From Gonapodya prolifera JEL478 (lineage: Eukaryota; Monoblepharomycota; Monoblepharidomycetes; Monoblepharidales; Gonapodyaceae): 64,000 nt of DNA. The stretch lies in the NCBI GenBank assembly GCA_001574975.1, contig KQ965806.1:141590-205589 (forward strand), read 5' to 3'. A program made the position numbers and the translations under genes. The notes under the pieces were generated by a model, which worked only from the letters and a program-made list of their open reading frames with translations, did no database searches and had not been told where the DNA came from. Below, piece after piece: positions 1 to 64,000 of this stretch (position 1 is the first letter of the stretch; each line of letters starts with the position of its first letter).

Positions 1-360
1 TTCCTCTACCGCTCTCGCGCTCTCCTCTCCGTCATGGAAGGCGTCGACTTACCTCCCGAAATCGAACCAGCTCTCACACAAACGAGCGGCTCTTCTCAGG
101 CCGCATCGTCGTCCACTCCATCAGAACCGTCGCGGAAAAGCACGGGAAACGGAGGACCCTCAACCTCATCAAAACGAGGCCGAGACGCGACACCCGGATC
201 CGCAAGTGACAACATTTCCGCTCGCCTACCGGTAGTGGTCGACGTAGACGCCCTCCCAGACACACCGAATCTGAAACGAGTGAAGATGGAGGTGAAAGTA
301 GAAGGCGGTACGAGCCGGCCGGCAGCTGGGTATGTGGTGGACTTGACGGGCGACGATTGA
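1..360 (+). CDS. C-terminal coding exon of a small SUMO-motif protein (5' part outside window)
   Basis: The frame is open from base 1; the first ATG is at 34, but the exon probably continues from upstream. The protein is Ser/Thr/Gly-rich and apparently disordered. It ends in PNLKRVKMEVKVE followed about 14 residues later by the last residues YVVDLTGDD. VKME and VKVE fit the sumoylation consensus (hydrophobic-K-x-E), and VVDLTGDD looks like a SUMO-interacting motif (hydrophobic core next to acidic residues). The gene at 5218-5902 ends in the same arrangement, so the two are paralogues. No enzymatic domain is visible; a nuclear, SUMO-linked role is an inference from motifs only. Confidence 0.5.
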   Translation, partial: FLYRSRALLSVMEGVDLPPEIEPALTQTSGSSQAASSSTPSEPSRKSTGNGGPSTSSKRGRDATPGSASDNISARLPVVVDVDALPDTPNLKRVKMEVKVEGGTSRPAAGYVVDLTGDD

Positions 361-602
361 GGCGGAAGATTTGTGGTGTGTGGGATGTTGTATATACGGG
401 GCGGCACCTTGCATGTATATAGGGATGCTATTTTCTGGAATGTAGTTCAAGTATTGAAGTTGAAGTGTAAACTGAACCTTGGCATCGTAAATTTTGATCC
501 CGCTTGTCGTATTTACAGTGTTCTCGTGTACGATTCAACCTATTTAAATAGTGTACGTAGTCGTAGCGATACGCCCATCGAAAAGCTTTCCTTCAAAGTG
601 CA

Positions 603-2689
603 CTACACTTCTGCAACCGCTCCACTTCTCAGCTCGTCCAAGATGCGATAGCACTCCGAAATTTGCCTTGCCTTTAGGACGAGATTCGAATTAGCAAATA
701 TAAGAACTTCACTGGACGTAAAATCAACTCACCACTCCACCTCCTGCGCCATTTCCCATTCCTTCCCACAACGCCTCAAGCTCTTCCAGCTTCAACTTAT
801 ACGGCACCTCCTCCCTCTCTTCCATCTTACACCTCCATCTCCTCAACTCACCCAAACACATCCGCATCGTTTCCACCTGGTTCCGCACAACTTTTGCACG
901 TGGGTCTTCCTTCGTCAAGCGATCCTCAAAAGTTTTCGTGACGTTGGAGGTGGGTGATGGGGCGGATTCGCCTTCGGCTTCGAGGTGACATGTGAGATGG
1001 TGTACGAGGCGGTAGGATTTGTGCAGGATGGCGTGCAGGACGGCTTGCCCCGGAGGGATTGTAGCAGGGGATTGTGGGGCTGGGAAGGCGTTGTTATGTC
1101 GCATTGAGTCGAGGGTACGCTGAGGAGGACGGTGTTTCCGGAATAACTCAGCTTATCGCATGGAGCCAAAAATTTGGTGCATAAGGAAGCTCACCAGTTC
1201 ATCCTGGATAGCGGTGAGATCGGTTTCTTTGAGAGACCATTTGTGGGTCAAGAAGAGCGTTTCGAGTTTCGCTCGTATTCTAGAATGGTTAATGTGTCAG
1301 TCTGCGGTTCGAAACCCCACAACCCATTGATTGTACTCGCCGTATCAGCTTCTCATATATTTCGCGAAGGGGGCTATCTCCCACGACAACGTCACGAGAC
1401 TCGAGCAGGTCGTGTGCCACGTCAAAACACTTTCGGTGACGAACGAGAATGTGCCAGTGAATTATCTCCCGGAGGTTTCAGCTGACGGAATATGTATCAC
1501 TCACGCGTTCGAGTAAATCAACAACCAAGGCTTGCCCGGAGATAACTTCTCCAGCTAAATCAACGTACTTCCCCTCTATTCGTGCCGAGTCAATTTCTCT
1601 GAGCTCTTCCTGTCGGTGCGACGTAGGGTTGGACTCGTACATCTGTCAATGTAACATCGACAATTCACCTGTATCTCACCAACGACTGCCAAGTCCCATG
1701 ATCCAGGATCCTTCAGTTTGCTGAGTCGTACCAAGTCTCGGTGGAGGTGAACGAGACGAGTATGCACTGGGATAAGAGCGGGATGCAGCAGGGTGAGGGA
1801 CAGTTGAAGAGGTACGAGCAGCGTTTCTGAAGGTTCGAGGATGGTTCATAGCCGGGTCAGGGGACGTTGCAGAGACTCCTTTGAAAATCCCAAACAACAC
1901 CCACCGCAATTTTCGGCAGTTGCCTCTACCACAGCGACTCCTTGCAAAGCGCACAGGCGCAACCTGGTTTCAGAGTCGTTATGGGTATCGGCCGCCCTCG
2001 CGTTCAACGAGACCACAATTTCAGAGAGGATGTTCCTGTCCACACTTAGTGACGATGCTGCGTCCGCCAAGTCGTTCTGAGAATAAACTCCCGAGTCCGT
2101 CCAGTCGCGCAGCTGCCGAAGCGTCTTTTTCAGCGACTTGCTGGCTTCTGAGAGTGGTTGGTTCTGTTTCGACCCGACATCAGGAAAGCAGTACTGCGTC
2201 CATCCAGCGGCATCCCACATCGGGAACGCGATGGAATGTATGGTGTCCAGAATGTCATCGAAGGGGTCGTTCTCGAGGGAGAGTATGGCGGATTCGCCTT
2301 GTGTGGAAGAGTCGATGCAAGGGATAGTTGTTGAGACGGTTGATGCGGATGCGCGGAGCTTGTGGAGCGATGTGACGTGTCCTGTATCAATGAGGACAGT
2401 CAGTTCAGTGGTGTGGAATTGATGAGGCACTGGGAATCGAGCGATAGCTGTACTCACCCGCGACTTCCTCCCACATTTCAATCATTTCCGTCGTACTCTC
2501 CGGGCTTGGAGGCGGATTTGACTCTGCCTCATCTCGAGCCTCTCGAAACCGATTCCTGGAGCGTTTGAGAGCCGTCCAAATGAGACCCTCAGGCTCGGAC
2601 ATGGCACGTGACAAGGAATGACCGGCGTCCACGCCCGTCGGAAGGTGATGAGACGACCGAGAGATGATAAGTTCGTCTGCTGCTGGCAT
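603..2689 (-). CDS. unrecognised multi-exon protein with helical C-terminus
   Basis: Start MPAADELIIS at 2689. Exon 1 runs to 2458, a GTGAGT intron follows, and exon 2 begins at 2381 (GHVTSLHKLRAS). Further exons read through about 1560-1680 (MYESNPTSHRQEELREID), 1330-1400 (REIYEKLIRRVQSMG) and 1200-1290 (IRAKLETLFLTHKWSLKE). The exon near 1115-730 is rich in charged helix (LKLEELEALWEG). The last exon, 671-603, reads ARQISECYRILDELRSGA and then TAG. Internal exon ends are less certain than the first and last. I recognise no family; the C-terminal third resembles amphipathic or coiled-coil helix. It lies head-to-tail behind the TauD gene on the same strand. Confidence 0.55.
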
Positions 2690-3043
2690 TGAAGATATTT
2701 TTCTCGGAGTGGAAAGCCAAGTGTTTTAAAGAGATTGGGACGGTGCCTCTTGTTGCTGGCCGGGTTCATCCGGTGAGTCAGCACGTGTCCCCCTCTTTTC
2801 ATTCATCTTGCTAGCGACGTGGATTCAAACGTGGTAATAAAAACTCGTTGCTGCATTTGATCGGATGTAATACCAGAGCTTTTGGGCAATAGCTTTTTCG
2901 ATTTCAGACGCCCCGCGCTATCTGATATTCGGTTGTTCGTCCGCTCAAACTCAGCGACCTGGAAACATGCTCCGGTGCTGTCATCTATGAGTAGTTCTTG
3001 CGACATCTAAAATAAGTCAAATGTCCGTTCACGAACCACCCAT
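2690..3043. other. intergenic spacer between two minus-strand genes
   Basis: A 67-codon minus-strand ORF (2803-3006) is present but shows no recognisable domain. It is probably 5' flank of the 2689 gene and 3' flank of the TauD gene. Confidence 0.4.
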
Positions 3044-4694
3044 CTACTGCCCAATCTCCGCCTCCAAGGGCACGCTCGGTTCAGCCCCAACGAACCCCAG
3101 CCTGACATTTTGCCCGTCCGAAGGCAGATCCCAACCCCCGCGCCCGCCGGTGGATAGCCACAGGCGGAGCAGGTGCCGGATCTGGTCAGGTGTGTCACGC
3201 CAGGCGAGGCGGTCGTGGAAGATGGGGTGGTTGTTGACGAACTGGTGTGTGGCGGGCCAATGGTCACCGAATGGGGTTGGAGAACTTTACTCTGCTGTAT
3301 ATCACTGCACGAAAACGTACCTGTATATCCCCCGCCTCCAAACTCATTTCCACCGCTACTTCCTCCGCAATCTCCTCCAGCCTCTTGAGCACCTCGACTT
3401 GTTCGGGCGTCAGCGGGGGGACACCGTCGTGTCGCTCGGTCGTTGTAGCGAAGTAAGGTATGCAGAACGAGAGCAGTCGCCCGGCGTGCCATGTGTAAGG
3501 AGGAGCGACAAAGTAGGGTGTTTGACCGGGGAGGTCTTCGTTCTGAGTGGTGGGTTGGGCGAGGTACTGTCGGACTTGTTCCAACGACGAGGACTGCTCC
3601 TACAAAATCATACCTTGCGGTCCCAGTACCAAGGCGCAAACAGCACGGGAACAAGCTCCGGGTAACGTTCTTGGAGAATGTTGTAAACGGTCGTGGAGCT
3701 GGCCACCAGCGATTCTCCTCCTCCAGGCGCCTGGCGGACAACAATATGGAAATAGCGCGGAACGCAGCCGGCCAGCAAACGTTAGAGTTTGAAAGAGTCA
3801 CTGCAAGAAATTCACTTACCGTCTCTAAGCACATCAGAGCAACAGCCTTAAGTGAATCGAAATGGAAATGTTGGTTGTCAATGGTAGCCGCGTCGGAAAC
3901 AAAGCAAATTGAGAGCTCACATCACAGTGGTCCGTGTGGAACCCTTGCCGCGCGTTGGTCATATACCGCCTCGTAGACGGCGCCTTGGGGTCCACGCGAA
4001 GATCTTTCACGTGCTGTCAAAAGATAACGACGGAGCAAACCCGAATGTCAGTCCGGAACCAAGACGCCTTCGTCGAATTCCCATATCACTCACACCCAAC
4101 ACGTGCCCTTTCTTGTTCTGGGGCACCCTATCGCCAACGTAGGAGCCGATTCCGAGGAGGACGACAGCGGATTGCTCGCGGGACCATTTTTTCACGGGCA
4201 GGCCGCGCAGGAGGAACACGCCGAGCTCGTTGTTGACTTTGTTGGCGATAGTGGTGAGGGTTTTGGCGAAATCTGGGGGTGATCGTAAATGACGATCGTA
4301 CGTAAGTCGAGTGGCGTCGAAAGTTTTGGTTTCGATCGTCTCCAAGGAAAAACTCACTCGGAATCTTGAAATCCTCCTGCGTCAGCTCTCCGAGATTTTT
4401 CCCAGACTCGATAAACTCTGCCGCTGCCCTCTCCAACTCCTCCACATCTTCGTCCGTCACGTATCGCGTCCACCTCTCCCTGCGCGATTCCAGCCCATCC
4501 GGTCCTTTCCCGACCCACGCAAACGAACTGTCGATGCGTTTAGGAAGCGGTGTCTTGAACGAATCGATGACTTGCCGTCCCAAAGACGTCGTGACGGGGT
4601 CCAGTGGTGGGCCGGGCGGGATGCGTGAGAGCCGCGTTGCGACGGTGAGGCCGAGCTCGTTTGGTGTGATAGGTGCGGGGTAGGGGATGGGCAT
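3044..4694 (-). CDS. TauD/TfdA-family Fe(II)/2-oxoglutarate dioxygenase
   Basis: Probable non-haem iron, 2-oxoglutarate-dependent oxygenase; substrate unknown. Exons, followed by frame and splice signals: 4694-4358, 4272-4094, 4013-3921, 3846-3820, one starting at 3730, then two more to the TAG at 3044. Recognisable fungal TauD landmarks in order are LGVFLLRGLPVKKW, GIGSYVGDRVPQNKKGHVLG, HVKDLRVDP, the metal-binding HxD in GFHTDHCD, ALMCLETAPGGGESLVASS, and late in the protein FVNNHPIFHDR, which holds the distal region histidine. All family blocks are present in order, so the gene looks intact. This large fungal family includes taurine and other small-acid oxygenases; the sequence does not say which. 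Confidence 0.88.
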
Positions 4695-5217
4695 CGGTGG
4701 AGATTCGATGGGAAGTCGGAAGTTTGAGGGTCGGTAATAATTATGGCGTCATAATAAATGGAAAAGGAGTGCTTTGCAAACCTTCGTCGTGACGTCAAAG
4801 AGGCGAGCACTTATTTGACTGACAAGAAAGCTTTTGCATTTATTATATGTGATTGGAGTTTTTATGTAATTGGTTTGTTGCCGAACTGGTCGTCGATGTT
4901 CGATGTTCGGCGCTCCGCCCGCTCACAAGAACCCACCTTCATCGGAGATCCAGTATGTATATGAGGATGCCATCGTCAAGTATTGCTGGTGTCGTGGGGC
5001 ACTGTGTGTTCGTAAGTTATAATCACATTTTGCTTCAGATTCGATACACAATAAGGACAGAATTTTATTGCTTTTCATATTTTAATGCTTCTCATAAATG
5101 ATCACGTTTTCTTCAGACACAAAGTAACAATCAACATCAACGTGCAAATTTTGATAAACATGACGCGCCTGGCTGGGTCCGCGTAACGGCACACAATTGG
5201 AGCTGTCGGGTCAGTAC
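4695..5217. other. AT-rich intergenic region
   Basis: No coding exon with splice support on either strand. It holds the 5' flank of the TauD gene and the 3' flank of the SUMO-motif gene. Confidence 0.5.
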
Positions 5218-5902
5218 TTAGTCATCCTCCGTCAAGTTCACAACGAATGGAAACTGATTTGAGCGACCTTTCCCTGCCACCTCCGTTTTTACTCGTTTCA
5301 GCGGCGGGGATTCGGAAACCGCGTCCACATCTTTTACAGCTGCTGTCGAGTTTCGATCCCGTTTTATGGACGTCGACGAGCCAGTGCTCGAGCTTTCGAT
5401 TACTCCGTTGTCCACGTATGGTGCTTGGGTGGCGGGAATCGAAGCAGTTGTAACTTGCTGGGATGTGCTTAGGCTTGTTGACAAGGGTACGTGATTAAAT
5501 TGGCAACTTCCATAACGGAACGAATGTCTTGAGTAGGTTGCTTTTCTCATGAGAGTTGCGATAACAAACCTGGATCCAATTTCTTCGTTTCGAGTTGGTG
5601 CTGACGTTCCTTTGTTGGCAGCAACCTACCAAAGCTGTCACAGAAGAAGTCGACGTGATTATCGGCTTCGCTGACGCTGGGTGCTTTGGACTTCACCTCA
5701 TTGTAAAACACTTGCAATGTTGCACAGACATCTGAACTTACACGCCCTTTTCCATCTGCAAAGCAAGAAGTTCCGCTCCCCCTTCATCTTCTTCCGATAC
5801 AAGTCTCAGGGGGCGAAACACCATCGCTTGTCGGCCTCCAGCAACTCTCTTTCCTTTAAAATGAATGGACACATCGGAGGTTTCAAAAATTTTCGAGTCC
5901 AT
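5218..5902 (-). CDS. small SUMO-motif protein, paralogue of the gene at the window start
   Basis: Tentative start MDSKIFETSDVSIHF at 5902. A middle exon reads FFCDSFGRLLPTKERQHQL. The last exon, ending at 5218, reads PPLKRVKTEVAGKG and finishes FPFVVNLTEDD. VKTE is a sumoylation consensus and FVVNLTEDD a SUMO-interacting motif, placed as in the 1-360 exon. Internal introns are uncertain: a 47-nt intron ending at AATGAG and a longer one ending at CACCCAAG keep frame. Predicted length is about 160 residues. No known domain. Family membership with the 1-360 gene is clear from the shared C-terminal block; function is inferred only from the motifs. Confidence 0.5.
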
Positions 5903-6813
5903 CCTGACACCATCCACTGTCTAATAGCATGATAACAGATTTATGTCGTGTCCTTTGTGTCACTCAACTGTCGAGTGGCTACAAACCAGTCTCACTCCAA
6001 TGGAATTACTCTCCGGGGTTGGATTTCGTCCCTTGACCTTGATTGTAAACTCTTGATCGGACTAGCTTTCTATGTAGGCCGTTGCCGTTTGCCTGGCATG
6101 GCCAACCACAATCTGCTCTGGCTCAAGAAATCTAGCATGTACGGGGAGTCGGCAAGTGCTGCCTGTCCCCAGATGTATTTGAAGAAAGGGAGTATATATA
6201 AAAGTGCTACAGCCAGCCGAGCTGGCCAAGGGCGGAAGCGAGGCTCTTCTACGCGTACAGTGCTTGAAAAGTTGGATAAGTTGCAGCTGTAAAAAATTTG
6301 CTGTAGCAAAAACACGGATCGAATCAGCGCTTGTCACTGCACCAACGTCCTTGAGAAGTTGCGGATTCCATACCTGTGGTTTCTCCAGCAATGCTCCCTT
6401 CGTGCTCTACAGAGTATTAAAACACTGTTTGATACCGTTTGTGAGCCTACGCAGAGGACTTACAAAAACGGTATCAAACATCGCCTTAGTGCTGTGGGAA
6501 AGACAGATTCCCGTAGTACGACTCCCCCCAAAGAAGGCACCGGAGGTGGACGACGAAGGACGAAAAGTTAGATCTCAATCTTCTTGCTCGGCGGCACAAG
6601 GTGTCAACGTACCGATACCTTTGGTGTGGGTGGCAAGAAGAAGTGTTCTGGAGCCGAGATGCGGTGGAACAGACGATGAAGGAAGAAGGACAGCTTCCTT
6701 TAAGAAAATTCAGGTTAAGTCGCCGAAGAGAACATGCCGGGAGGCATTTGGTTTTCGGTGCGCAATGTGTTGACGATCAGGGCGGTTCAGCCGCATATTT
6801 GCCTCGCTCCGAT
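5903..6813. other. intergenic region with TATA-like element and perfect hairpin
   Basis: Contains a TATATATAAA run near 6193-6202, usable by either flanking gene, and a perfect 15-bp inverted repeat (6426-6440 with 6466-6480). ORFs here on both strands have no recognisable product. Confidence 0.5.
6426..6480. repeat. perfect 15-bp inverted repeat, 25-nt spacer
   Basis: The left arm TGTTTGATACCGTTT is the exact reverse complement of the right arm AAACGGTATCAAACA. It could form a hairpin in RNA or bind a dimeric regulator. It lies about 330 bp before the methyltransferase start. Confidence 0.7.
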
Positions 6814-7888
6814 ATGCTTCAAACCGAATCGCCCCATTCGCCCGACATCGACGCAGCTTCCGACTGCGACTCGGACGAGGATCTCTGGACGCTTCGATTC
6901 CATCTTCCCACCGTCGACCGCACGCTCACGATTCGGCAGGAATTCGGAGGTGTGATTCTTACTGAATTTGGAACCCGTGCGTCATGATTTAAAACAGTTT
7001 GTACTTATTTTCTGGTGTAAATAGGTGATGGAGGTCTGGGATCGACCGTATGGCCACCATCGTCGCGGTTACTGCGGTTTTTCGAAGAGCGACCTCACTT
7101 GATTCGGTGAGATTCGTCTCCTTTCCCCAGCCTTCTCCCTTGAAGTTCAACGAAACAACTCGCTTGGAGCAGCGCTCGCCGCGTCCTCGAGCTCGGCGCC
7201 GGATGTGGCCTGCTGGGCATTGGAATTGCCCAACTTGGTGCGAAGGAGGTCGGTGGGTCCACATGCGGGATTCACCTCACGCTCGGTCATTGAATGGGAC
7301 GGTTGTGCAGTCTTGACGGATCGAGGCGACATGATGGAGTTGCTTGAGTGAGTCTGCGCCGTAAGATTCTGCAAAATCATCTATTTCAACTGCATATTCA
7401 TCCGCGATAACAGCATCAACCTCCACAAAAACCCCCCCTGCGCACCATGCACCGCCTCCTCCCACTCCCTCGACTGGACTTCCTTCCCCACAACCCCTGC
7501 TTCCGCCCTTCCTCCACCACTCTCCACGCCATTCGACGTCGTAGTCGCCGCAGAATGCCTCTACTCCATAGCTGCAGTCCGGCCCCTCCTCGAAACTGTG
7601 GCGAAAGCGATTGAGAAGGAGGGAAAGGGAACGGCGTATATGTGCGGTGTTATTGGGCCCGAGGTATGGGATGAGTTGGAGAGGGAGGTGGAACGGGAAG
7701 GGTGGGTTATGGAGGATGCTGAGGGTACGGATCGGACTGCGAGGAATGCTTGCGGTGAACGCCACACCGCGGATAACGATACACCAAAGGAGTCGTGTGC
7801 GGAAGCAGAAGGTGGTCGTGGAGCAGGAGCGGGACGAGAGGACAGGAAGGTGTGGAAGTTGACAACAGCCGGCGCAACCTCCACTTAG
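6814..7888 (+). CDS. METTL21-like (seven-beta-strand) protein lysine methyltransferase
   Basis: SAM-dependent methyltransferase of the METTL21/EEF1A-KMT type. Exons 6814-6976, 7025-7106, 7146-7252, 7311-7347 and 7414-7888 keep frame throughout. The N-terminus (MLQTESPHSPDI) is followed by RFHLPTVDRTLTIRQEF and GDGGLGSTVWPPSSRLLRFF, the usual entry to the fold. Motif I is VLELGAGCGLLGIGIAQLGA (SAM-binding glycines). Then come VVLTDRGDMMELL (post-I acidic region) and FDVVVAAECLYSIAAV, where the family usually has a D-x-x-Y-like motif IV. Cytosolic; protein lysine substrates such as elongation factors or chaperones are typical of the family, but the substrate is not readable here. The C-terminal tail after about 7730 is Gly/Glu-rich and unusual. 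One intron is only 39 nt. Confidence 0.82.
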
Positions 7889-8037
7889 ATCCAGAGCAAC
7901 GAGCAAAGCACAGACTTTTTTAAATGTACTGAGTTATTGCCTTCACATTAGTACTTCAAAAAAAAACAGTGAACAAACGTTACATCCTGATAATACCGAC
8001 ACAGAACACCCGCCCTTCCCCAGCTCCCCACCACCCA

Positions 8038-9988
8038 TTACCGCACAGCCACACCCCTCTCACTCCCCTTCCCGAACAACGCCCCAAACCACCCGCCCTT
8101 CTTCCCGCTCCGAAAACTCCCTCGCCTGTTCATCTCTTCCGCTCCCGCTCCGCCTTCGCCACCCGCACTGGCAGTGCCAGCCCACCGAACCTGCGGGCCA
8201 CTAGACGTCCTCGAATGCGACCCACCACCCTGAGCCGGCCCCGCCCCACCAGACCCGGGAGTCGGCGACCGCCCCTGCGCGGGTCCTTCGAGCACCATGA
8301 CGACCTTGGACCCGCCCCACACGGATCCATCCTTGCGTGCGCTCATGTCGCTTCCTACACGCGTGACTGACCTTCGCGTGCCCGAATTCCTGTTCATGCT
8401 CCCGCCATATGGGTGCTCCGGCGGGACCGGCGACGCCGCCAAAAACGCCGAGAACTGCCTTGCGAACGACGTCTCGTCCAAGCTTGGCGGCGGGGTCGGG
8501 AGCGGGGGGATTGGGGTCAGTGGGACCAGGCGCGGGGTTGTTGGGCGTGACGTGGGGGATGTGGGGGATAAGGGGGACGTTGGGGGGCCTGAGGTGAAGA
8601 GGGATAGGTTCGCAGGGGCGGATATGGATGACGCAAGGGGCGTACCGGAGTTGTAGTAGTTGAAGGCAAGCGGCGATGTAGGCGACGTCGGCGACGTGGG
8701 CGATGCCGGCATTTCAAGCAGCTGCGACCCCGGACGGTGGCCCGCGACGGGTGAGGCGATCCGGACGCTCACGGGGGAGTCATCGCTCTCGTGCGACCGG
8801 TCATGTGACAGCCGAGGCGGGCGGCTGCGGAACGAGGGCGTGTATTTGACGCCTCTGTTGGGTTTGTAGTACTGCTCTTCCGGGGCGGGGCGTGGCTGCT
8901 CGGTCGGAGCAGTGGGTGCCGAAGAAGAACTCGGGAGCAGCCACGTGGAGGGAAGCAACAACGACCGCCTCTTTGGCCGCGCGGGTTCGTCGGCGGCGTT
9001 TTGGTGCGATTGCGGCTGGGCAGACGGGGCGGGCGGGAGCAGCCATGTGGATGGGATGAGGAGCGAGCGGCGTTTGGGTGGTGGTGAGGCCGGGGGAGTC
9101 GTGGGTGCGAGGTAGGTGGTGGTGATTGCCGTGGTTGTCGTGGACGTGGTGGTAGGGGAGGTTGGGCCATGCCCATGAACAGGAGTAACTTGGAGTCTAG
9201 CAGGCTGCTCCACCGCCGCCGTCGTCGCGCGCTGGACCAAGTCCAAGATTTTGGACCGTTTGCTCCCCTTCGGCGCATCGAACGCCAGCTCCTTGGCGCG
9301 TCTCAGTACGCCGTTGGTCACCACCACACCCGGCCGTCGCAACAACTCCTGCACCATCTCCAAACTCGGTTCCCCCACGACACCCTCCCTTGTCTCAAAC
9401 ACGCTACTCGGGTCGTCGATCACGACTGTGGCACCGGGGAGGTTCGACCAGTATGATGTGGCCACAGCGAGTTCGAGCGCGTTGGAGAAGGTTGGGGTGA
9501 GGTGCCAGCGAGACGAGCGCCAGAGGGAAGAAGACCAGGACGGGTGGAAGGCGGGGAATGGCCATGAGAGGGGGACGGAGGGGTCGGCACCTGGGATGAG
9601 TTGGGAAATGGATGGAACGGGGGGTGAGTATTCTGCGCCCGGCGGTGTATAGAGTATTCCGCTTCGCGGGTCATTCGCCTCCAGCGAAGAGCCTCGGTCA
9701 GCGCTATCGCGCTAAGGTCTCGGGTCTCGCTGCGCTCGACCACCCACCAGCATCAATCAAGGCCCTAACAACAGCCACCATCTCAGACTTTATGGCCAGC
9801 GCAAGCGCATTCTCGGCCTCGCGCGCGTCCTTGACATCCTCGCCCTCTGGTTGCAACGTGGCCCTGAGCACGACCACCTTTCTTGCGTTTGGGTTCGCGC
9901 CCTCCGTGAGCGCGGAGCGGACCAGGTGCGGGTTGGAGGACTCGATCGCGGAGAGGAGAAGAGAGTCGAGGGATGAGAGGTACGGCAT
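8038..9988 (-). CDS. ankyrin-repeat / Ser-Pro-rich protein, copy A
   Basis: Two exons (9988-9748, 9590-8038) give 597 residues. Residues 1-200 hold four ankyrin-like units: LLLSAIESSNPHLVRSALTE, the next ending VVRALIDAGADP, then FSNALELAVATSYWSNL, and EMVQELLRR. A conserved block follows (VLRRAKELAFDAPKGSKR, ILDLVQRA). The rest is low-complexity Pro/Ser/Thr/Gly, rich in SPTSPTSP, with two copies of a short motif (RRSLLIPSTWLLP, RRSLLLPSTWLLP). The intron falls inside the GADP of an ankyrin unit, at the same place and phase as in copies B and C. Ankyrin repeats bind proteins; partner unknown. Confidence 0.8.
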
Positions 9989-10568
9989 GGGGTGGGCGGG
10001 TCGGTGTGGGGCTGGGGGATCGAAAGTGGCCGAGTTGGATTGCGAGAGTGGAGCGTCCCAGGCGAGTTATTTGCTGTGCGATCGCAGGCTGGTGCCTTGT
10101 CTCGTCGCTGTCTGCAGCTGTGTTGGCGTGTGGCGGTCCTAGTGCGCCACGTGCGGTGACTTCCTCGCGATCAGATAGGGGTCGAGATAGGAACACGACG
10201 GGTTGAAACCTGTAACAGACTGCGGCAGAGCGCGAAAAAATGACGCGACTGTTTGGTGGGTTTTGTGGGTTGGATGAACAGAAATATAGCAGATGTTTAT
10301 CTGGGGTTTGCCCGAGCGAGGGCTTGCTTTGGCCGGTTGCCTGGCAAAAAAAACAAACACACTAGCACCGCCAGGATGGCTTGGACGCGACCGCATAGAG
10401 TCTATCTACATTCTATTTGGTTACGGTAAACATGGTGACATAGTGCTTTCATGCTTGCAGGATCAGATGTGGGGATTTCCAAGATATAAAGATCCTAACG
10501 TCCCAAATTTGCATGACATCGGCAAAACCACCAATGATCTCCAGACTTCGAATCCCGCAACCATCCAC
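9989..10568. other. spacer between tandem ankyrin copies A and B
   Basis: 5' flank of copy A and 3' flank of copy B on the minus strand. No supported exon seen. Confidence 0.5.
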
Positions 10569-12544
10569 CTACCGACCCCGACTCCCACTCTGCGCATGCC
10601 CTGCCTCCGCTGCCATCATCAGCATCAGCATCGACCCTGGTAGATGGTGCAGCGACGGCGGTGGAGGGACATATTTTCTCGGTTTCAGCTTTGTCTGGGA
10701 TTTCGAAGTCGTTGAGGAGGAAGAGGGCGAGGCAGACTCATGTTCACGGAAGTGGACGCGAGGACCGGTCGACACAGGTGACGTGATTACATTGTCGGAC
10801 TGAGGGCGGCAGGGTGAGGATGAGATTGTATCTTCAGCGCCAGCAAGTGATGTTGGTGACATTGGCGCCGGCCGCGAAATGTCCGGCAGACTTCCCGACC
10901 TCCGTCTTTGCATCGTCTGTGCTCTCGGTCGCTGATCAAAGCCCTTGGAAGGCGGTGACGGCGAGGATGGGGAAAGCAGCCAGTTCTTGGACCTCGCGAG
11001 CCACGATCGTGGCGTCGTCGATGACTTGGAACTCCAACTGGCGTCGCTCAGTTTGCTCAGTAGTGACGACGACTGTGACGAGTGGACCGACGCCGTCCCC
11101 CCACCGCCGCCAGACCCGAGCGCGAACTGACTGATTTGGGGAGATGTTGGTGGCGTTGCGGGTGGACTGACAGGGCGGTAAAATGGCTGGCCGTGATCGT
11201 CTGGCGAGTGTGTGGGATAGTACCCCCTCGGCAAGCTGCTGATGGCGTATCCCAGTCCCGCCACTTGCACCACTCCACTCCCACTCCCAACCCCACTTCC
11301 ACTACCACTTTCAACACCCTCCACCCCCACTCCCACCACCGGCGCCGGCTCCTCAACAACCGCCTCGGCCTTCGAAACCATCCCAAAAATTCGCCACGCC
11401 GCACCGCCCTCTTGCGCACCCGCGGCGAGTTCCCTCGCGCGTCGAAGAACCCCCGGTGTTGCGGGCACGTTTCGGCGCAGTAGCTCTGCGACTATGACCG
11501 GGGAGGGGTGACCGTCGGAATGTCCCTGTCCCGCCTGCATTATAGTTGAGGCGGGGAGCAGCGGGGGACCATCCAGATCAACGACAACGCACCACCCCGC
11601 ACCATTCAACTCCACCTCCGCCGCTGGTGTAAGCGCAAGCTCGAGCGTGCTGGAGAACACAGGGCCGCTACGCCATCGCAATGCGGACCAGGTCGCGGGC
11701 GTCCAGACTTGTCGAGCGTGGGAGGCGGAAGTCGTCGAGGGGAGGGACCAGGAGATGGGTTCGGTCGGGTCGGCTCCTGTTCGTGTACCGTGTTTGTGGA
11801 GTTGGCACGGAACGTACGCGTCAGACAATGGGGCTCAAGTTCAAGTCCGCCGCCGCACGACGCACAAAGCAAAGGCCACAAACCTGCGTCAATCAAAGAC
11901 CGCACGATATTGACCTTCCCACCCCTTAGAGCCAACGCCAGTGCCGGTTCTCCCTCCCTTTCGTCCTCCAACGCCTCTTTTCTCCCTTCACTCCTCCCCT
12001 CTGTCCTCCCCGCGCAGGTACCCCCATCCACCTCCACCACCGCCCGCACAACGACCCGCTTCCGCGCCCTCGGATCCGCACCCCTCGCAAGTGCGGCACG
12101 AACGAGATGCGTCGTGCCGGATTCGATCGCGGTGAGGAGGTCGGCGTCGGCGGGTGTGAGGGAGCGGGGGTTGTGCGGGGATGGTGGTGTTGGTTGGGAG
12201 AGCGGTGCGGGGAAGAGTGAGTGCGCCGGTGGAGATGGAGCAGGAGAAGGAGAAAGAGGAGGTTCAGAGGGTGCCACTGCAAAAGGGCGGCTCGGCGGGG
12301 ATCGTTGAGGAGGTATGCGCCGTCGGCCGATGTGGCTGCAGGTGGGATCTGAGGGAGATGCACGGTGCATGACGCGGTGAGCGGGCGACGGTTGTACTTG
12401 TGCGGGCTGGGGCCGAGAGTGGGGAATAAGGACCGAATGGAATGTTTCGTACCTTCGCCGGATAGGACGCTCTTCTGTGGGTACCTGGCGGCCATTTGAC
12501 AAAGCAGGAGACCAAACCTGAAGTGTTGGTTCGGGATAGGTCAT
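10569..12544 (-). CDS. ankyrin-repeat / Ser-Pro-rich protein, copy B
   Basis: Two exons (12544-11884, 11776-10569) give 622 residues. A longer Pro-rich N-terminus precedes LTPADADLLTAIESGTTHLV, the first ankyrin-like unit. Then come VNIVRSLIDAGADP across the intron, a divergent third unit, VIVAELLRRNVPATPGVL and RRARELAAGAQEGGAAW. The disordered tail holds a related short motif (TPRSWLARSKNWLLSP) and ends in a basic patch. The central linker (EGRSEGRKEALEDEREGE) is longer than in copies A and C. Head-to-tail with copy A, so tandem duplication is likely. Confidence 0.78.
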
Positions 12545-12982
12545 GCATCATGTGGAGAAAAATTCATATTTAAATCAAGTTAGCAATTTGGTTTTGACGC
12601 GACGCTACGCCTTCGCCTTTCTCGAAGGGATGCAATCAAACCTCGCTGAGTGATCAACTCTCGTCAACTACAGGCGGTTCTCGCACCCCAAAATTGTAGA
12701 AAAATTAAGAAAAATTAAGAAACAGGACCTTCTTATGCGCAGTCCAAGGCCCAAACTGCTACTCTTACCGCGGTTTGATCACTTTAATTGTCCAAGCGAG
12801 GCGCTAACCGTGTGGTATTCATTGGGAGACGGATAAAGGTTAGAAGGTTAGATGAAGCGTTTCCTTGCAGTGCAATAGAAATGACTCGGTGCGGTGTGGA
12901 GTGGTTGGCATGATTGTTGACCAAAGTTTGCCCCCAACTGAAATCGTTTCCTTTCATTCGATCGCCCGTGAATTTCAACGGA
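12545..12982. other. intergenic region
   Basis: Nothing coding supported. It contains a small AATTAAGAAA tandem near 12700-12722. Confidence 0.45.
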
Positions 12983-14038
12983 ATGAATCAAAGTCAAACG
13001 GAGACTACGAAGACGTTCGACGAAATACTCTCGCGTATGGAAAGTCGTGAGGATGGCTATCGCAAAACCATTTGGGAGTTTCGCCAGTTTGTGGAAGGCT
13101 GCAGACGCAGCTGCGAGGGATGGTCCTGACAGATATTATGAGACCGTTTATGTGGCAATGGAGACATTCATCAATCTGTGGACCAGCGACGACACCGTGG
13201 CTCTCCCCCACCTCCAGGTATACTCCTACCGCAAGGTTTTGAGCTTGCTCCTGGGAAGTTCGTACGGGAAGGATGTGGTGTCCCACGCTCTTCCTCTGAA
13301 GTTCATAGACAACTGGGTCCAGAAACTATCGGTCGTTGTCCTTTGCGCCTCCGAGTCGCGTGCCCTGCGCCGAATCGTTCTTGAGCGTTCTTTTGGATTC
13401 CTCACTCAAGTGATCACAGTTGTTACGATTGCTATGGAGAGGGCGCTGCGTTCCCAGGAGGAAACTGGAATTCCTTATGACCCAACTTCTGAACTCCACC
13501 CTATCTGCTAGCATTAGGCTCTCTCATCTCCCCGGGTATAAGCCTTGAGTCGGCTACCTACTACTCAGCTTCTGTGAAAGACAGCACAGAGTTTAAGAAA
13601 TTTATGAAGGATTGTTTCTAATCGCTTCAAGCAAGGCGCCTGGATGATGAGGAGTTTGAGGCGTGGCTAGTCTACGACAAGAGCGCGTCATGGGTCAGTA
13701 GTCAGCTCAATCCGGAACACTCAGAGGCTTGAAGTGATCTTACTGGAGAAGAACCAATTCGGACAAAAGGTTTCAAAGATATCGATATCCCTTCATATTG
13801 GAAGCGTCAAAAAGGGTCGGAAGTTGAATCAGTATGCGCAGCAATCGGATGCACCAACTTCACACCGAAGAAAACGTGTTCCCGGTGCCAGTTGGCCATG
13901 TATTGCGATGCCGTGTGCCAGAAGGCGCACTAGAAGAAACACAAGGTGCCGTGCCGCGATGACTTTTGGAATGTGGAGGGGATCCCTCCGGACTCGACTG
14001 AGGAATTGTATGAAGAGGTGACTGTGGGGACATCATAA
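12983..14038 (+). pseudogene. MYND zinc-finger family pseudogene
   Basis: The N-terminal part starts MNQSQTETTKTFDEILSRM. The frame then shifts to PFGSFASLWKAADAAARDG, FINLWTSDDTVALPHLQVYS and RRIVLERSFGFLTQVITVV, an all-helical region. From 13574 another frame carries KDSTEFKKFMKDCF and ends with the MYND cluster: CTNFTPKKTCSRCQLAMYC, then DAVCQKAH and KKHKVPC. That frame is broken by TAA at 13619, TGA at 13730 and TAG at 13931. The last sits where MYND fingers have a conserved Trp (H-W-K-K-H-K), so it is most simply TGG to TAG. At least three stops plus frame changes make this a decayed host gene, not a spliced one. Confidence 0.8.
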
Positions 14039-14285
14039 TTGGAATGCGAATCGGTCTTTAGCGGCCGGCACGGCATATTATGCAACGAAATAATTGGGTA
14101 ATACAAAGCTTTCTCTTTTACAATCTTTGCACCCAATCGCAACACCGTCTGTGCATCCCGGGTACCGAGGTAGAGGAGGACGGGGAGGAGGTCTCGGAGA
14201 ATGGAATGACTGGATCCTGCACTACAATCAAAGTGGCATTCACCTTCACCCCTTCCCCGCTTCTCTCCCCGAATCTCGCCCCGCG

Positions 14286-15636
14286 ATGGCTTCTGCGCCA
14301 CCCCTTCCGTCCTCCGACATTGCCATGGCAGACGCAGACCCACCGTCCCCATTCTCGCACGAATCGCCCTCCAAACGACCCAAACTCGCATCCCATGAGC
14401 CCACGTCGCCAATAGCAGGAGGTGATGCACACGGCGGGGACGCGGCACCCGCGCAGCCGAAACTGGGCTCTGCGTTCCCGTTGGCCAGAATCAAAAAGAT
14501 CATGCGTGAGGATAGAGATGTCGGGCAGGTCAAGTCCGAGGCGGTGTGGCTTGTTGGGGCGGCGACGGTGGGTTGATTTTTGTTGTCGCTGTGGTGGCCG
14601 GGGTTGGAGGAGTAAATGCTGATAGAATGCGTTGTGGTTTTGCAACAGGAACTCTTCCTGGAATTCCTCATCCACCAAGCCCACCTCCAAACACAGCGCA
14701 CACGGAGGAAGATTGTGGCGTATAATGATTTGGCGGCGGCAGTGGACGAGGTGCAGCAGTTGGAGTTTTTGAGAGGTGAGTTGGAGTTGTTCTCCACGGT
14801 TGTTGGGTCGAGCGACTTGGGGGAGAAAGGATTGGTGATGGGAGTCACGGAGAGGGAGCAATGGATGGATTTGGAAGTAAAGAGTATGGAGGAGGAAAGA
14901 GGTGGACGTGACTGCAGCGCCGTATCGCAGAAGTGACAAAATCGAACTGGAACCACGGAAGTTGGAGCGATACCTCACCCTTTCATTTCAACCCATCCTT
15001 TATTCTTACTTTCCGCTCTGGCTTACACGTACCGCCACATTTCCTATTCGACTTTCCACTCCATCTCTCCCTACCTCTGTGCCACCACACCCCTTTGCTC
15101 CACCCACCCTCACAGACGCCATCCCCCTAACCCTCCCCCCCGCGACCGCGCTCGCCAACCAAGCCCTCCTAGCGACCGACGCCGCGTCCGAAGCCAAAGC
15201 GGCCGCAGAAGCCGCCGAGGCCGCCAACGCCGAAGCCAACCGGCTCATGGCGATGGGCGTCGGGATGGGAAACGGTCACGCCGCGAACGGAACAGGTGCA
15301 GGCGCAGGAACAGCCTCTACCGGGGATGGCGCGAGCCCAAAGCGAGGCGGGGATGTGACCCCGAGCTGGGAAGTGGACGAGTGGGATTTGGGTGGCAAGA
15401 CGATGGGCGAGCGTGAGGCCGAGCTGAAGCTTGCGCCTGAGCGGCGTGGAAGGGGCGGTAGGGGTGTTGGGCGTGGACGGGGACGAGGAAGGGGGAGAGG
15501 CAGGGGAAGGGGGAGGGGGAGGGGAAGGGGTAAGAAGCAGGACGACGACGATGATGATTTGGATGAGGAGGATGGGGAGTTGGAGGTTGTGGGTGGTGCG
15601 GGTCCGGCGGGTGGTGCGGTGGGTGGAGATGCGTGA
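14286..15636 (+). CDS. histone-fold subunit of Dpb3/POLE4/CHRAC type with Arg-Gly and acidic tail
   Basis: Exons 14286-14567, 14649-14775 and 15116-15636 give 309 residues. The histone fold (about residues 60-145) reads FPLARIKKIMREDRDVGQV, then SEAVWLVGAATELFLEFL, RRKIVAYNDLAAAV and VQQLEFLRDAIP. This matches the CBF/NF-Y-like fold of the small DNA polymerase epsilon / chromatin-accessibility complex subunits, which dimerise with a Dpb4/CHRAC partner on DNA in the nucleus. After the fold come an Ala-rich helix, a Gly/Ala stretch, VTPSWEVDEWDLGG, a run of about 13 Arg-Gly dipeptides and an acidic DDDDDDLDEEDGE end. The long RG tail is not typical of POLE4/CHRAC1. The second intron is 340 nt. 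Confidence 0.82.
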
Positions 15637-15829
15637 GGCGGAAGAATGTGGCGCTTGTGGTTGAAGAGAACGATTGTGATGACAACTTTGGAACTCATGA
15701 GCAGGTGTAAGCTAATTTCATTTCATATAACATGCAAAAAATTGAATCATATCTGCGGCGATCTTCCTGATATTAATTTCCCTCGGCCGTGGAAGCACTC
15801 AATGAACCACTAAGAGTTCTACCGCACCA

Positions 15830-16534
15830 ATGAATGTATTCGGAACATCATTATTCCCGAATCGCTTTTGCGTAATAAGTTGCGGTGGATGGCATACTTA
15901 TGCTTTGGAATCATATGATCAATATTCCATCACGATAACTCAACCACCTTTCCCTTGTCACTGGACACGCGCTAGCGACGACGGAGGTGATGGATCTACC
16001 TCGCCCACTCCACGGGACGACTCACCCGTCTCTGAGGAGCTGCCGGGGCATCACTTTGGATTCACTGAAGTAAATGAGTCGGACATGGGGTCGCCCAGAT
16101 GTACCGCACCTTCTTGGGAGTCCTCCTTTCACCGTGCGGCGCGCCTTCTTCTGCTGGTGAATGAGCGCACATTAGTTGCACTTGGAACATTCAAAGCTCA
16201 ACATCACGAGCAAATATCATACTCGTCACGTGGTATGAGCAGTTGCACGCCTGCTTCGTCGGCGGACACCCCCGATCTCACCCACGTCCCGCATAAAAGA
16301 AAGGGTCGCCGAGGGGTCGAGCTGCAATCCCACGTATCTATGGGATTATATAATGGTATTAATCACGATATCCGAAATATGCCTTTTCTCATGGATCCGC
16401 TGCTGTGGTCTGCAACAGCAGCGGAGGAAAGGAAGGCAAAGATAGATGCGCATAGCATGATGTGGAACGCGTTTGAGATGGTGGGTGAGGTCACAAATCG
16501 TGGTGGGGAAAAAATGACAATTCCTTTACAGTAG
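15830..16534 (+). other. 234-codon ORF of unknown nature overlapping a dispersed repeat
   Basis: Open frame with no recognised domain. Bases 15971-16066 inside it match 20060-20156 at about 80% by eye, which suggests repeat-derived DNA rather than a host gene. Confidence 0.3.
15971..16066 (+). repeat. dispersed repeat, copy 1
   Basis: About 96 bp (start GCTAGCGACG, end GGATTCACTG) with a second copy at 20060-20156 in the same orientation. The shared block includes CTCACCCGTCTC and GCTGCCGGGGC. Confidence 0.7.
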
Positions 16535-19039
16535 TAGTGCGCAGCAGCGTTGATGACTATAAGGATATAGGAGAAGCCCGTGATCCGTGACTCCAAAAAA
16601 AAACGTAGACGTACAATATCATGTCACGTAACCCCCTCGGACCTTCGGCCTACAAAGGACGAAGACGTTGACGTTGACGAGAACGAAAAGGTATTGTCCT
16701 GAGAGGTCACATTTCAATATCGTCTCCCTGACGTGGAAAAAAAAGGAGATGAAATCCGAATACGAGAGCCCCCCCCTTGTCAGCAGCGAATCGTGAATGT
16801 CAGAAGGTTTCTTGGTGCACAATGAAAATAAGGTCAAGGGTTACGACTGGTACTTGCATGGATGCTTGTCCTTTAGGTAACGCAATGTTTTGCAAGACCA
16901 TGCCACAAGAATAACACAAATAAAATGCCTGCTGTTTGAGCGTTGATTTTTTTAAATTGGCTGTCTGATATCTGATAAGAGATTTGCCCGCGGTAACATT
17001 TTGTCAAAAACATCGGATCGTACGAGGAAGAGAGTTAGTCAGCAGCCTCTACAGGAACACTCGCCAGGCAAATAGGGGTACTTGTGACGATTTCTTGACA
17101 AAAGTATGGAAAGTCATCCCCGCCTCCAGATCAAGGTGGAACATTCATGTGGAGACATCAATCTCGAACGCAACACGATATTTCGGCGAAAAGGATAGCT
17201 ACAGCACCCCGCACCAAGTATTATGGTATCCGGACTACGATAGTTGCGATCGCCATCCGTCATGTCGGCTAGTGTGAAGGCATATCCCAACTGAAACGGT
17301 CTCGGGGCAAAACGTTGGCAGCACGTAACATGCGTCGCATCAAAAAGAGAGTGTAGTAATTACAACTCGATGTGGCCTAGCCCGATCGGTGCCTGCTGTG
17401 CTGATAAAATGGCGCTTCGCCCTCTCTTTTGTGGCAAATGTAACGTCATTGCACATAAAGCAAAGACCAAATACGCTGTACTACTACTGGCTCACAGACA
17501 CTGTGATATAGTCGAGTCTCAACTTATTTCGTAATGCGTGTGTTGTGGTGCGACTTGAATCGCGGGGAGTGGGTGGAAGGGCGGAGGGCGCTGTCTGCTA
17601 GAAGAAAAAGAAAGCATTTTGGAAAATAGAAGCAACAGAATGTCAAATGCTTCATCTATGTGACCGGCTGCCTAGTGCATTCATGCGTCGGACGACAAAA
17701 TGCCATTGCAACCCAAGTTCAAACAAGACCACGTCTTGATGTCCGTCGTCACCAAAAACACGTACGACCAAGTCACAACATATCTCAAGAAACACTTTAA
17801 GTAATTGCTGCTTCAAGAACGTTCGCTTTCCCTGTCATCCATCTGAAGACGTAGTTCTCTGTGGTGACAGTCTCAAACCCATCTTGTCACAAGGAGGATC
17901 AAAACTGAATGTCGATCAGCTGGACTGACAAGAACACTCGAGCCGCAGGTTGCTGTTGGGTTAGCAGTGCAACCACGTTCTAGCCCAAAAACTTAAAACG
18001 TACAACTTATGTCTTCTGACGTCTTCATTACTCAAACGGGTTGGAAACCTCACAATGCTGACTCTGACGTCAGTATCTCAAACAAACGATGGGCCCGCAC
18101 GAGTTGCCCTTGGTGTACTCAAAATTCAGCGATTTGAGCATGATAATGTGCTGTACATCTTGGTATTGCAGGCGTAGTTGGTCGGTGCAAGTTCACACTT
18201 CACCGACGTGTCAACACCCGCTCAAAACAAACGGACGCTGGTGATACATCATGCGCGGTCGAACTGCAGTACCATCCATGTTATAGAATTATATATGGTA
18301 TTTGCACCACGTTGTGGATAAAAGCCGATCTTCTCTGCGTTGCTGGTTGGAGGCCCAGGGCTGCAACGACATCGAAGCAAAAGGGGAAGTGGATAGTCCA
18401 CAAAGAGTGCTCACCGTAGTGCGGCACTTACTTTCCAAGGTGATTCATTGGTTTTTGCGTTGGTTCTCATGTGTCTTAGTTGCCTGTGGTAAAGCAGTCC
18501 TTCTTTTTTTGGAACGACAAGACAGCTTCAATTACTAGACGTTTAGTTCTTTGACCATACTTCATTCTCGCTCGTCTCAACCCCGAGGTCACACGCTCAT
18601 GTTTCTTGTCTACACCCTCGTGCCGGTCTCTCTCGTTGCTAACGGTCTCTGACTCTCACTCGGTCTCCAGGTCACTCGTCTCAGCTCCCGTGTCTCTCTC
18701 GCCCCAGTCTGTCTCGCTCGCACGCTGATTGCGTTCCCTCGTGCCCAGCTGGTGAAACCCTCGCCCGTCCCCCCTGACAGAAGAGCGAGAGGCCCGGAGG
18801 CAGCCAGCGGGACTCGGAGAAGAACATGACTCGTGCATCAAGAGACAAGGAAGACAAGATTGAATGTGGCTACAGGCTCCGCGTGGGTTTTCGTCTTCTG
18901 ACATCCACCCACTCCACTCTGGTCATCTCAACTCTACTCCAATCTTTTCATCCGCACTAAACCAAAAGATAATGAATGGTCGCAAATTTCTTGCGAATGG
19001 GCGGACAAAGAAGATGCACGTCATCCATTCCAAACCATA
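16535..19039. other. gene-poor region
   Basis: No gene supported on either strand over about 2.5 kb. A pyrimidine-rich, CTCG/TCTC-rich stretch lies at about 18560-18760. ORFs are short and lack recognised domains. Base composition is more AT-rich than the neighbouring genes. Confidence 0.5.
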
Positions 19040-19743
19040 TGTACCCTACACATTGATTTTCCTCGCATCACACTTCTCCTAAAAGCTATTCTATCAACAG
19101 TTATTATATCTCTCGGGCAACACCTATTCCGCCAAACCCATGGAATCCCATGGGACAACATTTTATCTCCTATGTTTTGCGCGAGCTAAACGCCTTCATC
19201 TCGCTCTACAACATACAACCTCGGTTGTCACTATCTTACTTCCGTTTCGTTGATGATATCCTCCTCATTGGCATTTTTGCCCCGATGTGGATTCAGCAAG
19301 TCTTCATCCCGTTCTTCGAAGAATATGGCATACTGCTTCAACGCAGCTCTGAGAACGATCACAATGCTCCATACCTTGAACTACGCATACTCATTTGCTC
19401 TACTTACCGTGCGGTCTCCTTCCGAACTTACTCCAAAAAGGACCACTCTTCCGTTCCCTGGGTTCCTGACATCCCGAACAACTGTCTTTGCCGTTTTCAT
19501 TACATCAACACTCTTCGATCGCGATTTCTCATTTTTGCACGTCTCAGCTCCGACGAGAGCTATTTCTCTAAATCTTCATCACGGCTCGCCCAGCATGTCA
19601 TGGCTCGTCGCCTTTACCCGCCGGAGTGGGTAAAAATCGCACTCAACCGCGCATACTTTCTTCACAAGGAAATGTGTACTATGTTCCCTGGCAGACGGAA
19701 CATACGCTCACTGATCACGCTCATCGTGCAATCGACTACATAG
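19040..19743 (+). mobile_element. fragment of a Penelope-like reverse transcriptase
   Basis: The upstream part reads LFRQTHGIPWDNILSP, a degenerate form of the RT block usually G-I-P-M-G. It is followed in another frame by YFRFVDDILLIG, the catalytic RT box with its two aspartates, then APYLELRI and SFRTYSKK. The end, LIFARLSSDESYF and ARRLYPPEWVK, resembles the region after the RT palm in Penelope-like elements (R-x-x-L-I/C...R-x-Y/G-P). The copy is incomplete at both ends and frame-broken. No endonuclease domain was seen. Non-LTR placement is more likely than LTR; Penelope-like is my best guess. Confidence 0.6.
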
Positions 19744-20645
19744 ACTCCGTTATCACTTGCTTTCATTCTCTCGTCAAAAATTCTTTTTTGTTTTACATGT
19801 GCTTCTCACTATACTCTTGTAATTCGTACTAAACTGTCTGCGCCTCACCTGCATTACTAGTGTCCCTCTGAACCAACGTCGGGGCCTCCTTTTGAAGACC
19901 CGACGAATATGTTCCATCCCTCCCATGGCGCATCCTCACCCACGCGGCTAAAGTTGTCTCTCTCCCGACTATGACGACGACCATCTTCCTCAGGTAAGTT
20001 TGTGAACTGTCAACGCCGGAGGCCCCCACCCCCTTTCCCTTTCTACATCGATATACGAATGCTGGCGGCGACGGAGGAGACGGACCTACCTCGCCAAGTC
20101 AACGAGACCGCTCACCCGTCTCAGAGAAGCTGCCGGGGCGTCAATATGGATTCCCTGTTGTTCTAAAGACGGGAATTACCATATCAGCTAACCTTGCAAC
20201 GGGGGAGCTCAAGTGCACAACCCCACAAAGTTTACGCTGATCCACTAAACGTTGCGTGCGTAGAAAGGTAAAAACCGCTCAGGAACAACAAAATGATACA
20301 CGAACAAGGTGCGTTGGAGGGCAAGCAGCAGATGTGCGGCCCACACGCCACCCGACGTCTCCCGCCGTTTTACAATAAGTAACACTTTACAGCCCCGCCC
20401 TTCGCAACCCTTGCGCACTTGATTGGCCGTCACCCCCACTCCGGCAGAATTATCGGCATCCCTGCGATCTTGGCGTGTCCCGAGGTATCCAACCATATCT
20501 TGCGTGGTTTGTACGGAACCTCGCGCGAGAAAAGTAAAAGAAGTTGACATTATTCACCATTAAACCTTCAACTCAACCGGAGTACAGTAATCAGACGGAA
20601 TCGCTTGACCCCGTGGACTCCACCCCGCTCGGAAAAACACGCCGC
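19744..20645. other. intergenic region with repeat copy 2
   Basis: Follows the RT fragment and contains the second dispersed-repeat copy, possibly the element's 3' flank, and then the 5' flank of ankyrin copy C. Confidence 0.45.
20060..20156 (+). repeat. dispersed repeat, copy 2
   Basis: Matches 15971-16066. Homology also extends weakly upstream through CCTTTCCCTT. It lies about 320 bp after the RT fragment. Confidence 0.7.
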
Positions 20646-22568
20646 ATGCCTCCGCAACTCGCTCCACGTGCCTGCCCGCCGTCCCGTCAAACCGACCTGC
20701 ACATGCACTCGCAATCTCCCTCACCCTTTCCATCACCCGCATCGCCACAACCCACCACTCCCGCGATGCCCCTGTCCCCCGTCGACACGCTTCTCCTCAC
20801 GGGCATCGAATCGTCAAACATCCACATGGTGCACACGGCGCTTGCAGAGGGCGCGGACCCCAACGCACGCAAAGTTGTCGTAGTGCGAGTGGCCGTTGCG
20901 GAGGATGTCGAGAAGAGGAGGAGGAAGGAGAAAGTGAGGGCAGAGTCCGCCCTGGCTTTGGCGGTTGTCAGGGGGAAGGAACAGATTGTGAGGACGCTGC
21001 TCGATGCCGGTGAGTATCTATCCTTTTCTTTCATACTTCTCTGTGTCGCATTCCGTGCTTACGAGATGCGTCCCTTCTCCTTCCCAACCGATGGGTCCAA
21101 TCAAATCCCGACTCCTACTCCAGGCGCCGATCCCCACACACCCATCACCTTTCCCCTCCCCGCATTCCACCTTCACTGGTCCCTCTCCCACTGGTACACC
21201 CCTCGTTTCCACGCCTCCCCCGTATTCTCCAACGCTTTGGAGCTCGCACTTGCCACTGCCGTGTGGCTCAACTTGCCCGGCCCACATGTTGTCGTGGATA
21301 ATCCGAGGACGGTGTTCGAGGCCCGCGAGTGTGCGTTGGTAGAACCCAGCGCTGAAGTCGTCGCCGAGCTTGTCAGGAGGGGAGTTCCAGTGACACGTGT
21401 GGTGCTCGGACGAGCAAGGGACCTTGGATACGGCGCACCAGAGGGAACTGCACGATGGCGGATACTGGATATGGTCGAACGCGCGGCTGGGGTTGGAGCA
21501 GCGTTCGACCCAACTGGGCGTCCCCTTTCTCCGGGCCACTTGTCTCCCTCCCTTGCCCCGTCACTTCACCACCTGTCACCACACCCTCCTATCCACTACC
21601 CTACCGACGCACCACGTGGCCGCCAGCCCGTGTCCGGGATAATGTCCCCGCCACTCTCACCAACAAACGGCCGGTGGCGGTCCTGGCTTGCTCCCTCGAC
21701 GTGGCTGGGCAACCGGCCCACGTCCCCTCCTCCCCACCCACCACGGCACCTCGCCACATCCCCACCACCCACACCCATTCCAAACCCAACTCACGCACGA
21801 GCACAGTCAAGGCCACGGTCATTCTTTTCACCATCGACGTGGTTCCCGGCACCCCGCTCCCGCTCCCCATCCCACTCTCGCAGCCGGTCGCGTGGTGACC
21901 CGTTCTTCAACCGCCGCCCGACAAGCCCACCACCACCCACCCCTCCCAGAACTACCACCCTCCACGGACACGCCAAACCACGCCGGTCTCGAAGTGCGCC
22001 AAGAGCAATTGAAACATCCCGTCTTCCCCTTCACATGCACGCACACACTCGGATCGCGCCTCGACCTCTCTCTCGATTGATTTTAAGCTCGCCGCTCGGG
22101 ATGCACCCAGGCACGGAGCCGGTTCCAACGTGGACGCGTACGCCCTCACCCAAATCGCCTACGATCTCAGCATCGCCCCCACCCACTTCTCGGGTGAGGA
22201 GGAGGAATGTCGGTCCAGGAAGGGGTGCCGAGGAGGCGGGTCTGGTATCGTTTCCCCAGCCTGAGGACGTCGTGGAAGTCGTCGTTTCCCCCTCGCCCGC
22301 GTTGGCGAAGGAGGGCACACATGCGCGGAACATCTCGGACCCATTTCCCGGCCCGTCGCAATCGTCATGGGCTGGCGCTGTGACGCCGCGGAGGGGACGG
22401 TCTACGGGGTCTCCTTCGCCCTCTTCGTCTGCGTCCGTACCTGAACATATGTGGGAGCAGGAGCCGGACTCATATTTTGATCCGAGGGTGGGAGGGCAGT
22501 ATGTGGCGAGGCAAGGGGCGGGTGGAAGTCCCCCTAGGAAGAGATCGCCGGGGAGAGTTGTTGGGTGA
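20646..22568 (+). CDS. ankyrin-repeat / Ser-Pro-rich protein, copy C
   Basis: Two exons (20646-21009, 21124-22568) give 602 residues. MPLSPVDTLLLTGIESSNIH opens the first ankyrin-like unit; IVRTLLDAGADP spans the intron. FSNALELALATAVWLNLPG, VVAELVRRGVPVTRVVL and GAPEGTARWRILDMVERA follow, all colinear with copies A and B. The tail is Ser/Pro/Arg-rich (SRSPSHSRSRSRG) with two short motifs, RSWLAPSTWLGN and RSFFSPSTWFPAP. The first ATG in frame (20646) is used; the frame is open further upstream but without ATG. Opposite strand and 8 kb away from A and B. Confidence 0.8.
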   Translation: MPPQLAPRACPPSRQTDLHMHSQSPSPFPSPASPQPTTPAMPLSPVDTLLLTGIESSNIHMVHTALAEGADPNARKVVVVRVAVAEDVEKRRRKEKVRAESALALAVVRGKEQIVRTLLDAGEYLSFSFILLCVAFRAYEMRPFSFPTDGSNQIPTPTPGADPHTPITFPLPAFHLHWSLSHWYTPRFHASPVFSNALELALATAVWLNLPGPHVVVDNPRTVFEARECALVEPSAEVVAELVRRGVPVTRVVLGRARDLGYGAPEGTARWRILDMVERAAGVGAAFDPTGRPLSPGHLSPSLAPSLHHLSPHPPIHYPTDAPRGRQPVSGIMSPPLSPTNGRWRSWLAPSTWLGNRPTSPPPHPPRHLATSPPPTPIPNPTHARAQSRPRSFFSPSTWFPAPRSRSPSHSRSRSRGDPFFNRRPTSPPPPTPPRTTTLHGHAKPRRSRSAPRAIETSRLPLHMHAHTRIAPRPLSRLILSSPLGMHPGTEPVPTWTRTPSPKSPTISASPPPTSRVRRRNVGPGRGAEEAGLVSFPQPEDVVEVVVSPSPALAKEGTHARNISDPFPGPSQSSWAGAVTPRRGRSTGSPSPSSSASVPEHMWEQEPDSYFDPRVGGQYVARQGAGGSPPRKRSPGRVVG

Positions 22569-23574
22569 GTGAAGGCGATGTGGAGGGAGTGGGAGGAGAG
22601 ACGGTGGTGTGGTGCTTAGCGATGTCGGGGGATTGGAATAGGAGAGATGGATGGTTCTTGGTGTAGGCAAGTAAACAAAGAACAATGCCGGTGACGAGCG
22701 GACCATTGAACGGAATGGACGAAACATCGGCCAAAAGTGTAGATCTTTCATCTTTATCGAATACCAGAGGAACTCTGTCAAATGTGTATTATAGTGTTTC
22801 ACGTGTATTTCCAGTGTGTACAATTGACGAACAAATCAAAGCGCAAGATCTGAGGTGATGTCAAATTTTTGCAAATAATCTTGTGACCTATCGGAATGAC
22901 TGTCAAAGAGTCACAACTGTCGTCCAACCGCGGAGGACGTTAGTGTACTCCTCGCAAAATTACTGGATTAAACATGTGATGAATTAACTGTTCCAAGTAG
23001 TCGTCTTAGCGAAGGTTGGTTCCCTTTCTTCGTGATGGAACAGTTTTCAAAAATAGAAATTGGCAGCTAGAAAAATGCAGTCTCCGTGGCAACGCGTGGA
23101 ATGCGAGCTGTGCTTGCAGATGAAAGATGACGTGATATGGGATCTTTAGCAAAGCATGCTGCAACAACTGGTCGCACACAGCGGGTTTACTCAAAATGTG
23201 GTGACAAAAGCGCGCTCGCACCCGTGTTCAGAGCAAACTTGCCTCATATTGCCGTAAAACAGTTTTTAAACAGTTACTAGAGAACAGATTATGAACACTG
23301 CTGCACAAGCAAAACTGATGCAATCAAGATCTCCCACGACGCACATATCGCCATTGTCCAGGTTGATTACGTCATCAGTGAGCAAAATGTTCTTCCTCGT
23401 CCACCGACGCAGCGACTAAGATCGATTTAACCATCGTTACTTCTTGAAGCGCCAAATGTATGCATGCTGCCAATTTTGACAATCAATTGCACATGATTTT
23501 GGTGCTTCCGAATAAAACCCCGGTGGACTCTGTAGTACGTCATCGCAACACGGCGCTTTGTATTCCAATAACCC
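22569..23574. other. intergenic region
   Basis: No supported gene. Only short ORFs on both strands. Confidence 0.5.
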
Positions 23575-24370
23575 TCAGACAGATTTCAGGAGACTGTGGG
23601 TGACTGGATATAACGTTGTGTTTGCATTTGTAGGATGGCTGTACCACAAATATCCGTCTGAGGTGCCAGACACCAGTCTTTGTATGAGACAATAAAGAAT
23701 CCACAAATTTTGGAGTTCGACAAGACACAAGATCGCCTTTACCAGTCGCTGGTGAGACGTCTGATGCTCAGTCAGAATGACCAAAACCCTAGACGAGTCC
23801 AAAGTTTTGACTTTAAATTACAATCTGAACTCGCGTGAAATGTCTCACACCTCCCTTCCTTTTGGGGATTATTATCGTCGCTAGTGGCATAGTGGGGATT
23901 TGTTGATGAATTAGACGATGTGAGTATCATTGCGGTTATTGAAATGAGTGAATGCATACAAAGAACTGACGGAATGGTGACAATCCTGTATCGTACAAAC
24001 GAATTCAAGCCTGTTTCCGGCTCTACCTAGCAAAAACGTACAGAGTACGGGAGATCCGACAAGAATTGTCAGACCTACTTACATAATCGATCAGGTGCCA
24101 AATATCGGCAAAATCTGCTTCGCCAGCATTCAACCTCATCAAAGGGACAAGCCACAAACTATTGCTTCCGACCAACTTCCCCGATGTCTTGAATAAAGCA
24201 ACGGACCAAATAAAAACACTCTGATATTTGCCCCCGAGCTTCAATCGCGCCAACGACACCGCACGCAAAGCAGTGGAAACCCATAGCAAACTCATTTCAA
24301 CCTGACAGAAACACCTTTGAAAGTCATCTCTCTTTTCTAAAAGGTGAGAGGCGATTGGTACCGATTGCAT
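23575..24370 (-). CDS. multi-exon putative membrane protein of unknown family
   Basis: Minus-strand exons join through a GTAAGTAGG donor near 24084: SLLWVSTALRAVSLARLKL, FADIWHLIDY, then VEPETGLNSFVRYRIVTIP and SVLCMHSLISITAMILTSS, a likely membrane span. A further exon carries LVKAILCLVELQNLWILYCL, hydrophobic, and ends VTHSLLKSV at 23575. At least two membrane segments are plausible. The first exons may be missing: only about 90 bp separate the ATG at 24370 from the divergent HMG-CoA synthase start, so the gene could be 5'-truncated. No known family recognised. Confidence 0.4.
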
Positions 24371-24462
24371 GCAGTGGTCCGATTGACCTAAGCTAATGTC
24401 TGTTTGCACTCGACTAATCGCGGCAATCTCTCGCTCCGGGCGATTCTAATGAACGGAAGACC

Positions 24463-26333
24463 ATGGCCACCCACGACTATGATAGCAACCCCGAGAGCGG
24501 TGTTTCGCCCAGTTTGAATGGCCTCCGTGTAAGGAACGTTGGGATTCTGGGCATGGAAATCTACTTCCCCAAGCAAGTGAGTGCCTTGAATGATGCTGTG
24601 TATCAGCAGTGGCATTATAAGTGTTTGCTTGAAGTACGTCGACCAGCAAGAGCTCGAGACGTTTGATGGTGTATCCGCGGGCAAATATACCATCGGTCTT
24701 GGACAACACCGGATGGCCTTTTGCGATGATAGAGAGGACATCAATTCCATGTCTCTGACAGGTCAGTGAATGTCCATCGTCGAGGTTCGACTTGGTTGGC
24801 TAAACCGAAAATGCATTGTTGCCTTGGTAACGAGCAGTCGTTCAAAACCTTCTATCAAACTACCAGATACCAATCACTTCTATCGGTCGCCTTGAGGTTG
24901 GAACGGAAACCATCATCGACAAGTCGAAGTCCGTCAAAACAGTACTGATGCAACTCTTTTCACCGCACAACAACGAAATTGAAGGCATTGACACCACAAA
25001 TGCCTGCTATGGCGGAACGAGTGCCCTTTTTAATGCCGTGAACTGGGTCCAAAGCGAAAACTGGGACGGTCGCTTAGCCATCGTCGTGGCTGGTGACATC
25101 GCCATTTATGCTCCAGGTAACGCGAGGCCGACGGGAGGAGCAGGCTGTGTCGCCATGCTTGTTGGGCCTGGCGCTCCTATTGTTCTTGAATCTGGTGAGT
25201 GTGATCCATTCCAGCACGCATCCTATGGTTGTTCACGATTTTCTTGCAAACCCAATAGGACATCGCTCCACCTTTATGGACCATACGTGGGACTTTTACA
25301 AGCCCGACTTCGGCTCAGAATACCCTTTTGTCGATGGGAAGCTTTCTGCGTCATGCTACCTTAACGCCATCGACCATTGCTATCGCAAATACATCGACCG
25401 TTTTGAGAAGAGTCATGGCGTGCGTTTTTTGCTGTATATGATATTCTACGTCTCATGCCTGACGCTTTTGTTTCGCTTGCTCATCGTAAAGATGGCACCG
25501 CACTCTGCAACATTGAGCGATTTCGACTACTTCTGTTTTCATTCGCCCTACACGAAGCTTGTTCAGAAGGCGTTTGCTCGGCTTGGCTTCATTGACTTTT
25601 TGCGATCGCATCAACCGGGCAAGTGGGCAAAGATTGGCCGGGTTGAAGACGTGAGTGAATGGATCATCTTTTTACCGGTCATCGCAATTTATGGAATGCA
25701 CTAACGCTCTGTATGCCAGCCCATGAAAGTCGATGACCCATCTTTTGACAAGGACGTCGAAAAGACCTTCGTAGCAATGACTGAGGACTTGTTCAAGTCA
25801 AAGGTCGACCCCAGTCTTCTCGCCGCGCGGGAGCTTGGCAACATGTACGCCGGGTCTCTCTACGGTGGTCTCGTTTCTCTTTTGAGTGAGGTCAAACCTG
25901 ATCAGCTGGTGAGTAGTTGCCTCGCGGCTGATGTCACTTCCGGTGTCGAATAACCTCTCACTCCGTGAGCCCAAAGGTTGGCAAACGTATAGGACTTTTC
26001 TCCTACGGATCCGGTCTCAGCTCGTCCATGTTCTCGCTCCGCGTGGTCGCGCCCCCAACCGACATCCACGGCGCGCTTTCTGACTTCCGCGCCCGCCTCT
26101 CCTCCCGGACACGAGTAGACCCCGCTGCGTTTGACGCCACCATGCAGCGGCGTGAGCGCACGCACGGTAAAAAGGGGTACGCTCCTGTGGGGAAGATAGA
26201 TGGGTTGTTTCCCGGTACGTTCTACCTTGAGAACGTGGATGAGAGGTTCAGGAGGTCGTATGGGAGGTGCGGCGTGGAGGCGAGTGGCGAGAACTTGGCA
26301 ACTTTGATGATTGCAGAAGGGGAAGGGAGCTAA
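24463..26333 (+). CDS. hydroxymethylglutaryl-CoA synthase
   Basis: Makes HMG-CoA from acetyl-CoA and acetoacetyl-CoA, the committed condensation of the mevalonate (sterol/isoprenoid) pathway in the cytosol. Seven exons (24463-24576, 24635-24761, 24838-25194, 25259-25419, 25492-25650, 25720-25908, 25977-26333) give 487 residues, a normal length. Landmarks: [24 protein letters not shown], then [19 protein letters not shown] with the general-base Glu, [17 protein letters not shown] with the catalytic Cys, [36 protein letters not shown] with the substrate-binding His, [18 protein letters not shown] and [14 protein letters not shown]. All catalytic residues are present and the gene looks intact. 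Confidence 0.96.
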
Positions 26334-26584
26334 GAGTAAAGAGGTGCTCTGGACCAGATTTCGTGATAATTACCAAGGCGAGGGCGAAACCAGAAACTCA
26401 GACCCAGTCCTTTGGTAGTAAAGCACCACATTATGATAGGCATTGTAGATAGAAAATCGTTTGGGGAACTTGAGAGGGACTTGATTCACATAATTCATTA
26501 AATGCACTCCGCAGCTACTACACGTTCTAAATAGACCTTCTTCCCACGTGACACCCACCCCCGACACCAGGTCCTTAAAAGACA

Positions 26585-27800
26585 CTAGGGACGCTGACTG
26601 TCCCGTAATGGGATCTTCCGACCAGGTAATGCGCGCAAGAATTCGCTCCAGACATCTACAGCGCCGTCCATCCCACCGCCACATTCCTCTTCAAAAGTTC
26701 CACGCTGATCGCCATCACGTTGCCGAAGGGTCGGGTCTTCAGAGATCCGTATGTGGATCTCTTCGAGACCCGGAAAAATGACACTCGCAAGTGCCCCGAA
26801 TCCCATGAGGTCGTGCTCTAGCCGCGATATCCCACCCATCGCCGAGATCGCGGTGAGTGATCTGGTGGCTATGTGAAGCACTCGGAGGTGTGGGAAGACA
26901 TGTTGGGAGTCGCGTACTCCTCCAAATTGCAAAAAATAGGACGCAAGTGACAGGGATCTCCAAAACACCAGTTCTTGGAGGAGGGGCAAGCGCGCAGCAG
27001 CGATATAAGAGAGCCTGAGCATTGTCAGAAGGATGGTTTTCGGTGGTTGGCTTCTCAAGGGTGTAGAGCGCCTTCGTGACGTCCCAGGTTGGGGAGAACG
27101 GATGATAGCGGCTCAGGATTGTATTGCTTTTGCATCAGTCAAAGTGTGGTGGCGTTAGGAAACAGTCGGAATATGAGATGGTGCTTGTTTCCATGCCAGT
27201 GTGCTTGAGTGACAGCTTAGTGAAGTTCCAATTCCCCAACGAACGATGCAACGTTGCCACCCAACTCCTCTGCAATGATGCCCAAATCATCTGCGTGACG
27301 CTTCAAGTACGACGGGCGGCAATGTTCAGGTGTGGTGTGTGATAGGAACGTCGCGGATATAGTTATCCTTCGTAGCGCACCGCCGACGATTGGTTATTTC
27401 GTCCAGAGGCGCTATGGAGGTGTGACCGCCAAGATATCCTGTCGATGCTATCGAGATCGGGGTTCATGCTACCCCATTCCGGGATGTCCACATCGAACAG
27501 AGCTGGAATCCGTCCATCATGGCCGTAAAAGTATCCAGTAGTAACTTGCCTCCACGATCGCAAGACCCTCGGAACTGTCGTGAAGAGGTCCTTTGGCGGG
27601 AGGTGGGCGAAGACTTCCGCGAGTATTTCTTTGGGAAGGTCTGGCGATTGGGCGGCGTGAGACGGAGAAACCAGAAACACTCCGGGTATTGCGGACGCAG
27701 CGCACCCACAGCCAACATTACCCCCTTCCTTTCCTCTCTTGGCGCTTTCTATCAGCAGCCCGTCTCGCACCACAAAATTTACGTCTCCAAACAGTTCCAA
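26585..27800 (-). CDS. F-box protein with leucine-rich C-terminal region
   Basis: The upstream exon carries an F-box: SPDLPKEILAEVFAHLPP, then KDLFTTVPRVLRSWRQV (Skp1-binding, SCF ubiquitin ligase adaptor by family knowledge). A middle stretch (KRHADDLGIIAEELGGNVAS) and a downstream exon (LPLLQELVFWRSLSLAS, FPHLRVLHIATRSL, FPGLEEIHIRI) read like irregular leucine-rich repeats. The true start and internal introns are unresolved, as the F-box frame opens about eight codons after a stop at 27823 without an ATG. It may therefore begin with a missed exon or be mildly decayed. Confidence 0.5.
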
Positions 27801-28031
27801 CAAGGCCCGTGCATCTCGCGGATGTCAATCCTCCTCCAGAGTAGTCATCCCACGGCAGTTACAAAGCGCTCCGCGTGCCACCCCTCCACTTTACACCACT
27901 CAATTGGCCTAACAGAGGGATGCACAATGCATGAACAATGGATGAATGGTGTTTCTATGGCAGGTGAATTGCAGGTCGGATGAATTTATGACACACAACC
28001 GCTTGTATGTCGTTCTGCAATTTGGGCGGCG

Positions 28032-29238
28032 ATGGGTGGAAACGTGGAGAATAACACACAACTAATGGCTCTGGTTTGTATTGCAAACTTTGCATGGTCA
28101 CTAAACTTTGCGACCCGACCTAACCGTCTGTACAAGTGCATGACTGTACCCCTCTTTGGTCTTTTGGGGTTGCTGTATGCTCGTTCTCTTAGATTAAGTC
28201 ATACTGACTTATGTAATGGGCGTCGGACGTCGAAAGGGACATCAAAACTCAAATTGCTGACATCATTCGAACTTGGCGCGCCATGGATGGTGCAACAATG
28301 TTCAGCGCTGTTACACACTGCTCTTTTCTTAAATTTCTTTAGCTCCGTGGCTATGTCGACCCCAAAAACTCCTTCTCGTTCCGAAAAATAAAGGGCAAGG
28401 ACCTGGAACCATGTGAGTATGACTACACCAGCCACTGTAATGGAGTACAATAGAAATGAATTACGTCGGGTGTACCATTAGATACGCGCGCAGGTGTCCT
28501 CCTCATCCAGCGAGCCACCTCCGCATCGTCGAGCGTGCTTCTCATCAGCCGCCGTTGCGGCGACAGTACCAGCCTTTGCAAGCGTCGCCTCTCATCGACC
28601 TCTCCGTGGATATCATCGGCCGTTGTCGGATACCGTATCATTGTCCCCACGCAGCGTGCTCTGCACATCTCCCATCCTCCTCCATGCGTCCCGTTGCCAC
28701 TTAGTCTGACGGAAGCGTTAGTGCGGTGGTACGTCCCGTAACTCGCGGTACTCGCTTGCAGCTGGGACCTGCCCCCATCCACCCATGTCCTCCGTAAGCA
28801 ACAGCAAACTCACAATATTCCATGCCTCCGCTTCTGAGGAGCGCAAAGTCTGCTGTCCCGTCCCATGATACCCGAACCCCCTCCCCGCTGCAAGGGCTGG
28901 GCACGCCAAGACCCATCGGGCTTCCACGTACTGAATGTACCGGAGCCGTACAGAAGCTTCAAGGGTGGGAGAAGATAGTTTGGGCGGGAGTAGACCTTGT
29001 GGATGGGCCAGCGGTGGGAGGAGCGAAGGTGGGGAAACAGGTGCCGGTGCGAGCTGAGGGCAAAGGTTGCCAAATCAAGCGCCCGCTAGCCGCGTTAGCC
29101 GAGGAAAAACTGGTGGCTTTGCTCCTTTTCCTGCGTCTGCTTGTGCGCGATGTCCAGTTCCTCCTCCTCCTCCTCCCCATCCTCCCACCCACATACCTTA
29201 CTGAAGAAGAGCGACAAGGAGCCATGAAGCGCATGTGA
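28032..29238 (+). other. uncertain coding block, possibly a membrane protein or its relic
   Basis: A plus-strand ORF (28032-28391) carries hydrophobic stretches such as CMTVPLFGLLGLLYARSL; a later one (28822-29238) ends with LVALLLFLRLLVRDVQ and FLLLLLPILPPTYL. An intervening frame reads LRGYVDPKNSFSFRKIKG. I could not join these with confidence, and no family is secure (a membrane acyltransferase was considered). Coding status is unproven. Confidence 0.2.
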
Positions 29239-29834
29239 GTGACTTCAGTGTCGGTTGAGTTAAGATATGCGTTGCTGACTGTCTCCAAGGCCCCCTGTTG
29301 TTCTGAATATTGGAACAGTAGCATAACTGCAAGTACTGAAGTAATGATGCATTAAAGGAATACATTTTGATGTTGCTAACCCTCCAACCCATAACGCGAT
29401 AGTCAATTATTTTACTCTCAGGCCGAAAAGTAGCATCACCATAGGCTCAGAAAACTATATCCGAAAGGGTTGACACTGTAGCACAGAGTTCATCCAGGGT
29501 GGCGGTGGGAAACTGTCACTGCCAGGACGCGACTTTGCGTGTGGGTGGGTCGCAGGATGAACACTTGCTCCATCTCAATCCTGTATGCAACAACAACCGG
29601 TCTTGCTCTATCCCTAAAATCCGAGTCATAGAAACCGAGTCGTAGTGGCACCAGTAAGTCAGGCAAGTCAGAACCCAGAGCTGGCGTAGAAACTGACATC
29701 TTGCCATGCCATAATATTTGCTCCAACACGCAGTGACCGCATGCCAGAATAAGACCTCGTCGTACATGATAAGAAGATGCTAAGAAACACTTGGATATTT
29801 CTAGTAAGGTGTCCAACAGTCATCTTCTCGACAC

Positions 29835-29935
29835 CCAAAAAGAGAAGAACGGGTGACGTCACCACGTGCAACGGAGTGATGGGATCGAGTGTCCACTCTG
29901 CTGCAAATATGGAGTCTATTGAGTGGCTACGGTGA
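29835..29935 (+). repeat. CRE-containing degenerate repeat, copy 1
   Basis: Contains the palindrome TGACGTCA in GGGTGACGTCACCACGTGC, then GAGTGTCCACTCT and GAGTGG. Similar to 30315-30412. Confidence 0.5.
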
Positions 29936-30314
29936 AATGAAGAGCACTAAGAGTAGAGACTGCAGCTAAATTGGCTATGAAAGAACTGCGGGTGTTTCAC
30001 TCGTGAGGTAGAGTTTACAAATCCAACCAAACGGTGACCGAAAATTTGTGCGTTGAACGTAACTTCACCTTCTCCATCAATCTCCATCCCATTAAATGCT
30101 AACTATTTTAATTTGCACCTCCAATTCTGGGCCCAACACACAAAACTACGCGCTACCCATCACCCCTTTCCCATCATCTTCTCAGACCCCATCGCCCCGA
30201 TGGAAGCCCGAATACAAACACCTTGCTGTACAAGATAAAAGATAAGAAAAAGCCTCTAAATTTGGATAATTCCGTTATGCTGCCGAACAAACAGCTCAAT
30301 GCCTTGTCACCCTA

Positions 30315-30412
30315 AAGAACGAAAAGGTGTGACGTCACTACATGCACGATGTGAAGAAATGAGAGTCCACTCTACGTCTACAAATATGACATGTATCGAG
30401 TGGACAAAGAAT
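30315..30412 (+). repeat. CRE-containing degenerate repeat, copy 2
   Basis: Contains TGACGTCA in GTGTGACGTCACTACATGC, then GAGAGTCCACTCT and CGAGTGG. Spacing matches copy 1 closely. Confidence 0.5.
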
Positions 30413-30923
30413 GCAGCTGCAGCAGGAGTGACATTTAAAAGAGCGCGCATGCGTGTCACGTCAGGCAGAATTTGTGCGACGTTGGGCAATATCCACTGAG
30501 GTGCGGAAAATGGAGATCCGTGATAGCGTAATGTATGTGGAGTGTGATCTCGCTCAAATGAAAATGTACCCTTGAATCTGAGGCACAACCGGAGTGGTGG
30601 CAAAGAGGAGTGTTGCGTGTCATTGCCATAAGTGCCTTCAGCACGGAGAGAAAGATCTCCTGCTCTGTAAATAAGATTATGTATGGTTGGAAAATTCAAA
30701 TCCCATCAGAGGAACTAAACATTAAGCGTGGCGTCGATTGAAAGGTCTTGTCACAGGGCATGCCAAGCTCGCGAATCGGACCAGCGCGAGACGACAAAAA
30801 AAAAAAAAAAGAAAGGGACAACGGCCCCATCTTCCACCTGCAATAGTAGGGTCAGCGTAGTAATGGACACTATGTCAGTGCTCTCGTTGGCGAATGGGTG
30901 TGTCAGGCGAAAATTCGAGTTCT

Positions 30924-31155
30924 AAAACCCCGACCACACGGCAACCAACAAAACAAAATGTCGACCACATCTTACACAAACCAAACAGATCTGTTGATCT
31001 CCTCACAGGAACGGGGCGCTGCCTCCGCCGGTGTGAATCGCGCGTCACGCCATTCTGCCTATACCGAAGAAAAGCTACGTTCACCACGTCACGCGTGAGG
31101 AAATGTCCGCAAGCTGGACTGGTGGCAAAATATGACAAAACGTTTGTGCCAGGTC
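30924..31155 (+). repeat. tandem non-coding duplication, unit 1
   Basis: Begins AAAACCCCGACC. Similar to 31266-31495 with a period of about 340 bp and roughly 70% identity by eye, including GTGAGGAAATGTCC against GTGAGGAAAAGTCC. Confidence 0.65.
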
Positions 31156-31265
31156 GTTGGTGCACGCGTCGATGAGATGAACATACCGCAGTGAATGGGG
31201 CGGCGTGGTAGTTCTGCCATAGTCTCGACTCCCGTCCTCACCGGACAAACATCGAGGGTACTTCC

Positions 31266-31495
31266 AAAACCCCGACCGCACGCCGACCAATAAACAGTTC
31301 GTGGTCACATCTTGCACGCCCGCACAGCTGCTTTTAATACCCGCGGAGGACCAGTCTTGCTTCCTGTCTGTGAGAATCATTGGTCACCAAGATATATTTC
31401 GAATTCGACAGGATGGTTCACCACGCGCCAAGTGAGGAAAAGTCCTCAAGCTGTTTTGGTGATAAAATGTGATGAAAACTATGTGGCAGGACCGG
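31266..31495 (+). repeat. tandem non-coding duplication, unit 2
   Basis: Second unit of the degenerate tandem pair, beginning AAAACCCCGACC and ending near GTGGCAGG. It lies just downstream (3') of the selenoprotein gene. Confidence 0.65.
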
Positions 31496-31500
31496 TCTCT

Positions 31501-31560
31501 GTTGTTGAGTCGAATCACGTTGAGGTGCTGAAAAATTTCACCCGTCCCGGTCACCTCGAC
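31501..31560 (-). promoter_or_regulatory. second, weaker SECIS-like hairpin candidate
   Basis: On the minus strand GTCGA (31560-31556) pairs with TCGAC. Inside lie TGAC and TGAT facing each other, and a loop beginning AAA sits about 12 nt after the first TGA. The helix between is poor (about 7 pairs) and the leading base is G rather than A. Alternative to the 31665-31802 candidate. Confidence 0.15.
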
Positions 31561-31664
31561 AAACCCATAGCCATATCATTCCCGTCGACGGAATTGATTT
31601 TAAAAATTTAATTTCTCCACCGCCAACCCCACACCACTACACACACTCCACGCCCATCCATACA

Positions 31665-31802
31665 CCCCCTCTAATCATCTTCTCAGACCACACACCGCGC
31701 CCCATCCTTCCTCGCTTCCTCAAAAGAAAAGAAAAGCCGGGACGCCTGCCATCACGTTGCAGGTGCTTTCGCGCGCGGGGTGGGTCGTCATATCGTAGGG
31801 GG
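31665..31802 (-). promoter_or_regulatory. candidate SECIS element in the 3' region of the selenoprotein H gene
   Basis: Starts 96 nt after the TAG on the coding strand. Proposed fold: helix I CCCCCT (31802-31797) with AGGGGG (31670-31665); core ATGA (31791-31788) facing TGAGA (31685-31681), which allows tandem G.A/A.G pairs. Helix II is 31786-31773 with 31700-31686: 13 Watson-Crick pairs, one bulge and one mismatch. An unpaired AAA (31769-31767) follows on the 5' side of the apical part. The ATGA/GA core, a helix II of about 14 bp and apical adenines are SECIS hallmarks. The apical arm (about 70 nt) is longer than usual and the region is GC-skewed, so chance pairing is possible. Confidence 0.35.
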
Positions 31803-31897
31803 AGGTCGGGCGTGTCGCGTATTGTCAGTCGTAAAGCCTCACGGGACACGAGGCGGTGGGAGAAGGGGACACGAGGAGGGAGGGGAAGGTAGCAGGG

Positions 31898-32984
31898 CTA
31901 GGCCAAGGCCCCCCCGATGGAAGAGACCAGTGTGGCAGGGTCGGGCCATTTGAGCTTTCGGGGTGGGCCGAGGGTCAGGCCAGACCAGACGGTTGTTTCT
32001 ATTGGGTGCGGTGGCGGTCGGTGTGTGGCGTGTGAGGTGGTTGTCAGGTGGGAGTGAGGGGTACGTGTGGGGATAATGAGGGACAGGAGCAGAAACGAAG
32101 CGGACGGTGAGACGATGGTGATTTGTTGAAAGAGCGTTTCGCCCCGCGCCCGCCCCCCCCCCACCCCCCTCCCCACCCCTCTCCTCTACCCCCCCGCCCC
32201 ATCAAACCCACCCTTGCCCTCCCCAACAACCGTGAAGTCGAACGCGCCCTTGCGTGGTTTGTCGGGGTTGACGGTGATGGATATCCCAGGGAATGAGGCT
32301 TCGAGGGTCTATTCGGTGCCACGTGCACAGACGAGGATCGAAGGTCGAAGATCGAGGGTGGAATGGGAGCGTGAGTGGGAACGAAGAGGCGAAGAGAGAG
32401 CAAGAAGAAGGATGCGGGAGACTCACCGGCCGAAGCTTCTTCAACTGGGACGCGTACTGAGATCAGCTCTTACTGTTATGTGTCCGCATCCCGATTTTGC
32501 AGCGAAGTGTGTCGAGTGTCGTGTATCGGTGAATTCGTGATTCCCGGTGACGAGAGAGTGGATCGACCATCGCGTCAATTTAATCGAATCCAGAATTACA
32601 CAAAAACAAAGGAAGGGGGAGTACGAACCAGATCTCGGCCCTGAGTTCAAACGCCTTGTCGCTGACCACACCCCCACCCTCGCCCTCTCCATCTCCGTCT
32701 GCGTCCTCGCTCTTGACCTTTTTCTCCTTCTTCACCACCTCCTTCTTAGCCGTTGTTGTTGCCGCCTTCCTGCCTTTCTTTGCTTTCGGCCCAACCGCGC
32801 TCCCCTCTGCCTTATCGTCGCCGCCGTCGTCCTTGACGTGCGCAATCGGATCGGCACCCCCCGCGTCCGCCTCGTCGTCTGCAGCCCGCTTCGTTCCCCT
32901 CCTCCGCGCCACGTCATCACCGTCCTTGCTCTCTTGCTTGATTGCCGCAGACGCCTTCGCCGCCGCCGAGCGTTTTGGCGGCAT
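31898..32984 (-). CDS. SELENOH: selenoprotein H with in-frame UGA (selenocysteine) in a CKSU motif
   Basis: Four exons: 32984-32629, 32472-32427, 32308-32212 and 31998-31898, giving 199 residues. The N-terminal about 100 residues are Lys/Ala/Glu-rich (KKEVVKKEKKVKSED), like the basic nuclear, DNA-binding tail of the family. The thioredoxin-like part runs FELRAEI, then Cys119-Lys-Ser-Sec122. Cys119 is made across the splice (TG plus T) and TGA is at 32465-32463. It continues SQYASQLKKLRP, LEASFPGISITVNPDKPRKG, AFDFTVVGEGK and VWSGLTLGPPRKLKWPDP. NPxKPRxGxF and GPPRKLKxP are hallmarks of selenoprotein H, and U-to-NP spacing is 25 residues, as I recall for human SELENOH. Redox role in the nucleus/nucleolus is from family knowledge. 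Only this splice keeps frame across intron 1. Without recoding the protein would stop at residue 121. Confidence 0.9.
32463..32465 (-). other. UGA codon read as selenocysteine
   Basis: Third exon-2 codon after the split Cys. It occupies the U position of C-x-S-U, the family's redox motif. Confidence 0.85.
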
Positions 32985-33395
32985 AGTTGCGGTTGTGGGA
33001 GGACGAGACACCGTGCACAGTTCTGGGGTGTGCCATAATCTTTGTGTGAGGGGCACAAGGGAATGAGCACGACGGCGGAGAGGAGAGGCGCAGCACTCAC
33101 GGCGATGACGGGCGGTGGCGATGGCGATGGCGATGGCGTGATGCGCGCGAGAGAGATGCTGTTTGTGGGCTCGAGGGAACGGGTGCGGCGGGGGAAGGCG
33201 ACAGCGACGGACGCGGTGGAGGACCGGAGCGGGAGCAGGACAAGAAAGCGCGAGGGCGATGAGCGAGCGTGCAATGAAAGAAGACGTAACGAAGTGGCGA
33301 GGGACGGTGCACCTCTGCGCTGCGACGGGGGGGATTTGAATGAAGCGCGCCGCGGACCGGGACGAGAGACTAAACACTCCACACGCCATCGCGAA
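32985..33395. promoter_or_regulatory. divergent promoter region between SELENOH and ARMC2
   Basis: 411 bp separates the two start codons. GC-rich, with no TATA box noticed. Both genes may share regulation, though this is only inferred from orientation. Confidence 0.4.
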
Positions 33396-36300
33396 ATGAA
33401 GCCGTACGGAAGGGGTGCAGACGCACTCGTCCTTGTCCCGCCCGCCGGTCTCGCATGGACATCACCACACCCACCACCGTCCATAGCCCAAAGGCCCCAA
33501 ACACCCGCACAAATCATCGCCGAGGCCAAGGCGTCGCTCAGGAACCCTACGAGACCCTTCACCCCACTTGTGAGCGGCGGGCATGCCTCTAGTAGCGGTC
33601 TCCTGCGTGTTGCAGTCGGAGGGCCTTTGGTCCCCGCTCGAGTACGTGGGGGTCAAAGAGCCTTGGTGCGCCCGGGGAGAGCGCAAGTGCCGCCGCCGAG
33701 GCTGGACCCGATTGATGTGTCGCGGTCCATGACGCCGGTCGGACGAGTACCTCGGGATGGCAAGTCAGATGTGGGGGAAGAGGACGAAGCGTGGGTGGAA
33801 ATCGGGCCTCTTAAGTGCGACGAGCGAAAACCGACGGAAAATCGCAATGCGGCTGGCGAAGATGTGGTGGGTGCGGTGCGGTTCGGGACTTTGAAGGTCT
33901 CGATGAGCTAACAGTCGCGGTGGCGATGGTAGGCCGCTTCCATGCGGAGCATCACGACCATCCTCGCGTCCATCCTCCATTCACACTCCGCTTCCCACTC
34001 ATCCTCCCCTTCCTCCCTCCCGGACCCCACCACAACCTCCCTAACCCACCTCTCCCACCACCTCGCCTCCCTTACACCTGCGCTCCTCCCCTCGGCTCTC
34101 CGCGCACTCGTCGACGCGTGCACACGTGCGCTTGAAACAAACACGCGGTCTGAGTGTGGGGGGGAGATGGCGCCGGTCGTGTGGTGCGCCCTAAATGTTC
34201 GTGTTGACACCCCTTGTTTGTTTGTTGGTGTGCAGAGTTAACCTTTGCGATGTCATGGGGATAAAACAGGCTTCCGCACCAACCGTCCCTATCGAGCTCC
34301 TCACCCTCGCCCACCATCTGGCGGGCATGGAGGTGGAGGAGGAGGAGGGAGAGACGGGGAGTGTGCAGAACGTGATGGCGGAATGCGTTCGTGAGTGGTT
34401 GTGTCGCGGCGGTTGTATTGGTGCGCCTCTGATCACACCCGGCGAACGGTCCAAACGGCGTGCTCCCCGCGTCCTACCGCGCGCGTCCACGAACGCACAC
34501 TCGCGTTTATAGCGGCACTGTGTTCTATTCTTCTTGCCACTCCTGCACCCACATCCCCTTCCCCATCGACCACCGCCACCACCACGCCAACCCCCCCGAC
34601 AGACCTCGCCACCCTCGCATCCGCAACTCTCGCCCTCCTCACCCAACGCCACACACGCGCGCGCACCGCACTCGCGAGATCGGGATACGTGTCGTCTTTG
34701 TTGAAGTTCCTGTGCTCCTCGTACTCCGAGCCTGAGACGTCAGGGGCCGCGACCGTGGGGTCCCACGGTGGTACGCGAGTAGCGGCGGCAGCGGTGGTGG
34801 TTCATGTTCTGGCCGCACTTCGGGACGTATCCGCCCACCGATCCACCCGCGCATCGGTGACGCGGGATCCGGAACTGTTGAATCGGGCGATGAGGTGCTG
34901 TCTTGGCTCTCCAACGGCCGCTACTGCTTCTGGTGCTGGCACCGCCCACGCCCAACGACTCGAAGACGCAGGCACAGCCACGCACCACGCCGCATCCCGC
35001 GTCATTTCCAAACTCTCCGTCTTCCGTAGCGGTCGCGCCGCGCTCCTTTACGACCTCCTCCACTCCTCCTCTTCTCCTTCCTCAACCCCAACCCTACCCC
35101 CACCGCCACTCATCACCCTCCTCACAACCTACATCTACCACCCGACAACACCACTCGGCACGATCTCCCGACTCGCGTTTGCCCTGTCGAATGTGATTCT
35201 GGATCCATCGGACGCAGCGGAGCTCGACAAAGGTGCAGGGTCGGAAGGTGGCGCTGGAAGTCGGTCGGATTCGGGACGGTCTAATGGGAGCGACGGGAGG
35301 GCCGATAGCGACGGCAGCCGCGCGGTGGTTGAGCAGACCAGGGCGGCACCGGGTGAGGTCAGGGAAGCGCTTGTGAAAGTGCTTTTAGAAGCTCGTGAAG
35401 GGATCGTGGCCGCCCTTGGACGCGCGAATGGCCTTCGCACCGCGGTTGCGGCCAGGGGTACAGAAGATTGTGGTGGTGGGGAAGTGGCACGTGAAGCTGG
35501 GGAGGCTACAAGGATGGTGCGTTGCAAAGGTCGTGTTCGTGTTGTTGAAGACGGCTCCAGTGATACTGATCTCTGTTGGTTTCCCATTCTCCCATTCTCA
35601 TGTGATTCAAATACCCCCTCGCCCACATTCAAGACCCTACGCCTGCTCGCAAACCTCGCCACTGACCGCCGTGCTGGGCTTGTTATGGCGCGAGGGGATT
35701 TGGTGGATGCTGTAGCGGTGGTGTTTGGTGAGACGTGTTTTTCTCTATGTGTACATTTGCGGATACCGAGTACCCCGTCCCACCCCGCTCGCACTCAAAG
35801 AACAAACGAACGCAACCCAAGACGAAGAACTTAAACTTTTGGCCGCATACGCCCTTGCCAATATTTCGTTCTACGCCGCTACTGCCGCTTCGGCTGGTCG
35901 TGGTGACAAGTCGGTATGGGGAGATGCAGAGGGTGGAATGAAGAAGATTCACATCGCTGAAGGTACGTGGTGCTTTGTTCTTGCATCTGTTCACACGTTC
36001 ATCACACCTACCACGATGAGATCAGCGATCCTCCCAACACTTTTCCACCCAAACCCCGAGCTCGTGTGCGAGTCACTGAGAATCCTGGCAAACCTCGCGC
36101 TTTTCGACTCGCTCCACGCCTCATCTTCCGCGACGGCCTCACCTTCCGGAACCACCACGACACCAGTCACCGTCCCCACAATACCAACCTGGCTCCACAC
36201 ATCGCACTGCATCTCCGCCGTCCTCATACACCTGCATCATCCGTCACCACCCGTCCGCGTCGCCGGCGCAGGTGCCCTTGTGAACGCTGTCGTGGCGCCG

Positions 36301-36891
36301 GGACGTGCGGGACGCAATCTGAGGAATGCTGTGAGAGAGGATGGTGGAGTCGGGGCGCTTCTGGAGGTGATGGAAAGGGCGGGGGAAGGCGGCTGGTGGG
36401 ATGCGTGCGTGGTTGCTGGGAAAGTTGTGGGGAACTTGATGTGAGTTGGAGTGCGGTAATGCTTGGGTGCAATTTGTTCGAGTGTTCTGATGGTCTCGAC
36501 TTCGCGTCAGATCTGGGGCGGTAGAAGCAAACGCTGCCATACAGGACAATGCGAACCGATCGATATCCCGAGAAGATGACGGAGCCGACGTCGTCGAACA
36601 GCCGGAACAGTTTCCCCTAAGTATGGGCGAAATTGGACGACTGGAGGACTTGTTGCTGGACCTTACTGGTAAGCCTCACACACACATTGTTTCGACCTGA
36701 GGCACTGCAACCTAACGTCGTAGCACTATACACGCGCATAACGTTTAGAAAAAGGTCGAACAGACCACACAACGGAGCCCGACGCGGCATTCCACGAGTT
36801 TGAGGAAGTGGCAGAGGCGGTACTGAGTACGCTCGAACGGGTTGTGAGGATCGATGAGGTGGATCAGGTTGACGAGGTAGGGGATCCATGA
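33396..36891 (+). CDS. ARMC2: ARMC2-like armadillo-repeat protein (flagellar assembly)
   Basis: The N-terminus carries the ARMC2 signature TPAQIIAEAKASLRNPTRP followed by FTP, then PPPRLDPIDVSRSMTP. Later exons carry armadillo-type helices: VPIELLTLAHHLAGMEVE, ARSGYVSSLLKFLCSSY, THHAASRVISKLSVFRSG, PTFKTLRLLANLATDRRAG, EELKLLAAYALANISFYA, PELVCESLRILANLALFDS, VRVAGAGALVNAVVAPGRAG and ACVVAGKVVGNLM. It ends MGEIGRLEDLLLDLT and a short acidic exon closing at TGA 36891. Eight or so exons; the first ends at 33896 and the second starts at 33933, an unusually short intron (36 nt) that is not certain. ARMC2 homologues are needed to build radial spokes and the axoneme in flagellates. Low-complexity Ser/Thr/Pro inserts are lineage-specific. 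Confidence 0.75.
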
Positions 36892-36983
36892 AAGAGGCGA
36901 TGCGGAATGCATAATTGTTTCAAAGAAGAGTTTTATTTCATAAACGTCAATCCCGATATATATTCCCTTTTATCTGCAATCAT

Positions 36984-37784
36984 TTAGGCAACGTAACTTT
37001 TTGAAAGTTCCATCACGCTCCAGATGACCCAACTGAATGTACTAGCACCGGGTCTAATTCCGACAACAAGACCACTTTCCCGTTGCAGTTCTTCTAAAAT
37101 TGCTTTATCGCAACCCTTCATCTCTAATTCCTTTATCGTGTCTCTTGTAACAGTTGCACCAGCCTCCAACAGCATCTTTACCATCCCGTAGTGGCGATAG
37201 ATGCACGCGAGCTTCAGCGCAGTTTCACACGCGGTGCTGAAGCCGTCCTCTTTGGGTCGATGTGCCAGCAGGACTGCCACAGTTGCTTTGTGACCCTTTT
37301 GAGCAGCTGCAGCCAGGGCCCTGTCAAATCCAGGAGCTCCACGGTGTAGCAGGAGCAAAAGAAGGTCGTTGTCTCCTCTGTACGCTGCAACCTCGAGCTT
37401 ATCCGGTGTCACGATCCCACCGCGCCTTTGGAGCTCGTCGAGAAGGATGCGAACCACGGCAACGTCTGCTGGAAACCGGACACACTCGGCAATGAGTGCA
37501 CTGGTGGGATATTTGAATCGGCGGAGGCCGCGTGCGGCGATGAGCGAGGGTCTGCGCAGGACAGCAGCGAGGTGGGTGTTGAGCGCGACTGTGGGAAGGC
37601 CCAGGCGGTGGTCGGTGCAGAAACCGGCGATATGAGTGATGATTTCGGGTGGGAAGTCGGGGAGAGGGAAGTGTGCGGGTGCAGATATTGCTGGACGCGA
37701 TCATGGTGACGACTGGGCTTTGATGGCGACAAAGGAGATAAACTCACTGGCGGCCATGGGATCTGGCGTCGTGTCGAGTTTCAT
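36984..37784 (-). CDS. F-box-like ankyrin-repeat protein
   Basis: Exons 37784-37748 and 37690-36984 give 247 residues. The N-terminal F-box-like segment is PLPDFPPEIITHIAGFCTDH followed by PTVALNTHLAAVLRRPSLI. The remainder is ankyrin-like: PDKLEVAAYRGDNDLLLLLL, LAAAAQKGHKATVAVLLAH and ALKLACIYRHYGMVKMLLEA, then DTIKELEMKGCDKAILEEL. Such proteins are common in chytrids and may act as SCF ubiquitin ligase adaptors, with the ankyrin part choosing the target. It ends convergently with ARMC2, about 92 bp apart. Confidence 0.78.
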
Positions 37785-38377
37785 TATTCTGTAGTGCTGC
37801 ATGCATTCGTATATAAGCCATCGCAAACTTAAGTGATGCTAAGCGAGATAGCGCGTGATCGCCACCAAGTATCGATGGCATTATTTAACGGTGATGTCGT
37901 TCCGTCCCTTTTCCACCGCGCCGATAACGTTTACGTTGGAGTTAGTAAAAATAATTTTCTTCGGTGTTATGTACGAAAACGATGATAGAAAGATTTCGTC
38001 CCATCGCCGGGAAACGTCGGGGGACAGTTCAGATTAATTACAGGCTGATTTGATTTGCTCAAAGATCAGGTGAGATCAGTTGATGACGGCGAATGTGGTA
38101 TTGCGCAACAGTAAATTGCATGCAATAATTTCACCGAACAATTGATGCAAAAAGAGAGAGGAGAGGAAACATCGAGGAGATTCACAGGCGGTCATGTAAC
38201 TGTGATCACAATAATCTATGGTGACGTTGTTCCAGGAATGCTGGATGTGTTTTGTAGGTTGCAAGGCTGGACCGAATTGCGACATCAATATTGCCAACAC
38301 TGGTACAGTTCATTTGATTACAATTTATAAGCATTAGCGTCACTAATACATTACCGTCGACATTCTCTCAGAATGTC
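37785..38377. other. AT-rich intergenic region
   Basis: No supported gene. 5' flank of the F-box/ankyrin gene. Confidence 0.45.
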
Positions 38378-38913
38378 CAAACTAGTCGCATATATCGCAC
38401 AACCCCATAACCCCGCGCTCCGTGATAGACTCAACGGCCCCAACAAAAGCCCCGGCCAAATCAAAGTGCTTCTTCAGATCAGGTTTGTAAAGTAGCTCGA
38501 CGCTGTTCGGGCGCCATTCGCGAAGAGGTACGTGACGATATCCATGGTTGACGAATCATTTGTATTTCGTGCAATTATGTGGCATAGCGAATGCATACAA
38601 TCTTTTCTAAAACCATGGGGCAGGTGCATAATCTCGCTTCTCAATGAGATGTCAGGACAAGGAGCGGCCAAGAGATCGACGTGTTTTAAACATTTGGATG
38701 CCCTCCAGCTTCTTTAATGGCCACCATTCTTCTGAAAACCCTAGGTTGAATATTACGTAGATACTCCCTGTCAACGCCAAATCGAATCATTGTGACAATG
38801 CCTGCGCGAGATCCAGCCAGGAAAATGCGAGGGTTACATTTCAAAAGTGGCGAGTATGGGAGCTCCGGCGCCCCTGGGGTCTCCGGTGAATTAAGGCTGG
38901 ATTGATGATACAT
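38378..38913 (-). pseudogene. probable relic of an ankyrin-type protein
   Basis: Successive frames carry NPRIFLAGSRAGIVTMIRFG, KEAGGHPNV, MHSLCHIIARNTND, MDIVTYLFANGAR and LKKHFDLAGAFVGAVES, which look like ankyrin-type helices. Stops and frame changes separate them and no intron set joins them cleanly. Relation to the neighbouring F-box/ankyrin gene is likely but unproven. Confidence 0.35.
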
Positions 38914-39601
38914 TGTCCTTTTCTTTCAGCCTCGTAATGCGCAGAAGGGTGTGACATCGGTCAACCGCCACCATTAACGTCACCGTACTTGGTCCGTTAC
39001 CCGGTGAACAACTGGATGCAGGAGCCGAACGTCAAACTAAAAGCGCAGTCAAACCACCAGACTGCGCAAATGTGTTTTCGTCACAGAACAGAAAACATCC
39101 TAAACAACTGCCGCTATTCGAGTTCTCGGCAATCAAATCACCGCCTCCACCGATCATTAGCGGCCCTCCAAAGGGAGAGCCACCTGCACTGGGGACGGGC
39201 GAAACGAGCAAGAGCAGAGTGGGTGAAATTCCCGGTAGCGTGGTGTCTTATGAGTGTGTCCGAGCAGCCCCAATGCTCGCTGCTAGATCTGGTGTGCAAG
39301 GCGGAGGGTGACGCAGCCCCCGAGTTGGCCATCTCTTGTCCAGTCGCGGCTCGAGTTGCCTCCAAAAAGTAAACAAGAGAATACATGAGCGCAGAATGGA
39401 GTGGTTGTACTTGGCAGGTTGGACGTGTGAAGTGGGACCACAAGCAACCTTTCGGTGTCACCTGTCACCACGAAGGCAAAGTGCGGACCATGATCTGGAC
39501 GGCGCCAAGTCTGCACGGGCAGCGCGGCGCGTCAAAATTTGTAGTGTGCGTACGTGGGGCCTGGAATTATAACGGCGGGTTTGGCTACTAGCCGAGACTT
39601 C
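38914..39601. other. intergenic region
   Basis: Overlapping ORFs on both strands without recognised domains. Nothing supported. Confidence 0.4.
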
Positions 39602-40519
39602 TTAAAATTTTCGCTTTATATTATGTATATAGGGGCTTACTTTCTCTCGAATGGCAGTAGGGACAAGCCTTAAAATAAAACTCATATTACGAGGTATCTC
39701 AAAGGTTAGAGCTGAGTCGAACTCACTCATGAGCGTCCGTCCGAAACCGCTGGATTCACCCACGGCACAAACAACAGAACGTCCAGTCCCTTCAACAACC
39801 TTCGATCCTGAAAGAATGAATGGATCCCCTGGTGCCTGCCACGGTGCCGACGTTCCCGTCTCCTCCATGTTGTGACCTGGCCGATGATCCCACGCGGGTC
39901 CCTTCGGTACAGTCTTCCTGACGGCCTCTGCTTCTCCCGTGGTCGCACTTTCGTCACACCGCACATTGGACCCGCTCACGAGCACGCCGTCCGCCGCAGG
40001 TACGTCCCACGGTTCGATGACAACAACCAAGAGCACGGACTTCAACGCTAGAAATTTGTCATGAGCTCTCGCCCACATAACTGCCCACAGAGACTTTGGT
40101 CTCGCCTGCGGAATTGCGTTCGACCCAAAAACGCGACTTCGCAGCGCCCGTTTGTCGGCGGTCCTTACCCCTTCATCACGCCGACGAGCGTCCCCTCCCG
40201 CAGCGACGGGTCGAGCGGTGGGTGCGGTGGATTCCCTCGTCTCCGCAAGGGGCGAAGCGGATGATCCTTGCCAACCAACGCCCCTGCCAAGATCCACATC
40301 AACAGAGGCGCACAGCCCATCAACGCCGCCCAACGACGCGAGCTGCTGAGACGCCTTTGGGTCGAACAACAGCTCCAGAGTTTGCTGAGTCAAAGCGAAT
40401 GATGTCCCGTTCCCGGTAGGCTTCCACCAGCGACGATGCGGCCGAGAGCGCGAGCAAGGCCCGCGAAGCGTCGGTGTCCGCCATCGGAGGCGTGGAGCGT
40501 GTGGAGAGTGGCAGTCCAA
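39602..40519 (-). pseudogene. N-terminal half of a plasma-membrane Ca2+-ATPase (P-type), deleted and truncated
   Basis: Reads FALTQQTLELLFDPKASQQL, GGVDGLCASVDVDLGRGV, RSRVFGSNAIPQARPKS, then DKFLALKSVLLVVVIEPWDV. It continues PAADGVLVSGSNVRCDESAT with TGEAEAVRKTVPKGP, then GDPFILSGSKVVEGTG and SGFGRTLM. These are the autoinhibited Ca2+-ATPase (PMCA/Pmc1-type) blocks of the first membrane hairpin and the actuator domain (TGE). VVVI joins directly to EPWDVPAADG, so membrane helix 2 and the start of the actuator domain are missing. It ends at the junction where the plus-strand piece at 42.6 kb begins. Non-functional. Confidence 0.8.
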
Positions 40520-41271
40520 GGGAACAGTGAATAAACAGCAAAGCCGGTGGATAATCTATATGTGGAAGGAGAGGGCATCTCTCACTCCCGTATCTGGCAA
40601 CACTCCCGTCGATTTGGGGGGCATGCGTTTTCCACAACCCGATGCATCCCGGCGGTGGATATCATCGGCCTCCTTATGTATACCACATGCTCCACTATGA
40701 ATTACGGAATTCATTCAGGGTTTTAAGGTGGCAGCATCTTCGAAGGTCATTGCACGCCATTGGTGATTGGTGGAGATGAGTTCTCTTCCGGACGAACTCA
40801 AATGATGTGTCTTTCGAGGGCAAATGCAGGACAAAGGCGCAAAACCTCGACGAGCTGCTTCCCGTATCCTTCGTTAGCTACGGATTTCATGGTGGATCCA
40901 ATCTTTGAAATTTCACGACAATGCTTTTCTTTGTTGGGCACGGCGTCGGTCGGATGACAATTATGAAGTTCAGACAGTAACGCTCATGAGACGTTAGATA
41001 TGGCACAGGGTGAGTCGCACGGCTCACGAAAAACGGCTCTTCAATAGATTCTTCTTTGCAAGTCAGGTGGGAAGGAGTCGTTGAATTTTGCACGTTTCAT
41101 CGACCTCTCCTTCAACGTACGAACTGAAGGGCCACGCGCACCAGCTCTGAGTACAGACGAAAACGACTTCAGCACGACACATAATCTGTTTGTTCCAATA
41201 TTCCCACTGGTGTTCTGGCATCTATGTGACACACGGTGCATCAGGTGACAGTGACCAAAGTCCAAACATTA
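40520..41271. other. spacer inside the broken ATPase region
   Basis: No supported coding exon; flanks an F-box relic. Confidence 0.4.
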
Positions 41272-42010
41272 AACTCCATTTTCACATCTCCCCTTCATTT
41301 TCCATTATTATTCCTTTCCTTTTCAATTCAATCCGATTTCCTACCTCTCGCCACTCACGCTTTCCCTCATCGACGCTCCCGCAACCCGTCGCCCACACCT
41401 CCTCACCCTCCCCATCGAAGTTCTGCACACCATCTTCTCCCACCTGGCGATGGACACGCTGGCAAACATATGTCTTACCTGCCGGGCCACCGGCCGAATT
41501 GTCGCAACGATCCCGTCACGGTCTCGATACGACATTCGGCTGGAGAAGGAGCCATACACTTACGCGTAAGGCTCGTCGGAGGAGTTGGGATCGGGGATAA
41601 AACGGTCCATGACCATGCTGCAGCGGTGGATGTACAGCGGCAACGCTCAAGCGCTTGCATCGGGCGTGGTGTCGGTGGCACTCCATCGTGAACACACGCC
41701 CATCGACGTGACCATTATCGTCCGCATTCTGGACACCGTTCACCTCGCTCCAGGAAGCGTCTTTTGTCGGGTGCCTGGAGTCCGGACGAGTCTTTGTCGC
41801 ATTAGCAGCCCAGGATGGACGTTTTTGCAATGGACGTCGCGAAGCTTGAAGCGGTTAGACCTTTCGGACAGCCAAGGGACGACGAAGCGACTTGCGAAAA
41901 GACCTCTTCATTCTGGGGATGCTCTTGGACGCCGAGCCTCGGATGGAACCTTCCAGGTCTTGACCCTCTCCTCACCTTTGAGTCAAGTTTCGTGATCTTC
42001 TTCAAACAGC
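41272..42010 (+). pseudogene. F-box protein relic or unresolved gene
   Basis: The frame open from about 41272 carries an F-box, LLTLPIEVLHTIFSHLAMDT followed by LANICLTCRATGRIV, but has no in-frame ATG and stops at 41570. A second frame (41585-41995) carries VTIIVRILDTVHLAPGS and SLKRLDLSDSQGTTK, leucine-rich in character. Possibly continuous with the Cys-rich block downstream; disrupted as read. Confidence 0.4.
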
Positions 42011-42019
42011 GCCGTCACG

Positions 42020-42540
42020 CTTAGCCGCGGCTTACCCCAACCTGTGCATATCGTGTCATAATCAGCCGGCACATTCATGAAGTCGAGACAGACGCTGCAT
42101 ATATTGCAGTGAGCCGGACTTGTGTAAACGGTGCCTATCTTACATTTACATCGGACTGTACGAACGTGCGACCGGCGGATTCCACTGTAGCAACCAGTGT
42201 GGTGTGCTTGTAAAACTCTGTGACACGTGTCGCGCAAGTTTTGGGTGGAAGTACTGCGTGTGGCAAGGTAGCAGTACCATGGCGCAGTGGCTTCCACAGC
42301 CGTATTGTGAAACTGATTCATGCCCCAACTGCCAGGCGACCTGCGCCGGCTGTGGGGGCGATTTTGCGTTGTGCAGGCGCCACAGCACCCCGTGCAAGTG
42401 CGAAGATGTGTGTCCGGACTGCTATGAGAATGCGAGGTGTGAAGTATGTAACACGCCTCTATCCATCGAGCCGGAGGCAGGTGGCCGCCGGGACAGAGTG
42501 GACTCGGGCGGCTCGGCCTGTGCTAGGGGAGATACATGAG
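42020..42540 (+). pseudogene. cysteine-rich zinc-binding region interrupted by one TGA
   Basis: One frame reads RLAAAYPNLCISCHNQPAHS, then TGA, then SRDRRCIYCSEPDLCKRC, GGFHCSNQCGVLVKLCDTC, DSCPNCQATCAGCGGDFAL and KCEDVCPDCYENARCEVC. More than 20 Cys, mostly as CxxC pairs, imply several zinc sites. The TGA does not replace an obviously needed Cys, so a nonsense change is the simplest reading, though selenocysteine cannot be formally excluded in this genome. Family not recognised; it may be the C-terminus of the F-box relic just upstream. Confidence 0.4.
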
Positions 42541-42689
42541 AACGGAAGATGAAGGGACGTGAGTTACCCGCACATTGTTATCGCCAACTTTATCGTCCGC
42601 ATTATGTAACGATTAACGACTCCTCGTTCCAAAATCCACAAGACCGCTGCAAGCCAAACTTCACGAGTATGTACCCGCCTTCTTTCCCT

Positions 42690-44480
42690 GCATCTGTTAT
42701 GTCGACCCACACTCCCCTTCAAAACCCAAGCCCTGCCGACTACATCGCCAAACTCGGCGGCATCGCAGCCTTTGTCATTCTCATTGTACTGCTAGCAAAG
42801 TACATCATCGTGACGACTGTGACTAATGAATTCGGACCGGACTGCGACACACATGCTGTGAGTCTGTTCTTTTCGGTGACAAATTGCCGATGTACAACGT
42901 TGCTTGACGGAACGACGACGCAATCACTAGTGCCCGAGCGAGGCCCTGTCCCGCTTTGCCAAGATGCTTGTCACATCTGTCGCGATCATTGTTGTTGCTA
43001 TTCCCGAGGGAATACCCCTCGCCGTCTCGCTTGCTCTCATGTATGGAACAATCCGCATGTGAGCGTTGTAGTGGTCCCGTCCCCGGCTCGAACCTTGACA
43101 AATCCCTTGTCTCCAGCATCAAGACAGCAACTTCGTCCGTGTCCTCGCGTCGTGCGAGACTATGGGCGGCGCAACGACACCGTGCAGTGACAAGACAGGA
43201 ACACTCACCGAGAACCGGATGACGGTCGTCACGGGCGCGTTGGTGCCGAAACTCCATTTGGAAAGTGCGGAAAGTGGAGTGAACGCCCCGGTGGAACAAA
43301 CCTTGCCGTCATATTTGGCGACGTTGCAGAAAAGAGTGCAGGCAGACAGAAGCTGGCGCGCATCCTTGGCGAAGTCGAAAACGAGGGTTGGAGCACGAAG
43401 AGCCTTGGAGAGAAAAGAACAAGAGAGCAAGATGGGAGTTGACGAAGAGCTCGCGAGCGGGAAGTCGGAGAGTGTCACAGAGGAGGAAGTGGCTGGATCT
43501 GAAGAAATGTTCGAGGAAGTACAAAAGGGTCAGGCTCTTCTCACTGTCGTGGGGATTCAAGACCCCGTGCGCAAAGGGTGTACTGGAAGCAGTCGAGATG
43601 TGCAAGGGGGCGGGAGTCGATGTTCGAATGGTGGGTTGCCCTCCAATATCGAAGCCCTCAGTCTCCGTTCTCATCCAACGTTCGCCAAATCAGGTCACAG
43701 GCGACCACCTTCTCACCGCTCAAGCAATTGCGCGCGAATGTGGAATCCTTACCCCCGATGGCGTTGTTATGGAAGGCCCTCGGTTCCGACAGCTTTCTCC
43801 TTCGGAGATGCGAGAGATACTGCCCAAGCTCCAAGTATTGGCATGATCAAGTCCCATTGATAAGCTACTTTTGGTAAAGACGCTGAAGGAGATGGGCGAA
43901 ACGGCCGCTGTGACCGGCGATGGTAAGTGTGGAATGGTGCGCCAAAACACAGATGCTTTTGTTGACATAACATAGTCCGCTCTGCTTTCATCCATTGGAA
44001 CCAATGACGGGCCCGCTCTCAAAGCTGCCGACGTGAGCTTCAGTGACTCATAAAGAAATCGTTTTACTTCACGCCGGAAAGTTGAAGATCTTGCGGTCGA
44101 CGGGTATGGGAATTTCTGGAACCGAGGTCGCTAAGGAAGCCTCGGCAATCGTTTTAATGGACGGCAGTGAGTCTTGTGGAGATTCTATCTTTTCACGATG
44201 GTGTATTCCAAAGCTGATGTCCTTTTTTGTGTACTTTTCATTACAATTAGACTTCGCGTCTATCGTGAAAGCCATCATGGTGGGTCAACTGTAACTTGGC
44301 GACACTGAACGACAGTACTAACTCCATTTTGCAGTGGGGTCGATCAATCAATGCGGCAGTTAAAAAATTCCTCCAGTTCCAGGTCACCGTTAACATCACC
44401 GCGGTGGCCATTTCTTTCGTATCGGGAGTCGTCGATCGGAGAAATGTCGTTTCGGGAACCCCATTGGCTCGCACAAATGT
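42690..44480 (+). pseudogene. middle and C-terminal half of the plasma-membrane Ca2+-ATPase, decayed
   Basis: Begins where the minus-strand piece stops: THTPLQNPSPADYIAKLGG, AAFVILIVLLAKYIIV (membrane helix 3). Then come IVVAIPEGIPLAVSLALMYG (the Ca2+-binding PEG[L/I]P helix 4), [20 protein letters not shown] with the phosphorylated Asp, [70 protein letters not shown] and INAAVKKFLQFQVTVNITAV. These blocks lie in several frames, some consistent with introns. The nucleotide-binding domain between DKTGTL and DPVRKG is much too short and replaced by a charged stretch. Not a functional pump. Confidence 0.8.
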
Positions 44481-44985
44481 TCGGATGACCTCGTGTGGAA
44501 TGCCACGCTCTTTGAGTCATCGCTCGCATTGAGCACCCGAATCTCCTCCAAAGAATGTAATTGCTTTTGTCGGCGTGCCAAAGTGGACCAGCATTCGCGA
44601 CATTTTGATACCTTGCCCCCAACCTGGAAGGAGGAACCATGCGCCCTGAAGACGCCCCCCGGAGTCCACTGCGCATATCTGAGTGTCGTCTCAGCGAGCG
44701 GGTTTCCAGTAAATGTCACAACGTGGTTGCTCGATTGCATGGTTCCTGCCCACTGAGACACCATGTAAAAAAGAGAATCAAATTGGCCTACCCGACAACT
44801 AAGGGGGTAATGGTCAAATTCATATGTATATGCTTTGGGAGTCACCTTGGTACGTAGTGAATAAGTTCCAAATAGGGTAATTGCATATATACAAGATAGT
44901 GGCAGCTCTACAATCTAGGAACCAGGAGCCATTACCGCTGCTGAAGACTCCTGGGGGACCTGGATCCACCTTGACCCAGATCCCT
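44481..44985. other. decayed 3' flank between the ATPase relic and the RNA polymerase gene
   Basis: No supported exon. The 3' end of the convergent RNA polymerase gene lies at 44986. Confidence 0.4.
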
Positions 44986-47900
44986 TCAGTGGAAAAAGTA
45001 GGGGCTGCCCATAACAGCACGAACGTCAAAGTCACCTCGTTTCGGGAGTTCGGGAAATAAGCGCTTGATGTCCACCCAAACTAGAACCGCTCTCGCTCCG
45101 ACCTTGTAGCTATTAAGATTTCGCTTTGACATCGCACGTCCCTTCTTGCCATACCGACTCTTCACTTCAATGATCGCGTCCAAATCGCCATCGTCAGCAA
45201 GCATCCTAGAGGCGGTGGCTACTTCACGCTCCGCTTCCAATTTGAGCACCTTCTCCCACATCACCTTCGATGTTTTAAGAGGCAAAGTCACGCGGACGGG
45301 GAGCTTGTTGTTTCCAAACCTCTCCAACAATTCGTCTCGCAGCTTTTCCATGATGCCCTTGCCATCCGGCCCGGTACTGTGTAGCCTCACGAACTCCTCC
45401 CTTAGAACTCTTCCAAGTTCGTCTACATCGGCCGCATGTGTCCAAAACGAGTCATGTACAGCCGCAAAGGTCAGTCCAAGTGCCTTCATGTGCAACGCCG
45501 TAAGCATCATGTGCGTCGCGTCCAGACTGTGTATGAAATTGGGGGGGAATGCGCTCGACTGCTTTTGATGGTTTGTTGAACCCTGTAATGTGGGATCTGC
45601 AATAACGAGTCTTTGGTAACGTGTCGTAATCGAGCGCATGGGAAATTTACGGTACGGTTGCACGACAGGGAGGCCAAGCGGGGTTGTCCAAACCAACATC
45701 GTGTTTCGTTGAATAGCCGGTGGCAATTCAAAACCTCGTTTCTTCACGCCGGACTTGGTCTTCTTCGTCTTGGCCTCTTTCGTGCTGGATTCCTTCACTG
45801 CTGAATCCGTAACAGAAGAGGAGACATCATCCTGTCCAGTGATATCGTGATCCAACAATCCGTCATGTAAATTGTCACGAGATGCCTCTTGTCCAACAAG
45901 CTTTCCTTCAAAAGCATCAGTTTTGGCATCGTTTTCGTCATCTTCGGTCATCCTCAAGTCTTCCAGCTCTGTCGTCTCCACCCCGTTCCCCTCAATCTTG
46001 CCACCCTTCACGATGCCCATCTCCTCCAAGACATCTGTGATGATCAATCCCCTTGGATCGATGTGTCTCGAGTCAGCACTGGAACACACAATACGAGCAA
46101 TGTCGTTTAACCATTGTTGAATCGCCCTTGCGCCGCTGAACATCTCCGCCACCGCGCGGTTTGTCAAGATAGCGAGATAACTTGCACACTGGAATATTTG
46201 TCTATCGTCCATGACGTGCTCTCCGGCAGTTCTTGATTCGACTAAACGGGCTGAAATCTGCTCCCGCGCCCCAATGAATGTCACTCCATAGCTTTGTGTC
46301 ATCACAGTTTGCTTCACAAGTGCCCGCGTCACTTTTCCCTGAGCCATCCGAGCGATTGCGTTCCCCGCGGAGGCGTCCTCGTCCACGATTCTTCCAACGA
46401 TCTTGGCAACACCGGTATAAACATCACCTGGTTTCTCCCGAGGCACCAAGTTCACCTCGAAAGCACCTTCTGAATCACCTCCCAAGGCAGCGTAATGCTG
46501 CATTCCATTGCAGGAGCCATCCATCTGTACTGGCAAACCGCTTTCATACTTTTCAGGACCTTCAGGGTGTTCCATCGCCCTTGCGACTTCATGACAAACC
46601 GCCAAGCACTGGTATGGCGAGTCCGCCTTTTTCCACCATCCATTCCCACCCAATGGATTTCTCGCAGAGTCTAGCACGTCGTTTATCCTTTCCTCTGTCC
46701 ACTTGACACGATCCTCGAACGACGCCTTATCGAACCCATATGTGTTTGCAAGGTGCACTTTGAGCCAAAACCAGCCACGATCTCCGAGTGGTTTACGCAG
46801 ATCGAACCGCAACAAACTCCGACTCAAATCGTTTCCGATATGGTTCAGATTCGGTGGGACGGGGTACGCACGCCCACGGAAGTCGATGTGGTGGGGGAAC
46901 CAGATCGGCCTCCCTGCCATTGCTGCCGCCAAGACCACTTTGAGTCCAGCGTCACATCGCCTTGAGTACCGCTCACGCTCATCCTTGAGCCATTTGGCCC
47001 TTGCGGCTGCAATTATCGCAAAATCCCTGATCTCCTCCCGCCCAACTTCGCCCTTGGCCCGACGTTCCTTCCATGCCTTCATACCATTGGAAAGTGCAGG
47101 TGGCGGGATGCGTCGCTCCATGGCAGCCGGTGGCATATCCCCCAAGGAGACTCCGGAATTCCACAGCTCAATCACGGTAGGGAGTACGACGTCGTTGACG
47201 CGCCACGGGATCGAACCCAGNNNNNNNNNNNNNNNNNNNNNNNNNNNNNNNNNNNNNNNNNNNNNNNNNNNNNNNNNNNNNNNNNNNNNNNNNNNNNNNN
47301 NNNNNNNNNNNNNNNNNNNNNNNNNNNNNNNNNNNNNNNNNNNNNNNNNNNNNNNNNNNNNNNNNNNNTTGACGCGCCACGGGATCGAACCCAGATACGA
47401 CAGGGCGGAGAAAAGGTGCGTCAGGTGTTGCCGTGAGTCGGCGGCCCGAAGGTACGCTAGCTGAGACGGAGCCGTTGGAGTAAAGTGCATGATTCGAGCT
47501 GGGCGAGTGAAAGGGAGGTGTTGATTGGAAGGAAGAGGAGGGCGAGGTGGAGTCAAAAATTTGACGTCGTCGGGTATCACTACGTGTGGCGGGATAATAC
47601 TCACCACCTCTACCGTAATACGGTCCCGACCTCTCGCCTACACCCGCCCAGTTCCTGGGCTGGCAAATCATTGGCAAGTAACTCGCTTCCATCCCAGCCA
47701 AGGAAGCATTGGCCCATTCCCTGACCTCTTCCCTGGCTTCCACAACGCCAATAAGCCGGCTCTGAATGAGAGAGTCGCCACGGTTGTCGAGAACCTTCTT
47801 ATAGGAAAATGCAAATGGTTGGATAGTGGAGTCTTTTGATGGGAGTCGTGCAGTGGCAATGAGCGCGTCCAGAAGGAACGCACCGACGCGGGCAGCGAGT

Positions 47901-50349
47901 GGCAGGGTCCAGTTCGGAAGCCATGGCATGTCAAACTTTTCCCCTGCGACCGCAGCCTGAGCAGTGGAGGGCAGCTGGATCAATATTTCCCACGGTGAAA
48001 GGGGAGGAGATCAAACCTACATGTGCCTTGCTGAGCAACCCCTCCACCCTCTCCCACATTCCTCCCGAAATTGCTTTCTTCATAATGACTTCGGACGGTA
48101 CACCATTACTTGCGGTGTCTGGTTCACCGTCAGGTTCTGCATCGCTTTGGCGAAGCTTCTTAAGCTTCGCCTGCAATCGGGCATTCTCGTACGTATCGAC
48201 ACACTTCGCAAGGTACTCGCGATGCACCGACCGACCGATCACTCCCGCAAGATGGTTGTATGGCGCTGAGAGGGGTGCGTTGTCCGAGGAAGACGCCGGA
48301 GCGTCTGCATTCTCGGCCGACAAATCCTGGATGCCGGATATGGGTACGGTCGTGGCGGGAGACGTGAGGACCTTGAAGATCCCAGCAATGTCAGGGCGAG
48401 TTCAGGAAATACCGAGCCGACATATTGATTCACCTTGAGAGTTTCGATAATGGCCACGTACGCGGCCTCTTCCGCTCCGATCCACTTCACTAATGCGCGC
48501 ACTTCATCGTCGTGTGGCATATCCTGCATCTGCACATCCGCGTCGTCGTTCATTTCGGCGGACACATTCTCCGCCCTTCCCTCCTGGCTTAGCTTTTCGT
48601 CCCCACGAATCCACTCAGCGATGCCGTGGGACCATTCCCACCCGGCCCATTTTCCTTTTCCAGAGGAAGCGACTCTCCCCCCTGGATGGTGCAGTGCGAT
48701 GCGCTGGGATCGGGCCAGGGACGAGATCTGTGAGAGACGGTCCAGCACGAATTGTAGAGACATTGAGTTGAGTGGCTCGTTGGGAGAGGTGTTCGGCTGT
48801 TGAGAAGACGGTGGGGTGGAAATGTAAGATGTGGCGGTGGATGTAGTGGTAGGGGTAGCGCTAGTGGTGTCGTTGGAGTTCGGAGTGGATGTGTCTGCTG
48901 TCCGAGGAAGCAACCGCATTACACGATGGAGCATTGTCAATGTCGGGGACTGCAAAGTGTAGAGTATTCTGTCAGAGACCGAAACATAAAGAAGAAAAAT
49001 ACTACATTAACAGATGCAAGACGAGTGCCTTACGCTCATCTTCGAGTCCTGCTTGGAAGCCATGCACCACAATTCTAGATTTGGTGATTGATACTCCGTG
49101 AACTCACCGTGGCCGATCCGATCTCCACTTTACTTAACCACGACTCGTCGTCGTTTGCTGGGCCAAAATCTTGCTCCGAATCTTTAAAGAGCATTTCAAG
49201 GGCCTTGTCCGGGTCCACTCGAGCAGTCTCGAACAGCTCGTGATAGTACGTTCTGGCCTCGTCGGGCACCGAAGGTGGGACTTGGAAGGGTAGGGCTCTG
49301 AAGGAGACACGCGGCGGGAGCGTATCTTCGTTAAAAGCAGCCAGGGAGGCGAGTGCGCGAGAGATGGCGTCGCGGCCGTCGGGGACTTCGGGTTGGACTG
49401 ATTCTGTTGTGCTGGAAGATAAAGTTGTGTTGGACGAGGGTGGGGTGCGGGTTGTGAGGAAGGATGGCCCTTGGATCCAGGCGGCCTCGGCTTCAGCGAG
49501 TAGGGCGACTGCGCGGGGGTCGGTGTCCACAGCGCGTTTGACGTCCTCGGGGTTTGTTCTCCGGAGTCGAGCGAGGGTTTGTGACGCGAGGATGAAGGGG
49601 TGTTCCGAAGGGTTCGCAGGGGGAACCGCGTACGGGTCAGTGGCGTGTAGTAGGTGAGCGTGCATGAGTGCGAGTTGGTGTTGGAATATGGCCAGGGAAA
49701 GCGGTGCAATGGAGGACTGGGGTGAATTTACTGAGAATGATGCGGAAGGATGTGGGGGTGGGGAGAGGTCCGGGGAGGGGACAAGCTGATCTTCTTGATG
49801 AAGGGGGAATGCGGTGTATTCATGCAAATCGTCCAAGATGATGGGGTTCCGGTTTCTCGAGATGGACCATAGCTGAGGCGGAATCGAGGCGGAATTTCCA
49901 AAGAGCTCCGATTCAATGAGATCGCCCAGGTCGTCATATGCGATGGACTGGGCTAATTGTGAGCGAGTCCGTGAGGGGTGTTGTGGTGGTGAACGAGGTG
50001 AGTCCATGAGTCTCGGTGCCTGCTCTTTCCGAGTACTCGTACTAAACGTTCGCAGTGGCATCGATTGGTTCAGCAGCAGTTGGCGTTGTTGCTGTGTGTT
50101 TTTCAGGGGCTTTCGAGTCGACGTGTCCACCGATCCACCTTGACCACCTGCGTTGCCGACACTCTCCATTGTCCAAAATTGTCTACATCCTCGTCTCGCT
50201 GCTGTACGCTTTTCTCTCACAGCTTTCTCGCCATCCTGCGATGTCTTCTCTCCACTGCCAGGGCAACCCGCACTCCCGAGTCCCCGAGATGCTCCCACAC
50301 TCCCCGCTCTCCTCGCCGCACGGACTCCCACTGCTACTCCTCGCTGCAT
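44986..50349 (-). CDS. RPO41: mitochondrial DNA-directed RNA polymerase (T7-like)
   Basis: Nuclear-encoded single-subunit polymerase that transcribes mitochondrial DNA. Five exons: 50349-49108, 48949-48434, 48371-48021, 47956-47605 and 47498-44986. The N-terminus is Arg/Ala-rich (VRAARRAGSVGASRG), fitting a mitochondrial import signal. Polymerase blocks: WLPNWTLPLAARVGAFLLD, IDFRGRAYPVPPNLNHIGND, QMDGSCNGMQHYAALGGD with the first metal-binding Asp, KVTRALVKQTVMTQSYGVTF (finger helix), VWTTPLGLPVVQPYRKF, FIHSLDATHMMLTALH and AVHDSFWTHAADVD with the second Asp. The end MGSPYFFH keeps the family's aromatic C-terminus. An acidic/Lys-rich insert of about 95 residues sits before VWTTPLG. Exon 5 contains the assembly gap. 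Confidence 0.96.
47221..47368. other. assembly gap (148 N) with duplicated flanks
   Basis: The 26 bases before the gap (47195-47220) are identical to the 26 after it (47369-47394). In the polymerase frame both encode LGSIPWRV. Collapsing gap plus one copy (174 nt, a multiple of three) gives an uninterrupted family-like sequence, so the true gap is probably zero. Confidence 0.9.
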
Positions 50350-50570
50350 CGTTGCCGCGTCGATTCAGTCCTACACAAACGGTTTGTGTTTCAGAGTTTT
50401 TCTCTCTGCAGAACCCTGGGCCGCAGCTGGCAAGTGAATCCGGTGACTCCACTAAATACACCATTCAATAACCATAAAAAGCATAAGCATTAGATTGCGC
50501 CATTCATTCTTCAGCTGCTACACTACTACACCTGCCGCCTGGATAAGTCTTATATATTCAATGATCACTA
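50350..50570. other. 5' flank of the mitochondrial RNA polymerase gene
   Basis: Short spacer to the membrane-protein fragment; nothing else seen. Confidence 0.4.
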
Positions 50571-51178
50571 GACCCCACTGGAACCCTCGGACGACTTGGC
50601 AATATTGCTTGTCTTTGTTGCATCATTGACGTCGGGAGTGAAGATCGAGTGCGTTGATTGAGTGCGTTGTGAGTACTTAAAGTCGAACTTGGTCGCCTTC
50701 TTCATCATAACAAGAATGTCGTAGAGAGGTTTCGTGATAAAGATCCACGAGAAGAGTAAAGACGCTTTCGAAAGTACGATGGCAGCTCCAACGGCTTGAA
50801 ACAGGAGCGCAGAATGTTTTATCAATGTAATTGTTTTAGAAAGGACGGGTGCATGAGAAAGTATCCTTTTCATTGCGGTCCGAAAGTTCCAACACACACC
50901 TGAGAGCACTACTATTAATGTGGATCGACATCCATCAGGCTCCAACGTCGATATGTGCTGCAAAGTATCGCCAACATAATCTGTTAATGGTCTGAACACG
51001 CCAATGGAGTCAAAGGGCGCCAACCCACTCACTCACGCTGCAATCACAAGAACGTGCTGGTACGGGTACAAATTCAGTGCCGACACTCGAAAAATTTTGC
51101 CGTCGAGGTTCCACGACTTGTCGGGAATGTTCCAGGCAAAGTCTCCGTTCACCAACGCGTGGAACGTGCAAGTTCAAA
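50571..51178 (-). CDS. membrane-protein fragment of unknown family
   Basis: Two exons join at a GTGAGT...CAG intron: FHALVNGDFAWNIPDKSW, FRVSALNLYPYQHVLVIAA, then PLTDYVGDTLQHISTLEPDG, GCWNFRTAMK-like sequence, ALLFQAVGAAIVLSKASLLF and SWIFITKPLYDILVM. It ends in a Ser/Thr-rich tail. Two or more membrane spans are likely. No start codon or upstream exon is found beyond about 51178, so it may be 5'-truncated. I do not recognise the family. Confidence 0.35.
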
Positions 51179-51651
51179 CATTCAACAAGGATAAAAGGGA
51201 TAGGTCGAGCGGTCAAACTCGACTATCGTTCTCAAACGAAGTCATTCTGGTGGTAGTATTGATCTTTTTCAGAGCCTGAGTATCGAAATATGCATGTGAT
51301 CATTGATCAAACTGTTTGAACAACTTTGTCCCAGCATGCACCCACTCAAAATCATAGATGGGCACGAGCCCACGTTCCACCGCACTTCCGACACTTAAGC
51401 CGACAGACGCAATCTGGTCGATGCATCATCAATCGTGGAAAGATTCCCAGACGGGGAATACGAATATGAGGGTTCATCAGCACTTCATTTCATATGTAGT
51501 ATCTAAACGTGAGTCTACTTAAATATCTAAAGTATCCAGACAGACGTTCGGAGATGAACTTGCTTGCGTCGTCTTGCCCAGAGAGTGCGAGGACGACAAT
51601 GTTCTGCGTGGCTACAACCGAGATTCATATGGATCAAGGGAGCGAGTGAGC
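51179..51651. other. intergenic region
   Basis: No supported gene; 5' flank of the RING gene. The RING frame is open upstream to about 51574 but without an earlier ATG in good context. Confidence 0.4.
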
Positions 51652-52949
51652 ATGGAGGAAGGGCAGCGACGGCCTGGAGTAGAGCAGGGACGCGGTGGAG
51701 CTGTGGGGGACATGATGGACGTCGATGGGTCTGACGACGTGGAACAAGTGTCAGGCGGGGACACGTCCGTATCATCGTCCACCACCACCTCCACTGCCGA
51801 CCCTCGTGTCACTGATCCCATCATCCCTGCATCACCACTTAATACGCCGACGACTCTCGGTACCACACCTGCAACCCCACAAACCCGCCCAGCCTCATCC
51901 TACCCACCCTGGCTCCCACCTTCATCCTTCACGTTCCCCTTCGTCCCACTCTCCCCAACCTCGGGGCTGCTCTACAACCCCACCACCGGCACCGTCTACC
52001 ACATCTCCTTCCCATCTCCTACTGGCGGGAGCGGCGCTCCAACCACAACCGCCCAACCCCGCGCATCCCCCTCCGCCATCGTATCCCTGCCTCCCATAAC
52101 ACACATCTCACCGGCAACACTCGCCCTGCACCCGCACTGCCCCGTGTGCCTCGAGGCGTTTCGCCGGGGTGACCAGACCCTCACAGGCCCACAAGCCGTC
52201 GTGGCGCGCAAGCAAGTGTTCCACCGCGCGTGTGCCGAGCAGTGGCTGGAGAGAAGTAACGCCTGCCCCGTGTGCAGGTGGGAACTGCCCACGGGCGACG
52301 CGGGGTATGATGTGGGCGTGGAGGAGAGGAACGGGAAGAGGGTTGAGGAGTGGCGGAGGGCTCATACGGCGGGGACGGGGACGGGGGTAGAGGCGCCGGT
52401 GGAAGCGGGTGCGGGTGGGGATGGAGGTTTGAAAGGCGTCCCCACGGGCACCAAGGAGATTGGATGGGCGAACCTGACGCTCGAGACCGTGGCTGCACCA
52501 ACCCGTAGCCCGCTTGAGTCCATTCCGTCACCTGATACCTCTCCCACATCCACCTCCTCCCTGCAACGTCCCGCATTCGCATCCCGCCTCCCATCCATCC
52601 GAATCCGTGTCGCGCCCTCTTGCGCGCTCGAGCTGCTCGGGACATGCTCTGAACTCCCTTCCGCTTCCTCCTCCTCCTGGACGAAGGCAGCGACACCATC
52701 GACGCCCTCCCACCCGCACCCACGCTATACCTCCCCGGCTGCTCGTACCGGTTCAACACATTCTGCCTATCCCGCTCCGTCCGCGTGCGCGGGTGGGAGG
52801 ACGAAGCCAAGTTGGTGGAGAAGGGCGAGCTGGATGGTGTGATTGTGAGGTGTCCGGTGTGTAGGAGGGCGGGGACGGTGGAGATGGTGGAGGAGGGGAG
52901 TGAAGAGCAGGGGGTGTGGGTGGGTGTTGGGTGGGCGGAGGCGGCGTGA
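51652..52949 (+). CDS. RING-H2 finger protein, probable E3 ubiquitin ligase
   Basis: Start MEEGQRRPGVEQ. A disordered Ser/Thr/Pro-rich N-terminus (about 150 residues) leads to a RING-H2: CPVCLEAFRRGDQ, FHRACAEQWLERS and NACPVCRWELP, with the zinc ligands in order, so it should recruit an E2 ubiquitin-conjugating enzyme. The frame then runs into low complexity. A second frame, reached by an unplaced intron near 52550-52670, ends with TLYLPGCSYRFNTFCLSRS, VIVRCPVCRRAGTVEMV and TGA at 52949, and looks like a second half-RING or zinc knuckle. Target unknown. Confidence 0.75.
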
Positions 52950-53517
52950 GTTGGTGGAAGAGGTTGGGTATGGAGTGTGTGGGGTTGATGAGCATTATAT
53001 ACATTCACGTTTGAATTTGAAAGCAAAATCTTTCCAATATAAGTACAACATCTTAGATATAGTACAGCTACGGCCATATGCGCGGAAAAGTGCCGCTTCC
53101 CGTCTGATCAGCGCAGCGAAGCCCGCGACAGCCCAGTCAGTACTAGGGTGAGAGATCAGCTGGGAATACTGGGTGCTGTAGTTTTGCACTTTTGAGAGTT
53201 GCAACGTCAGGGGATATGAAGTGTGCGATTGAGAGGTGAGTTTTACCGCGTCGCTTTTTTGCACGCAGATTATGCAGAAGCGCACTATCTATTATAGCTT
53301 TTCATTCATATCATAAATACTACGTGCACCCGACAGGACGAGAAATGCGTAGTGGTGCTGCGGTCCATCGAACGCAAGGGGAGCCGACGAAATCACCAAC
53401 CAATCTCTGCTCATTCGCGATCCCAATACGGACCAATCGCCCCAATCCACCACAATCATCCCTCAATCAGTCGGAATACCGCGTGCTCAACCCCCGCTGA
53501 CTGCCGGAAGTGTCCAC
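52950..53517. other. intergenic region
   Basis: No exon with family support; ORFs on both strands are unconvincing. Confidence 0.4.
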
Positions 53518-54672
53518 GATGGCGGTTTCCCCGCTGGAAGGGTCATCTTTGGGCATTCCCGGTCCTTACGCGATCCGTACGTTGCAATCTCGACTTGATC
53601 TCCTCGAACTTCCCTCTTCATGTCTCTGCCCCACCACGTTCGATCCTCCCTGTGTACTTGCACCAATCCAGCGTTGTTCGCCCTCCTCCTCACACTCGCA
53701 ATCGTGCCCCTCGTCGACGCACACTTGTGGGACATTTTCCTATCTTTGTCCTCGGATGGTCGTTTGCGTTCGTGAGTTTCGGCCAGGGCATCGTGTGATG
53801 GACGTGGTGTGCCTCGCGATCGAGGATAAAGTTTAACTTGTGTCCCACCGGTCTTGCAATGGCCATCAATTCTGAAATGCGCCGCGGCATACGTGAATAT
53901 ATATGGCACCTTTGGTTGCTAGACGGTTCCCTTTGGTGCCACATGAGAGTTTAAAGTTCTCACGTGGCATCCATACTTTTCGCTGACATGCCCCCGATCG
54001 AAGATGGAGTCGATCTCCTCACGTACGACATTCTCGACGCGTGGGTCTCTACTGTCAGGCGCCGGCCTGTTCCATTACCGTCGCCTCACAAATTATCACT
54101 CTTGTCTACAACGTTGGACACCCTCTACTCCTTCCTACCGACATCTCAGCGTTATTTCCTCCTACGTTCCCTCTATTGCCGTCGTAGGCTCACTCTACAC
54201 ACTCCCCAGTGGGCTTGTCCTACGCGGGACGCTCTCGGGACACCCTCACATCGACACTGCCCTTCTTGCCTCTGGCACGATCCTATCGAGTTTGATCGGG
54301 ACCGCGGGCGCGAGCATGGTGATGATTTGACCGGTCGTAAGGAGGGCGAATCGGAGGAAGGACAGGGTGCATTGCGTGGTATTCTTCATTGTGCTGATTA
54401 GTAATGTGGGAGGGACTTTGACGCCGAGTGAATAGCTGCTCTCATTGCTTTGTTTATTGACTAAGAGTTATTGCTTGCGTCCCTAGCTCTCCACAAACAA
54501 TGCTGATTTCTTATGACCCCTCGCCCACACAATCAGTTGGCAAACCCCCCGTCTTCCTCGGCTACCTCAAAGGCGTCGAATTCTTCTGGCCCCTGACGCA
54601 CTGCGCAGTCCCGACTGCCTTCTCCTGCCTCGTCCTCCTTGCTTTGTTCTACGCCATCGACTCATTCTTGTA
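53518..54672 (+). pseudogene. NhaD-like sodium/proton antiporter, decayed
   Basis: Segments in family order: NPALFALLLTLAIVPLVDAH, then after a frame change FPIFVLGWSFAFVSFGQGIV, VISSYVPSIAVVGSLYTLPS, GTLSGHPHIDTALLASGTIL and SSLIGTAGASMVMI. Next come TGA at the place of a normally conserved Arg (R-P-V-V-R-R-A-N), VHCVVFFIVLISNVGGTLTP and, across a GTGAAT...CAG intron, IGKPPVFLGYLKGVEFFWPL and FSCLVLLALFYAIDSFL. The family's GDPP is GKPP here. Homologues of this transporter class are mainly bacterial and in a few eukaryotes, so old transfer is possible. A nonsense codon and at least one frameshift indicate a pseudogene. Confidence 0.6.
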
Positions 54673-56007
54673 ATTGCGAACGGGTGGAGTTCTTGAGCAG
54701 GACGGCAGACGAGGAGAGGGCCGTGTTGGAGGGCGTTGCGGCACAGAATGGTGGAAAGACTGGTGGACAACCGAGTGGAGAAAGTCAGCCACCGTTGGGA
54801 GGAGCTTTTGGACCAGGGTACTCGTCCCTAATGGATTCTGCGATCAAGGTGGACGATGCTTCAAACGGACAGGTGAGGACCCATCTTAGCGACCTTTCCA
54901 AGTCGGATTTCATGTACTCTTGTGTACGTAAGGATGATACCCCAGCGGCGAAACTGTTCCGCGCCAAAGCAACGGCAGTTGCTCCACATTCATATCACCC
55001 GACGCCGATGCTCTCGCGCAGCTGGACGTGGACAAATTACACACAGCACCAATCAGTGAGACGCTTACTGCGACTGGAATGCGAGAGAGTCAGGTCGGGT
55101 ACGGAATTTTGCCAGTGAGTTGTTCCAAGGCGCAGCGGGAATGACAAACCAGAGATATGGTGACGTTATGCACTGCAACCGTGTTTGTAGCCCCGCGAGC
55201 TTTCGGCAGGGACGTACATCGAGCCGACCATGGATGAGATCATCGAGGATTGGAGCAACTGGTCTGATCAATGTTGTGGGGATGCTCGTAATCGCTGCCG
55301 TTATTAAGTTCGGAACGTTAACCTGATTCTCGGACCACGTCCGTGAGTGATGGCGTGTTCGTGCCCGTTGATTCAGCGATGCAAAGTGGAGTACCACGAA
55401 GTTGAGACACACTGGAACTTTGATTCGATCACCGGCCTGGGGACCTTCTGCCTTCAGCAGATTGGAACATTGAAAGAGTGCTGAAGTCTTATGCCCAATC
55501 TATTTGAATTATCTAGACAAACGAGGGCACAGTGGGTCGGCGAGTGATGCCAGCGGTCGTACAATCCGTGATGAACCTACTTCGGCAGAACCAGTGACCC
55601 TGAGACTGAGCCCACCGAATCACTTTGATGCCTGGACAGTAGCTTCACCCATGATTGCGCTGAGACTTAATTGGTCCAGAGTGGCTTGCTGCAAGTTGGG
55701 GTAAGCGAGGCATTGCGAATCACGCGCAAATGCAACTCAACCGAAACGACTCCGAGAGTGGACATGCGACATTGTGCGATAAATGTGACATGCTCTGTTT
55801 CGGATCCATGGAACGAGTCGAGATGTTTTGTGTCCGAAATGCGATTGGGAATGAAACACGCAGACTAAGGTGACTTGTGCCAAGTGGTGAGGCTACCATC
55901 GCTGCGATTTGATTTGATGGGGTGTCTCGACGGGAACCGTGGTCTCAGTTCAGTGGTTGGTAATCGTCGGCTGAACTGGTCACCGCTTTCACAACTCCAC
56001 TCTTCGA
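54673..56007 (+). other. uncertain tail region and intergenic DNA
   Basis: An ORF at 54700-55118 (DEERAVLEGVAAQNGGK) and a short hydrophobic stretch near 55255-55325 (ATGLINVVGMLVIAAVIKFG) may be the 3' part of the antiporter relic. From 55330 to 56007 nothing is supported. Confidence 0.3.
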
Positions 56008-56998
56008 ATGTCAGATGAATTGTTCTTGCGTCGTGCTTCTGCCGCTCTCCTCGGCGCGTTTGTGGGCGACTCCACGGGTTCTCTGCTGGAGTTCACGACC
56101 TCCGCGTCGCCAGCAAAAGTCGAGCTCGCTCTCACCATGCGTGGCGGAGGACCCCATCAGGTCGCGCCTAGTCAGATTACCGACGATGGCGAGCTGACGC
56201 TGGCTCTATGCCACGCACTCAGGGGGTAGGATCCCCGAGTCGGGTTTCCAGCTGAAGCTGCGATGGAACAGTACCGGGACTGGTTCAAGTCATTTCCGTT
56301 TGATATAGGAGGCACATGCAGAGCAGCGTGAGGTCAGGATCCTCCTGCGCTGAACTACGCCAGCATCGCAAACGGTGCGTTGATGCGGAGCTCACCCCTG
56401 GCAATATGTGTGCACCCTTCAAAGACTGGGAAAGATCTGGATTGGACCTTCGACATGGCAGCTGCAGATGCAGCACTGTCGCACCCGCACCCGACTACAC
56501 AGAACGCAAACGGGGCGTACATTGTGGCGATGGCACATTTGCTGAGCCACCCCGACGACTCGGTGGGGGCGTGGACAGCTGCCAAGGATGCCCTGAAGAG
56601 TCGAGGGAAGGGCGACACGACGGACGCTGCCCAGTGGCTGGACGAAGGAAGGACTGGAAACCTCGGGTTCGATACGTGCCGACAGAACATGGGGTTTCAG
56701 TACACCTTCGTTCTGGCCTTTTACCACCTCTTTGCGCGGGTGGTCCTTCGTGGACGCAATGAAGGACGTTCTTCAGCGCGGAGGTGATACGGACACGAAC
56801 GCGTGTATTGTCGGCGCGCTTGTCGCCGAGGCGGGGCGAGAAATACCGCCCGAGATGGTCGCGAAAGTACGGGGGTATACAACGAGCGGTCGGACTGCGA
56901 GGGCGGACAAGTGGGCAGCCAGGGCCGTGCGGGACGTGACAGATGACCCGGAAGGGTACTTTGAAGGGAGAGGTGGTGTGCGGGTTGGATCGTATTGA
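56008..56998 (+). pseudogene. ADP-ribosylglycohydrolase (DraG-like) with two stops and a frameshift
   Basis: Family: hydrolases that remove ADP-ribose from proteins, using a binuclear metal site. Start MSDELFLRRASAALLGAFVG, then MRGGGPHQVAPSQITDDGEL with the TDD metal ligands. One frame continues past TAG (56227-56229) as DPRVGFPAEAAMEQYRDWFK, SFPFDIGGTCRAA, then TGA, GQDPPALNYASIANGALMRS, HPHPTTQNANGAYIVAMAHL and FQYTFVLAFYHLF. A one-base shift near 56735 leads to RGWSFVDAMKDVLQ and RGGDTDTNACIVGALVAEAG (the GDTDTN metal site). All catalytic motifs survive, so inactivation looks recent. No intron explains the stops. Confidence 0.75.
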
Positions 56999-57130
56999 AC
57001 GTCGAGCATCTTCGGTTCTTTTTTGTAGCGCTTCAAAATCATGTAATGTAAATGCAAATGCCCATGCGGTTGTCAGTGGTCCAACAGAAGTCCTACAACA
57101 CTTTGGTCTCCACCACCTCACATTCCATTG

Positions 57131-58771
57131 ATGGGTCTCACATCCTTCCTCGAAAACCCCCGCCGTCGAAAACTCTACCTCCGCATCGCACTCCTCCTCA
57201 CAATCCTCGGCGGTATCACCTACGCCGGGCTGTACGGACTCCCTATCGATGGCTGGCACGGCGCGCCAGATGGAGGGGACCGCCAGTTCGAGGGCAACAG
57301 GGGGAGGGCGAAACTGACAGAGCAGGTGGGAAATTTGGAGGACGCGCTGAGACGGCAGGCTCTGGACGCGGCAAGGGAGGGTGGTGGGGAGGGGAGGAAA
57401 GCCATTGCCGTCCCCGACGTGAAGCTGGAGCAGGACGACCCTCCGCCAGCCCCGCCTCCGAGTCTGAGCAATCAGCAAGGGCAGGGGAAGAAGTCTTCCG
57501 ACCAGTTCGTGGGCATCCCCCCGAGCAAGGTCGAGGTGCAACCCGACCCGTCGCTCCCTTCCCCCAACGTCGAAGAGCTCGCCTGCTCCTTCGACCCCAC
57601 CACACGCGACCTGAAGAAGTATCCAATCACGCTATGCGACGAGCCTTACCTTCGCCACGACAAGGACCAGCCCAAGGGGACCAACTGTCCCGTTCCTTAC
57701 CAGTGGACGTCTCGGTGTGAGGAGGCCGACTTGAGGATCTTTGAGGTGCTTCATGGCGGGATACAGAGCGTTGTTCCGAAGGCGGAACGCAAATGCGCAC
57801 ACCAGAAGTACGGTTATTTGAGTATGGAAAGTGCCGCTTATTACGGGCAGGTCATGAACGCCAAGGACTATGTCGACGTGGTCTCGACGTACCGCCTGGA
57901 CTCGGACGTGCCCATGACGTACTGGGGCGGGTTCATGGACATCCAGCGCTTCTCCCCGGTACCGCTCCACAAACGACGTACGGACGCCATCGCGGCAACT
58001 TTTGTGTCCAATTGTGGCGCGTTGAATGACAGGAATAAGTGGATGGAGGGCGTGTCGCAGGTGGTTCCTACACATCATTATGGGACATGTTTCCATAACC
58101 AGGCCATTCCGGAGAGGATTAAGAGTAAGACTAAGGACCATCCGTGGGATTTGAAGTATGCGGTGTTGGAGTGAGTTTTCGCTCGCGGTGTGCTTTCTTG
58201 AGAGTTTCCGGCGTTGTCTGACTGCGTACGCGTACGTTCATCCTCGACGTTCACACTATTCACCAGAGAGTACCTGTTCAACCTCTGCTTCGAGAACTCG
58301 GACTCTCCCTACTACGTCACCGAGAAACTCTACCAAGCGTACGTGGCCGGCGTCGTACCCGTTTACCTGGGCCCATCCAACTGGCAACTACACGTGCCCA
58401 ACCTAACGTCGCTGATCATGGCGAGCGACTTCGACTCCCCGGAGCAGCTCGGGCACTACCTCAAGTACCTCTCCGAGAATAGCAAGGAGTACGAGCGGTA
58501 CCTCGAGTGGAAGAAGTACCCCATGGTCCGGCCCGCGTGGAAGGAGATTGAACGGATTGCGGCCAAGGATGTCCATTGTAGGTTCGCGATGCATGTTGCG
58601 GGCAAGCCGTACAAGTGGAGGAATAAGGACTTTGGTGCGCCGGAGACGATGGACGGGGATGTAGGGATCAGTGTCGTGGAGTGGAAGAAGAAGTGGGCGG
58701 AGGAGAGGGAGAGACTGGATAAGGAGGCGGCGAAAGAGGGTGGCAAGGACGCGACGGGAGATGAGCGATAG
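57131..58771 (+). CDS. GT10 fucosyltransferase, Golgi type II membrane protein
   Basis: Exons 57131-58170 and 58267-58771 give 515 residues. A short cytosolic tail (MGLTSFLENPRRRKLYLR) precedes a single membrane anchor, IALLLTILGGITYAGLYGL, followed by a disordered stem. The catalytic part includes YGYLSMESAAYYGQ, STYRLDSDVPMTYWGGF, AIAATFVSNCGALNDRNKWM and the GT10 C-terminal signature EYLFNLCFENSDSPYYVTEK, LYQAYVAGVVPVYLGPSNWQ (GDP-fucose binding). The reaction would be transfer of fucose from GDP-fucose to a glycan, probably alpha-1,3-linked. It sits just behind the ADP-ribosylglycohydrolase relic, with no functional link. Confidence 0.9.
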
Positions 58772-59592
58772 TCAAATACACGCGTATAATTTATGATGTG
58801 ATCAGCACGTTGAATGCTTGCGGTCTACACTTACTTCAGGAACTGTGGGAATGTTGCGAACGCGAGCGTGATTCTGGGAAGCTAATTTGGTTCCGTGAGG
58901 GCTATCTCGGACGATTGCCTGTGGCCAGAGAGCAAGCGTCGTCACCACTGGGGAAAGGGAGCGACATTTTACCATGTCGCACGCCGCAATTCCTCCGTTT
59001 GTGATTCGTATATTTATTCGTTTTTTCCGTCGACGATAATTCGACTCACATGCCGGGTGAATCCATTCAACCACGAAGGCCTGAAGCTGTGAAAGTCGGT
59101 GAGAGTGTCGGCCAATGCTGCCCCGCCCACGCCCTAAAACAAATCAAATGCAAATATGGGAGAAAATCCTCTGGGAGACTTTCCAAAGTGACTTTGGAGC
59201 TGCTGGTAGGAATTTTGTGTATTCCCGTTCGGCGATACGTCGCTGCTCATCGGCGATTCATTTGCTCTGCCTGCCGAGAGGCACCGTTCACTGATTATCT
59301 CATCCCACCGAACTGAGATTTGTAAGCAAACACGACATATCAAATTCGCCAGTGATTAGCTCTGTTTCTACGTTTGCGCATTCTATTGATTTGAAGTACT
59401 CGCTGCATATACCCGCCCTCTAGTACCAAGTGTCAAATGTCTCCCACGCTGTAATGCATCCGGCTGCCTTGCCACAATGGGGCCATCACTGCGAAGTGAA
59501 AATACAGTGAAATACAGTTGTCGTCCCGCGCAGAACCTATTTTTTCATAGTGTGGATGGTAACCGGCAGATCTCCGCTACGCCACTCGGCTG
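58772..59592. other. intergenic region
   Basis: No exon with recognisable product. Confidence 0.45.
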
Positions 59593-59793
59593 ATGGTGGA
59601 GGCAGGGGCCGAGAGAAAACAGAAGCCGAACGTGTCCCACAGCTGCAGTCACACAGACACTCCATCATCGGACTATAAGACACCAAGCCCATCGCAACAG
59701 CTTACCCTAACCCTAGGACGGGACTCTCTGCACTCCACCCACCTCAAACCCTCAACGCCCCTCCTCTGCCTGGGCAGCGACAACATTTCAGAC

Positions 59794-62700
59794 ATGGACG
59801 TTGGCGACGGCGACGAGTGGAAGAAAAAGACGAAGAAGGACAAGAAGAGCAAGAAGGGCGAGGACGGCGATGCCCCGAGGAAGAAGCGGGTTCGCATTGC
59901 GAAGGGTGAGGAGTCTGTCGACGCAATGGTGTGATTGATCAACGGGCGTAATCACCGATCTTTGCTCAAAGCCTGTGACCTCTGTGTGGTCAAGAAGCTC
60001 AAGTGTGATGGCAGCGAGCCATGCTTCAGATGTAAAACGGTGAGTGGGTCTCTGAGGACATTTGATCTTCGTGAACGATCACTACGCCTCCACGAGGATG
60101 GAGTGGTTTTGACAGCATGAGTGCGACTGCTGTCTCTACTGAATGGCTCAGTCGGTCGGTGTCGGCGGGATCATCAGGATGTTCCTCGTCCTAATGGCAC
60201 GTACGAGCAGCGGAGGCCCAGAGGCCGGAGTTACGTGACGCGAACGCAGAGTCCGAGGCCTAAGCGGAGTTGACCGAGGCTGTCCGCTAGAGGCGAATGA
60301 TCCGTTGGCGCTGTCTTCGTATTGACGACCCGCTCCTGTATATACGTCTTCTTCCTTCCTTCGCTCACCCCGTTTCACTCCCCAAAACTCTACATACCAC
60401 CAGACATCCCAAAGCTGTACCTACCTCCGCCAACATAAAGTCCCCGTCCGCCGCAAGAAGCACTACTACGACGACGGCGATCTTCCCCTCGGGTTCACTC
60501 CGCGCCCGCAGCCCATCGTGCCCAACGGCCGATCTAATGCCGCCATGGACCCGTACCCGGACCAGCTCGGTCTGAACGTGCAGAGGCAGGGAAAGCCACC
60601 AGGATCAGGACAACCGAAAAAGCAGAAGCGTCCATCCGCCGCTGGTTCGCGCAGACCGTGGGAGGAGGAGAGCGACGAGGAGGAGTCATCCTCAGACGAC
60701 GAATCGGCGGAGGAGTATTCGGAGGATGAAGATTCGGGCGAGGACAACGATGAATCCACCACCGAAGTCAATGGCGGGGCGCCACTCAAACGCAAACGCA
60801 CCAACTCCGCACCGCTTCCCCCTCTCATGAGCGCCGGAATCAACGGCGCGCTGAACGGCTCTGACGCACTGCAACTCGCGCCACGGTCGCGACATTCCAG
60901 TATCGTGTACGGTAACCACCAGGCACCCCCCGCCATGGGCATGGGCATGCCGCGACCGAAACCTTCGGGGACGGTCAGCATTTCGGAGATTCTGCCCGAA
61001 CAAGGAGACGAGTTTCCGGGTGCGAATGGGTTTATGAGCCTGGTGTCCAGGCCTGGACCTCGCCGGTGGTCTTCGTAAGTTGATTGCAAATGGTACCGTG
61101 GTGTTTTCACCCGTCTCATGCGAAATTGGTCCCAAAATTCTTTCCTCGTCTCGTTAGCCTCTCGACGACACAACTGAATGCGATCCAAATGAGCGTACCA
61201 GATGACATCCCCTTGTTCGCGGATCTTCCTCCCTTACCGACTCAGGAGATTCAGAACCTGCTTGTTGGTCTCTAGTGAGTGGCCACTGCTCAAGAAGATG
61301 TGCTATTCTTTTCTCATACGGTTTCTGTTGTGTAGTTTCGAAAAAGTGTGGCCGTGGCTTCCCTGTATTGACAAAACGAGGTTTCTTCGAGACTTCGCAT
61401 CCTATCCACCCATCTTAACTTACTCCATTTACGGTAAGCGGACGCCTTCCTCAGAAATCGCCAATATTTACTTCACGATGCCACCCCGTACTCAGCCTGC
61501 GCCGCCCGCTACTGCGAGGACCCCAGCATCGACAGCCGCCAGCACCCCACCTCCACGCCCAACCTCATGCTGATCCGCTGCGCCCGCCTCCTCCCGACCG
61601 TGTTCGACGTCCGCCGCCCCACCGTGCACCACGTCCAGGCCATCCTCAACATGTGCGTCCAGTCAAACACCCGCCCCGAGTTCGAGCAAGGAAGAATGTG
61701 GGTCGGGATGGCCATGGTGGTTGCGAGGATTGTCGGGTTGTGTACGGAGGGCGGCGTGGACGGAGCAGGAGGAACGGCGGCGGAGTCGTGGAATAGGGGG
61801 ATTTCGACGATCACGGAGGGTGAGGATAAGGAGAGGAAAATGGACGAGATGAGGAGGACGTGGTATTGCTGCCTTGCCTACGATAGGTGGGTCTTTGTCT
61901 GGTCGCCACCTTCCCCTGAGGGCAGGTCGTTGACGCTTCTTTGAAACAGGTTCGCCGGAATGTCCGAGCCCCGAACGTGGTCCGCCGCTCTCGACGAAGG
62001 CCGCGACGTCCGAATACCCCCTCCTTGGTCAATTCACGACGGACCTCCGAGCCAAATCGAGCTCACAGGAGGTCAACCCAAGTCGGACGCTCTCATGTCC
62101 CTCTACTCCTTGTACGCCCGCGTCGTCGAGTTCCGCCAACACTGCAGCCGCAAGGGTGTCGATCCGTGCGATTTGGCCACCCAGAGCGGCAAGAGGATGT
62201 ACTCCAAGCTGAGATATCTGGACGGAATCGTCGTGGGGTGGTACAGGAGCCTGCCAGATAGTGTGAGGAGTTTGAACATCAAGGACGGGGAGCAAGGCAG
62301 GAAAACGTTCCTTGAAAGTGCATATATGCTAATGATTTTCTACGCGATGCGAGGTGGGGTCTATGATTGAGGCATACTTTATCCAACAACGTTCATCATT
62401 GATTTCTCCGAACGTCCTTAGTGATTCTGAACGGACCCACGACGGTGCTCTCCACCGAAGAACTCGTGGCATCTTCACCGGCAACCCTGCACGCATGGAT
62501 GTCGACCCCCTGCTTCCTCATTTCCACGACATCGGCAGGCAACATTTCTCGTGTTCTGGAGTCAGTACTCGACCTTGAAGGCGAGCGTGGAATGGATTTC
62601 GCCAGCCCCCTTCTGTGGGTGTGCATCTGGAAATCTGCCATTATTCGGGCGGTTTCTGTCAGGGCCGTCAGGGTGTACTCTGGGGTTTCTGTGAACGGGC

Positions 62701-63467
62701 GAACGACCTCCGGCCCTGCCGCCGCGCCAGGTATCGATCCAGCCGCTGTTGTGGCACGGGAGACCCGTGAGCTCGCTGCGTTCCGACGTGCAGTGTATGC
62801 GATTCGAAAGTGGTGGATCCCAGCATCCGAGGCAAGGTCAAAGAGGTCACTCTTCGAGCACGTCTTCCATGAGATCGGCTTCCCCATCGGATGGAAGCCA
62901 GATCCTTCGGAGGTGGTCGAGGATGAAGGCGAGGAACGTGTCGCCAAGATGGCGGCAGTTGTCATTGTACGAGAGGAGGTTCCGTCCCACGCGGGATCCG
63001 CCGAACCCAACAACGTTTCATCTCACGGATCCCCGGAAGGGATGGAGGGTGTTCTGCGACCGTACCCTGTACATCCTCTCGGATGGCCGGACCATATGAT
63101 CTCTGGAAACACAAATGGATCGGTGCAAGGAGAGTCCACCGACATGTCGGACATGGACGATCTCGACGTTCAACGGCACGCTCAAGACGCGCATCACTAT
63201 GAGCTTGCTACCACGCCCGCTGGGGTTGGTGCGCCGACTCCTCCCCCGATGGGATTGACCGAATGGGATTTACAGTTTTCAGTCGGTGGCGACACGAACC
63301 CTGGCGGTCATCCAGGTGATGACTCGCACGACATCTTATCAGGAGGGCAGTCGACCTGGAGACCTGGAGTGAGTGGCGGTCTGTACGGTTATCTTGGTTC
63401 TGCCTCCTCCCCAGGCGGATTTTGGGGCAACGTAGCTCCGTCACCAGCTGGTGAAACCATCAACTAA
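59794..63467 (+). CDS. Zn(II)2Cys6 transcription factor with fungal-specific middle-homology domain
   Basis: Exons traced: 59794-59905, 59972-about 60039, 60404-61074, then the exons holding LNAIQMSVPDDIPLFADLP, YFEKVWPWLPCIDKTRFL and RCARLLPTVFDVRRPTV, and on to 63467. A basic N-terminus (KKKTKKDKKSKKGED) precedes the zinc cluster ACDLCVVKKLKCDGSEPC, FRCKT and, across an intron, TSQSCTYLRQHKVPVRRKK: C-x2-C-x6-C-x5-C-x2-C-x6-C is complete. An acidic linker (EEESDEEESSSDDESAEEY) follows, then the fungal transcription-factor domain (EQGRMWVGMAMVVARIVGLC, MRRTWYCCLAYDRFAGM). It probably binds CGG-type DNA sites in the nucleus. Start could also be the upstream in-frame ATG at 59593. Targets unknown. 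Confidence 0.9.
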
Positions 63468-63810
63468 ACAAAAAAATCTACCGATGAACGTTTTGCATTG
63501 TGTGGGAGTACTTCGGGCTGTAAATAAGCTGTAGAATGACTTTTCTGATCTGGGTGCATTTTGGAGTCACAGGCATTGCAAATAAACTACACTGTCATAT
63601 GATTCTCTAGTAGCGACTGCCATGTTTTTGTTTGACAAGGGACTGGTTGTTCTGGACCGAAGTGTGAGTCATGAGTGGCGGTGGAGGCGACACGTTGCCG
63701 TGACTCTTTTGCCCTGAATATCCCGATTCTTCTCAAAATCAAGACAAATCCGAAGCTTTAGAAATCGGAAATCTTTCCCCTCTCTACCAATCCATCGAAA
63801 CCCAATCGCA
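63468..63810. other. intergenic region, 5' flank of the globin gene
   Basis: No gene seen. AT-rich 3' flank of the regulator, then the globin leader. Confidence 0.45.
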
Positions 63811-64000
63811 ATGTTGTCCGCGGAACAAGCTCGGCTTCTCAAGAAGAACTGGAAGGATATCGGCGCGGTACGTCGTGACCCTGACCTCTTTGAAAACGGA
63901 TACCCCAATCGAGGTTTAACTCTGCAATCCTCGGCACACAGTCTTCTGTCGCGAATCCCATGATGTTCGTCGTAGCTCAGTTCTACAGGCGGCTTCTTCG
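63811..64000 (+). CDS. globin-domain protein, 5' end only
   Basis: Start MLSAEQARLLKKNWKDIGA, a GTACGT...CACAG intron, then SSVANPMMFVVAQFYRRLL to the window edge. The L-S-x-E/x-Q...K-x-x-W opening helix and the F-Y-x-x-L motif are globin A/B-helix features. It could be a single-domain globin or the start of a flavohaemoglobin; the haem-binding histidine lies beyond the window. Confidence 0.65.

Follow-up and report, generated by a model that had tools for sequence, protein, structure and literature searches.

The 64,000-nt window, meaning the whole stretch of DNA analysed here, contains a fungal gene for selenoprotein H (SELENOH), in which an in-frame UGA is most likely decoded as selenocysteine (Sec). 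The gene occupies the minus strand between positions 32984 and 31898 and consists of four exons, which join into 600 nt, or 199 codons followed by TAG. Within this coding sequence (CDS), the only internal stop is the TGA at codon 122 (32465-32463, minus strand), and the reading frame is otherwise unbroken through the four exons. In window coordinates, the parts of the gene are:

32629-32984, minus strand: exon 1, with the ATG at 32984-32982 and a 3' end reading ...GAG ATC TG
32473-32628, minus strand: intron 1, 156 nt, with donor GTTCGT and acceptor TAACAG
32427-32472, minus strand: exon 2, 46 nt, beginning with the single T that completes the split codon, followed by AAG AGC TGA TCT CAG TAC ..., which reads KSU SQYASQLKKLRP
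32463-32465, minus strand: the in-frame TGA, codon 122, at the Sec position of C-K-S-U
32212-32308, minus strand: exon 3, encoding TLEASFPGISITVNPDKPRKGAFDFTVVGEGK
31898-31998, minus strand: exon 4, encoding ETTVWSGLTLGPPRKLKWPDPATLVSSIGGALA, with the TAG (31900-31898) at its end

At the junction of exons 1 and 2, TG (32629) joins T (32472), generating C119-K-S-TGA122. This is the arrangement of the original prediction, in which a TG-to-T join supplies the cysteine and TGA takes the place of Sec in CKSU, and the bases it named for the junction, 32628 and 32473, are the end bases of intron 1. The four exons remain in phase until the TAG, as had been proposed. The predicted 25-residue spacing between U and NP is recovered, with U122 and N148 leaving 25 residues between them, and the two motifs that it listed, NPDKPRKGAF and GPPRKLKWP, are both present in the 199-residue model. 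Exon 1 encodes a charged N-terminal tail (24 K+R and 22 D+E in residues 1-108), with the Rdx domain positioned C-terminal to it. In a codon-usage comparison based on a small training set, the whole gene scores 32.2 in its own frame versus -42.9 and -58.0 in the other two; the domain, taken separately, scores below zero even in its own frame (-7.0 versus -25.7 and -20.8).

The full protein matches TIGR02174 (CXXU_selWTH) with 40.1 bits (cut-off 34.2) and Rdx with 23.5 bits (cut-off 22.6), and with both profiles above their cut-offs the proposed SELENOH identity is upheld. An alignment to SELENOH homologues, suggested as a check on the original prediction, was run against a single sequence, that of human SELENOH. 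It gives 38% identity over 79 columns and a score of 163, compared with at most 46 for shuffled sequences (n = 500). The alignment is gap-free from CxxU to NPDKPRKGAF, with one gap before GPPRKLKWP, and the in-frame UGA falls in the Sec column of this single homologue. As in SELENOH, a member of the Rdx family and of TIGR02174, the CxxU (C119-K-S-TGA122) lies at the N-terminal end of the domain. The charged N-terminal tail and the SELENOH motifs NPxKPRxGxF and GPPRKLKxP are also shared with the human protein. Differences from that protein include a longer N-terminal tail, CKSU in place of CTSU, and W in GPPRKLKWP where the human sequence has F. Protein searches of PDB sequences, prokaryote genomes, viral contigs and plasmids, together with pattern searches of genome and viral contigs, returned no relative, so the alignment rests on the one homologue and the two profiles. 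Two pattern matches in genome contigs were rejected as chance matches.

Other genes on the contig point to a fungus. A Zn2Cys6 cluster is found on the SELENOH contig (Zn_clus, 28.8 bits; cut-off 21), followed downstream on the same strand by a Fungal_trans stretch scoring 21.4 bits, just below its cut-off of 23 (both within 59935-62367, plus strand); the two are probably parts of one intron-split transcription factor gene. An open reading frame (ORF) for a mitochondrial (T7-type) RNA polymerase is located at 44989-47637 on the minus strand, with a 148-N assembly gap (47221-47368) in its N-terminal part. It is closer to the yeast enzyme than to the human one, with 437.9 bits against Rpo41 and 388.7 bits against POLRMT, both matched as PDB entries. 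The fungal host of the original prediction is thus supported by the Zn2Cys6 and Fungal_trans stretches and the yeast-like polymerase. One of the profile scans took 84 of the 110 chosen window ORFs, the others mostly falling in other scans or being omitted. Scanned with Rfam at gathering scores, the whole window yields one match, a 5S rRNA gene (53066-53184, plus strand, 93.1 bits), and ARAGORN reports no tRNA in it.

The region downstream of the CDS was searched for a Sec insertion signal (SECIS). With Rfam, the stretches 29500-33200 and 31600-31897 give no SECIS match even at a limit of E = 10. In PMC2375036, the canonical rules place AA 10-13 nt from the quartet and 15-39 nt from AA to GA, and branched structures are filtered out. 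With SECISearch-style rules and a helix of at least 7 bp, no match occurs within 3 kb downstream of SELENOH; the primary pattern occurs at six places in the first 1 kb, none with such a helix, and 38 candidates with a helix of at least 7 bp exist in the whole window on both strands. A consensus SECIS is therefore not seen in the 3'UTR. Diverged direct repeats also lie downstream of the gene, at 29827-31490: a 75-nt pair 337 apart (75% alike), a 33-nt pair 342 apart (85%) and a 44-nt pair 476 apart (73%).

The 3'UTR contains a candidate non-canonical SECIS-like element. Its pairing was first seen by eye, as AUGAC-GACCCACCCCGCGC with GCGCGGUGUGUGGUC-UGAG, and its parts are:

31665-31802, minus strand: the whole candidate, starting after 95 nt of 3'UTR
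31802-31797 with 31670-31665, minus strand: lower stem, 6 bp
31790-31787 (UGAC) with 31685-31682 (UGAG), minus strand: quartet
31786-31773 with 31700-31686, minus strand: helix II, 13 bp, with one bulge and one mismatch
31772-31742, minus strand: 5'-side insert, 31 nt, holding GCGAAAGC and a 5-bp hairpin
31741-31701, minus strand: long apical stem

The scan applied to this pairing was shaped after sight of it: a bulge-free version missed the candidate, and one-base bulges were then allowed. In the bulge-allowing scan, the candidate is the best AUGA/GA-core helix on both strands of the window, and none of 500 shuffles reaches its score. It ranks first in all six settings with spans of up to 150 nt (window, both strands). 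At 250-nt spans it is second in both settings, outscored by an inverted repeat that lies outside the gene (34804-34559). This long repeat (window 34559-34804, minus strand) lies upstream of SELENOH, spans 21 bp by the scan and also carries a TGA/GA core. In dinucleotide shuffles of the 298-nt UTR, the candidate score is reached in 3 of 10,000. Ten decoy cores, each a trinucleotide paired with a dinucleotide, gave two matches in the window at or above the candidate score, both GAT/AG, and seven at 28 or more; because decoy cores match, such helices do arise by chance, though not in a set place.

In the predicted fold of the spliced mRNA, the pairs of helix II have probabilities of at least 0.92 and those of the lower stem at least 0.90. 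The folding energy of the candidate is unexceptional: in two comparisons with 200 shuffles each, 14 and 22 folded at least as well. Among 26 segments of 120 nt along the mRNA, the one at 750-870 has the lowest z-score (-2.66), those at 690-810 and 720-840 having -0.11 and -0.79. Published descriptions of the type II SECIS comprise a lower stem, an AUGA/GA quartet, a helix, 5'-side adenines and an apical stem, with lengths modelled on Asgard archaea. The candidate resembles the eukaryotic type II form in its lower stem, AUGA/GA quartet, 13-bp helix, 5'-side adenines above the helix and apical stem. It departs from it in two canonical spacings, the AA being separated from the quartet by 18 nt (10-13 nt by the rules) and the distance from AA to GA being 83 nt, and in a branched apical part, where a 31-nt branched insert replaces the 4-12 nt bulge of the Asgard model. 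It has no Rfam match.

Tentatively, and with somewhat less than even confidence, the element may represent a fungal form of SECIS that combines a standard kink-turn core with displaced adenines and a branched insert, so that the signal would be core-only or its apical part differently read. A 2019 paper on fungal selenoproteins reportedly states that most of them carry no consensus SECIS and have RNA structures of other kinds; if so, a 3'UTR with a SECIS-like fold in place of the consensus element fits that statement. Nearly as plausible as not is a variant of the Sec explanation, compatible with it, in which Sec is inserted through another or further-downstream element and the fold at 31802-31665 is a product of chance. 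The unusual apical part, the ordinary folding energy, the scan shaped after sight and the two decoy matches of equal strength speak for this variant, which is opposed by the rarity of the score among UTR shuffles and by the position of the fold, as the best core-plus-helix on both strands at spans of up to 150 nt, within the 3'UTR of the very gene that carries the TGA. A Sec-redefinition stem directly after the UGA is not convincing, with z-scores of -1.6 for the 100 nt from the TGA and -1.8 for -30 to +70.

Whether the mRNA carries the TGA depends on the splice at intron 1. The 558 nt that run from exon 1 through exon 2 contain a single GTNNGT donor, at 32628 (GTTCGT), and its sole in-frame use with a CAG or TAG acceptor leads to CKS-TGA. 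This donor matches the rest of the introns assigned in the window: all seven, located by homology in two further genes, have the GTNNGT form. Six of them belong to an HMG-CoA synthase gene, where they were chosen by hand to continue the matched protein, and one, placed by eye, to a GT10 fucosyltransferase. The HMG-CoA synthase gene (24463-26333, plus strand) has seven exons, separated by six short introns of 58-76 nt. Its product is 487 residues long, of which 22-466 align in one stretch, with 543 bits, to 2p8u, the solved human cytoplasmic enzyme. The fucosyltransferase lies at 57047-58771 on the plus strand, with its intron at about 58171. The claim that only one splice keeps the SELENOH frame was too strong because 20 other GT/GC-AG splices (five donors by four acceptors) keep the frame and avoid the TGA, as listed from GT or GC donors at 32700-32427 and AG acceptors at a distance of at least 40. 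What stands is that none of the 20 has a GTNNGT donor or keeps the cysteine of the motif. A message spliced in one of these ways, for example from donor 32624 to acceptor 32457 (...EIWFYASQL...), would yield an Rdx-fold protein stripped of its redox pair. The number of such splices lends this some room, but the five donors lack the form shared by the homology-placed introns, the CxxU/CxxC motif would be lost, and the one TGA-free version of the 20 that was scored falls below both family cut-offs. For Rdx, the domain alone gives 19.7 bits in this version and 26.2 bits with the TGA (cut-off 22.6); for TIGR02174, it gives 32.1 bits versus 40.1 bits for the full TGA-bearing protein (cut-off 34.2), the two inputs being of unequal length. 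TGA skipping is accordingly very improbable.

If the splice at 32628 is used, the UGA could still be a genuine stop, in a cysteine-form gene with an assembly base error at codon 122 or with a recent nonsense mutation that marks a dying gene. TGA is one base away from TGT and TGC, a canonical SECIS was not found, and most fungi are reported to be without Sec. Yet there are 60 single-base routes to a nonsense codon in the SELENOH CDS, 28 of them in codons 111-199, and just one produces TGA at codon 122; the four exons are otherwise intact, the 3'UTR holds the SECIS-like core that so few shuffles match, and SELENOH selenoproteins have been reported in fungi. This reading is improbable, if less so than TGA skipping. 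The least credible reading, with next to no weight, is that UGA encodes tryptophan or another standard amino acid throughout the genome. It would be suggested by the single TGA that lies in frame within a conserved gene, but in the mitochondrial RNA polymerase ORF, the one other gene checked, UGA is an ordinary stop: the ORF ends in TGA and contains 16 TGG and no TGA in 883 codons. The assembled HMG-CoA synthase likewise has no internal stop.

Decoding of the UGA as Sec therefore remains the preferred reading. Under this reading, the gene is nuclear and comes from a fungus that probably branched early; it would encode a selenoprotein H with a thioredoxin fold, a charged tail at the N terminus and a redox function based on its C-x-x-U active site. 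Translation of the UGA at codon 122 as Sec would proceed through tRNA-Sec and eEFSec, with a 3'UTR structure as the guiding signal. The kink-turn-type AUGA/UGA quartet of the predicted fold, with the 13-bp helix and the 6-bp stem, probably plays the SECIS role despite the non-canonical apical part.

Sec-using fungi with SELENOH are already published. Nine fungal species were reported to use Sec in 2019, seven of them Harpellales (Mariotti et al. 2019, as conveyed in citing papers). In these sources, Bifiguratus adelaidae and Gonapodya prolifera are also named as Sec-using fungi, SELENOH is common to Harpellales, and RNA-seq indicates selenoprotein expression in Zancudomyces; the present gene, a SELENOH with Sec in a fungus, resembles the fungal selenoproteins described there. 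The rarity stressed in the original prediction holds, but the gene is less remarkable than claimed because nine species and the SELENOH of Harpellales had already been reported. The locus is itself already known if its source is among the nine reported species, for example Gonapodya prolifera; no published description of it was found in the literature searched, a body that excluded the 2019 paper itself. The GC content of the window is 54.2%, compared with published values of 35.56% for Zancudomyces culisetae and 51.75% for Gonapodya prolifera. On GC and introns, a tentative candidate for the source is Gonapodya prolifera or a relative of it not yet reported.

The use of Sec is rare in fungi, and two 2021 papers state that fungi encode no Sec, one of them citing the 2019 report and disputing it. 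A fungal SELENOH with introns, at 54% GC, widens the record beyond the composition of Zancudomyces, the Harpellales genome used for comparison. The part of the locus worth an experiment is the SECIS-like element, which offers a concrete RNA for testing how UGA is recoded in fungi without a consensus signal. Should the element be such a fungal SECIS, this lineage would recode UGA with a core-only signal or with an apical signal that is differently read.
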